Source: Chroococcidiopsidaceae cyanobacterium CP_BM_ER_R8_30 (GTDB lineage: Bacteria > Cyanobacteriota > Cyanobacteriia > Cyanobacteriales > Chroococcidiopsidaceae). From it: a stretch of DNA of 36,168 nt. Positions 1 through 36,168 of this stretch are shown in pieces. Both the position numbers and the translations under genes were made by a program. Position 1 is the stretch's first letter, and each line of letters begins with the position of its first letter. The stretch is taken from positions 1 through 36,168 of the forward strand of contig JAFASY010000067.1 of NCBI GenBank assembly GCA_019244235.1. The letters are read 5' to 3'. The notes below the pieces were generated by a model. The model searched no databases, was not told where the DNA came from, and saw nothing but the letters and a program-made list of their open reading frames with translations.

Positions 1-3000
1 TTTCCCATGGTGATTTGGTGGGGCGAGGATCTGACGCTGCTCTATAACGATGCTTGGCTACCGATTCTTGGTTCTAAACATCCGCAGGCACTAGGGCGAC
101 CCGGACAAGCAGTGTGGTCAGAAATTTGGGACATTATTGGTACACAGCTGGGAAGTGTCCTCACGACCGGAGAAGCCACCTGGTCAGATGATATGCTGTT
201 GCTCGTCGACCGCTCTGGCTATGTTGAAGAAGCCTACTTCACATATTCCTATAGTCCAATTCTCGTTGAAACTGGGGAGGTGGGCGGTGCATTTACTGCC
301 GTGACCGAGACAACGGCGCGAGTTTTGGGCGAGCGTCGATTAGCGACGCTGCGAGATCTAGCGGCTCAGGCAGGATTAGCCAAGTCGGTTGAGCAAGCCT
401 ATAAGGGCGCTTTACAAACCTTGAGCGAAAACCCATGGGATATACCGTTTGCGCTCCTGTACCAAGTGCAAGCAGGCAGCGAAGCAGTTTTGTATGGCAG
501 TACTCCAGTCACTGACTCATCTACGATTGCATATCAGCAGTTTCAGCAACAGGTAAAAACGGACTTGCCAGACTTGTTGCTAAATCTGCAATTCATCCAG
601 AGCATTGACCTAGAAGATTTAGAGCAACGCTTTGGCAAACTGCCTTCAGGACCATGGGCTGTGCCAACTACCGACGCGATCGCGCTGCCTCTGCAAGCGG
701 CGGGACAAGAACAGATTGTGGGACTGCTGGTTTTGGGAGTTAATCCTTGTCGGGAACTTGATAATGACTACCGAAACTTTTTCCATATGATTGCAGGGCA
801 TATTGAAACAGCGATCGCCAATGCAACAGCCTACGAAGAAGAACGCAAACGGGCTGAAGCCCTCGCAGAATTAGATCGCGCCAAAACAATTTTCTTTAGC
901 AACGTTTCTCACGAATTTCGCACCCCGCTCACGCTGATGCTGGGTCCACTAGAAGAGATCTTAGTAACTGCCTCAACCCGGCTTGAACCTGAGGAGCGCG
1001 AACAGCTAGAAATGTTGCAGCGTAACGGATTGCGCCTGCAAAAGCTGGTTAACACGCTGCTTGATTTCTCGCGAATTGAAGCGGGACGAGTGCAAGCCGT
1101 TTACGACCCGACTGATTTAGCCAAGTTTACCGCAGAACTAGCATCGGTGTTTCGGTCTGCGATCGAACGGGCAGGCATGACCTTACAAGTGAATTGCCCC
1201 CCGTTGCCGGAAGCAATTTATGTCGATCGCCAGATGTGGGAGAAGATTGTATTAAATCTACTTTCAAACGCATTTAAGTTTACGTTTGCAGGGTCGATCG
1301 CAGTCACGCTACAAGCCGTCAACAATCATGTTGAATTAAGCGTTGAAGATACTGGGACGGGAATTCCTGCGCAGGAATTGCCCCATTTGTTCGAGCGGTT
1401 TCGCCGCGTAGAAGGGGCCAAAGGACGCAGCTATGAAGGGTCGGGAATTGGATTATCGTTGGTGCAAGAGTTAGTTAAACTGCATAGCGGCACAATCGAG
1501 GTTACAAGCGCGCTCGAGCGAGGCTCTTGCTTCGTGGTGCGAATTCCCACTGGGACGGCGCATCTTCCCAGCGACCGAATCGGGGCGACTCGTTCTTTAG
1601 CCTCGACTTCGGTTAGCGCAACCCCTTATGTTGAAGAGGCACTAAGCTGGCTCAAGCGTGATCGCGCTTTTTCGGAGACACAGATTTCAACCAGTCCTGA
1701 TTTGGGCAATCTGACTTCACCCTTAGCATTTTCCCATAAAGACAGAAATGCTGAAGATAGCCCTGCTCGAATTCTGTTAGTCGATGACAACGCCGACATG
1801 CGCGACTATGTGCAGCGATTGCTGAGTCAGCACTACAAAGTTGAGTCCGTTGCCGATGGCGAAACTGCGCTCTCTATCATAACCGCACGTAACGATGACG
1901 GAACCACGCTTAAACAGCCATTTGATCTAATTCTCAGCGATGTGATGATGCCCAGACTCGATGGGTTTGGGTTGCTGCATGAGTTACGAGCAGATCCTTT
2001 AACTAGAGATGTACCAGTGATTGTGCTATCTGCCCGCGCCGGAGAAGAATCGCGCGTTGAAGGACTCGAAGCTGGAGCTGACGAATATTTGATTAAGCCT
2101 TTCTCGGCAAGGGAGCTGTTTGCGCGAGTAGAAGGCACCTTGAAACTGGCTCAGATGCGACAAGATTCTCTCAAGAAGCTAGAAGCAGAGCGCAATCATT
2201 TACAGTTAGAAATTGCTGAGCGGCAACGGGCAGAAGCCGCACGGAGTGAAAGTAACGACCGTCTGAGCATTGCCCTTGATGCCGCTGCTCTCGGTTTATG
2301 GGACTGGAATCTGCTCACCAAAGAAGTCACTTGGACAGAGCATCACGCTCGACTGTGGGGGATTCTTCCCGAAAGCTTTGACGGCACCTACGCCACCTTC
2401 GAGCAACGGGTGCATCCTGACGATCGCGCCATGATCTCTCAAACGGTGAAAGACGCGATCGCCCAAAATGGCAATTACGAAGCAGAATACCGTGTCATTT
2501 GGCAAGACAACAGCATTCATTGGATCGCAGCAAAGGGACGAGTGTTTTATGACGATCGGGAGCAAGCGGTGCGGATGGTGGGGATTGTCCGAGACATTAC
2601 GGCTCAAAAGCAAGCGGCCCGGGAGCGAGAAACGCTGTTATTCGAGTTAGCAACAGCACTGCAAAAGCTCTATCTTCACTTTGAGAACTCGCCGCTTGGT
2701 GTTATTGAGTGGGACGCTGAGTTTCGCGTCAGTCGCTGGTCAAAACAAGCGGAACGAATATTCGGATGGCAAACCGAAGAAGTCATTGGGAAACATTGGA
2801 GCGATTGGCAGTTTGTTTATGCAGAAGACGTAGAACGAGTCACTAAGGAAATTGCTCTGCTAGAAAGCTCTGTGTCTCAACTTACGCTGTACAACCGCAA
2901 TTATGCTAAAGATGGCTCAATTATTCACTGTGAATGGTATAACTCAGCGTTACGGGATGAATCGGGTAACCTAGTTTCGATTCTATCGTTGGCGCTCAAC

Positions 3001-4212
3001 GTTGGTGACCGGATTCGCTTAGAGCAAGAGAGAGAACGCCTCCTCGAACGAGAGCAAACCGCACGCGCTGAAGCAGAGCGAGCCAACCGTGTAAAAGATG
3101 AATTTCTTGCTGTACTGTCTCACGAACTCCGTACCCCGCTCAACCCGATTCTCGGTTGGTCGAAATTATTGAAAAGTGGACGGTTAAATGCTGCTAAAAC
3201 GGCTGAAGCGCTTTCTGTGATCGAGCGCAATGCCCAAATACAAACCCAACTGATCGAAGATCTACTCGATGTGTCTCGCATCCTCCAAGGGAAGTTAACA
3301 CTAGCGATCCATCCGGTCAATTTGGAGTTTGTCATCACTACAGCTCAAGAAACGGTGCGCCTTGCTGCTGAAGCTAAGAGCATTGAGGTTGAAACAATCT
3401 TCGAGCCAAGTGTGGGAACGGTTTTGGGTGATGCTGCTCGACTTCAGCAAGTGGTTTGGAATTTAATTTCTAATGCCGTAAAATTTACGCCTCAAGGTGG
3501 ATGGGTAATTGTTCGGTTAGCACAGGTGAACAATCACGCTCAAATTCAAGTGATAGATAATGGAAAGGGCATTAGCGCTGAATTCCTACCGTATGTATTT
3601 GACTATTTTCGTCAGGCAGATAGTGCTACAACTCGTAGATTTAGCGGTTTGGGACTAGGGCTTGCAATCGTACGCCAAATCGTCGAGCTACACGGTGGTA
3701 CTGTCAAGGCAGACAGTCCTGGTGAAGGACAAGGCGCAACGTTTACGGTGATGCTACCGTTAGCCCTCACGACTCCACAAGCAAGTTTAAGACGTGAATC
3801 GACCAAGGGTGATACAGATCTTGGTGGCATTCAGATCTTAGTGGTGGATGATGAGATTGATTCACGCGAGTTTGTGGCGTTTGTTCTCGAAAACGCGGGC
3901 GCGACCGTTATGGGTGTTGGCTCCGCGCTCGAAGCGCTGCAAACTGTACGGCGACAGAAACCAGACATTCTTATAAGCGATATTGGCATGCCAGACATGG
4001 ATGGTTACATGCTGATGCGGGAAATTCAAGCGATGTCAGAAGGAGAGAAAATCCCAGCGATCGCCCTAACCGCTTATGCTGGAGAAGTGAATCAACAGCA
4101 AGCAATTTCAGCTGGGTTTGCCCTACATTTGCCAAAGCCCATTGACCCTGAGCCGTTAGTTCAAGCAGTCGTTGCTCTAACCCGTCAAGCGGGACACGGT
4201 AGATTTAACTAG
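1..4212 (+). CDS. Hybrid histidine kinase with two kinase cores and two receivers (5' end outside window)
   Basis: A multi-domain phosphorelay sensor, open from the first base of the window, so its N-terminus is missing; residues here count from the first in-frame Met at base 7. Domain order: PAS-like (about 1-110), GAF-like (about 110-285), first HisKA with the H-box SHEFRTP (phospho-His 302), HATPase (about 405-520), receiver 1 (acidic pair 593-594, phospho-Asp 645, Lys 697), a coiled coil, two PAS domains (about 757-870 and 885-1005), second HisKA with SHELRTP (His 1039), second HATPase (about 1145-1260), and receiver 2 (acidic pair 1281-1282, Asp 1325, Lys 1377). No transmembrane segment is visible in the part present, so it is probably cytoplasmic or its sensor lies upstream. 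No output domain is seen, so the signal probably passes to another protein. treZ begins 12 bases after the stop. The family call is secure; the stimulus is unknown. Confidence 0.93.
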   Translation, partial: FPMVIWWGEDLTLLYNDAWLPILGSKHPQALGRPGQAVWSEIWDIIGTQLGSVLTTGEATWSDDMLLLVDRSGYVEEAYFTYSYSPILVETGEVGGAFTAVTETTARVLGERRLATLRDLAAQAGLAKSVEQAYKGALQTLSENPWDIPFALLYQVQAGSEAVLYGSTPVTDSSTIAYQQFQQQVKTDLPDLLLNLQFIQSIDLEDLEQRFGKLPSGPWAVPTTDAIALPLQAAGQEQIVGLLVLGVNPCRELDNDYRNFFHMIAGHIETAIANATAYEEERKRAEALAELDRAKTIFFSNVSHEFRTPLTLMLGPLEEILVTASTRLEPEEREQLEMLQRNGLRLQKLVNTLLDFSRIEAGRVQAVYDPTDLAKFTAELASVFRSAIERAGMTLQVNCPPLPEAIYVDRQMWEKIVLNLLSNAFKFTFAGSIAVTLQAVNNHVELSVEDTGTGIPAQELPHLFERFRRVEGAKGRSYEGSGIGLSLVQELVKLHSGTIEVTSALERGSCFVVRIPTGTAHLPSDRIGATRSLASTSVSATPYVEEALSWLKRDRAFSETQISTSPDLGNLTSPLAFSHKDRNAEDSPARILLVDDNADMRDYVQRLLSQHYKVESVADGETALSIITARNDDGTTLKQPFDLILSDVMMPRLDGFGLLHELRADPLTRDVPVIVLSARAGEESRVEGLEAGADEYLIKPFSARELFARVEGTLKLAQMRQDSLKKLEAERNHLQLEIAERQRAEAARSESNDRLSIALDAAALGLWDWNLLTKEVTWTEHHARLWGILPESFDGTYATFEQRVHPDDRAMISQTVKDAIAQNGNYEAEYRVIWQDNSIHWIAAKGRVFYDDREQAVRMVGIVRDITAQKQAARERETLLFELATALQKLYLHFENSPLGVIEWDAEFRVSRWSKQAERIFGWQTEEVIGKHWSDWQFVYAEDVERVTKEIALLESSVSQLTLYNRNYAKDGSIIHCEWYNSALRDESGNLVSILSLALNVGDRIRLEQERERLLEREQTARAEAERANRVKDEFLAVLSHELRTPLNPILGWSKLLKSGRLNAAKTAEALSVIERNAQIQTQLIEDLLDVSRILQGKLTLAIHPVNLEFVITTAQETVRLAAEAKSIEVETIFEPSVGTVLGDAARLQQVVWNLISNAVKFTPQGGWVIVRLAQVNNHAQIQVIDNGKGISAEFLPYVFDYFRQADSATTRRFSGLGLGLAIVRQIVELHGGTVKADSPGEGQGATFTVMLPLALTTPQASLRRESTKGDTDLGGIQILVVDDEIDSREFVAFVLENAGATVMGVGSALEALQTVRRQKPDILISDIGMPDMDGYMLMREIQAMSEGEKIPAIALTAYAGEVNQQQAISAGFALHLPKPIDPEPLVQAVVALTRQAGHGRFN

Positions 4213-4224
4213 GAGAATTTAAAA

Positions 4225-6042
4225 GTGAAGATTGGTGCTGTATACAACGGTTCGGGCAATTGTGAGTTCTCTGTGTGGGCACCTCTGCTTAAAGAAGTAG
4301 CTCTACAAATCGTGTCTCCTCAACAGCGTCTTATTCCTATGACAAAAGATGAGGCAGGTTATTGGAGAGTAACAGCAGATGTTGAACCGGGTACACTATA
4401 CTTCTACAAACTTGACAAAAATATTGACCGACCAGATCCAGCATCAAAATTTCAACCTCAAGGAGTTCACGGACCATCTCAAGTCATCGATCCTAGTCTA
4501 TTTACCTGGACTGACACAAATTGGACTGGCATTCCCTTGGAGGAAATGATCATTTATGAACTGCATGTCGGCACCTTCACAAATGAAGGAACTTTTGCTG
4601 CAATCATACCTCGGCTCAGCGAGCTAAGAGAACTAGGAATTAATGCAATTGAGATTATGCCAGTTGCACAATTTCCGGGAGAGCGTAACTGGGGATATGA
4701 CGGTGTGTATCCTTATGCTGTACAAAGTTCCTACGGAGGTCCAGAGGAATTCAAACATCTCAGTAATGCCTGTCACCATCATGGTGTATCAGTCATTCTT
4801 GATGTTGTCTACAACCATCTTGGTCCTGAAGGAAACTATTTTTATGACTTTGGTCCATATTTTACAAAGAAATACCAGTCTGTTTGGGGAGAGGCTATCA
4901 ATTATGATGATGCCTACAGTGATGCAGTTCGTAACTTTTGGCTAGAAAATGCTTGTTTCTGGTATGAGGAATATCATATAGATGCTTTACGATTAGATGC
5001 TATTCAAGGAATTTATGACTTGAGTGCAAAACACTTTTTACAGGAACTAGTAGAAGTCACTGCTCACTGCTCCCAAAAGCAAGGGCGTAAGTTCTATCTA
5101 ACAGCGGAAAGTGATCTAAACGATGTTAAAATAATTCGACCAAGAACAGTAGGAGGTTATGAAATAGATGCTCAATGGAATGACGATTTCCATCATGCAC
5201 TTCATACTCTACTCACAGGTGAGCAGGACCGATATTATCAAGATTTTGGTAAGTGCGAACAGCTAGCGAAAACTTTTAGAGAAGGATTTGTTTACTCTGG
5301 TCAATATGCTCCCCATCGAAAGCGTCGTCATGGTAACTCGTCAAAAGAAGAACCAGCGACACAATTTATCGTATATTCTCAAACTCACGATCAAATAGGT
5401 AATCGCATCTTAGGGGACAGACTATCAAAGCTTATCTCCTTTGAGGGGCTAAAGTTAACTGCTGGTGCAGTCTTACTTTCTCCTTTTATACCATTTTTAT
5501 TTATGGGAGAAGAATATGGTGAGGAAGCACCCTTCTACTACTTCGTTAGCCACTCAGACAAAGATGTTATTCAAATGGTTCAACAGGGTAAGAAAGAAGA
5601 ATTTGCTGCTTTTGTCGATCGAGGAGAAGTGCAAGATCCACAAGATTCTAACACTTTCCAAAAGTGTAAATTGAATTGGGAAAAGCGAGAGACAGGTCAT
5701 CACCAAGTTCTCTGGAAATTTTATCAACAGTTAATTCAACTGCGCCGTTCAATTCCCGCTTTAAAGAATCTGGATAAAAAAAGTCTCAAGGTGATTTGCA
5801 CCGAAACAGATAGATTATTGCAACTCCATCGACAAAGTCATGACAGTCAGATATTCTGCGTTATGAATTTCAATAAAAGCAGTAATACTTTTACGCCTAG
5901 TCTAACAAGCTACAACTGGCAGAAGATACTGGACTCAGCTGATACTAAATGGATGGGACCTGGAGCGAGAATGCCTGAAACGCTTGTTCCTGAAAATTCG
6001 CTGAAAATTCCTTCACAAAGTTTTGCTCTTTATAAAGTATAA
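4225..6042 (+). CDS. treZ: Maltooligosyltrehalose trehalohydrolase
   Basis: A GH13 enzyme that releases trehalose from maltooligosyltrehalose made by TreY, a compatible-solute pathway used against salt and drying. The 605 residues match the usual TreZ length. An N-terminal beta-sandwich (about 1-95) precedes the catalytic barrel. Conserved GH13 regions are visible: DVVYNHLGPEGNY, ALRLDAI with nucleophile Asp 258, TAESD with acid/base Glu 295, and SQTHDQIGNR with Asp 389; the last is characteristic of TreZ. The start is GTG at 4225, with a GGAGA Shine-Dalgarno overlapping the stop of the sensor kinase, so translation of the two genes may be coupled. The gene looks more AT-rich by eye than the kinase before it. 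No treY or trehalase follows in this window. Confidence 0.93.
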   Translation: MKIGAVYNGSGNCEFSVWAPLLKEVALQIVSPQQRLIPMTKDEAGYWRVTADVEPGTLYFYKLDKNIDRPDPASKFQPQGVHGPSQVIDPSLFTWTDTNWTGIPLEEMIIYELHVGTFTNEGTFAAIIPRLSELRELGINAIEIMPVAQFPGERNWGYDGVYPYAVQSSYGGPEEFKHLSNACHHHGVSVILDVVYNHLGPEGNYFYDFGPYFTKKYQSVWGEAINYDDAYSDAVRNFWLENACFWYEEYHIDALRLDAIQGIYDLSAKHFLQELVEVTAHCSQKQGRKFYLTAESDLNDVKIIRPRTVGGYEIDAQWNDDFHHALHTLLTGEQDRYYQDFGKCEQLAKTFREGFVYSGQYAPHRKRRHGNSSKEEPATQFIVYSQTHDQIGNRILGDRLSKLISFEGLKLTAGAVLLSPFIPFLFMGEEYGEEAPFYYFVSHSDKDVIQMVQQGKKEEFAAFVDRGEVQDPQDSNTFQKCKLNWEKRETGHHQVLWKFYQQLIQLRRSIPALKNLDKKSLKVICTETDRLLQLHRQSHDSQIFCVMNFNKSSNTFTPSLTSYNWQKILDSADTKWMGPGARMPETLVPENSLKIPSQSFALYKV

Positions 6043-6255
6043 AATCATTTTTACCGCTAGCAAGATTCTTGATAATGCCTTGCAACACGGTTGCAGAGGC
6101 TGAAGTTGTTTGCGGTCCGCCTATAAAGGGATTGAGGACTTCGGCTTTCTTGTAGCAGAGCATCAGAATTATCTGCAACTAGTCTTAATGCCTTACCAAG
6201 ACTAAACTGACAAAGCGCGTCTAAAAAGCGGTGCAAGAAACGGTGGAAGGCATTT

Positions 6256-7083
6256 ATGATACCCATTCAAGAGCAGATAGTTCTGGTGACGGGAGCAACA
6301 GACGGAATTGGGAAGCAAACAGCTCGCGATTTGGCGGCGTTGGGAGCCACTGTCCTAGTGCACGGACGCCATCTCAAGCGAGCAGAAGCAACCCTTCAAG
6401 AGATTTATGAGTTAACTGGGAACGAGCGTCTAGAATACTATCTAGCAGATTTCTCATCGCTTGCCTCCGTGCAACAGTTAGCTGAAGCAGTGCAAGCTAA
6501 ACATTGCCATCTGAATATCCTGATCAACAACGCAGGTATTGGTGCAGGCGACCCTACACAAAGGCAGCGGAGTTTGAGCCAGGATGGGTGTGAGTTACGG
6601 TTTGCAGTTAATTACCTTGCTCCCTTTTTGCTCACCCATCTACTGCAACCTTGTTTACTCCGGGCAAACCTCTCACGAATTGTCAATGTTGCTTCTAAGG
6701 GACAGTTGCCAATTGATTTTGAGAATGTCATGCTTGAGCGACATTATGACCCCATGCAAGCTTACTGTCAGAGTAAACTAGCGATGGTGATGTTTACCTT
6801 TGATTTAGCTGTTGCACTCAAACCCGAAGGAGTTCTAGTCAACTGCTTACATCCAGGCTCGCGCTTGAATACGAAAATGGTGCGCGAGATGTTTGGAGAA
6901 TCTTGGGGCAGTGTCCAGTCAGGAGCAGACGCTATCATCTACGTTGCTACGTCTAGCAAATTAGCAGGGGTAACTGGTCAGTATTTCGAGGTGACGCAAC
7001 CAACTCAAGCTTCTGCACAGGCATACGATGAGCAAGCTCGGCGAAAACTGTGGCAGTTGAGTGAATGGCTCTGTCATCTGTAG
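6256..7083 (+). CDS. Short-chain dehydrogenase/reductase (retinol-dehydrogenase-like)
   Basis: A classical SDR of 275 residues using NAD(P)H; the substrate cannot be read from sequence. Visible features are the Rossmann glycine motif TGATDGIG near residue 12, the NNAG motif, catalytic Ser 147 in NVASKG, and the YxxxK pair Tyr 170 and Lys 174 in AYCQSK. The arginine-containing HGRHLKRAE segment after strand 2 hints at NADPH. The style resembles cyanobacterial and plant retinol dehydrogenase or protochlorophyllide-reductase-like SDRs. GGAAGG lies 6 bases before the ATG. The gene is separated from treZ by 213 bases and is probably a separate unit. Confidence 0.9.
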   Translation: MIPIQEQIVLVTGATDGIGKQTARDLAALGATVLVHGRHLKRAEATLQEIYELTGNERLEYYLADFSSLASVQQLAEAVQAKHCHLNILINNAGIGAGDPTQRQRSLSQDGCELRFAVNYLAPFLLTHLLQPCLLRANLSRIVNVASKGQLPIDFENVMLERHYDPMQAYCQSKLAMVMFTFDLAVALKPEGVLVNCLHPGSRLNTKMVREMFGESWGSVQSGADAIIYVATSSKLAGVTGQYFEVTQPTQASAQAYDEQARRKLWQLSEWLCHL

Positions 7084-7437
7084 CTGTCTTTGGTACAGCT
7101 CAGAAATCTATTCCAACTCTTGCTCTAAGACGATGCTCCGCTCTTAATGACTGGCATCTGGAGAAGGGGTAAAAGATTAACGCAAGGCAGGTAATGGCAT
7201 AATGATTGTGGAGATTAGAAGGAAAATTGCCCTTGCCTTTTAGAAGTAGAACATGTGGACAGAGGCACCTTGAAAAGGCGAAACTGGAGAAAAAAATTGT
7301 TTAAAATACCGTCAACTATAGAGCTGACGGTATAGGAGTTAAATATAAGCTTTAAGTGTTGTCTCAATCTTAGTAGTCGGACTTTAGAGTTAGCACCCGT
7401 AAAATCACTAATTTATTATGCCCTTGAAAGCTTTTGT
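7084..7437. other. Intergenic stretch with no gene seen
   Basis: No convincing reading frame or RNA gene is visible. A weak hairpin (AGCTGT, 7082-7087, paired with ACAGCT, 7095-7100) follows directly on the stop of the dehydrogenase but lacks a T-run. The stronger inverted repeat at 7306-7333 is listed separately. Confidence 0.5.
7306..7333 (-). terminator. Candidate Rho-independent terminator
   Basis: A perfect 9-bp inverted repeat (ATACCGTCA / TGACGGTAT, 7306-7314 and 7325-7333) has a 10-base loop. Read on the minus strand it is followed by TTTTAAACAATTTTTTT, a U-rich tail. It lies about 105 bases beyond the stop of the gene remnant at 7438-7704, which reads in the same direction, so it probably once ended that gene's transcript. 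Confidence 0.55.
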
Positions 7438-7704
7438 TTAAGGATTTTCCCAGAAATAGACCCATATCTGAGAGAGGGAAGCTTCTAAATCGCTCTTTCT
7501 GTACTGAGTAAGTTTATCTGCATATTGATATCTCTTTTCTTTAAAAGCTATATTATTATCCTTGTCAAAAGCTAGTAAAGCCTCCAAAACTTTACTTTTA
7601 TCATCGTTGTTGCAAAAAAATAATTTCTCTCGTGAGCATTGATTGCCTAACCACGGCAGTCTTTCCCAGATTAGTTTTGCTCTTAGATGGGTAACACAAA
7701 CTTG
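7438..7704 (-). pseudogene. Start-less gene remnant, C-terminal fragment of an unknown protein
   Basis: An open stretch of 88 codons ends in TAA at 7438-7440 and runs back to an in-frame stop at 7705-7707, with no ATG, GTG or TTG start. The translation looks like real protein: it is hydrophilic, mixed charge, with LIWERLPWLGN near its beginning, a helix-like KVLEALLAFDKDNN in the middle and ASLSQIWVYFWENP at the end. A likely terminator sits downstream on the same strand. Together these suggest the 3' end of a gene that lost its 5' part. I do not recognise the family. It could also be an intact short gene with an unrecognised start, but none is visible. Confidence 0.45.
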
Positions 7705-8065
7705 TTAAGGTCAACGATTATTCTTGCTAGATGGGCAATGAGTAGATGAGCCACCTACAATCATGAAGCTGCCCCTATCAGCCATTCGCGCTTTTCCCAG
7801 GGCTTGTCGTCAGGCAACTCCTCTTGGCATTGCCAATCATATTGCCGTTTTACCTCAAGAGGGTGGTAATTTGACGAAGCAAAGATCGTTGCTCCCGGAG
7901 GTTCCCTCCGGGAGAACATTGACAATTTTTTTGCTGCATATGAATCATCTATTAGACATGTTACTAAGTAAAATGCCGGGTCGGGAGCGGTGAATGGCTG
8001 TCCAAATTGTGGCACGATCTTAAGAAGAGCCCAGGCAAAACTAAATCCACTAGGAGGTCACACCT
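7705..8065. other. Intergenic stretch, only overlapping weak frames and a hairpin
   Basis: Two overlapping frames on opposite strands (7763-7993 plus and 7761-8015 minus) exist but neither has a recognisable protein character or a good ribosome site. The perfect hairpin at 7892-7914 is the one clear structure. The last 60 bases lead into the toxin-antitoxin pair and end in a strong AGGAGGT Shine-Dalgarno at 8052-8058. Confidence 0.5.
7892..7914. repeat. Perfect hairpin, REP-like
   Basis: CTCCCGGAGG at 7892-7901 pairs perfectly with CCTCCGGGAG at 7905-7914 around a TTC loop: 10 bp, mostly G-C. A run of seven T begins 11 bases later (7926-7932), too far for a classical terminator. GC-rich short hairpins of this kind are often dispersed repeats in cyanobacterial genomes; whether this one is repeated cannot be judged from one copy. 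Confidence 0.55.
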
Positions 8066-8290
8066 GTGGAACCAGCAATTATCCATAGCGATCCCGAAAT
8101 TCTGTCAGGTATTCCTGTCTTCATTGGCACCCGTGTTCCTGCCAAAACATTGATTGACTATCTAGAAGGGGGGCACAAGATTGATGATTTTCTGGACGAT
8201 TTTCCCACGGTTAGCCGGGAACAAGCGACTGTATTCCTCAAACAAGCCTTTGATTCGTTGCTAACCCAAATTCATGCGAGTACTGCTTGA
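8066..8290 (+). CDS. DUF433 family antitoxin
   Basis: A 74-residue protein of the DUF433 type, with the typical opening HSDPEILSGIPVFIGTRVPA and a short helix-turn-helix-like tail (TVSREQATVFLKQAF). DUF433 proteins are the usual partners of DUF5615 PIN-like toxins and are thought to neutralise them and bind their own promoter. The start is GTG at 8066, chosen because AGGAGGT lies 7 bases upstream. Its end overlaps the next gene by 17 bases, which suggests coupled translation of antitoxin then toxin. Confidence 0.9.
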   Translation: MEPAIIHSDPEILSGIPVFIGTRVPAKTLIDYLEGGHKIDDFLDDFPTVSREQATVFLKQAFDSLLTQIHASTA

Positions 8291-8591
8291 CGAGTGCCTC
8301 CCTAAAAAGCTGAAGCGTGAACTACCAGAACATAGCGTCGTTACGGTGCCTGAACAAGGTTGGGCAGGTCAGAAGAATGGTGCGTTATTACGGTTAGCGC
8401 AAGCTGAGTTTGATGTCTTTCTGACCATCGACCAGAACCTCATCCGTCAGCAGAATCTGAATCAGATCGCTCTAGCAATCGTGGTGCTGACCGCCCAAGA
8501 TAATCAGCTAGAAACCCTTCAACCGCTGATGCCAAAGGTTTTAGAAGTCCTTGAAACTATTCAGCCCGGTCAGATTGCTCAGGTTAACTAG
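8274..8591 (+). CDS. DUF5615 family PIN-like toxin
   Basis: A 105-residue protein of the DUF5615 (Mut7-C-like PIN) family. The start MRVLLDECLP carries the first acidic pair (Asp 6, Glu 7), GWAGQKNGALL is the conserved central turn, and FDVFLTIDQNL supplies further acidic residues of a PIN-type metal site. Such proteins are presumed RNases of VapBC-like modules. It follows the DUF433 gene with a 17-base overlap. The module stands 158 bases from an IS element and close to a DNA methyltransferase, a common setting for mobile or addictive modules. The family is clear; the RNase activity is inferred from the family. Confidence 0.88.
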   Translation: MRVLLDECLPKKLKRELPEHSVVTVPEQGWAGQKNGALLRLAQAEFDVFLTIDQNLIRQQNLNQIALAIVVLTAQDNQLETLQPLMPKVLEVLETIQPGQIAQVN

Positions 8592-8749
8592 GTTGATTTG
8601 CTGAACCCAGGAAAATTCCATTGAGTCTACACTGTAACTTTCTCAGTACAGGACAAAAGTTTGCGAGATTGAAGAAGAAAGGGTTTCAGGTTATGTTGCA
8701 AAAATCGGGGTGTGGGTTGGGAAAGTTAGAAGAATTCTGAACTCCTTTA

Positions 8750-8765
8750 GAGGCTGTTTCTAAAG
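8750..8765 (+). repeat. IS left terminal inverted repeat
   Basis: The 16 bases GAGGCTGTTTCTAAAG match the right end in inverted orientation at 15 of 16 positions. The preceding TA (8748-8749) is repeated after the right end. Confidence 0.85.
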
Positions 8766-8843
8766 AATGATAAAGAAGATGGAATAGTTGCCGAGGATTG
8801 CGCAACGCTCAATTCTAGCTGTGCTGTTGAATCTGATGCAATT

Positions 8844-9644
8844 ATGAATCGCCAACCCTATCCGAGTGACCTCAAAGACGCTGAATGGGAAAAGCTGAAA
8901 CCACTTCTGCCAGAGGAGCGCAACCGAATCGGGAGTCCACGGGAGGTTGAGTTGCGAGAGGTCGTAAATGCGCTCTCTGTATGTAGCAGATAATGGCATC
9001 AAGTGGCGGGCAATGCCGCATGGCTTTCCTGCGTGGCAGACGGTCTATGGTTACTTTCAACGTTGGAGCCAAAGTGGAGTTGGGGAACAAGTCAATCAGG
9101 CGTTGCGAAAGGATGTCCGCATTGCGGCGGGAAGGGAAGCAGAACCAAGTCTGGGACTGATGGATAGTCAATCAGTAGAAATGGCACAAAAGGGGGCTTT
9201 GAACAGGGAGTCGATGGCAATAAAAAGGTCAAAGGGCGCAAACGACATCTAGTTGTCGATGTGTTGGGATTGGTGCTATCGTGCTTTGTCAGTGCTGCCA
9301 ACGTTGCTGATGTCAAAGCTTCCCCTGTGGTGTTAGTCCCGGCGCTAGAGAACAATGCACGATTGGTGAAGATTCTGGCAGACCAGAGCTATCGGGGAGC
9401 TATCCGCGTCTTATTGCAGCAAGCGTTTGATTGTACTTTGGAGTTGACCGAAAAACTTGCTCAAGGGTTTGTGGTCGAGCCTTGGCGGTGGGTGGTGGAG
9501 CGCACCTTTGCTTGGTTAGAAAATGCGCGGCGATTGTGTCGAGACTACGAGGCATTTCCTGAACACCACGAAAGCTTTATCTACATCTCCATGATTCGAT
9601 TAATGCTCCGCAAGCTCACCAATAATCAACGGTCTCGTTGTTGA
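8844..9644 (+). pseudogene. IS5-family transposase, broken in its first part, second shift possibly programmed
   Basis: A DDE transposase of about 265 residues read in three pieces. It starts at ATG 8844 (MNRQPYPSDLKDAEWEKL) and leaves frame at about 8976, where one extra base in CTCTCT breaks what should read NALLYVADNGIKWR; a stop follows at 8991. The middle piece, from about 8977, carries the first catalytic Asp in LMDSQSVE. At 9189-9195 the sequence A AAG GGG is a canonical -1 slippery heptamer, and the -1 frame from there continues the protein (GGFEQGVDGNKKVKGRKRH, then Asp in ADQSYRG and Glu in RWVVERTFAWLE) to the stop at 9642. The second shift may therefore be normal programmed frameshifting, known in some IS5 subgroups, while the first looks like real damage. 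Confidence 0.85.
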
Positions 9645-9653
9645 CTTACACTA

Positions 9654-9669
9654 CTTTAGAAACAGCTTC
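9654..9669 (-). repeat. IS right terminal inverted repeat
   Basis: The reverse complement GAAGCTGTTTCTAAAG pairs with the left end with one mismatch at the third base. It supplies the last four sense codons but one (part of the Arg codon lies across the boundary) and the stop codon of the minus-strand gene at 9656. Confidence 0.85.
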
Positions 9670-10213
9670 TAAGCGCCCCTACGTATGTACTTCCAGGAGA
9701 TTCTGCTTGCCTCTGATGAGCTTGAGCAAGCAAATCTCTAACAACTGCTTGTAAGGACTTTGAGGGATCAAGGCGAATTGTGAAAGGCTTAGAGGCAAAA
9801 TAGTCAAGGACTTTCGTAATCCAAAACTGCTCAATCTCCTGAAAATCGATCATGTTCCGCTCGTTTAGGCGATTGAGAAAAGCTACATAAGCCAACATGT
9901 TACCCATACTGCCACGGCTTGTTCTACCACCTTCCTCTGCCAGTACCCGTGTAATACCGTAATCCTTGAGAATTGCTTGCACCGCTGACTTGCCGAGACC
10001 AAGCACTTGACCCTGTTTTTGTGTAACAAACTGCCTTGCATCAATAGGAAACGTTTTGTTTTTTACCTGGCGAGTAATCACAAGCATAACGGACAGAGGT
10101 CCCTTACTTTGTGTCTTATGTAGGCGTGTGAATTCTTGAAGCGCAAGATGAAGGGTTGGAGCTTCTGCGGGTATGGGTGACTCACCATCTACACTCTGTT
10201 TTCTTCTTGGCAT
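9656..10213 (-). CDS. DUF4928-like protein, partner of DNA methyltransferase, 3' end altered by IS
   Basis: A protein of 185 residues resembling the DUF4928 family, which is found beside C5-cytosine methyltransferases and is suspected to act in restriction-modification. The recognisable core is GPLSVMLVITRQV, then QVLGLGKSAVQAIL and the motif RVLAEEGGRTSRGS (residues 89-102). The start is ATG at 10213, whose A is shared with the stop of the methyltransferase (TAATG), so the two are translationally coupled; a longer frame to 10276 lies inside the methyltransferase and is unlikely. The last residues RSCF and the stop codon come from the IS end. Joining the gene across the TA target would add about 20 residues before a stop. 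No nuclease motif is evident to me. Confidence 0.75.
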   Translation of the reverse strand: MPRRKQSVDGESPIPAEAPTLHLALQEFTRLHKTQSKGPLSVMLVITRQVKNKTFPIDARQFVTQKQGQVLGLGKSAVQAILKDYGITRVLAEEGGRTSRGSMGNMLAYVAFLNRLNERNMIDFQEIEQFWITKVLDYFASKPFTIRLDPSKSLQAVVRDLLAQAHQRQAESPGSTYVGALRSCF

Positions 10214-11349
10214 TAAGCTGCCTCTGACAGCAGTGGTGCTGTAGCTAATGACCATAGAAGATGTGTCTCTAGCCAAGATACGACAGGTACTACCAAGCCA
10301 TCCCCTGAAATGTAGTAGGCATCGTTATACTTTGTCGGAAGTTGATATGTCTCTGGTAAACCCATTAAACGAGCAGCTTCTCGTGGAGATAGGAGACGTG
10401 AGCGGATATGCGTTCCTTCAATGATTAAGAGTGTTTGACGGCTTGAGCCTCCTACTGGTGTTCTTAGGCAACCACTCACACCATCAAGACGTAGCTCTGC
10501 CCGCTGCCGTTTGCTGCCATTCTTGTCGGTACGCATCCTACGATAGACAGTTCCAACAATTCGCCTATTTAGAGATTGTGCGTTACGTAACTGATGCAGG
10601 TGCCGCTCGGACATCAGAGAGAGTAAATAAGCTGTTTCTTCTGAACTATGCCATTCAACGCCTGTTGGCTCATTCTCTATGATGTCGGTCAGGGATTCTA
10701 CCCTTTTTGGAGGAAGAGGTAGGTGCCACCAAATCCATTCAGCTTTCAGCACTTGGGGAAGAGTCTTAAAAGCTTCCTCTAACGGTCGGTGCCAGAGCTT
10801 ACAAGGAACAGTAGCAACTAGGGAATGAGAAATGGCAACGTTCGTCTTAACACAAATAATGAAAAGTCTAGGTCTCGATTGGGGTTTGAAATAAACTCCA
10901 TCGATAACTAGTGCTCCTACTTTATATCCTTCGGTAATACAAGCTTGCAAAATTGTTTGAAAGTCATGACCGTCGTTGGACTTAATAGCACCAACTACGT
11001 TCTCAAGAACAATAATCTTGGGTGCACGGTGTTCTATGTTAAGTTGTTGAATGAGTTTCCAGAAAGACCAAAAGGTACTACTACGCTTACCCTCCAAGCC
11101 AGAACCAGAACCCGCCAGGGACAAGTCTTGGCAGGGGAATGATGCCCATGCGAGATCTGCATGTCCAGGCAGTTGCTCTATTGTCAAGGACCCTACGTCC
11201 CCAACCACCAATTCATTGCCTGGAACAAAATTCCGACGATAGGTATTAGCTTTCTTCTCACAGAAGTCATTGGCGAATGTACAATTCCACCGATTGCCCA
11301 GTCCTAATCGGGCCATACCGCCTCCTGAGAAGAACTCGTAGAAATCCAT
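10213..11349 (-). CDS. DNA (cytosine-5) methyltransferase
   Basis: An enzyme that adds a methyl group to C5 of cytosine in a specific DNA site using S-adenosylmethionine. From ATG 11349 it has 378 residues: motif I FFSGGGMARLGLG at the start, motif IV SFPCQDLS with catalytic Cys 73, motif VI ENVVG with Glu 116, motif VIII QSRPRLFII, a variable target-recognition region (about 170-300), and a late SPREAARLMGLPETY segment of motif IX/X type. A TTG start at 11361 is possible but has no better ribosome site. The DUF4928-like gene overlaps its stop by one base. No recognisable endonuclease gene is present, so either the partner supplies restriction or the enzyme is an orphan. The recognition sequence cannot be read from the protein. 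Confidence 0.92.
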   Translation of the reverse strand: MDFYEFFSGGGMARLGLGNRWNCTFANDFCEKKANTYRRNFVPGNELVVGDVGSLTIEQLPGHADLAWASFPCQDLSLAGSGSGLEGKRSSTFWSFWKLIQQLNIEHRAPKIIVLENVVGAIKSNDGHDFQTILQACITEGYKVGALVIDGVYFKPQSRPRLFIICVKTNVAISHSLVATVPCKLWHRPLEEAFKTLPQVLKAEWIWWHLPLPPKRVESLTDIIENEPTGVEWHSSEETAYLLSLMSERHLHQLRNAQSLNRRIVGTVYRRMRTDKNGSKRQRAELRLDGVSGCLRTPVGGSSRQTLLIIEGTHIRSRLLSPREAARLMGLPETYQLPTKYNDAYYISGDGLVVPVVSWLETHLLWSLATAPLLSEAA

Positions 11350-11475
11350 TCTGACCACCAAAGAAGTTCAGAGTTAATAGAACTTAGGCACAAGCCTATA
11401 CCAGTGCTAGTACCTATGCTAACCTGTTGAGCAACAAGCTGATACACTTGTACTTTAAAGCCCAAACCAGCGCCT

Positions 11476-14400
11476 ATGGTGCATATCAAGCGCCTGGAAC
11501 TATCGAACTTCAAATCTTTTGGTGGCACTACTCAGATTCCGCTGCTGCCTGGGTTTACTGTGGTTTCAGGACCAAATGGTTCGGGTAAGTCAAATATCCT
11601 AGATGCCCTACTCTTTGCGCTGGGGCTTGCCAGTTCTAGGGGGATGCGGGCAGAACGTTTACCAGATTTAGTCAACCACAATCAATCTAGTCGCAGCCGC
11701 TCCACTGTTGAAGCTAGTGTCACTGTCACATTCGATTTAGGCCAGGATGCAGGAGCAGATCAGACTTCTGAAGAATGGAGTGTCACCCGTAAGCTCCGAG
11801 TCACTCATCAAGGCACATATACGTCAACGTACTACATTAACGGTACAACTTGCAACCTCACAGAACTTCACGAGCAACTGCATCAGGTACGGATTTATCC
11901 AGAAGGATATAACGTGGTGCTGCAAGGGGATGTCACTAGTATTATCTCAATGAACGCGCGAGAGCGCCGGGAAATTATTGATGAGTTAGCTGGGGTAGCA
12001 ACGTTTGACCGCAAGATTGCTCAAGCAAAAGAAACATTAAATGAAGTCAAGGAACGGGAAGATCGCTGCCACATTGTTGAAAAAGAACTCATTGTCCAGC
12101 GTGATCGCCTCTCCCAAGACCGAATTAAAGCCGAAAAATACCAAAAGCTGCGGACAGAACTGCAACAGAAAACCCAGTGGGAAGCTGTGCTGGTGTGGCG
12201 ATCGCTCCAACAACAACAAGAACAGCTCATTGCTCAGCTCCAAGCAGATGAGCACACACAAGCAGAATTAACCACTCAAAAGAGTGACCTGGCTAGCAAA
12301 ATTCAGCAAGCTACCGCTGAACTTGACCAGCTGAACCGCAAAGTCAAAGCCCTAGGAGAAGAAGAACAGCTAGCGCTGCAATCTACCATTGCCAACCAAC
12401 AAGCTGAACTGCGCCAACTTCAGCGTCAAGAACGCGAGCTAAGCGGTAGCGCCTACGGCAGCAAACTCAACATCGAACAAACTGAACAAGAAATTCAGCA
12501 ACACCAGCAGACTCTAGCACAACTGGCTCAAGAACAACAAACCTTAGCATCGCATCTGGTGGACTTAAGTCAGCAACGAGATACAGCAAAACAAAACCTA
12601 GATACTGCCCGTGAAGCCGCAAGTGAGATCGCTGCTCTTTCAGCTGCCTGGGTGGAGCAACAAACCGCCCTTAATCGGCAAATCGCCACCCTGTCGCAAA
12701 CTGTCGAACCCCAACGTACAGAGAAAGCACTCCTCTGGGAACGTACTCGTCAATTGAGCGAGCAAATAGAAGCGCAAACTCAGCTGATGCAAACTCTAGA
12801 GCCGGAAATTACTGACAAACAGACTCAAAAAACTGCTATAGAAACGCAACTTTTCGCGTCTTCAGCTCAATTTGAATCCTTATCCCAGAAGCTAAAAGCG
12901 GCAGAACAAGAGCTTTCTCTGCAACAGGAAACCCAAAAGCGTTTACTACAAGAGCAGCGAGAAAAACAGCGACAGCTAGACAAAATAGAGGCTCAAGCCC
13001 AAGCCATACAAGAAACGCAAGGCACTTATGCCACCAAAGTCATTTTACAATCTGGGCTCCATGGCGTCTGTGGGCTAGTGGCTCAACTTGGTCGCGTGGA
13101 ACCCCGCTACCAATTAGCTCTAGAAATTGCCGCAGGTGCCCGTTTGGGGCAAATGGTCGTAGAAGATGATGCAGTAGCGGCAACTGGAATTGAACTGTTG
13201 AAACAAAAGCGGGCTGGACGAGCGACTTTTCTTCCCTTGAACAAGATCTCACCGCCGCGATTCTCCCCAATGACGGCTCTACGTTATGCCAATGGATTTG
13301 TTGACTATGCCATGAACCTCATTGAGTGTGATCGCCGCTACCACGATGTATTTGCCTACGTTTTTGGTAACACCGTTGTTTTTGAGACACTCAGTGCTGC
13401 CCGTCCCTTTCTGGGGCAAAACCGCATCGTTACCCTTGAAGGGGAAGTGCTAGAAACCAGTGGAGCAATGACTGGTGGTAGTAGTAACCACCGCTCTGAG
13501 CTACATTTTGGCAGCAATGACACGACAGAATCTGAGGAGGCAGCTGGATTAAGGAAACGGCTGCAAGACATTGAGCGAATTCTAGAGCGCTGTAGTGAAG
13601 TGATGACTGGACTCTCACAGCAAACCAAGCACCTTTCTCAAGCAGTGTTAGAGGCTCATCAGCAGCAACGAGAAAGCCAGATCAACAGCGAACAGTTACA
13701 AAAAGAAATCAAAAGCTTAACTTTGCAACTGGAACAGACAAGGCAGCAAGTCTCTCAAAACACACAACAATTAGCCCTAGCTCAATCCCAAAAGCAAACC
13801 CTGGAACAGGAATTACCAGCACAGGAAGCCCAGCTCCAACAGCTACGGCAAGCCTTAGTGGAATTAGAACAATCGCACCAAAACCACGAATGGCAACAGA
13901 TCCAGGCAACGATTAAAAGTTACGAGCAACAGGTGCAAGAGCGAGTACAGACTCTGGATACAGCAGTCCAAAGGTTAAAAGATCTAGAAAATCAGCAAGA
14001 GCGATTGCAGGAGAAAATTCAGCAACTGTTAGGACGCAAACAGGAGTATCAAGCTCTCAATGTAGTTCAACAACAGCAACTCGCAACCATAAGCAGTGAA
14101 CTCAGGAATTTAAATCAGCAGATAGCTGAGACACAGGCAGAGTTGAGCCAATTAGACGAGCAACTACAGGCAGAGAGACAGAAACGCGATCGCGCCGAAC
14201 AACAACTTCGTGACCGTCATCTAGCGCAACAACAGCTAGAATGGCAACTGCAAAAACTCCAGGAAACACAACTAGCTCGGCGTCAGAAGCTAGAAAGTCT
14301 AAAAAGCCAATTGCAGGCTCAGCGACTGGAGCTAGCCTCTGAGCCTCTAGGGGAGGTGCCTGATGGACTGAACCTAGAACAATTGCAACGAGAAATGAAA

Positions 14401-15012
14401 TCGCTTGCCAGTAGACTCCAAGCGTTAGAACCTGTAAATATGCTGGCACTGGAGGAATATGAACACACACAAGGTCGCCTAGAGGAACTGAGCCAAAAAT
14501 TGTTAACTTTAGAAGCAGAGCGCACTGAATTACTGTTGCGGATTGAGAACTTTACCACCCTGCGGCAAACTGCTTTCAAAGAAGCCTTTGATGCTGTCAA
14601 CCAAAACTTTCAAACCATCTTTGCTACCCTCTCCGAGGGAGATGGCTACCTGCAACTAGATACCCCGGAAGATCCATTTGATAGTGGTCTTAACTTGGTG
14701 GCTCACCCCAAAGGCAAACCCGTACAGCGGCTGGCTTCTATGTCTGGCGGGGAGAAATCGCTCACGGCTCTTAGCTTTATCTTTGCCCTACAGCGCTACC
14801 GCCCCTCACCTTTCTATGCCTTTGATGAGGTTGATATGTTCCTAGACGGGGCAAACGTGGAGCGATTAGCTAGAATGATTGAACAACAGGCAAAACAAGC
14901 ACAGTTCATAGTCGTAAGTCTACGCCGACCAATGATAGAATCAGCCGAACGTACTATAGGAGTTACTCAAGCGCGAGGAGCATACACTCAAGTCATAGGA
15001 CTTAAACTATAA
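11476..15012 (+). CDS. smc: Chromosome segregation ATPase SMC
   Basis: A full-length SMC of 1178 residues that organises and helps segregate the chromosome as a dimer with ScpA/ScpB. The N-terminal head has Walker A GPNGSGKS (residues 32-39). Two long coiled coils rich in Gln, Glu and Leu (about 165-510 and 650-1000) flank a hinge (about 520-640, GVCGLVAQLGRVE). The C-terminal head carries the ABC signature SGGEKS starting at Ser 1090 and Walker B FYAFDEVD with Asp 1117 and Glu 1118. The ATG at 11476 is the start that preserves the typical opening HIKRLELSNFKSF. The gene diverges from the methyltransferase over about 126 bases and is followed by the PRC-barrel gene. Confidence 0.97.
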   Translation: MVHIKRLELSNFKSFGGTTQIPLLPGFTVVSGPNGSGKSNILDALLFALGLASSRGMRAERLPDLVNHNQSSRSRSTVEASVTVTFDLGQDAGADQTSEEWSVTRKLRVTHQGTYTSTYYINGTTCNLTELHEQLHQVRIYPEGYNVVLQGDVTSIISMNARERREIIDELAGVATFDRKIAQAKETLNEVKEREDRCHIVEKELIVQRDRLSQDRIKAEKYQKLRTELQQKTQWEAVLVWRSLQQQQEQLIAQLQADEHTQAELTTQKSDLASKIQQATAELDQLNRKVKALGEEEQLALQSTIANQQAELRQLQRQERELSGSAYGSKLNIEQTEQEIQQHQQTLAQLAQEQQTLASHLVDLSQQRDTAKQNLDTAREAASEIAALSAAWVEQQTALNRQIATLSQTVEPQRTEKALLWERTRQLSEQIEAQTQLMQTLEPEITDKQTQKTAIETQLFASSAQFESLSQKLKAAEQELSLQQETQKRLLQEQREKQRQLDKIEAQAQAIQETQGTYATKVILQSGLHGVCGLVAQLGRVEPRYQLALEIAAGARLGQMVVEDDAVAATGIELLKQKRAGRATFLPLNKISPPRFSPMTALRYANGFVDYAMNLIECDRRYHDVFAYVFGNTVVFETLSAARPFLGQNRIVTLEGEVLETSGAMTGGSSNHRSELHFGSNDTTESEEAAGLRKRLQDIERILERCSEVMTGLSQQTKHLSQAVLEAHQQQRESQINSEQLQKEIKSLTLQLEQTRQQVSQNTQQLALAQSQKQTLEQELPAQEAQLQQLRQALVELEQSHQNHEWQQIQATIKSYEQQVQERVQTLDTAVQRLKDLENQQERLQEKIQQLLGRKQEYQALNVVQQQQLATISSELRNLNQQIAETQAELSQLDEQLQAERQKRDRAEQQLRDRHLAQQQLEWQLQKLQETQLARRQKLESLKSQLQAQRLELASEPLGEVPDGLNLEQLQREMKSLASRLQALEPVNMLALEEYEHTQGRLEELSQKLLTLEAERTELLLRIENFTTLRQTAFKEAFDAVNQNFQTIFATLSEGDGYLQLDTPEDPFDSGLNLVAHPKGKPVQRLASMSGGEKSLTALSFIFALQRYRPSPFYAFDEVDMFLDGANVERLARMIEQQAKQAQFIVVSLRRPMIESAERTIGVTQARGAYTQVIGLKL

Positions 15013-15096
15013 TCTTTTGAATGCATCTAACGTGAGGTTTTTTAAACATAATAGGATTGATAAATAAACGGATTCGAGAGCAGGACTCGCTATAGA

Positions 15097-16044
15097 ATGG
15101 CCTCTGAACAAATTATTAAACGCTCCGACATCTTGAACACCCAGGTAATTGCCCGCAACAACGGTAAACGATTAGGGGTGGTCAATCAGCTATGGGTGGA
15201 TATTGACCAGCGGGAGGTTGTAGCTCTGAGTTTGCGAGACAACCTGCTCGCTATCGGTAGTGTGCCACGCTACATGTTTCTGAGTAGCATTCGCGAGATT
15301 GGGGACGTTATCCTCGTAGATAACGAAGATGTGATAGAAGATATCGACGTTGAAGCCTACAGTAGCTTGGTTAATAGCGAAGTCATCACAGAGACAGGTG
15401 ACCTCTTGGGACGGGTGCGGGGCTTCCAGTTCAGCGAAGAGAACGGTAAGGTTTCATCCTTAATCATTGCGACTTTTGGTTTGCCACAAATTCCCCAGCA
15501 ACTTCTAAGTACCTACGAGCTACCTGTAGAAGAAATTGTGAGTAGCGGTCCAAATCGGTTGATTGTGTTTGAGGGAGCAGAACAACGACTCAACCAATTA
15601 ACGATGGGTATTCTGGAGCGTATCGGTATTGGTAAAGCGCCTTGGGAGCGCGATGAAGAAGAACTGTACTCTCCTCCTATTGCTAGACCAGCAAACCAGT
15701 TACCTAGTGGTGTGCCTTTACAAGCACCAAGACAACCCTTGCGGAACACTCAACCCGCAGTCCAGGAAACTTGGGAGGAGGAAGAAGAATTTGAAGAACT
15801 ACAGCCTCCACCTAGACAGATGCGTCAGCCCAGAGCAATGCAGTACGAAGAAGATGAAGCAGAATGGAGTGAGGAGCCGATGCGCCCTCGGTATCAAGAG
15901 CCACCAAGGTATACTGAGATTGAACCGGAAGTTGAGCAGAGGTACGACGACGAGCTAGAGGGCGACGCATGGGATGACCCGAAACCAGTCAATATTCCTA
16001 AGAAAACCAAGGCTCCTGAGTACGAGGAGGAAGATCATTATTAG
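15097..16044 (+). CDS. PRC-barrel domain protein with acidic disordered tail
   Basis: A cyanobacterial protein of 315 residues with two PRC-barrel repeats: the first about 5-80 (RSDILNTQVIARNNGKRLG) and the second about 87-165 (SSLVNSEVITETGDLLGRV). The remainder (about 190-315) is low in complexity, rich in Glu, Asp, Pro, Gln and Arg, and probably unfolded. PRC barrels in other families bind RNA or ribosomal proteins (RimM) or sit in photosynthetic reaction centres; the role here is unknown. It follows smc by 84 bases, an arrangement I recall from many cyanobacteria and which may mean a shared chromosome-related task. Confidence 0.88.
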   Translation: MASEQIIKRSDILNTQVIARNNGKRLGVVNQLWVDIDQREVVALSLRDNLLAIGSVPRYMFLSSIREIGDVILVDNEDVIEDIDVEAYSSLVNSEVITETGDLLGRVRGFQFSEENGKVSSLIIATFGLPQIPQQLLSTYELPVEEIVSSGPNRLIVFEGAEQRLNQLTMGILERIGIGKAPWERDEEELYSPPIARPANQLPSGVPLQAPRQPLRNTQPAVQETWEEEEEFEELQPPPRQMRQPRAMQYEEDEAEWSEEPMRPRYQEPPRYTEIEPEVEQRYDDELEGDAWDDPKPVNIPKKTKAPEYEEEDHY

Positions 16045-16071
16045 AGATTAGCCAGAAGCTGTTCATTCCCA

Positions 16072-16102
16072 CCCCCGTCGGACTTGGTGAGTTCAGCGGG
16101 GG
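16072..16102. terminator. Weak hairpin between convergent genes
   Basis: CCCCCG (16072-16077) can pair with CGGGGG (16097-16102) around a 19-base loop, between the ends of the PRC-barrel gene and the minus-strand gene at 16122. Neither side has a strong T-run, so terminator activity is doubtful. Confidence 0.25.
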
Positions 16103-16121
16103 AGAATGCTACAAAAAAGCT

Positions 16122-16424
16122 TCAAATATTGTCACCTGTCGCTTCAATTTCTTCCGCAATGTCCATGAGTTTGTGGGCTTCAGCCTTCAGCTTGGCAGCA
16201 ATTTCGCTAGAATAATTTACATTGCCTTTGAGAAAATCGATAACCTCTACCTGAGTGTGAAAGTACCTGGGAACTCCATCGCTGGCTGTTGTATACCAAT
16301 TACCCGCTGATGGGTCACGTTCCCCGTTCCAAGAAATCACACCCAAAGTCTGGTCGTTACTTAAAACTTCGTATTCTTTATATTCAGCACCATCCAAAGT
16401 GCAGACTAAGCTAATTTCTTGCAT
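16122..16424 (-). CDS. Conserved small protein of unknown function
   Basis: I do not recognise this 100-residue acidic protein. It opens with a beta-rich half (EISLVCTLDGAEYKEYEV, then a Gly-Trp-Asn segment SWNGERDPSAGNWYTT) and ends in an amphipathic helix (AAKLKAEAHKLMDIAEEIEA). No signal peptide or membrane segment is visible, so it is probably soluble. AGGGGAAAG lies just before the ATG, supporting this start. It is transcribed in the same direction as dacB, whose stop lies 61 bases upstream of its start. Gene reality is well supported; function is open. Confidence 0.75.
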   Translation of the reverse strand: MQEISLVCTLDGAEYKEYEVLSNDQTLGVISWNGERDPSAGNWYTTASDGVPRYFHTQVEVIDFLKGNVNYSSEIAAKLKAEAHKLMDIAEEIEATGDNI

Positions 16425-16485
16425 TTCTTTCCCCTGCTAATACTTGTTTCTAGTCTAGCCAGTGCCGCTTAATTAGAAATTATGA

Positions 16486-17952
16486 CTAACAATGATGCAA
16501 CTTGGTCAACAAAAATACAATTTCATCGAGTGCCTGTCTGAGAGTGGCGGCAGATTGATCGGATTGATTGACTATCATACTAAATACAAGTGGTTCATAG
16601 TTGGGAGTATTAAGATACCCCGATATGGCAGCAACCCCGCTCATCGAGCCCGTCTTAGCTTGGAGAATACCTTGAGCAGCTGTGTCGCGGAAACGACTTT
16701 TGAGGGTACCGCTCATGCCAGCTACTGGTAAAGAAGCTCGATAGAATGCTGCCTCTGGAGATTGCGCCATTGCCCTCAGAGTTTGTACAAGCGCTTCAGG
16801 GCTGACTAAGTTATGACGAGATAGTCCTGATCCATCTGTAAGCACATAGCTAGTTGGGTCAACTCCCAACTCGGTCAATGTTGCACCGACTACGCGCAAA
16901 CCGACTTCCTCTGTTGACTCTATAGTAGATGTGCTGCCGACTTGAGCCCCAAGTGTTCGCAGCAAAGCCTCAGCATAAAGATTATTGCTGTTCTGATTTG
17001 TCTCTACCAACAGCTGAGACAATCGCGGTGATTCAACAGATGCTAATTCTCGCCCAGTAGATGAGCGGAGTGAAGAGGGGCTAGCAACCATTGCCTGTTT
17101 TGTCACAATCTGCTGCGCTGCTAGGGCAGCACGGAAGTGTTGCAAAAAGTGCTCTGCGGGGTCAAGGACAGCTAAACTCACAACTTCAGGATCAGAATGA
17201 ATACTTAGCTGTCCTTCTAGGAACAACGTTGGCTTTCCTAGGTTGCGGTCAACATTGATGAATGTTGGTACATCTGGCTTAACTGCGATCGCTTGCTCTT
17301 CAATCTGCCATTGCCTTGCTTCAGTCGGATCGTCCCAGACGGTTCGCAGTGGTTGCCCCAGGGTTTGAGGGAATAACGTCAATGTCACTGCATTTTGATT
17401 CAAAATCAAACTATTGACTGGTGCTCCATAATCTGCTAGGGCATCTTCCAATTCCCAACTGGGGTCAATAGCTGTACCTCGAAAATAATTATCCTCGGCG
17501 ATGAGTTGGCTTACCTGATGGATACCTTGATGGCTGAGCTGCTGCGCCAATTCCGTCAGTTCGGTATCTGTCAAGCTGGGATCTCCCCGTCCCACAACTC
17601 GTAAAGAACTGCCACCATTGTCATAAACAGAAGTACGAATCCGAAACTGGGGACCTAGATGATGTAAGGCAGCAGCTGTCGTAAGTAGCTTGGCATTGGA
17701 AGCCGGGACAAAGTACTGTTGGGCATCATGGCTGTAGATAGTTAAAGCGGGAGATAACGTCTGGATTAAAATGCCCCAACGCGATCGACGTAGCTGCGGA
17801 CGAGCTACGATGGCTTCAATTCCCGCACTTATTTGAGCTGGGCAGACAACTTCAGACGCTTTGGCTGCTCTAATGGTCAAGCAGAAGCAGAGGCTAGATG
17901 AGTAGGTTAGTAGCAGAACTGCCCTCAAGGAGAGATGTCTCGAAAACCTCAT
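16486..17952 (-). CDS. dacB: D-alanyl-D-alanine carboxypeptidase/endopeptidase, PBP4 type (peptidase S13)
   Basis: A periplasmic low-molecular-weight penicillin-binding protein that trims or cuts peptidoglycan cross-links. The 488 residues start with a signal peptide (basic MRFSRHLSLR, hydrophobic core to about residue 25, likely cleavage near 31). The three serine-acyltransferase motifs are all present: SNAK (Ser 85, Lys 88), SNN (322-324) and KTG (433-435). Between the first two lies the long insertion typical of the S13 family, and DGSGLSRHNLVS precedes the KTG motif. The start lies 3 bases after the stop of the Dam-like gene, so the two are probably cotranscribed, an odd partnership. Confidence 0.94.
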   Translation of the reverse strand: MRFSRHLSLRAVLLLTYSSSLCFCLTIRAAKASEVVCPAQISAGIEAIVARPQLRRSRWGILIQTLSPALTIYSHDAQQYFVPASNAKLLTTAAALHHLGPQFRIRTSVYDNGGSSLRVVGRGDPSLTDTELTELAQQLSHQGIHQVSQLIAEDNYFRGTAIDPSWELEDALADYGAPVNSLILNQNAVTLTLFPQTLGQPLRTVWDDPTEARQWQIEEQAIAVKPDVPTFINVDRNLGKPTLFLEGQLSIHSDPEVVSLAVLDPAEHFLQHFRAALAAQQIVTKQAMVASPSSLRSSTGRELASVESPRLSQLLVETNQNSNNLYAEALLRTLGAQVGSTSTIESTEEVGLRVVGATLTELGVDPTSYVLTDGSGLSRHNLVSPEALVQTLRAMAQSPEAAFYRASLPVAGMSGTLKSRFRDTAAQGILQAKTGSMSGVAAISGYLNTPNYEPLVFSMIVNQSDQSAATLRQALDEIVFLLTKLHHC

Positions 17953-17955
17953 TAG

Positions 17956-18774
17956 TCAAGATTTCGCTCTTGGACTACTAACACTGCCAATGGTGCCAAA
18001 AACCTGCTGAAATCGTTCAATGTTCTGACCCAGATAAAAGATGGCATTACCCTGCTTAGGTCGAGGCTGTGGTTGACCTTGGGCATCAAGAAACGCAATC
18101 GGCTCATCAGGGAAACACACTGGAAATGAGCGAGTGAGCTTTTGAAACCACTTACTACCAACTGCTGGTCTTACTAGTATCATGGCTTCTAAGACTCGCC
18201 CAGATTCATACTCAGTTAGAGCCTTGTCGATCCACTTAACTACCTTACCATGAGTTGGTGGGTGTAACCAAACTTGTCCGAACCAGGGCTCTCTAAGCCC
18301 ATCCTGCGCTTGATAGTAGTTGGTTGCTTGAACCCACTGTTGAGTAAATGCGTTGCTAACTGGGTCAAGGTCAATTTTCATAACCTGACGCACCAAGACA
18401 ATGATTTCTGGAGGTGTGTACCAATCTTGAACCTTTTTCTGGGTTAGTGTTTTTGAACTTTTAGCATTGCGCTGGAGTAAATCAATCTGCTTATTGATAG
18501 TTTTGATGCGTTTGTGCAATTGCTTGACGATTTTTCCTCGGGCGATCGCCGCCTCGGCATCGGCTAGTGCTGAGCCATGAACACTTAGGTACTCTGTCTT
18601 CTTACCATTGAACATTGGCTTTCTAGATTTGAGCCGGGGATACTTATGCTTCTTACTACCAGGTTTTGCCTTGGCGATCCAACAGTCGGTTAAGATTCTG
18701 CCCTCACTCTGGACGCTGGCTAACTTTGACTGGAGAGACAACAACTCAGCTTTTAAGTCCTCTAGCTTTGGCAT
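17956..18774 (-). CDS. Phage-type Dam-like DNA N6-adenine methyltransferase, atypical catalytic motif
   Basis: A protein of 272 residues in two parts. Residues 1-110 are basic with coiled-coil character, including a CWIAKAKPGSKKHKYPRLKS stretch and KIVKQLHKRIKTINKQIDLL, perhaps for DNA binding. From about 117 it resembles phage-type DNA N6-adenine methyltransferases (PF05869): DWYTPPEI, then IDLDPVSN, then NYYQAQDGL, EPWFGQVWL. Where that family has (N/D)PPY, this protein reads HPPT (171-174), so catalysis may be lost or altered. The start codon abuts a 13-bp inverted repeat. dacB follows 3 bases downstream. A phage or plasmid origin is plausible. The family call is good; activity is uncertain. 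Confidence 0.72.
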   Translation of the reverse strand: MPKLEDLKAELLSLQSKLASVQSEGRILTDCWIAKAKPGSKKHKYPRLKSRKPMFNGKKTEYLSVHGSALADAEAAIARGKIVKQLHKRIKTINKQIDLLQRNAKSSKTLTQKKVQDWYTPPEIIVLVRQVMKIDLDPVSNAFTQQWVQATNYYQAQDGLREPWFGQVWLHPPTHGKVVKWIDKALTEYESGRVLEAMILVRPAVGSKWFQKLTRSFPVCFPDEPIAFLDAQGQPQPRPKQGNAIFYLGQNIERFQQVFGTIGSVSSPRAKS

Positions 18775-18823
18775 GTTCGTATAGCAATCTCAGGAATATT
18801 CTACTATAATTTGCTATACGAAC
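18775..18823. promoter_or_regulatory. Perfect 13-bp inverted repeat around a TATAAT box
   Basis: GTTCGTATAGCAA (18775-18787) and TTGCTATACGAAC (18811-18823) are exact reverse complements with a 23-base AT-rich spacer. The left arm touches the ATG of the Dam-like gene. The spacer ends in TATAAT (18805-18810), a plus-strand -10 box, and read on the minus strand contains TATAGT and TAGAAT. It probably works as an operator for the divergent genes or, in the minus-strand transcript, as a hairpin ending at the start codon. Confidence 0.6.
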
Positions 18824-18945
18824 GAGTGAAAGTAGTTCCCAAGTCCGTAAAGTCAACGTCCTCCTGGCGTGCTACATGCTTGTGGTGCGTTAACTACATT
18901 ATGCAACTGCTGTCATTCCTTCAACCACATCTAAGGGGGTTGACA

Positions 18946-19194
18946 ATGACTGATAAGCAAAACTTTCTCTATCCTCGCTCGCGCTACTACGGGCAGGTGA
19001 AGCCAGAAAACCTGGTCTTTAATGCAAATTTGCAAGAGTTCTCGCAGCGCGTCAGCTATATTGTCAACCTGCAAACAGGCGGCAAGCTGTCCTCAGAGGA
19101 ATCGTACCAACAAATCGAAGCATCCTGGAAACAGCTTAAGAGAAGCAAAAGGCAGTTAGGAATTGGTCAACCACTAGGCTTAAGTCAGGAATGA
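18946..19194 (+). CDS. Small conserved cyanobacterial protein (DUF7219-like)
   Basis: An 82-residue soluble protein of a type I recall as widespread in cyanobacteria, with the opening DKQNFLYPRSRYYG, then NLVFNANLQEFSQRV and a Lys-rich helix WKQLKRSKRQLGIG. Its function is unknown. The frame is open back to 18811, but the start at 18946 is preferred because TAAGGGGG lies 6-13 bases upstream and the conserved region begins here. The next small gene begins 15 bases after its stop, so they may form an operon. Confidence 0.82.
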   Translation: MTDKQNFLYPRSRYYGQVKPENLVFNANLQEFSQRVSYIVNLQTGGKLSSEESYQQIEASWKQLKRSKRQLGIGQPLGLSQE

Positions 19195-19209
19195 GGTTTT
19201 ATTTGCCCC

Positions 19210-19548
19210 ATGGTACAACTTAAACAGATAAAAACAGGATTAAAAGATTTAGATATTAAACCAGGTAACGTTGTTCGTCTCCTACAGCCTTTCAAACCAG
19301 AGCGGTTTAGCTCTAGAGAGTATACTTTTGCCATAGTGGCTGGAATAGTTGAAGATAACTCTAAAAGCAGCTCAAAGCAGCAATCTTGTTCAGGCTCCCA
19401 AATATCAACCCAAGAGCAGCCAAGCTGGCATGAGCTAGTTGTCTACCTATATGAACCCCATAGTTCAACCGTCTATACAGACGAATATAGCTCCGTAGCT
19501 TTATTTAGTTTCGACTTAAATGAAGTGGAGATATTACAAAGAGGATAA
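19210..19548 (+). CDS. Small protein of unknown function
   Basis: I do not recognise this 112-residue protein. It is a mixed beta-type sequence (KPGNVVRLLQPFKP, then EYTFAIVAGIVED, then ELVVYLYEP) with a Ser/Gln-rich linker (about 50-70). The spacing of beta strands looks like a small barrel, as in cyanobacterial conserved hypotheticals. No signal or membrane segment is visible. It follows the 82-residue gene by 15 bases and ends 6 bases from the end of the convergent EmrB-type gene. Confidence 0.7.
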   Translation: MVQLKQIKTGLKDLDIKPGNVVRLLQPFKPERFSSREYTFAIVAGIVEDNSKSSSKQQSCSGSQISTQEQPSWHELVVYLYEPHSSTVYTDEYSSVALFSFDLNEVEILQRG

Positions 19549-19554
19549 GGCTCC

Positions 19555-21162
19555 TCAATGGGCAGCTGCACCAGCACCAGCCCTGACCTTTTTACAGAAC
19601 AAGAGGGAAATAGCGCACACAAGCAGCCCAATGGCGATGAAGTAAAAGCAATCATTGTATGCCATTACATAGGCTTCACGTCGGACAATATTAGCAATTT
19701 GTTGCAGTGCTTGATTGTGGGCAGTACTAGGATCGCTACCCTGACTTTCAAAGAACTGAGTTAGCTGATTGATCCGCTGTTGAGTTTCGGGTCTATACAA
19801 TGTGACAAAATCTCCGATGCGCACAGAGTGAAATTGCTCTCGTATCGTCAGCAGTGTGTCTAAAGCAGCAATCCCGAATGAACCACCTAAGTTGCGCATC
19901 ATGTTAAATAAACTGGAGGCTGAGCCCGCCTGTTCTTTTTCAATATTTGCTGTAGCGATAGACGAGAGCGGCAAGATCATCAGGGGTTGCCCCAGAGCCC
20001 GAACTAGCTGTGACCACTTAAGTTCCTGTATTCCTGTAAGGTGCGTCATATTCGAGTTCATAAAACAACTTATTGCAAAAACGCTAAACCCTACAGCAGC
20101 TAGAAAGCGCACATCAAATCGTTGCATGAGTTTAGGCACGAATGGGATGAGGAATAGCTGCGGCACTCCTGACCACATGATCGTTATACCGATTTCTTGA
20201 GGAGTGTAACCCTGGATCTGACCAAGATACAGAGGCAGAATGTATACCGTACCGTACAAGCCTAGTCCCAGTCCTAAACCAGATAGGCTGCCGATGGCAA
20301 AGTTGCGGCGAACTAACAAGCGTAGATTGATAAAAGGTCTCTTACGTGTCAGCTCAATCCAAAGGAAAAGAGCAATAAAAATAGCAGCAATAACTGACAG
20401 TTGCCTAATGGCTTGAGAACCAAACCAGTCCCAGCGCTCCCCTTGTTCTAATACAACTTCCAAAGACCCCAGACCAAGCGCCATAGAGAGGATGCCTAAC
20501 CAGTCGCCTCCCTTTAATCGGTCTAGATGCATTGGCTGTGGATCGATGGCATATAAGACTATGGCTATGAGTATAATTCCTGGAATGATATTTAAGTAAA
20601 AGTTGTACTGCCAGCCATAGTTATCTGTCAGCCAACCCCCAATTGTCGGACCAATCGAGGGTGCAAAGGTTGCTGTGACCGAAAACATTGCCAGTCCAAT
20701 CGGCTGTTTAGCTGGTGGTAAGGTGGTGAGTACAATGGTAAAGGCCATGGGAATGAGTACGCCCCCAGTAAAGCCTTGCCCAGCGCGGAAGACAATAATC
20801 TCACCTAGGCTCGAAGAAAAAGCGCAGCAAATAGAAAATAATATAAATAGGATGGAATTGCCGACCAAATACCACCGCACAGAAAACACCTGTGACAACC
20901 ATCCGGTTAGCGGAATGGTAATAATCTCAGCTACTAGATAAGCAGTGGAGATCCAAGAACCTTCATCTGTCGTTGCACCTATTGCCCCAGAAATCTGTTG
21001 CAGAGAAGAGTTGGTGATCTGAATATCCAAAACCGCCATGAATGCGCCTAGCATAGCGCCCATCAAACCAATCCAGGTTTTTAGGGGGACCCGATCGTCA
21101 GAGGGAGGGGATTGACTAGGAGGTTTACGAGATTGTTGATTATTGACATTTGTTGTAGCCAT
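19555..21162 (-). CDS. EmrB/QacA-type MFS drug exporter (DHA2 family)
   Basis: An inner-membrane proton-driven exporter of 535 residues with about 14 hydrophobic segments. Family motifs are visible: AVLDIQITNSSLQQI in segment 1 (motif D1), TGWLSQVFSVRW (motif A) and GPTIGGWLTDNYGW (motif C of antiporters) followed by YLNIIPG. The N-terminus is soluble and rich in Pro, Ser and Gln. It is the last gene of a minus-strand run headed by a MarR regulator and an EmrA-type adaptor, with which it should form a tripartite-like pump across the envelope. Substrates cannot be predicted. Confidence 0.93.
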   Translation of the reverse strand: MATTNVNNQQSRKPPSQSPPSDDRVPLKTWIGLMGAMLGAFMAVLDIQITNSSLQQISGAIGATTDEGSWISTAYLVAEIITIPLTGWLSQVFSVRWYLVGNSILFILFSICCAFSSSLGEIIVFRAGQGFTGGVLIPMAFTIVLTTLPPAKQPIGLAMFSVTATFAPSIGPTIGGWLTDNYGWQYNFYLNIIPGIILIAIVLYAIDPQPMHLDRLKGGDWLGILSMALGLGSLEVVLEQGERWDWFGSQAIRQLSVIAAIFIALFLWIELTRKRPFINLRLLVRRNFAIGSLSGLGLGLGLYGTVYILPLYLGQIQGYTPQEIGITIMWSGVPQLFLIPFVPKLMQRFDVRFLAAVGFSVFAISCFMNSNMTHLTGIQELKWSQLVRALGQPLMILPLSSIATANIEKEQAGSASSLFNMMRNLGGSFGIAALDTLLTIREQFHSVRIGDFVTLYRPETQQRINQLTQFFESQGSDPSTAHNQALQQIANIVRREAYVMAYNDCFYFIAIGLLVCAISLLFCKKVRAGAGAAAH

Positions 21163-21245
21163 AGGATGACTCCAAGTTCAAATATTAGAGGGTTGAGAAG
21201 GGAGGACATATCTTGTCTGCAAGACTGGGATAACTATGAGAAATA

Positions 21246-22511
21246 TTATCTTGGCAGGATGCCAGCTTTTGTATAGATTGGTTTAACTAGGATTCTGATC
21301 TGAGGTAGCTGTGTCCTGAAAAGCAAGGACCCAAGAATGCAGAAGCCACCACCAATGATAAATGTGCTTGGAGCACCAATTTTACTTGCCAAGCTACCAG
21401 CGAATAAGTTACCGAAAGGCACCATACCAAGGAAAGACATGGTAAATAAGCTCATGACCCTTCCACGTTTATCATCCTCGACGATCGTTTGAATTACTGT
21501 GTTGCTAGAAGCAATTGCCAGAATTGAACCTAAGCCAATTAGCAGCGACGTCAGTAAAGATAGCCACAAGAAATGGGACAAAGCAAAAATAATCATCCCA
21601 ACTCCACAAATTGCTGGGGCAGAGGCGATGACTTTACCTAAACCGAGTACAGTTTTTCGGGTACTGAGATAAATTCCGCCGCAAAGCGCTCCGACTCCTG
21701 ATGCTGCCATCAAAAAACCTAGAGTATGAGCACCACCATGCAACACTTTGGTCGCAAAAATTGGCATGAGAGTGATATAGGGCATTGCCATCAGACTGAA
21801 CAATGCTAGTAATAGTAAGATGGAGCGAATAGGTGAGAAGCCAAAGGCATAGCTAAATCCCTCTTTCACTCTTTCCCAAGGATTAGCTGTTTGCACAATT
21901 TCTTGCTTAGACCTGAGCCGCATTGCAAGTAGAGCGGCAATTACAGCAATATAGCTCAGACCATCAATTAGAAAACAGTAACCACTTCCGACTCTGGCAA
22001 TAACAATACCAGCAATTGCCGGACCAATTAATCGCCCCCCATTAACCAGGGAAGAATTGAGCGCGATCGCGCTTGATAGATCTTCTTTCCGGTCTACCAT
22101 TTCTTTGACAAAGGTCTGCCTAGCTGGGGCATCAATGGCATTAATTAAACCTTGAAACAAGCTCAAGCCAATAATTTGCCAAATATTGATAACGTGCGTT
22201 AGGGCTAGAACTGCTAGCGCTAACGATTGGATCATTGCTAAGGTTTGAGTTGTCACTAAGATTCGATGGGTATTCCATCTATCTATAACAACACCGCCAA
22301 ATGGAGCTAGAACAAAGCTGGGAATTTGACTTGTAAATCCGACTATCCCTAGCATAAATGCTGAATTTGTCAGCTGATAAACTAGCCATACAGTGGCAAG
22401 TTGCGTCATCCAAGTCCCAATGAGGGAAATTCCTTGTCCACCAAAGAATAGACGATAATTCCTTGATTTTAGTGCTGATGGAAGTGACCTTGCTCTGATG
22501 GCATTTCTCAT
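21246..22511 (-). CDS. MFS exporter, EntS-like (copy 2)
   Basis: A 12-segment major facilitator of 421 residues in the enterobactin-exporter-like (MFS_3) group. It opens with SRNYRLFFGGQGISLIGTWM and has RWNTHRILV in the first cytoplasmic loop, INAIDAPARQTFV in segment 4-5 and DDKRGRVMSLFTM in the second half. It is a close paralogue of the gene just upstream at 22585: 47 of 64 residues are identical over the block starting at SRNYRL. The two lie 73 bases apart in tandem, sandwiched between EmrA- and EmrB-type genes. The substrate is unknown. Confidence 0.92.
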   Translation of the reverse strand: MRNAIRARSLPSALKSRNYRLFFGGQGISLIGTWMTQLATVWLVYQLTNSAFMLGIVGFTSQIPSFVLAPFGGVVIDRWNTHRILVTTQTLAMIQSLALAVLALTHVINIWQIIGLSLFQGLINAIDAPARQTFVKEMVDRKEDLSSAIALNSSLVNGGRLIGPAIAGIVIARVGSGYCFLIDGLSYIAVIAALLAMRLRSKQEIVQTANPWERVKEGFSYAFGFSPIRSILLLLALFSLMAMPYITLMPIFATKVLHGGAHTLGFLMAASGVGALCGGIYLSTRKTVLGLGKVIASAPAICGVGMIIFALSHFLWLSLLTSLLIGLGSILAIASSNTVIQTIVEDDKRGRVMSLFTMSFLGMVPFGNLFAGSLASKIGAPSTFIIGGGFCILGSLLFRTQLPQIRILVKPIYTKAGILPR

Positions 22512-22584
22512 ATATTGATTCTTGGAGAAGACTTGTTAGGGTTCATAAACCTTCATATCTCTATTGTTGGAAACTTGAGTATGC

Positions 22585-23871
22585 TTATGAATGCACCTTA
22601 GGAAGGATTCCAATCTCGGTATAGATTGGCTGGATCAGGCTAGTTAATACTGGTAGGTATTTAGCGAATATGAAAGAACTAAAAATGCAAACCGCACCAT
22701 TAATTATTAATGTATTTGGAGCCCCAATTTGATTGGCCAGCCAACCAGAAAACAAGCTGCCAAAGGGTACCATACCCATAAATGACATGCTAAAGAAGCT
22801 CATAACTCGACCCCGCTTATCGTCCTCCACTATTGTTTGAACAAACGTGTTACAGGCCGCTATTTGCAGAACAACACCGAAGCCAACCGCTACCATCACT
22901 ATTAAGGAAAACCCAAGAATACGGGATAGAGAAAAGACAATAAACCCAATTCCCCAGATTCTTGGAGCCATGGCGATAACATTCTCTAAACCCACTACAC
23001 TAAGTCGAGAACTCAGGTAAATACTAGCTATGAAAGCTCCTAATGCTGAAGCTGCCATTAAAAACCCTAGAGTTTCCGCACCCCCGTGAAGCACGTCGGT
23101 TGCAAAAATCGGTGCTAGAACAACATACGGTAAGCCCATAAAACCGAGTAAAGCCATCAGCAGTAGAACTGAGCGGATAGGTGGGAAGCCAAAGGCATAG
23201 GAAAATCCTGTTTTCAGCCTCTGCCATTGCGGGGAAGATTCTACTGATATCTTTACAGGAGGGAGCTTCATCGACATTAAGGCAACAAGTACAGCTATGT
23301 AGCTAATACCGTCAATCAGGAAGCACATTCCTGACCCTACTGTGGCAATTAATAAACCACCAATTGCGGGTCCAATTAACCGAGCGCTACTAATGAGAGA
23401 AGCATTGAGCGCGATCGCATTTCCTAAGTTTTCTTGCTTCTCAACAATTTCTTTAACGAAAGCCTGTAGGGCTGGTACAGAGACAGCGTTAATTAAACCT
23501 TGAAGCAGGCTCAATCCAATAATTTGCCAAATATTTATCATGCCTGTTAGTGCTAGAAAGGCTAGCGCTAAGGACTGAAACATTGCCAGAACCTGGGCGG
23601 CAACTACGATATGATAGCGAGACCATCTATCCACAAATACTCCAGCAAACGGAGCTAGACAGAAAGTTGGAATTTGACTAGCAAACCCGACTATGCCCAA
23701 CCACCAAGCTGAGTGCGTTAACTGGAGCACTAACCAGTTGGTAGCAATAAGTGTCATCCAGGTTCCGATCATTGAAAGACCTTGACCAGCAAAATACAGT
23801 CGATAATTTCTAGAGCTAAAAGCTCGTCCAATCCGACTTAAATGCCTTAAATTACCGACCTTAGATGTCAT
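22585..23871 (-). CDS. MFS exporter, EntS-like (copy 1)
   Basis: A 12-segment major facilitator of 428 residues, paralogous to the gene at 21246. The same landmarks appear: SRNYRLYFAGQGLSMIGTWM, then RWSRYHIVV, INAVSVPALQAFV and DDKRGRVMSFFSM. Copies in tandem of this type may form a heterodimer or split substrate range, but MFS exporters usually act alone. It follows the EmrA-type gene by 64 bases and probably shares its transcript. The ATG at 23871 gives a short basic N-terminus before the first membrane segment. Confidence 0.92.
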   Translation of the reverse strand: MTSKVGNLRHLSRIGRAFSSRNYRLYFAGQGLSMIGTWMTLIATNWLVLQLTHSAWWLGIVGFASQIPTFCLAPFAGVFVDRWSRYHIVVAAQVLAMFQSLALAFLALTGMINIWQIIGLSLLQGLINAVSVPALQAFVKEIVEKQENLGNAIALNASLISSARLIGPAIGGLLIATVGSGMCFLIDGISYIAVLVALMSMKLPPVKISVESSPQWQRLKTGFSYAFGFPPIRSVLLLMALLGFMGLPYVVLAPIFATDVLHGGAETLGFLMAASALGAFIASIYLSSRLSVVGLENVIAMAPRIWGIGFIVFSLSRILGFSLIVMVAVGFGVVLQIAACNTFVQTIVEDDKRGRVMSFFSMSFMGMVPFGSLFSGWLANQIGAPNTLIINGAVCIFSSFIFAKYLPVLTSLIQPIYTEIGILPKVHS

Positions 23872-23935
23872 AAGATTCTCTGTGCCTCTGGAAGAATGAA
23901 CTTACCAGAGGCTATTATTAACAACTAACTTTACC

Positions 23936-25354
23936 TTACTTTACATTCACACTTGGTTCAACTGACAACCCAGGAACAATTCGCGATTCATATCCGCGAA
24001 TGCTATTGGGGTCAAAGACAATTTTGACCGGGACTCGTTGCACAATTTTGGTAAAGTTACCAGTGGCGTTATCTGAAGGTAGTAGAGCAAACGTCGAGCC
24101 GGAACCTGGTGAAAAACTATCTACACGACCGAGGAAGTCGTGATTAGGGATAGCATCGACGTGGATTGTTACTGGTTGCCCGATACGCATCTTAGCAAGC
24201 TGGGTTTCTTTGAAGTTGGCAACGACCCAGGCATCGTCTTGTGTAATTTGCATCAAAGGAGTTCCAGGCTGCACTCGTTCCCCGACTTGTGCGCTTTTAT
24301 TACCCACCCTACCGCTCGTGGGAGCGTAGATGTCGGTGTAGGATAGCTGCAGTTCGGCATTATGCAGATTTGCTTGGGATTGGGCGATCGCCGCTTCAGC
24401 CGCTTTGTACTGAGCCTGGTTTACCTTGGTTTGCACCCCACTGGCTTTAGCCTGTGTGAGTCCACCTTGGGACGCCGCCAACTGAGCCTCGGCTTTAGTC
24501 ACATTCTCCTGAGCTTGAGCCAGGTTGGCTTGAGCTTGTGCTACTGCCTGAATCGCAGAATTTTTCTGGGCGACGTCCACATAGTAAGCAGCACGGTAAG
24601 TATCTAACTGCGAACGAGACACGACTCCTTGTTGATAAAGGGTGCTGTAACGGCGATAGTTAGCTTGATCCCGTTGCAGATTCGCATTGGCTTGAGCCAC
24701 CTGTGCTTCGGCTGCAGGAACTCCAGCTTGTGCCGCCTTGACTTGGGCAACGGCAGTATTAATTGAGGCGCGGGCACTGTTAACATTACCTTGGGCATTC
24801 TGCGTATTTCCCAAGGCCGTTTGCGATGCTAGATTAATATTGGAGAGTGCAGCGTTTGCCTGACGTTGAGCTGCTTCTAGTGATGCTTCTGCTTGCTGGA
24901 CTTGTACCTGATAATCGCGAGGGTCAAGCGTCACCAAAAGTTGACCTGCTTGTACATGCTGGTTGTCATTCACTAGCACAGCGTTAACTGTGCCATTAAT
25001 CCGGCTACTAACCGGATGAACATCAGCTGTCGTGTAGGCATCATCTGTAGTTTCGTGGGTAGAAGCGTACTCGAACCAGCGGACACCAAACACACCCACA
25101 ACTACTGCCAACACACCTAAACCTGAGAAAAGTAAACGCTTGCGTCTTTTCTTCTTAGGATTCAGTTTTTCTCCTTCCTGCTGAGCTTTATCCTCAGGCT
25201 TCGCCACTTGTCCCGTTTCACGCTCTTTCTCTGGAGCAACGGCTGTGGCTACTGCTGGAGTGGCTTTTTTATCAGTATCGGCAACTGTACTCACTTCCTG
25301 GTCTAATACTGCGGCTCCTTTGCCGTTTAGAGAATTATCGTTTGAATTTGTCAC
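23936..25354 (-). CDS. HlyD/EmrA-type membrane fusion protein
   Basis: The periplasmic adaptor of a multidrug pump, 472 residues. A charged cytoplasmic N-terminus rich in Ala, Glu and Lys (about 1-78) is followed by one membrane segment (about 79-98, SGLGVLAVVVGVFGVRW), a biotinyl-lipoyl half-motif (TADVHPVSSRINGTV, then VQAGQLLVTLDPRDY), a long Ala/Gln-rich alpha-hairpin (about 140-325), the second lipoyl half (LSYTDIYAPTSGRVGNKS) and a beta barrel to the end. The start chosen is GTG at 25354 because GGAGG lies 8 bases upstream; a GTG at 25369 overlaps that site and is less likely. Its direct partners should be the exporters encoded downstream. Confidence 0.93.
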   Translation of the reverse strand: MTNSNDNSLNGKGAAVLDQEVSTVADTDKKATPAVATAVAPEKERETGQVAKPEDKAQQEGEKLNPKKKRRKRLLFSGLGVLAVVVGVFGVRWFEYASTHETTDDAYTTADVHPVSSRINGTVNAVLVNDNQHVQAGQLLVTLDPRDYQVQVQQAEASLEAAQRQANAALSNINLASQTALGNTQNAQGNVNSARASINTAVAQVKAAQAGVPAAEAQVAQANANLQRDQANYRRYSTLYQQGVVSRSQLDTYRAAYYVDVAQKNSAIQAVAQAQANLAQAQENVTKAEAQLAASQGGLTQAKASGVQTKVNQAQYKAAEAAIAQSQANLHNAELQLSYTDIYAPTSGRVGNKSAQVGERVQPGTPLMQITQDDAWVVANFKETQLAKMRIGQPVTIHVDAIPNHDFLGRVDSFSPGSGSTFALLPSDNATGNFTKIVQRVPVKIVFDPNSIRGYESRIVPGLSVEPSVNVK

Positions 25355-25541
25355 AATTATTACCTCCACTATGGGAAAGACCTATACATGTCAGAGCTTT
25401 TAATATGAAATTCACGTAACTTAAGATTCAGTTAATTCAGTACGACATTCATTATTTAGTACACTAAGCATTAGCTTAAAGAATCTCAATGATTGCAACA
25501 CCACTCGTAAGGATGACTTTTCGTCTCTAGCTTTCGTAAGG

Positions 25542-26018
25542 CTAAGACATATTCACAATCGCCTGGTCTATTAATTGAGAAAGCCGTTCTCGCTCTGGCA
25601 ACGGGATATCCTTGAGAGCTTGCTCTCGCACTTGCAGAGCAAGTGGGGGCAATACTGCTTCTAATTGCTTACCTTCCGGCGTTAGCCATATTCGCCAAAT
25701 GCGACGGTCATCAACGTCCCGCTCTCGACGCACCAACCCCCGCTCCTCCATCCGGTCCAGCACACCAGTAATGGTCCCTCCCACCTGTTGGAGTTTTTCC
25801 CCGATGCTACAGGTAGGTAAACCGTCTTCTTCCCACAAACAGCACAGAACAAGCCAATGGAAGGGAGTTAGACCAAATGGCTCCATGACTTCCTGAAACC
25901 TGCGAGTCATGAGTTGAGATAGTAGTTTTATCCGGTACCCTATGCTGTAGGGTGCTAGAACTAGTTGCCGTTGCTCTACTGATAGCTGTCGCTCAACCGG
26001 GACGGAAGTTGTTTGCAT
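25542..26018 (-). CDS. MarR family transcriptional regulator
   Basis: A dimeric winged-helix regulator of about 158 residues. The core reads IKLLSQLMTRRFQEVMEPFG, LTPFHWLVLCCLWEEDG, a recognition-helix region EKLQQVGGTITGVLDRMEERG and the wing RRERDVDDRRIWRIWLTPEG. Proteins of this family commonly repress efflux genes and release DNA when they bind a toxic small molecule. It heads the efflux run, 172 bases before the EmrA-type gene, which suggests it controls that run and itself. ATG 26018 is used; an upstream GTG at 26042 is possible and neither has a strong ribosome site. Palindromes lie just upstream. Confidence 0.92.
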   Translation of the reverse strand: MQTTSVPVERQLSVEQRQLVLAPYSIGYRIKLLSQLMTRRFQEVMEPFGLTPFHWLVLCCLWEEDGLPTCSIGEKLQQVGGTITGVLDRMEERGLVRRERDVDDRRIWRIWLTPEGKQLEAVLPPLALQVREQALKDIPLPERERLSQLIDQAIVNMS

Positions 26019-26063
26019 TTCTACTTCGGATGCCTTAAGCACTCTTGTTTATATCCAAGTGTA

Positions 26064-26084
26064 ACGAAAATTATTTCGTATACG
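26064..26084. promoter_or_regulatory. Palindromic candidate operator of the MarR regulator
   Basis: ACGAAA-ATTA-TTTCGT (26064-26079) is a perfect 6-bp dyad with a 4-base centre. It overlaps a second palindrome, CGTATACG (26077-26084). Both lie 46-66 bases upstream of the MarR start in the gap shared with the divergent methyltransferase. Size and position suit a MarR dimer site; this is inferred from symmetry and place only. Confidence 0.5.
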
Positions 26085-26201
26085 TATTATCTTAGCTTAG
26101 TTTATAGATTTTTCGCAAGTGGGAAGGCATACCGTGCTTGGGGAGTCGAGAGCAACTTTATTCTTAAACTAAGAAGAGCAAACCTATTATGACTCGCACT
26201 C

Positions 26202-26852
26202 ATGCCGCTCCGACCGAATCAACGGACTAAGTTAGATACTTCTGAAGATCAACTTTTCTATAGCTATCCACGTTTTGTGACCCATGTGGACGAAGGGTTT
26301 ATTCAACAGTTGACGGATTTGTACCGTGAGCGACTCCAGCCTCACACACGCATCTTTGATATGATGAGCAGCTGGGTTTCGCATCTACCAGAGATAGAAT
26401 TCGCGCATGTTGAGGGACATGGTCTCAACGCTGAGGAACTAGCACGCAATCCTCAACTAGATCATTACTTTGTGCAAGATTTCAACAAAGATCCTCATAT
26501 CCCCTTGTCAGATCAAGATTTTGATGCTGTCCTCAACGCTGTATCAGTTCAGTACTTGCAGTATCCAGAAGCTATATTCGCTGAGATCTACCGCATCCTC
26601 AAACCAGGCGGTGTAGCAATTATCAGTTTTTCTAACCGGATGTTTTATCAAAAAGCCATTCAGGCATGGCGAGAGGGTTCTGAAGCCAGTCGAGTTGAGT
26701 TGGTTAAAAGTTACTTCGAGCTAGTGCCAGGGTTTAGCGCCCCGGAAGTCATTACTCGTCCATCTACTGCTTCTGGCTTTCTGTCTTGGTTGGGTGCTGC
26801 TGGTGGAGATCCATTTTATGCAGTGATTGCTCATCGAGATGAGTCGCTTTAG
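26202..26852 (+). CDS. SAM-dependent methyltransferase (type 11)
   Basis: A soluble class I methyltransferase of 216 residues, substrate unknown. Residues 50-62 (RIFDMMSSWVSHL) stand where motif I normally has its glycines, a variant I recall in a cyanobacterial and plant branch of the family. It is followed by ARNPQLDHYFVQDFN, the acidic FDAVLNAVSVQYL of motif IV and RILKPGGVAIISFSNR of motif VI. A 13-codon frame starting at ATG 26189 (MTRTHAAPTESTD) overlaps the start out of frame; it may be the original N-terminus lost by a frameshift, or noise. The 3' end overlaps the convergent fusion gene by 89 bases. Confidence 0.85.
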   Translation: MPLRPNQRTKLDTSEDQLFYSYPRFVTHVDEGFIQQLTDLYRERLQPHTRIFDMMSSWVSHLPEIEFAHVEGHGLNAEELARNPQLDHYFVQDFNKDPHIPLSDQDFDAVLNAVSVQYLQYPEAIFAEIYRILKPGGVAIISFSNRMFYQKAIQAWREGSEASRVELVKSYFELVPGFSAPEVITRPSTASGFLSWLGAAGGDPFYAVIAHRDESL

Positions 26853-28101
26853 CATCTGGTTGGAGTTGAGCCACAGAACGACTGAAAAACCTGAAATACA
26901 TTGAGACACAAAACTCCTTCACCGGAAAGAGTAGGTAGGTGAGGGGGTTAATTGTGACGATTATGTTGCGGACATCGCGACGAGCGAGCGCCACGATTTG
27001 CCGTGCCACCCAATCGCTAGACATAACTCCGATGGGATTAAGCGTGCTTTTAAATGGTCCCAAAATCAATTTTCGCACGATACAAGGAGCATCTAATCGA
27101 CGTAGCGTCACCAAATCTCCCAAAGTGCGCTTGGATAATTCGTACAGTGGGCTTAAAGCGGGACTGACTTCCGCTTCTGAGGTATTGACCCACACTTCCT
27201 TACAGGCTATGCCTTCATTGTCCCGGACAGTGGTGAGAAAGAGTTCTAGCAAGCGCCAACTAGAGAAGGTATTGACTTCATAGGACTGGGTAATCGCCTC
27301 TTGTGTTCTTTCGCCTCTGACATTAATACCGTGGTTAAGAACAAGAATATCGACTTGCTCCAACGCCAGAGCCAGTTCTGCCTCACAACCTACCCGCCAT
27401 GTTATTGTCTTTACTGCTAGCGGTGCCCCACTTACTGTTAGAGTTATTGGCTCTGGTTGAGAACTCAGTGCTACCACCTTCGCACCTGCTTGATGTAGGC
27501 ACAACAGGAGCGATCGCCCCAGTGTTCCAGATGCTCCCGTCACTGCTACTGTCTTTCCCTTCAAGGTAAGAGCTGTACCCATCAGCTTGTCCAAAAGAGT
27601 GAAAGTACTGCAATAGTATGCCTGGTCACTATCAAAGTGATGTCGCCAGTGATATGGTCGATTGACCAACCATTGACCTGGGGGAGCGGTGAAAGGACCA
27701 GGGAGATGAGTGACATCAGTTGCTTGCCGAGCCCATTCACCACCACTACCACGCGCTATACAGCCAGCTAAAAATATCGTAGTGTATAGGGTTCCTGCCA
27801 GAGCCGCCCATTGATAGTCAGACCTCCATTGGGAGCAGCCCCACCATGCTGCTAGCGTTAACAGCAACATGACTAGGCATTCGGGCAAATCGTTACGCCA
27901 CTGTGCCTGACGATAAACAGCGGCATTGATAATGGTTAAGTCCCGACGAAAGATGCGATGGTGCCACACATGCTGCCGATACAGCAACGGCCAGCGATGG
28001 GCTAAGACATGATAAGCATCCCGCACTAATTCGGCCCAGAAGATAGTGCCTATTGCCCATGCCATAGTTTCAACCCAAAAGGACACCATAACCCATTCCA
28101 C
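26764..28101 (-). CDS. Sterol desaturase/short-chain dehydrogenase fusion
   Basis: Two enzymes in one chain of 445 residues. Residues 1-175 form a membrane di-iron hydroxylase of the fatty-acid-hydroxylase/sterol-desaturase type: His boxes H31xxxH35, H44xxHH48 and H151xxHH155, with hydrophobic segments at about 8-22, 75-90 and 98-115. Residues 180-400 form an SDR: TGASGTLG (188-195), LNHGINV in place of NNAG, and YELSK as the YxxxK catalytic pair. The same fusion is annotated in other cyanobacteria as a bifunctional sterol desaturase/short-chain dehydrogenase, so it is not a local accident. A hydroxylation followed by oxidation of a lipid is a reasonable guess. Its last 89 bases overlap the convergent methyltransferase gene. 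Confidence 0.88.
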   Translation of the reverse strand: MEWVMVSFWVETMAWAIGTIFWAELVRDAYHVLAHRWPLLYRQHVWHHRIFRRDLTIINAAVYRQAQWRNDLPECLVMLLLTLAAWWGCSQWRSDYQWAALAGTLYTTIFLAGCIARGSGGEWARQATDVTHLPGPFTAPPGQWLVNRPYHWRHHFDSDQAYYCSTFTLLDKLMGTALTLKGKTVAVTGASGTLGRSLLLCLHQAGAKVVALSSQPEPITLTVSGAPLAVKTITWRVGCEAELALALEQVDILVLNHGINVRGERTQEAITQSYEVNTFSSWRLLELFLTTVRDNEGIACKEVWVNTSEAEVSPALSPLYELSKRTLGDLVTLRRLDAPCIVRKLILGPFKSTLNPIGVMSSDWVARQIVALARRDVRNIIVTINPLTYLLFPVKEFCVSMYFRFFSRSVAQLQPDAKATHLDEQSLHKMDLHQQHPTKTESQKQ

Positions 28102-28304
28102 TCCCTACTCCCGTCCAACTCCACTTGTGCCCCTGCTAACTCAGCTCGGCTCAGGTCGGCTTGTTGCAGATTTGCACCTCTAAGATCAACATAGCTTAGA
28201 TCGGCATCGCGCAAATTTGCACCTCTAAGATTAGCTCCACTCAGGCTAGCATTTGGCAAGTAAGCACTACATAAGTTCGCACCACTCAGGTTAGCACCGC
28301 TCAA
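28050..28304 (-). pseudogene. Pentapeptide-repeat fragment
   Basis: About ten pentapeptide repeats of the A(N/D)LxX kind (MSGANLSGANL, LRGANLRDADL, LRGANLQQADL) are followed by an unrelated tail. Such repeats fold into a square beta-helix of unknown role in cyanobacteria. The frame lacks a clear ribosome site. More pentapeptide-like codons (VLQGANLVNADLRT) lie upstream at about 28333-28425 in another frame, separated by a stop and a shift, so this is probably part of a decayed longer gene. Its tail overlaps the start of the fusion gene by 52 bases. Confidence 0.6.
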
Positions 28305-28385
28305 GGCAACGCCTGTGGAGGCAAGGCGCGACTCAAGAGCGCAAGCTCAAGTTGGCACGAGGTAGCAGGGTTCTGAGATCTGCAT

Positions 28386-28589
28386 TCACGAGATTGGCAC
28401 CCTGTAGGACAGCATCAAAGCTTGATAAGCTGCTCCAATGTTTCCCAGCACTGCTCCCTCTCGGCGCAAGTCTAAGCTATCGCGATACAAACTTAGCGCT
28501 TGCTGCCAAGACTGCAATGCTGCCTCAAACTGACTTGTCTGATAATGAGCGATTCCTTGTTTGAGTAAGTTGTCTGCATCTTCACTCAT
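28386..28589 (-). pseudogene. TPR-repeat fragment ahead of the pentapeptide remnant
   Basis: A 67-residue frame with AGGAA before its ATG begins as a good TPR protein: NLLKQGIAHYQTSQFEAALQ is one repeat and LRREGAVLGNIGAAYQAL the start of a second. It then runs out of character (MLSYRVPIS) and stops. Exactly there, another frame carries pentapeptide repeats. A frameshift or junction therefore joins a truncated TPR gene to pentapeptide sequence, either from one ancestral TPR-pentapeptide protein or from a deletion fusing two genes. The short frame may still be translated. Confidence 0.55.
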
Positions 28590-28812
28590 GTCGTTCCTAA
28601 TAGTAACTCGTCTATGTCTGAAAATTAGAGATGTAGTAATTTCCGCACTTTTTGGCTAACAATAAGGCGACTTCCAAAATGGACATGATAATCTAGAGGA
28701 GTGAAGATTTGCTTCTCTAGCATACAGAACTCCACGTAGTTGTTATGATTCGACATTGAGAAGCGCTTCTACTCGAATATTCGCACAACTCAGTCAGTAT
28801 CGAACTTAAGTT

Positions 28813-29031
28813 ATGACCCAGCAAGTTATTCACCCGATGGTGAAATTGCAGCATCACGTGCGTTCCCTAGTGGAATCCAAAATCATTAAGCCCACGGATA
28901 GCATCTGGAAGGTTGCCCCACTTTATGGAAATGAATGGTCCTATTGGAAATCAGAGCTACTAGACTATGGCTTCACTACACAAGACCCCGTCAGTGAATT
29001 GCTAGCAGTTGAAGCTTGGGACGAAGAATAA
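28813..29031 (+). CDS. Small conserved cyanobacterial protein (DUF4327-like)
   Basis: A 72-residue soluble protein resembling the DUF4327 family known from cyanobacteria: HPMVKLQHHVRSLVESKI at the start, DSIWKVAPLYGNEWSYWK in the middle and an acidic end LLAVEAWDEE. Its role is unknown. It stands alone on the plus strand between the decayed TPR/pentapeptide locus and the kinase gene, ending 3 bases from the convergent kinase. The ATG is chosen because the conserved region starts at once. Confidence 0.8.
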   Translation: MTQQVIHPMVKLQHHVRSLVESKIIKPTDSIWKVAPLYGNEWSYWKSELLDYGFTTQDPVSELLAVEAWDEE

Positions 29032-29034
29032 TTC

Positions 29035-30249
29035 CTATAGGCAAGCTTTCAAGGCAGTAATCAATTCTCTAGCGTTTGAATAGCGATCGCCAGGAGCGGG
29101 TTCTGTTACCCGCTCAATCACTTTTCGCAGCCGAGGTGTAATCGTGGGAACTCTGTCGATAGAGAATCGATAATCTCGACCTCGATTCTGTGGGCGGTAA
29201 AAGTTAAAAGGGTTTTCGCCTGTTAGTAAGAAGATCAATGTCGGTCCAATGGCATAGAGATCAGACTGGGTAAGAGGCTGTCCCCGTTCTTGTTCAGGGG
29301 CAGAGTATCCTTCAGCCCCAATGCGAGTTCCAGGTATAGTGCCAATTTCCTTGACAGCGCCAAAATCAAGCACCACGATGCTGTTATCTGCGGTGCGAGC
29401 CATAAGGTTAGCTGGTTTGATATCGCGATGAATTAGTGGCGGCTTGTGACTGTGAATGTAGTCTAAAACTTCGCAGGTTTGGATCATCCAGCCGATCGCT
29501 TGACTTGGTGTAACTGGTCCCAAACTCAAGATCCGTTTCTCTAAATCTTGCCCATGAACTAGCTGCATAGCTAAGTATTTTTTTCCTGCTTCCACAAAAA
29601 AATCATAGTATTCAGGAATACCTGGATGATGCAGCGATTTAAGGATGCGAGCCTCCCGTTCAAACAGTTCTTGAGCTTTAGCAATTTTCGCCATATCCGC
29701 GTTCATTTCCTTTAACACCACTAGCCGTGGCTGCCTCTGCTGGCTTACCTCCGCAGGCTCCCAAGCCAGGAAAGTCGTGCCCATACCTCCCCGTCCAAGC
29801 GTCCGTAGGATTTGATATTGTCGGATGGTCCGTTGAACTGAAATGGGTTGACCACAGTGGATGCAAAACAGATTGTTTGGCGGATTACCACGATGAGTAC
29901 AGCCTACTGAAGCAGTTGAGGGAGGAGTAGCTAGAACTGATTGGAATACTTGGAATTTCAGGATCGGGCCTCCTCGTGCTAATTGAATGAGGGAGCCATC
30001 TGACAATAAACTTTGAGCGACTAAGACGCCATCGAGGAAAGTTCCATTTGTGCCTTGGTTAATCAGTTGCCAAGAGTCTCGGTTAGAGTTCAGGCATCGT
30101 AATTCCAGGTGATGACGGGAAACCAGAGTATCAGTCAAAACGATATGATTGTCTGGAGAGCGACCAATCCGGATTACAAACTCGTTCTCAAACCGCCACT
30201 GTTGTAGTGGGGTGTTTCGTTGGGAATCTAAAAGGGTTAGCCTGACCAC
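29035..30249 (-). CDS. Ser/Thr protein kinase with N-terminal FHA domain
   Basis: A cytoplasmic Hanks-type kinase of 404 residues. The FHA domain (about 1-100) has the phospho-Thr-binding marks RIGRSPDNHIVL, SRHHLEL and NGTFLDG. A short zinc-ribbon-like linker follows (117-133), with Arg 120 where a Cys is expected. The kinase domain (about 145-404) has the glycine loop GRGGMG (152-157), Lys 180, catalytic HRDIKPAN (274-281), DFG (295-297) and SAPEQ. FHA domains next to kinases usually read their own or partner phosphorylation. It starts with GTG 15 bases after the PP2C gene, so kinase and phosphatase are cotranscribed and probably act on the same targets. Confidence 0.94.
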   Translation of the reverse strand: MVRLTLLDSQRNTPLQQWRFENEFVIRIGRSPDNHIVLTDTLVSRHHLELRCLNSNRDSWQLINQGTNGTFLDGVLVAQSLLSDGSLIQLARGGPILKFQVFQSVLATPPSTASVGCTHRGNPPNNLFCIHCGQPISVQRTIRQYQILRTLGRGGMGTTFLAWEPAEVSQQRQPRLVVLKEMNADMAKIAKAQELFEREARILKSLHHPGIPEYYDFFVEAGKKYLAMQLVHGQDLEKRILSLGPVTPSQAIGWMIQTCEVLDYIHSHKPPLIHRDIKPANLMARTADNSIVVLDFGAVKEIGTIPGTRIGAEGYSAPEQERGQPLTQSDLYAIGPTLIFLLTGENPFNFYRPQNRGRDYRFSIDRVPTITPRLRKVIERVTEPAPGDRYSNARELITALKACL

Positions 30250-30264
30250 ATCAACATTTCAACT

Positions 30265-32292
30265 TTATCCTGGTTGCTGCATGTCTGGTCGCACTTTCAC
30301 TCGAATCAACACAGCAGTGATATTATCATGCCCATTGTATTGGTTTGCCAAATCGATTAACTCGCTAGCTCCCTGCTCCAGACTCTTGCTAGAACTTAAG
30401 AGGGGTTGTAGATGAGTCTGCCATTTTTCCTCCAATAGGCCATTATCAGAAAGACCATCCGAGGCCAAAAGTAGCAGCGTGTCTTCATTCAACTCTAGAA
30501 ACTTCACATCGGGCTTAACGAAGTTCTCATCTCGCGGTCCTAAAGCCTGGGTAAGTTGATAGGCATCAGGACGCCCATATGCGATCTCTGGTTCCACTCC
30601 TCGGGAAATCTCTCGTTGCCCGACTTCGTGATCCACAGTCAATTGCTCTAATCCCTGCCTGCGACTCAGCCTGTAAAGGCGGCTATCACCCACATGCGCC
30701 ACTGCTATCTTAGTGTTTTGGAGTAAAACCATAACTAAGGTCGTACCCATACGTGCTGTGCCAGAACGAGTGTCTTGTTGGTTCTGGTTATAGATTGCTT
30801 GATTGGCTGTACGCACGGCTTCGCGAATAGTCGCTTCATCTGGCAGCTCAGATGGAGATTGCCACCGGGTTTGAAAATATTGCTGTAGAGTTTTCACTGC
30901 TAGAGAACTGGCTACCTCGCCTGCCGCATGTCCACCCATGCCATCACAGAGGATATAAAGCCCCTGTGCCTGGGTAGTTCTCCCTCTAGGGCTTTCCTGT
31001 TTAGAGATTCTCGTTTCGATCCCGAAACAATCCTCGTTGTGGTCGCGTTGGCGACCAACATCGGTGCAGCCTGCGTCTTCTAGACTATACAGCTGCATTG
31101 GTAGCACGACAGTTGGCATATCATCGCTTTGCATCGGTAGTTCATCTAGTTGCAGGGGAGGGGAGAAGGGAGCTGGGGGAGAGGTTGTTAGGGGGACTTG
31201 TAGTTCGTTGGCGATTCCTTGTAGATGTGATCGCAGTTCGTCTATTGTTTGAATGTGACCAGCTTTAAGTTCGTCTATTAGTTGCACTAAACTACCAAAC
31301 TGGGTGCGCTGAGATTCATGAAGAAGCTCCTGCCACACTTGTCCCAAATCTTGCAAGGTCGGTGTAGATCCAGGGCTTTCAGCATACAAGCGTTGCAATG
31401 CCAGTGTCTTGTTTGCCCCAATTCGCAAATTCGACGAGATGAGGAGGCTTTGACGACAAGACCAAGGTTCTAGAGCTGCCCAGAGTTGAGTCATTTGGTA
31501 AAGCAATGGCAAAATCTGAGCTAAAGTTGTCTCTCGCTCGTAGCATTCAAGCAACTGAGGCCAATCTGAACGGTCTTCAATCAAGACCACTTGCCGATTG
31601 TCCTCCTGCCAAGCATCGTGGATGGGGGCACAGGTTTGAGGAAACTGGGACCAAAGGGCTAGGTAGGGCTTGGCGATCGCTGGAATTGCCGTCGTCATGA
31701 CTGAGTCGGCACCTACCTCTGGTGGTCGAGCCTCAGCTGAAACATTTGGTGGTGTTACCAGCCACTCTGGTGGCGAGGCTGCCAAGGCTGCTAGTGGCGA
31801 CAATTGAAATGGTTGACAGTCCAATACTCTTACCTGTACTTCTGTCACCAAGGGTGGTAAAGGTTCTAGCAACTGGTAGCGCTGCTCTACGTCCAGGTAG
31901 GCTTCAGGCTGTGGGGTAGAGGCAGTTGGTGGCTCACTGGTGATAGAGACAGGCGGGGCTGCTAATTCTTCTACAGGGTTTTCCACATCATCCAAGCTCA
32001 ACCTGGTTACACTGTTTGGCATCGACTCAGGGATAGCAACGGGAGTTGTTACTTCGGCTACTTCCAAGCTCAAATTGGTCATATCCTCTGGGATTGACCC
32101 TGATTTCAGAGGTGTGATAATCGCCCACCACACAGTTCCTGTGACTTTGCCGCAGTTCTGACATAGTCTGGCACGCAAATCCACATCGCTACCACAGTTT
32201 GGACAGACCTTTTGAGTCAGGGAGGTACCGCAGCGTTGACAATATTTGTTGCCATTAGGGTTTTCAGACTGGCAGTGAGGGCAAATTAGCAT
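30265..32292 (-). CDS. PP2C-type protein phosphatase with double zinc ribbon
   Basis: A 675-residue protein. Two zinc ribbons at the N-terminus have all eight Cys (4, 7, 18, 21 and 30, 33, 44, 47). A long Pro/Thr/Ser-rich stretch (about 60-150) and a region with weak kinase-like or TPR-like character (about 200-360) follow. The PP2C domain (about 405-665) shows the metal-binding motifs TDVGRQRDHNED, LCDGMGGHAAGE, VAHVGDSRLYRL, ASDGLSD and HDNITAVLI. It removes phosphate from Ser/Thr, most likely opposing the FHA kinase encoded 15 bases downstream. This pairing is typical of bacterial Ser/Thr signalling. Confidence 0.94.
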   Translation of the reverse strand: MLICPHCQSENPNGNKYCQRCGTSLTQKVCPNCGSDVDLRARLCQNCGKVTGTVWWAIITPLKSGSIPEDMTNLSLEVAEVTTPVAIPESMPNSVTRLSLDDVENPVEELAAPPVSITSEPPTASTPQPEAYLDVEQRYQLLEPLPPLVTEVQVRVLDCQPFQLSPLAALAASPPEWLVTPPNVSAEARPPEVGADSVMTTAIPAIAKPYLALWSQFPQTCAPIHDAWQEDNRQVVLIEDRSDWPQLLECYERETTLAQILPLLYQMTQLWAALEPWSCRQSLLISSNLRIGANKTLALQRLYAESPGSTPTLQDLGQVWQELLHESQRTQFGSLVQLIDELKAGHIQTIDELRSHLQGIANELQVPLTTSPPAPFSPPLQLDELPMQSDDMPTVVLPMQLYSLEDAGCTDVGRQRDHNEDCFGIETRISKQESPRGRTTQAQGLYILCDGMGGHAAGEVASSLAVKTLQQYFQTRWQSPSELPDEATIREAVRTANQAIYNQNQQDTRSGTARMGTTLVMVLLQNTKIAVAHVGDSRLYRLSRRQGLEQLTVDHEVGQREISRGVEPEIAYGRPDAYQLTQALGPRDENFVKPDVKFLELNEDTLLLLASDGLSDNGLLEEKWQTHLQPLLSSSKSLEQGASELIDLANQYNGHDNITAVLIRVKVRPDMQQPG

Positions 32293-32441
32293 ACTGAGAC
32301 TTCCTGCATTCCCGTTCTAAAGTGTTTACAAAAAACCAGCCTGAAAACCCTATCGAGCTAAGTTTACAGGGGTGTGTCAAAGACACTAGGAACTAGATGA
32401 TAGCTAAGATCCAAGTTGCCATAGTTTGCTGTCCCTGCCCA

Positions 32442-33026
32442 CTATTTTAAAGATAGAAGTGGCTTTATTTCCTCTGGAGTGAGATTGCGCCATTCCCCTG
32501 GCTGGAGTCCCTCTAAGTCAAGATGCGCGATTTTGACTCTAACTAATCGTAAAGTCGGATATCCTACCTTAGCTGTCATTCGACGCACTTGCCGATTTCG
32601 CCCCTCAGTCAGTGTGAGTTCTAGCCAAGCACAAGGCACATTTTTCCGAAATCGAATTGGATGGGTTCGCGGTGGCAACGGTGGCTCATAGTCTAACAGT
32701 TGCACCTCTGCTGGTTGTGTCCGGTAATTTTCAATGACTACGCCTTGCTGCAGTTGGCTTAGGGCATCTGCATCGGGAATTCGCTCTACCTGTACCCAAT
32801 AGGTGCGCTTGTGTCTAAACCGAGGATGGGAGAGCCAGTGTTGCAATTGCCCGTGATTAGTTAACAGCATCAACCCCTCACTGTCCCAATCCAGACGTCC
32901 AACAGGGTAAACGCCAGGAACTAGAATGTAATCCTTGAGAGTGCTGCGTTTGGTTTCGCTGTTGTCTGTGAATTGGCTCAAAACGCCATAGGGTTTGTAA
33001 AACAAGATGTACTTATACTTACCCAT
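32442..33026 (-). CDS. Pseudouridine synthase, RsuA/RluE type
   Basis: An rRNA-modifying enzyme of about 194 residues. It has the opening [16 protein letters not shown], the catalytic motif [16 protein letters not shown] with Asp 46, and the end motif [15 protein letters not shown] typical of RsuA/RluB/RluE/RluF. No S4 RNA-binding domain precedes it, which points to the RluE branch (23S rRNA in Escherichia coli). The ATG at 33026 is preferred since homologues begin close to the KPYG motif. The frame is open to a TTG at 33098, with GAGGAGG inside the extra part, so a longer N-terminus is possible. Confidence 0.88.
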
Positions 33027-33098
33027 CTGCCAGAGAGTTGATACTTTTTGTTCAGACAGAAACTTCCTCCTCACTGTAACCAAATTTCTGCGAGGCAA

Positions 33099-33391
33099 TA
33101 ATCGTCCCTATATCTAAAATGACGAGTAAAAACTGCCAACTCTATACTGAAGTCCATCATGTTCTTAGAGGATGTGACTTGAGATAGACGTGATAGAGGA
33201 TAAGGCTCATTAGGATACCTTTAGTCACTGTTCTTTTGCTTTAAGGAAGCGATAGAACAATAACTTTATTAGGCTTAAAGCTAGATAACTATCACTTAAA
33301 AGCTCAACCTGCAAAGCGATTGGTACACTGACAGCTCATAAATTTAATTTTTCGTGTCTCTATTGCACGCTTTTTCAAGAGGTAAATCCTA
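33099..33391. other. Upstream region of the phosphoketolase gene
   Basis: These 293 bases between divergent genes hold no reading frame of note. The last part contains AGAGG about 10 bases before the ATG of the phosphoketolase, a usable ribosome site. No clear promoter hexamers or operator dyad stood out. Confidence 0.45.
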
Positions 33392-35824
33392 ATGACATCA
33401 ACTCCACTGAAGCCGCTAGCTAGCCCAGAGATTTCAGTTCGAGACGTTCGTCAAAATCATGCAGCAGAACTTGAAGCGATCGCTCGTTATCGCCGTCTGA
33501 CAAACTATCTTGCCGCTGCCCAAATTTATCTCAAAGAGAATTTTTTCCTTCAAGAACCCCTGCGTCCCGAAGATATCAAAGACCGCCTGCTAGGGCACTG
33601 GGGTACCAGCCCTGGAATCAACCTCATCTACGCTCACCTCAACCGTTTGATTCGGCGCTACGACGTAGATATGTTCCTCGTCACTGGTCCAGGACACGGC
33701 GCACCAGCTAACCTGGCAAATCTTTACCTAGAGGGTTCCCTGAAGGAATTTTACCCAGACCTGACGCTGGATAGAGCAGGAATGCAGAAATTAATTAGGC
33801 AGTTTTCCTGGCCCGGTGGCTTTCCTAGCCACTTGTATCCTGGCGTTCCTGGGACAATTCATGAAGGTGGTGAACTGGGGTATGCCCTGGCAACTTCCTT
33901 TGGTGCAGTGATGGATAACCCTGACTTGATTGTGGCTTGCATAGTGGGAGATGGGGAAGCGGAGACTGGACCAACAGCAACAGCATGGCATAGCTACAAG
34001 TATCTCGACCCAGCTGAATCTGGGGCAGTGCTGCCAATTCTGCATCTTAACGGCTACAAAATCACCAGTGCCACAATCTACGGCTCAATGAGCGATGAAG
34101 AACTCCTGTACCTATTTACTGGCTACGGTTACCAAGTGCGGTTTGTGGAAGATGCTGATTTGGATGCCGACCTCTACGCCTCGATGGACTGGGCTTATCA
34201 GGAGATTTGTCGCATTCAACAGGCAGCTCGTTCTGGAGAGCGCATCACGAAACCTAAATGGCCTGTCCTGATTCTGCGATCACCCAAAGGATGGACCGGA
34301 ATTAAGGAAATGGATGGAGAGCCCATTGAGGGGTCTTACCGCTCTCACCAAGTTCCAGCACCAGATGTGAAAAAGAATCCAGCTCACCTAAAGCTAGTGG
34401 AGGAGTGGCTACGCTCCTACCATATGGAGGAGTTATTAGACGAACATGGTTGCCCACTACCAGAAATTCTGGAGCAGTGTCCCAAGGGCGACCGACGTAT
34501 GGGCTGCAACCCCCACACTTTTGGCGGACATATACGCCGTCCTCTCGATCTGCCTAACATAGACGATTTTGAGGTGGCGATTGAGCATGTGGAGACAGAA
34601 GGAGTCTGTAAGCGGGGAGAAAATCAGGTCAGTAACACTCAGCAAGTTGGTCAGTACCTCAAGGCTGTAATTGAACGAAATCCTAAAACATTCCGCATCT
34701 TTTCTCCTGATGAATTAGAGTCTAACAAACTCACAAAAGTGTTAGATGTCACCCATCGTAACTATCAATGGCCGACTAATCCCCATGACAGTCATATTGG
34801 TCCCCATGACGGTCGGGTAATCGAAGTCTTGAGTGAACACAACTGCCAAGCTTGGCTTCAGGGCTATCTGCTCACTGGTCGCCACGGTCTTTTCCCCTCC
34901 TATGAGGCATTCTTGGCAATTGTCACCACGATGATGCATCAATATTCTAAGTTTCTTAAGTTCTCGCGAGAAATGCCTTGGCGTCTACCAGTCGCATCAT
35001 TGAATTATCTAGAAACCTCCACTCTATGGCGGCAGGAACATAACGGCTTTTCACACCAAAACCCTGGCTTTATCAATAGCATCTTGAATCTTAAAGCAGA
35101 ATCGGCACGGATCTATTTACCTCCCGATGCTAACTGCTTAATCAGCACTATCGATCACTGTTTGCAGAGTACCGGATATGTCAATTTGGTGATTGCTAAT
35201 AAAAATCCGATGCCGCAGTGGTTGTCGATGCCAGAAGCCGTTGCTCACTGCCGCGCTGGTGCTTCTGTATGGCAATGGGCAAGTATTGATGAAGGCATTA
35301 ACCCCGATGTGGTGCTGGTGGGAATCGGGGACTCGCCTACTGTGGAAGTCATGGCAGCAGCTCATATCCTGCGTGCAGAGATGCCAGAGTTACGAGTACG
35401 GGTAGTGAATGTGACTGATCTGCTGGTACTAGAAGAAAAATCTGCCCATCCCCACGGTTTGGATGCCGAAATGTTCGATGCTCTATTCACTCCAGACAAA
35501 CATGTGATTATTAACTTCCACGGCTATCCTTCGGCAGTGAAAGAGTTGATATTCGGTCGTCCCAATATTAAGCGATTCCATATTAACGGCTATCAGGAGG
35601 AAGGCACTACGACAACACCATTTGATATGCATGTCCGAAATCGGACCAGCCGATTTCACTTAATTATGCAGGCAATTCGGCTATCAGCAGCCCAGAACCC
35701 TCGCGTGGCGGCACGAGCGAGCGATCGGGTGCAGCATTATGAATATGTGTTGCAGGATTACAAGCACTATATTCTAGAACATGGGGAAGACCCGGCTGAG
35801 ATTACTACTTGGGAGTGGTGTTAG
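33392..35824 (+). CDS. xfp: Xylulose-5-phosphate/fructose-6-phosphate phosphoketolase
   Basis: A thiamine-diphosphate enzyme of 810 residues that cleaves xylulose 5-phosphate, and usually fructose 6-phosphate, with phosphate to give acetyl phosphate and an aldose phosphate. Family landmarks are LLGHWGTSPG, VTGPGHGAPANL, HEGGELGYAL, VGDGEAETGPTA with LHLNGYKI (cofactor region), then SPDELESNKL, EAFLAIVTTMMHQ, NYLETSTLWRQEHNG and a C-terminal domain from about 600. The length is normal for the family. Acetate kinase follows after 7 bases and would turn acetyl phosphate into acetate with ATP gain. In cyanobacteria this route is thought to help carbon use in the dark or under stress. Confidence 0.96.
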   Translation: MTSTPLKPLASPEISVRDVRQNHAAELEAIARYRRLTNYLAAAQIYLKENFFLQEPLRPEDIKDRLLGHWGTSPGINLIYAHLNRLIRRYDVDMFLVTGPGHGAPANLANLYLEGSLKEFYPDLTLDRAGMQKLIRQFSWPGGFPSHLYPGVPGTIHEGGELGYALATSFGAVMDNPDLIVACIVGDGEAETGPTATAWHSYKYLDPAESGAVLPILHLNGYKITSATIYGSMSDEELLYLFTGYGYQVRFVEDADLDADLYASMDWAYQEICRIQQAARSGERITKPKWPVLILRSPKGWTGIKEMDGEPIEGSYRSHQVPAPDVKKNPAHLKLVEEWLRSYHMEELLDEHGCPLPEILEQCPKGDRRMGCNPHTFGGHIRRPLDLPNIDDFEVAIEHVETEGVCKRGENQVSNTQQVGQYLKAVIERNPKTFRIFSPDELESNKLTKVLDVTHRNYQWPTNPHDSHIGPHDGRVIEVLSEHNCQAWLQGYLLTGRHGLFPSYEAFLAIVTTMMHQYSKFLKFSREMPWRLPVASLNYLETSTLWRQEHNGFSHQNPGFINSILNLKAESARIYLPPDANCLISTIDHCLQSTGYVNLVIANKNPMPQWLSMPEAVAHCRAGASVWQWASIDEGINPDVVLVGIGDSPTVEVMAAAHILRAEMPELRVRVVNVTDLLVLEEKSAHPHGLDAEMFDALFTPDKHVIINFHGYPSAVKELIFGRPNIKRFHINGYQEEGTTTTPFDMHVRNRTSRFHLIMQAIRLSAAQNPRVAARASDRVQHYEYVLQDYKHYILEHGEDPAEITTWEWC

Positions 35825-35831
35825 AGCCCGC

Positions 35832-36168
35832 ATGAAAATACTTGTACTTAATGCCGGATCGAGCAGCCAAAAAAGCTGTTTGTATCAGATAGATGAGGAG
35901 CTGCCAGATTTACCCGTTACCCCGTTGTGGGAAGCTAAAGTTGACTGGACTCAACATCAAGGCATGGCAGAAATTAAGGTCAAGACCTCCAAAGGGACAG
36001 TTCTGGAAGAAGAACTCCAGACAAACAACCGATCGGAGGTCATTTCCCACATGCTCGATACTCTGACGCGTGGCAAGACTCAGGTGATTAATGAGTATGC
36101 TGAAATAGATGTGGTAGGTCACCGTGTCGTTCACGGTGGTCAAGATTATCGTGAGCCTACAATTATTA
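35832..36168 (+). CDS. ackA: Acetate kinase, N-terminal part (3' end outside window)
   Basis: The first 112 codons of acetate kinase, which makes ATP from acetyl phosphate and ADP. The actin-like fold opening MKILVLNAGSSSQK holds the phosphate-binding Asn 7 and Ser residues, and GHRVVHGGQDY carries the substrate-binding Arg of the family. The ATG at 35832 lies 7 bases after the phosphoketolase stop, so the two genes form one operon. No strong ribosome site lies between, which suggests translation is coupled to the phosphoketolase. The gene is cut by the window end, not broken. Confidence 0.95.
   Translation, partial: MKILVLNAGSSSQKSCLYQIDEELPDLPVTPLWEAKVDWTQHQGMAEIKVKTSKGTVLEEELQTNNRSEVISHMLDTLTRGKTQVINEYAEIDVVGHRVVHGGQDYREPTII

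Follow-up and report, generated by a model that had tools for sequence, protein, structure and literature searches.

Organization of the locus

The window analyzed here, the entire 36,168-nucleotide stretch of contig JAFASY010000067.1 from Chroococcidiopsidaceae cyanobacterium CP_BM_ER_R8_30, encodes on its minus strand a methyltransferase-like protein (P0001), whose gene is neighbored by DUF7219, PBP4-type and MFS genes (Table 1). Abutting this gene is an inverted repeat (18775-18823) whose arms, GTTCGTATAGCAA and TTGCTATACGAAC, are exact complements separated by 23 bases, with the last base of the left arm directly preceding the ATG. The first-pass annotation had described a perfect 13-bp inverted repeat touching the start codon of a Dam-like gene, with a 23-base spacer that ends in TATAAT and no Shine-Dalgarno sequence between the left arm and the ATG; the repeat and its spacer are exactly as described, and by eye no Shine-Dalgarno sequence is visible there.

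Judged on the window alone, this dyad is improbable to a modest degree only: in 150 order-1 Markov simulations, perfect repeats with arms of at least 13 bases and loops of 3-60 arose 0.027 times per simulated window, and a shorter set of 40 simulations gave 0.125. The dyad has the longest arms of any such repeat in the window, and what sets it well above chance is its conservation in homologues (see below). The runner-up, a perfect inverted repeat with 12-base arms (AAGGACAGCTAA/TTAGCTGTCCTT) and a 29-base loop (17164-17216), lies within the PBP4-type gene. Across the 5.5 Mb genome the exact arm occurs only at these two places of the dyad, and matches with up to two mismatches (97) are no commoner than those of the reversed control pattern (127), which rules out a MITE or other dispersed repeat. 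TTCGTATAGCA resembles part of loxP, which we take to be a coincidence.

Table 1. Features of the dyad and the flanking genes, in window coordinates
Feature	Position	Strand	Remarks
Gene for a 272-aa protein: N-terminal IS-accessory-type domain fused to a Dam/phrog_111-like methyltransferase domain	17956..18774	-	
HPPT (residues 171-174) at the catalytic motif position	18253..18264	-	alignment A5
N-domain (residues 1-105): helix, three beta strands, long helix	18460..18774	-	proposed dyad binder
Arm 1, GTTCGTATAGCAA	18775..18787		conserved in L010 and L011
Spacer, 23 bases, with -10-like boxes on both strands	18788..18810		diverged in homologues
TATAAT, possible -10 box towards the DUF7219 gene	18805..18810	+	within the spacer at all three loci; putative function
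Arm 2, TTGCTATACGAAC	18811..18823		between the -35 and -10 of the promoter predicted on the minus strand
Promoter-like match TTCACT-16-TATAGT for the methyltransferase-like gene	18830-18803	-	consensus match only; 0.5 expected by chance
Divergent gene, DUF7219 family	18946..19194	+	neighbor of the dyad at all three loci
Gene for a 112-aa protein of unknown family, third gene of the cassette	19210..19548	+	common to the three loci

Conservation of the dyad and its gene cassette

Searches for relatives of P0001 in 60 related genomes, in 291 from the order and in 386 from the phylum returned matches of any kind in 7 (own genome included), 24 and 10 of them, respectively. Close homologues among the genomes searched number two, L010 (genome G018, apparently the uncultured Aliterella MAG L016) and L011 (G006), each with 68% protein identity. 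Absence of the dyad upstream of close homologues had been named in the first-pass annotation as grounds for abandoning a regulatory role; it is present in both, directly before the ATG. The arms of the window match those of each homologue at 25 of 26 positions (left 13/13, right 12/13), the sole change, C to T, affecting the final base of the right arm and being common to L010 and L011 (13/13 identical to each other in this arm). GAACTACTTTCACT, which adjoins the arm, is likewise retained in both. The surroundings are far more diverged: the spacer, 23 bases in the window and 24 and 26 in the homologues, is identical to theirs at 17/24 and 14/26 positions, the 50 bases further upstream at 27/50 and 28/50, and silent sites of the gene differ at 64% (pS 0.64; dS ~1.4). 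The dN/dS of 0.15 from the same comparison points to purifying selection on both halves of the gene. With a dS of 0.10, L010 and L011 are themselves nearly the same, and this conservation therefore amounts to one deep comparison. An exact search of 388 genomes of the order for the paired 12-base arms recovered these three loci only.

The three loci share a cassette composed of the methyltransferase-like gene, the dyad, the divergent DUF7219 gene and the gene for the 112-aa protein; the PBP4-type and MFS neighbors seen in the window were not found in the compared 19 kb of G006 or 8.9 kb of G018. DUF7219 proteins are present in all 60 relatives and the dyad in just 3 of the 388 genomes, which rules out the dyad as a site of the DUF7219 gene as such and instead ties it to the methyltransferase-like gene. 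The 112-aa protein is restricted to 4 of the 60 relatives, namely the own genome, G006, G018 (where the match contains a stop) and G004, where it is represented by two fragments (L199, on G004:C24). The surroundings of these fragments contain neither an arm at up to 3 mismatches nor a match to the methyltransferase-like or DUF7219 proteins, and the fragments are possibly a relic.

A methyltransferase-like half with an altered catalytic motif

The C-terminal half of P0001 aligns with phrog_111 (E 1.1e-22) over the whole length of that family (alignment A5). It differs from the phrog_111/TIGR01712 enzymes in its fused N-domain, in its score of 25.2 bits against TIGR01712 (phage N-6-adenine methyltransferase), which is under the curated cut-off of 97.05, and in its catalytic motif; no Pfam family is matched by the window protein at E up to 1. 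N6-adenine methyltransferases have the catalytic motif (D/N)PP(Y/F/W), which neither the HPPT of the window protein nor the HPPA of L010 and L011 matches; among the other rows of A5, the first motif position is N in 20/20 and the entire motif is NPPY in 15/20. Given this replacement of NPPY by HPPT, the enzyme may be inactive, and the occurrence of HPPT/HPPA in a protein under purifying selection makes it possible that a methyltransferase was turned into a binding module. The structural model of this half (pLDDT 88.9) retrieved with Foldseek first CAPAM (E 1.4e-3, prob 1.00) and then RlmJ, both N6-adenine methyltransferases, with no match at E up to 0.001. Among defense-system models, the window protein gave only a weak match, to one for an orphan methyltransferase (E 0.0077). 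The label "Dam-like" is thus apt insofar as the C-terminal half is a relative of these enzymes, but the relationship is distant and the catalytic motif is changed.

A viral origin was also considered and rejected: scanning viral contigs by a pattern-limited search revealed no close relative, and phages displayed only methyltransferase-type matches with less than 60% identity and no match for an IS-type N-domain.

The N-terminal domain belongs to a family borne by insertion sequences

The N-domain, predicted with a pLDDT of 85.9 to adopt the fold given in Table 1, has no sequence match in Pfam, NCBIfam or the PDB above thresholds. Foldseek recovered no match to the fold at E up to 0.001, and the best hit of VIA-align against 997 chains (Z 7.5, a level that the notes of the method call common) is at noise level, an absence of matches that speaks neither for nor against a known fold. 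Used as a single query, the domain retrieves small proteins from 14 of 291 genomes at E up to 0.01 (per-genome E 1.6e-13 to 0.009), and a 13-sequence profile, applied with an E threshold of 1e-6, recovers it from 93 of 388 genomes, a count that includes the 13 seeds and for which 11 candidates per genome were scored. We compared profiles of three groups that share no sequence using hhalign: the window group matches the insertion sequence (IS) group at 96.9% (E 1.7e-10) and the group of L031 and L185 at 92.9% (E 3.6e-7), and the latter two match each other at 99.3% (E 4.8e-20). At the level of sequence profiles, these comparisons show that the window N-domain is homologous to accessory proteins of cyanobacterial IS elements.

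Identical copies within the same genome delimit mobile units of 1.8-2.2 kb in G081, G292, G281, G341 and G132, with partial units in G178 and G264. By eye, direct repeats flank the units of G081, G281, G341 and G132, and none are evident for G292. The transposases, all above NCBIfam cut-offs, belong to IS4 group 1 (G281), IS4 group 3 with Tn5-type domains (G341 and G132) and NF041680 (G292); no intact transposase is listed in the G081 unit. Elements carrying the accessory gene can number about ten or more near-identical copies in a single genome (L132-L135 in G081 and L136-L138 in G292). The window locus does not lie on a transposase-bearing IS, and its own genome features one copy of the gene plus a distant second N-domain relative (L195, G000:C315:21794-22078; E 1.7e-6). 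From this genomic context we regard the window protein as a host-borne relative of the IS accessory family.

Other members are found in further settings. The stand-alone N-domain genes L014 and L128, from two genomes of different families, lie by eye between CheB-like and CheR-like genes, and no transposase was recognized among the listed frames of L014, L128 and L185. L031, also stand-alone and with a split site of 47 bp, is flanked by a helicase-like gene and by one that is possibly McrC-like (by eye). In L096 (L096:1312-1590, G174), the N-domain forms the C-terminal end of a different protein with a methyltransferase-type-like frame (by eye). A 63-row full-length alignment (A3), in which N-domain rows were misaligned onto the methyltransferase, was set aside and the domains were modeled apart. 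In a tree of 72 domains, which has several long branches and an arbitrary root and in which the label "split" was assigned from the sites, the 12 rows with split sites, joined by L095 and L096, are set apart by a branch with support 100/99, and the trio of the window gene and its two orthologues joins L014, L025 and L128 (96/87).

A shared type of inverted site accompanies the N-terminal domain

At many members of the family we found inverted, facing copies of a half-site with the core [GA]TT[CA][GT]. The half-sites of the window dyad are symmetric at 8/8 positions, and the window has no other such site with a span of 20-54. On the mobile units, palindromes with the common core occur just inside the IS ends; they are perfect at both ends in 3 of the 5 units (ATTCGCGA..TCGCGAAT; TTAGCGTA..TACGCTAA; GGTTCGCGT..ACGCGAACC) and imperfect at both element ends in G281 and G132. 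Palindromes with the same core are also found around the accessory gene in many IS.

We collected 78 distinct N-domain genes and tested 76 of them, leaving out L096 and one gene with fewer than 120 upstream bases. Perfect repeats with arms of at least 9 bases are present within 130 bases upstream of 37/76 genes, against expectations of 2.0 (Markov) and 3.6 (1234 windows of the same loci). Facing half-sites with at least 7/8 symmetry are seen upstream of 43/76 genes versus 38/1234 control windows, a count that includes the orthologue trio (40/73 without it) and some near-copies, and that employs a core pattern read from the same sequences as were scored; the repeat test with arms of at least 9 is independent of that core. 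At the 7/8 threshold, 33 of the 76 genes are devoid of an upstream site. Sites with spans of 21-25 and at least 6/8 symmetry, which have a background of 0.026 per 140 bases, occur within 140 bases upstream of 42 genes, downstream of 53 and on both sides of 36 (of 76 in each case).

Facing half-sites with at least 7/8 symmetry are found upstream of 0/23 methyltransferase relatives that lack the N-domain, and 4 of these 23 have other repeats with arms of at least 9. The 23 remain from 26 loci tried, 3 having been excluded for a gene extending past the locus or for insufficient upstream sequence. A site belonging to the methyltransferase half is ruled out by this absence. The enrichment of facing half-sites at N-domain genes, together with their absence from the methyltransferase relatives without the domain, indicates that the site goes with the N-domain. 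The proposal of the first-pass annotation that a DNA-binding protein uses the site, with the N-terminal half of the gene's own product as a candidate, is strengthened accordingly.

There are two ARRANGEMENTS of sites. Sites of the IS class are compact, with 23 bp from GTTC to GAAC as the usual length, whereas in the stand-alone genes and the trio the arms are wide apart and near the ATG. Unlike the 23 bp of the IS class, the sites of the trio have spans of 49, 50 and 52; a 47-bp span with GTTAGTGG is seen in L031, L093 and L152, a span of 38 in L185 and L187, and in L032 the core is different and a loop of 58 bases separates arms of 12. The nearest relatives without a methyltransferase (L014, L025 and L128) have arms of the ATTCGTACGCA/TGCATACGAAT type near the ATG, which by their letters are clearly akin to GTTCGTATAGCAA and TTGCTATACGAAC. 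Variants of the site type among the family proteins comprise GTTCGTAT, GTTCGCGA, GTTCTCT, GTTAGTGG and GTTAGCGT.

The palindromes lie directly inward of the terminal repeats, in the area of action of transposases and their helpers, which raises the alternative that they are sites of the transposase and that the accessory gene merely adjoins them. We consider this decidedly unlikely, since elements with IS4 group 1, IS4 group 3 (Tn5-like) and NF041680 transposases share the core even though their terminal repeats differ, and the stand-alone genes L014, L128 and L185, with no transposase in the stretches read, also carry such sites. That the N-domain family rides on IS whose ends bear same-core palindromes might suggest that the window dyad is a terminal inverted repeat or the solo relic of a mobile element. 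This is the least probable of the readings that we weighed and is largely refuted by the orthologous position: the place before the ATG is kept in a second genus at a pS of 0.64 with differing flanks. Further, the arm has no other exact copy in the genome, and the IS palindromes sit inside the terminal repeats and are not themselves terminal repeats.

Promoter layout and a predicted autoregulatory operator

The only promoter-like match on the minus strand lies across the arms, so that one falls between its -35 and -10 and the other in the 5′ leader, where arm 1 is predicted to occupy the interval between a transcription start likely to be near 18796 and the ATG. The assignment is tentative, since the boxes of L011 have a different spacing (21 to the -10-like box, by eye). 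L185 displays the same plan, its left arm being enclosed by a full consensus promoter (TTGACA-17-TATAAT, by eye). Such a placement is in keeping with a repressor site.

This layout bears on the earlier suggestion that the minus-strand transcript folds into a hairpin ending at the start codon, which in its fuller form posits an RNA element, transcribed from upstream of 18823, that controls translation of a gene devoid of a Shine-Dalgarno sequence. The arm is flush with the ATG, and a 49-base RNA containing both arms folds with -16.6 kcal/mol (z -4.9), as any perfect repeat of this length would, but such a transcript needs a start further upstream. Because the sole promoter-like match lies across the arms with its -10 between them, the transcript it predicts would hold a single arm as an unstructured leader, and the hairpin is left unsupported. 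Moreover, the IS relatives have such sites at both ends and after the stop codon, with no common start codon following, and the C to T change in the right arm is uncompensated as a Watson-Crick pair, although a G-U pair would still form. We therefore deem an RNA element very improbable.

Instead, we predict that the dyad is probably an operator for the gene's own promoter, bound by the N-domain of the gene's own product. Under this model, the two inverted [GA]TT[CA][GT] half-sites would flank the -10 region of that promoter, and the N-terminal domain would bind both, with dimerization potentially mediated by its long helix. The bound protein would cover the -35/-10 spacer and the start region and thereby repress its own promoter. 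The divergent DUF7219 promoter would perhaps be repressed too, and control of this gene or operon by the putative operator is a possible extension of the model. A different host regulator could instead bind the dyad, with the N-domain doing something else, such as targeting the methyltransferase-like domain. In favor of such a regulator, binding by the N-domain is a property that we infer, and the methyltransferase-like half joined to the domain in the trio may require a domain that targets it. However, across several genera and three transposase models this type of site accompanies the domain, and it is missing where the domain is missing. The arm also has no second exact occurrence in the genome, so that a wider regulon is not visible at exact-match stringency. 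Overall, we hold a different regulator to be unlikely, if less so than the other alternatives considered above.

Returning to the predicted autoregulatory operator, its extension to the family as a whole is one that we posit more tentatively, as a scenario with somewhat less in its favor than against it. Here, the IS-borne family would bind matched sites both at its own promoter and at the ends of the elements, thereby controlling transposition; it would then have settled in the chromosome as stand-alone self-regulating factors; and at the window locus it would have been fused to a methyltransferase lacking the canonical motif to give rise to a new transcription factor, which may sense SAM or methylated DNA.

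Relationship to known regulatory systems and biological significance

Restriction-modification systems feature C-protein boxes, palindromic operators that precede a gene linked to DNA methylation, and in this respect they resemble the window locus. They differ in that the window locus has neither a detected HTH controller gene nor an adjacent restriction gene, and in that the proposed binder is the methyltransferase-like protein itself. The co-option of small transcription factors of mobile elements (Xre/HTH and antitoxin regulators) has been reviewed, and autoregulatory operators and co-opted mobile-element regulators are already known kinds (PMC8987985). The window system is like these in its inverted half-sites over the gene's own promoter and in the presence of the family in both elements and host chromosomes. 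It is set apart by an N-domain that matches no HTH or RHH profile, by the sites near the IS ends and by the methyltransferase-like fusion. The TldR proteins, relatives of TnpB that turned into RNA-guided transcription factors (PMC13418256), offer a parallel in the probable reuse of a transposon-linked accessory family as a regulator; they are unrelated proteins, and here the proposed recognition is of a DNA palindrome by a protein rather than RNA-guided. In the literature covered (titles and abstracts, with most subscription journals outside the coverage), we found no description of the family or its palindromes, of palindromes near the ends of several IS types or of a fusion to a methyltransferase with an altered motif.

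What began as one hairpin-like oddity thus leads to a protein-DNA pairing that is predicted to recur across the IS elements of cyanobacteria, which constitute a large part of many cyanobacterial genomes. The matched sites make the specificity of the domain directly testable, as they provide dozens of protein and site pairs with different letters. If confirmed, these would represent a new DNA-binding domain, a mode of self-control in insertion sequences and a traceable route from an IS to a host regulator.
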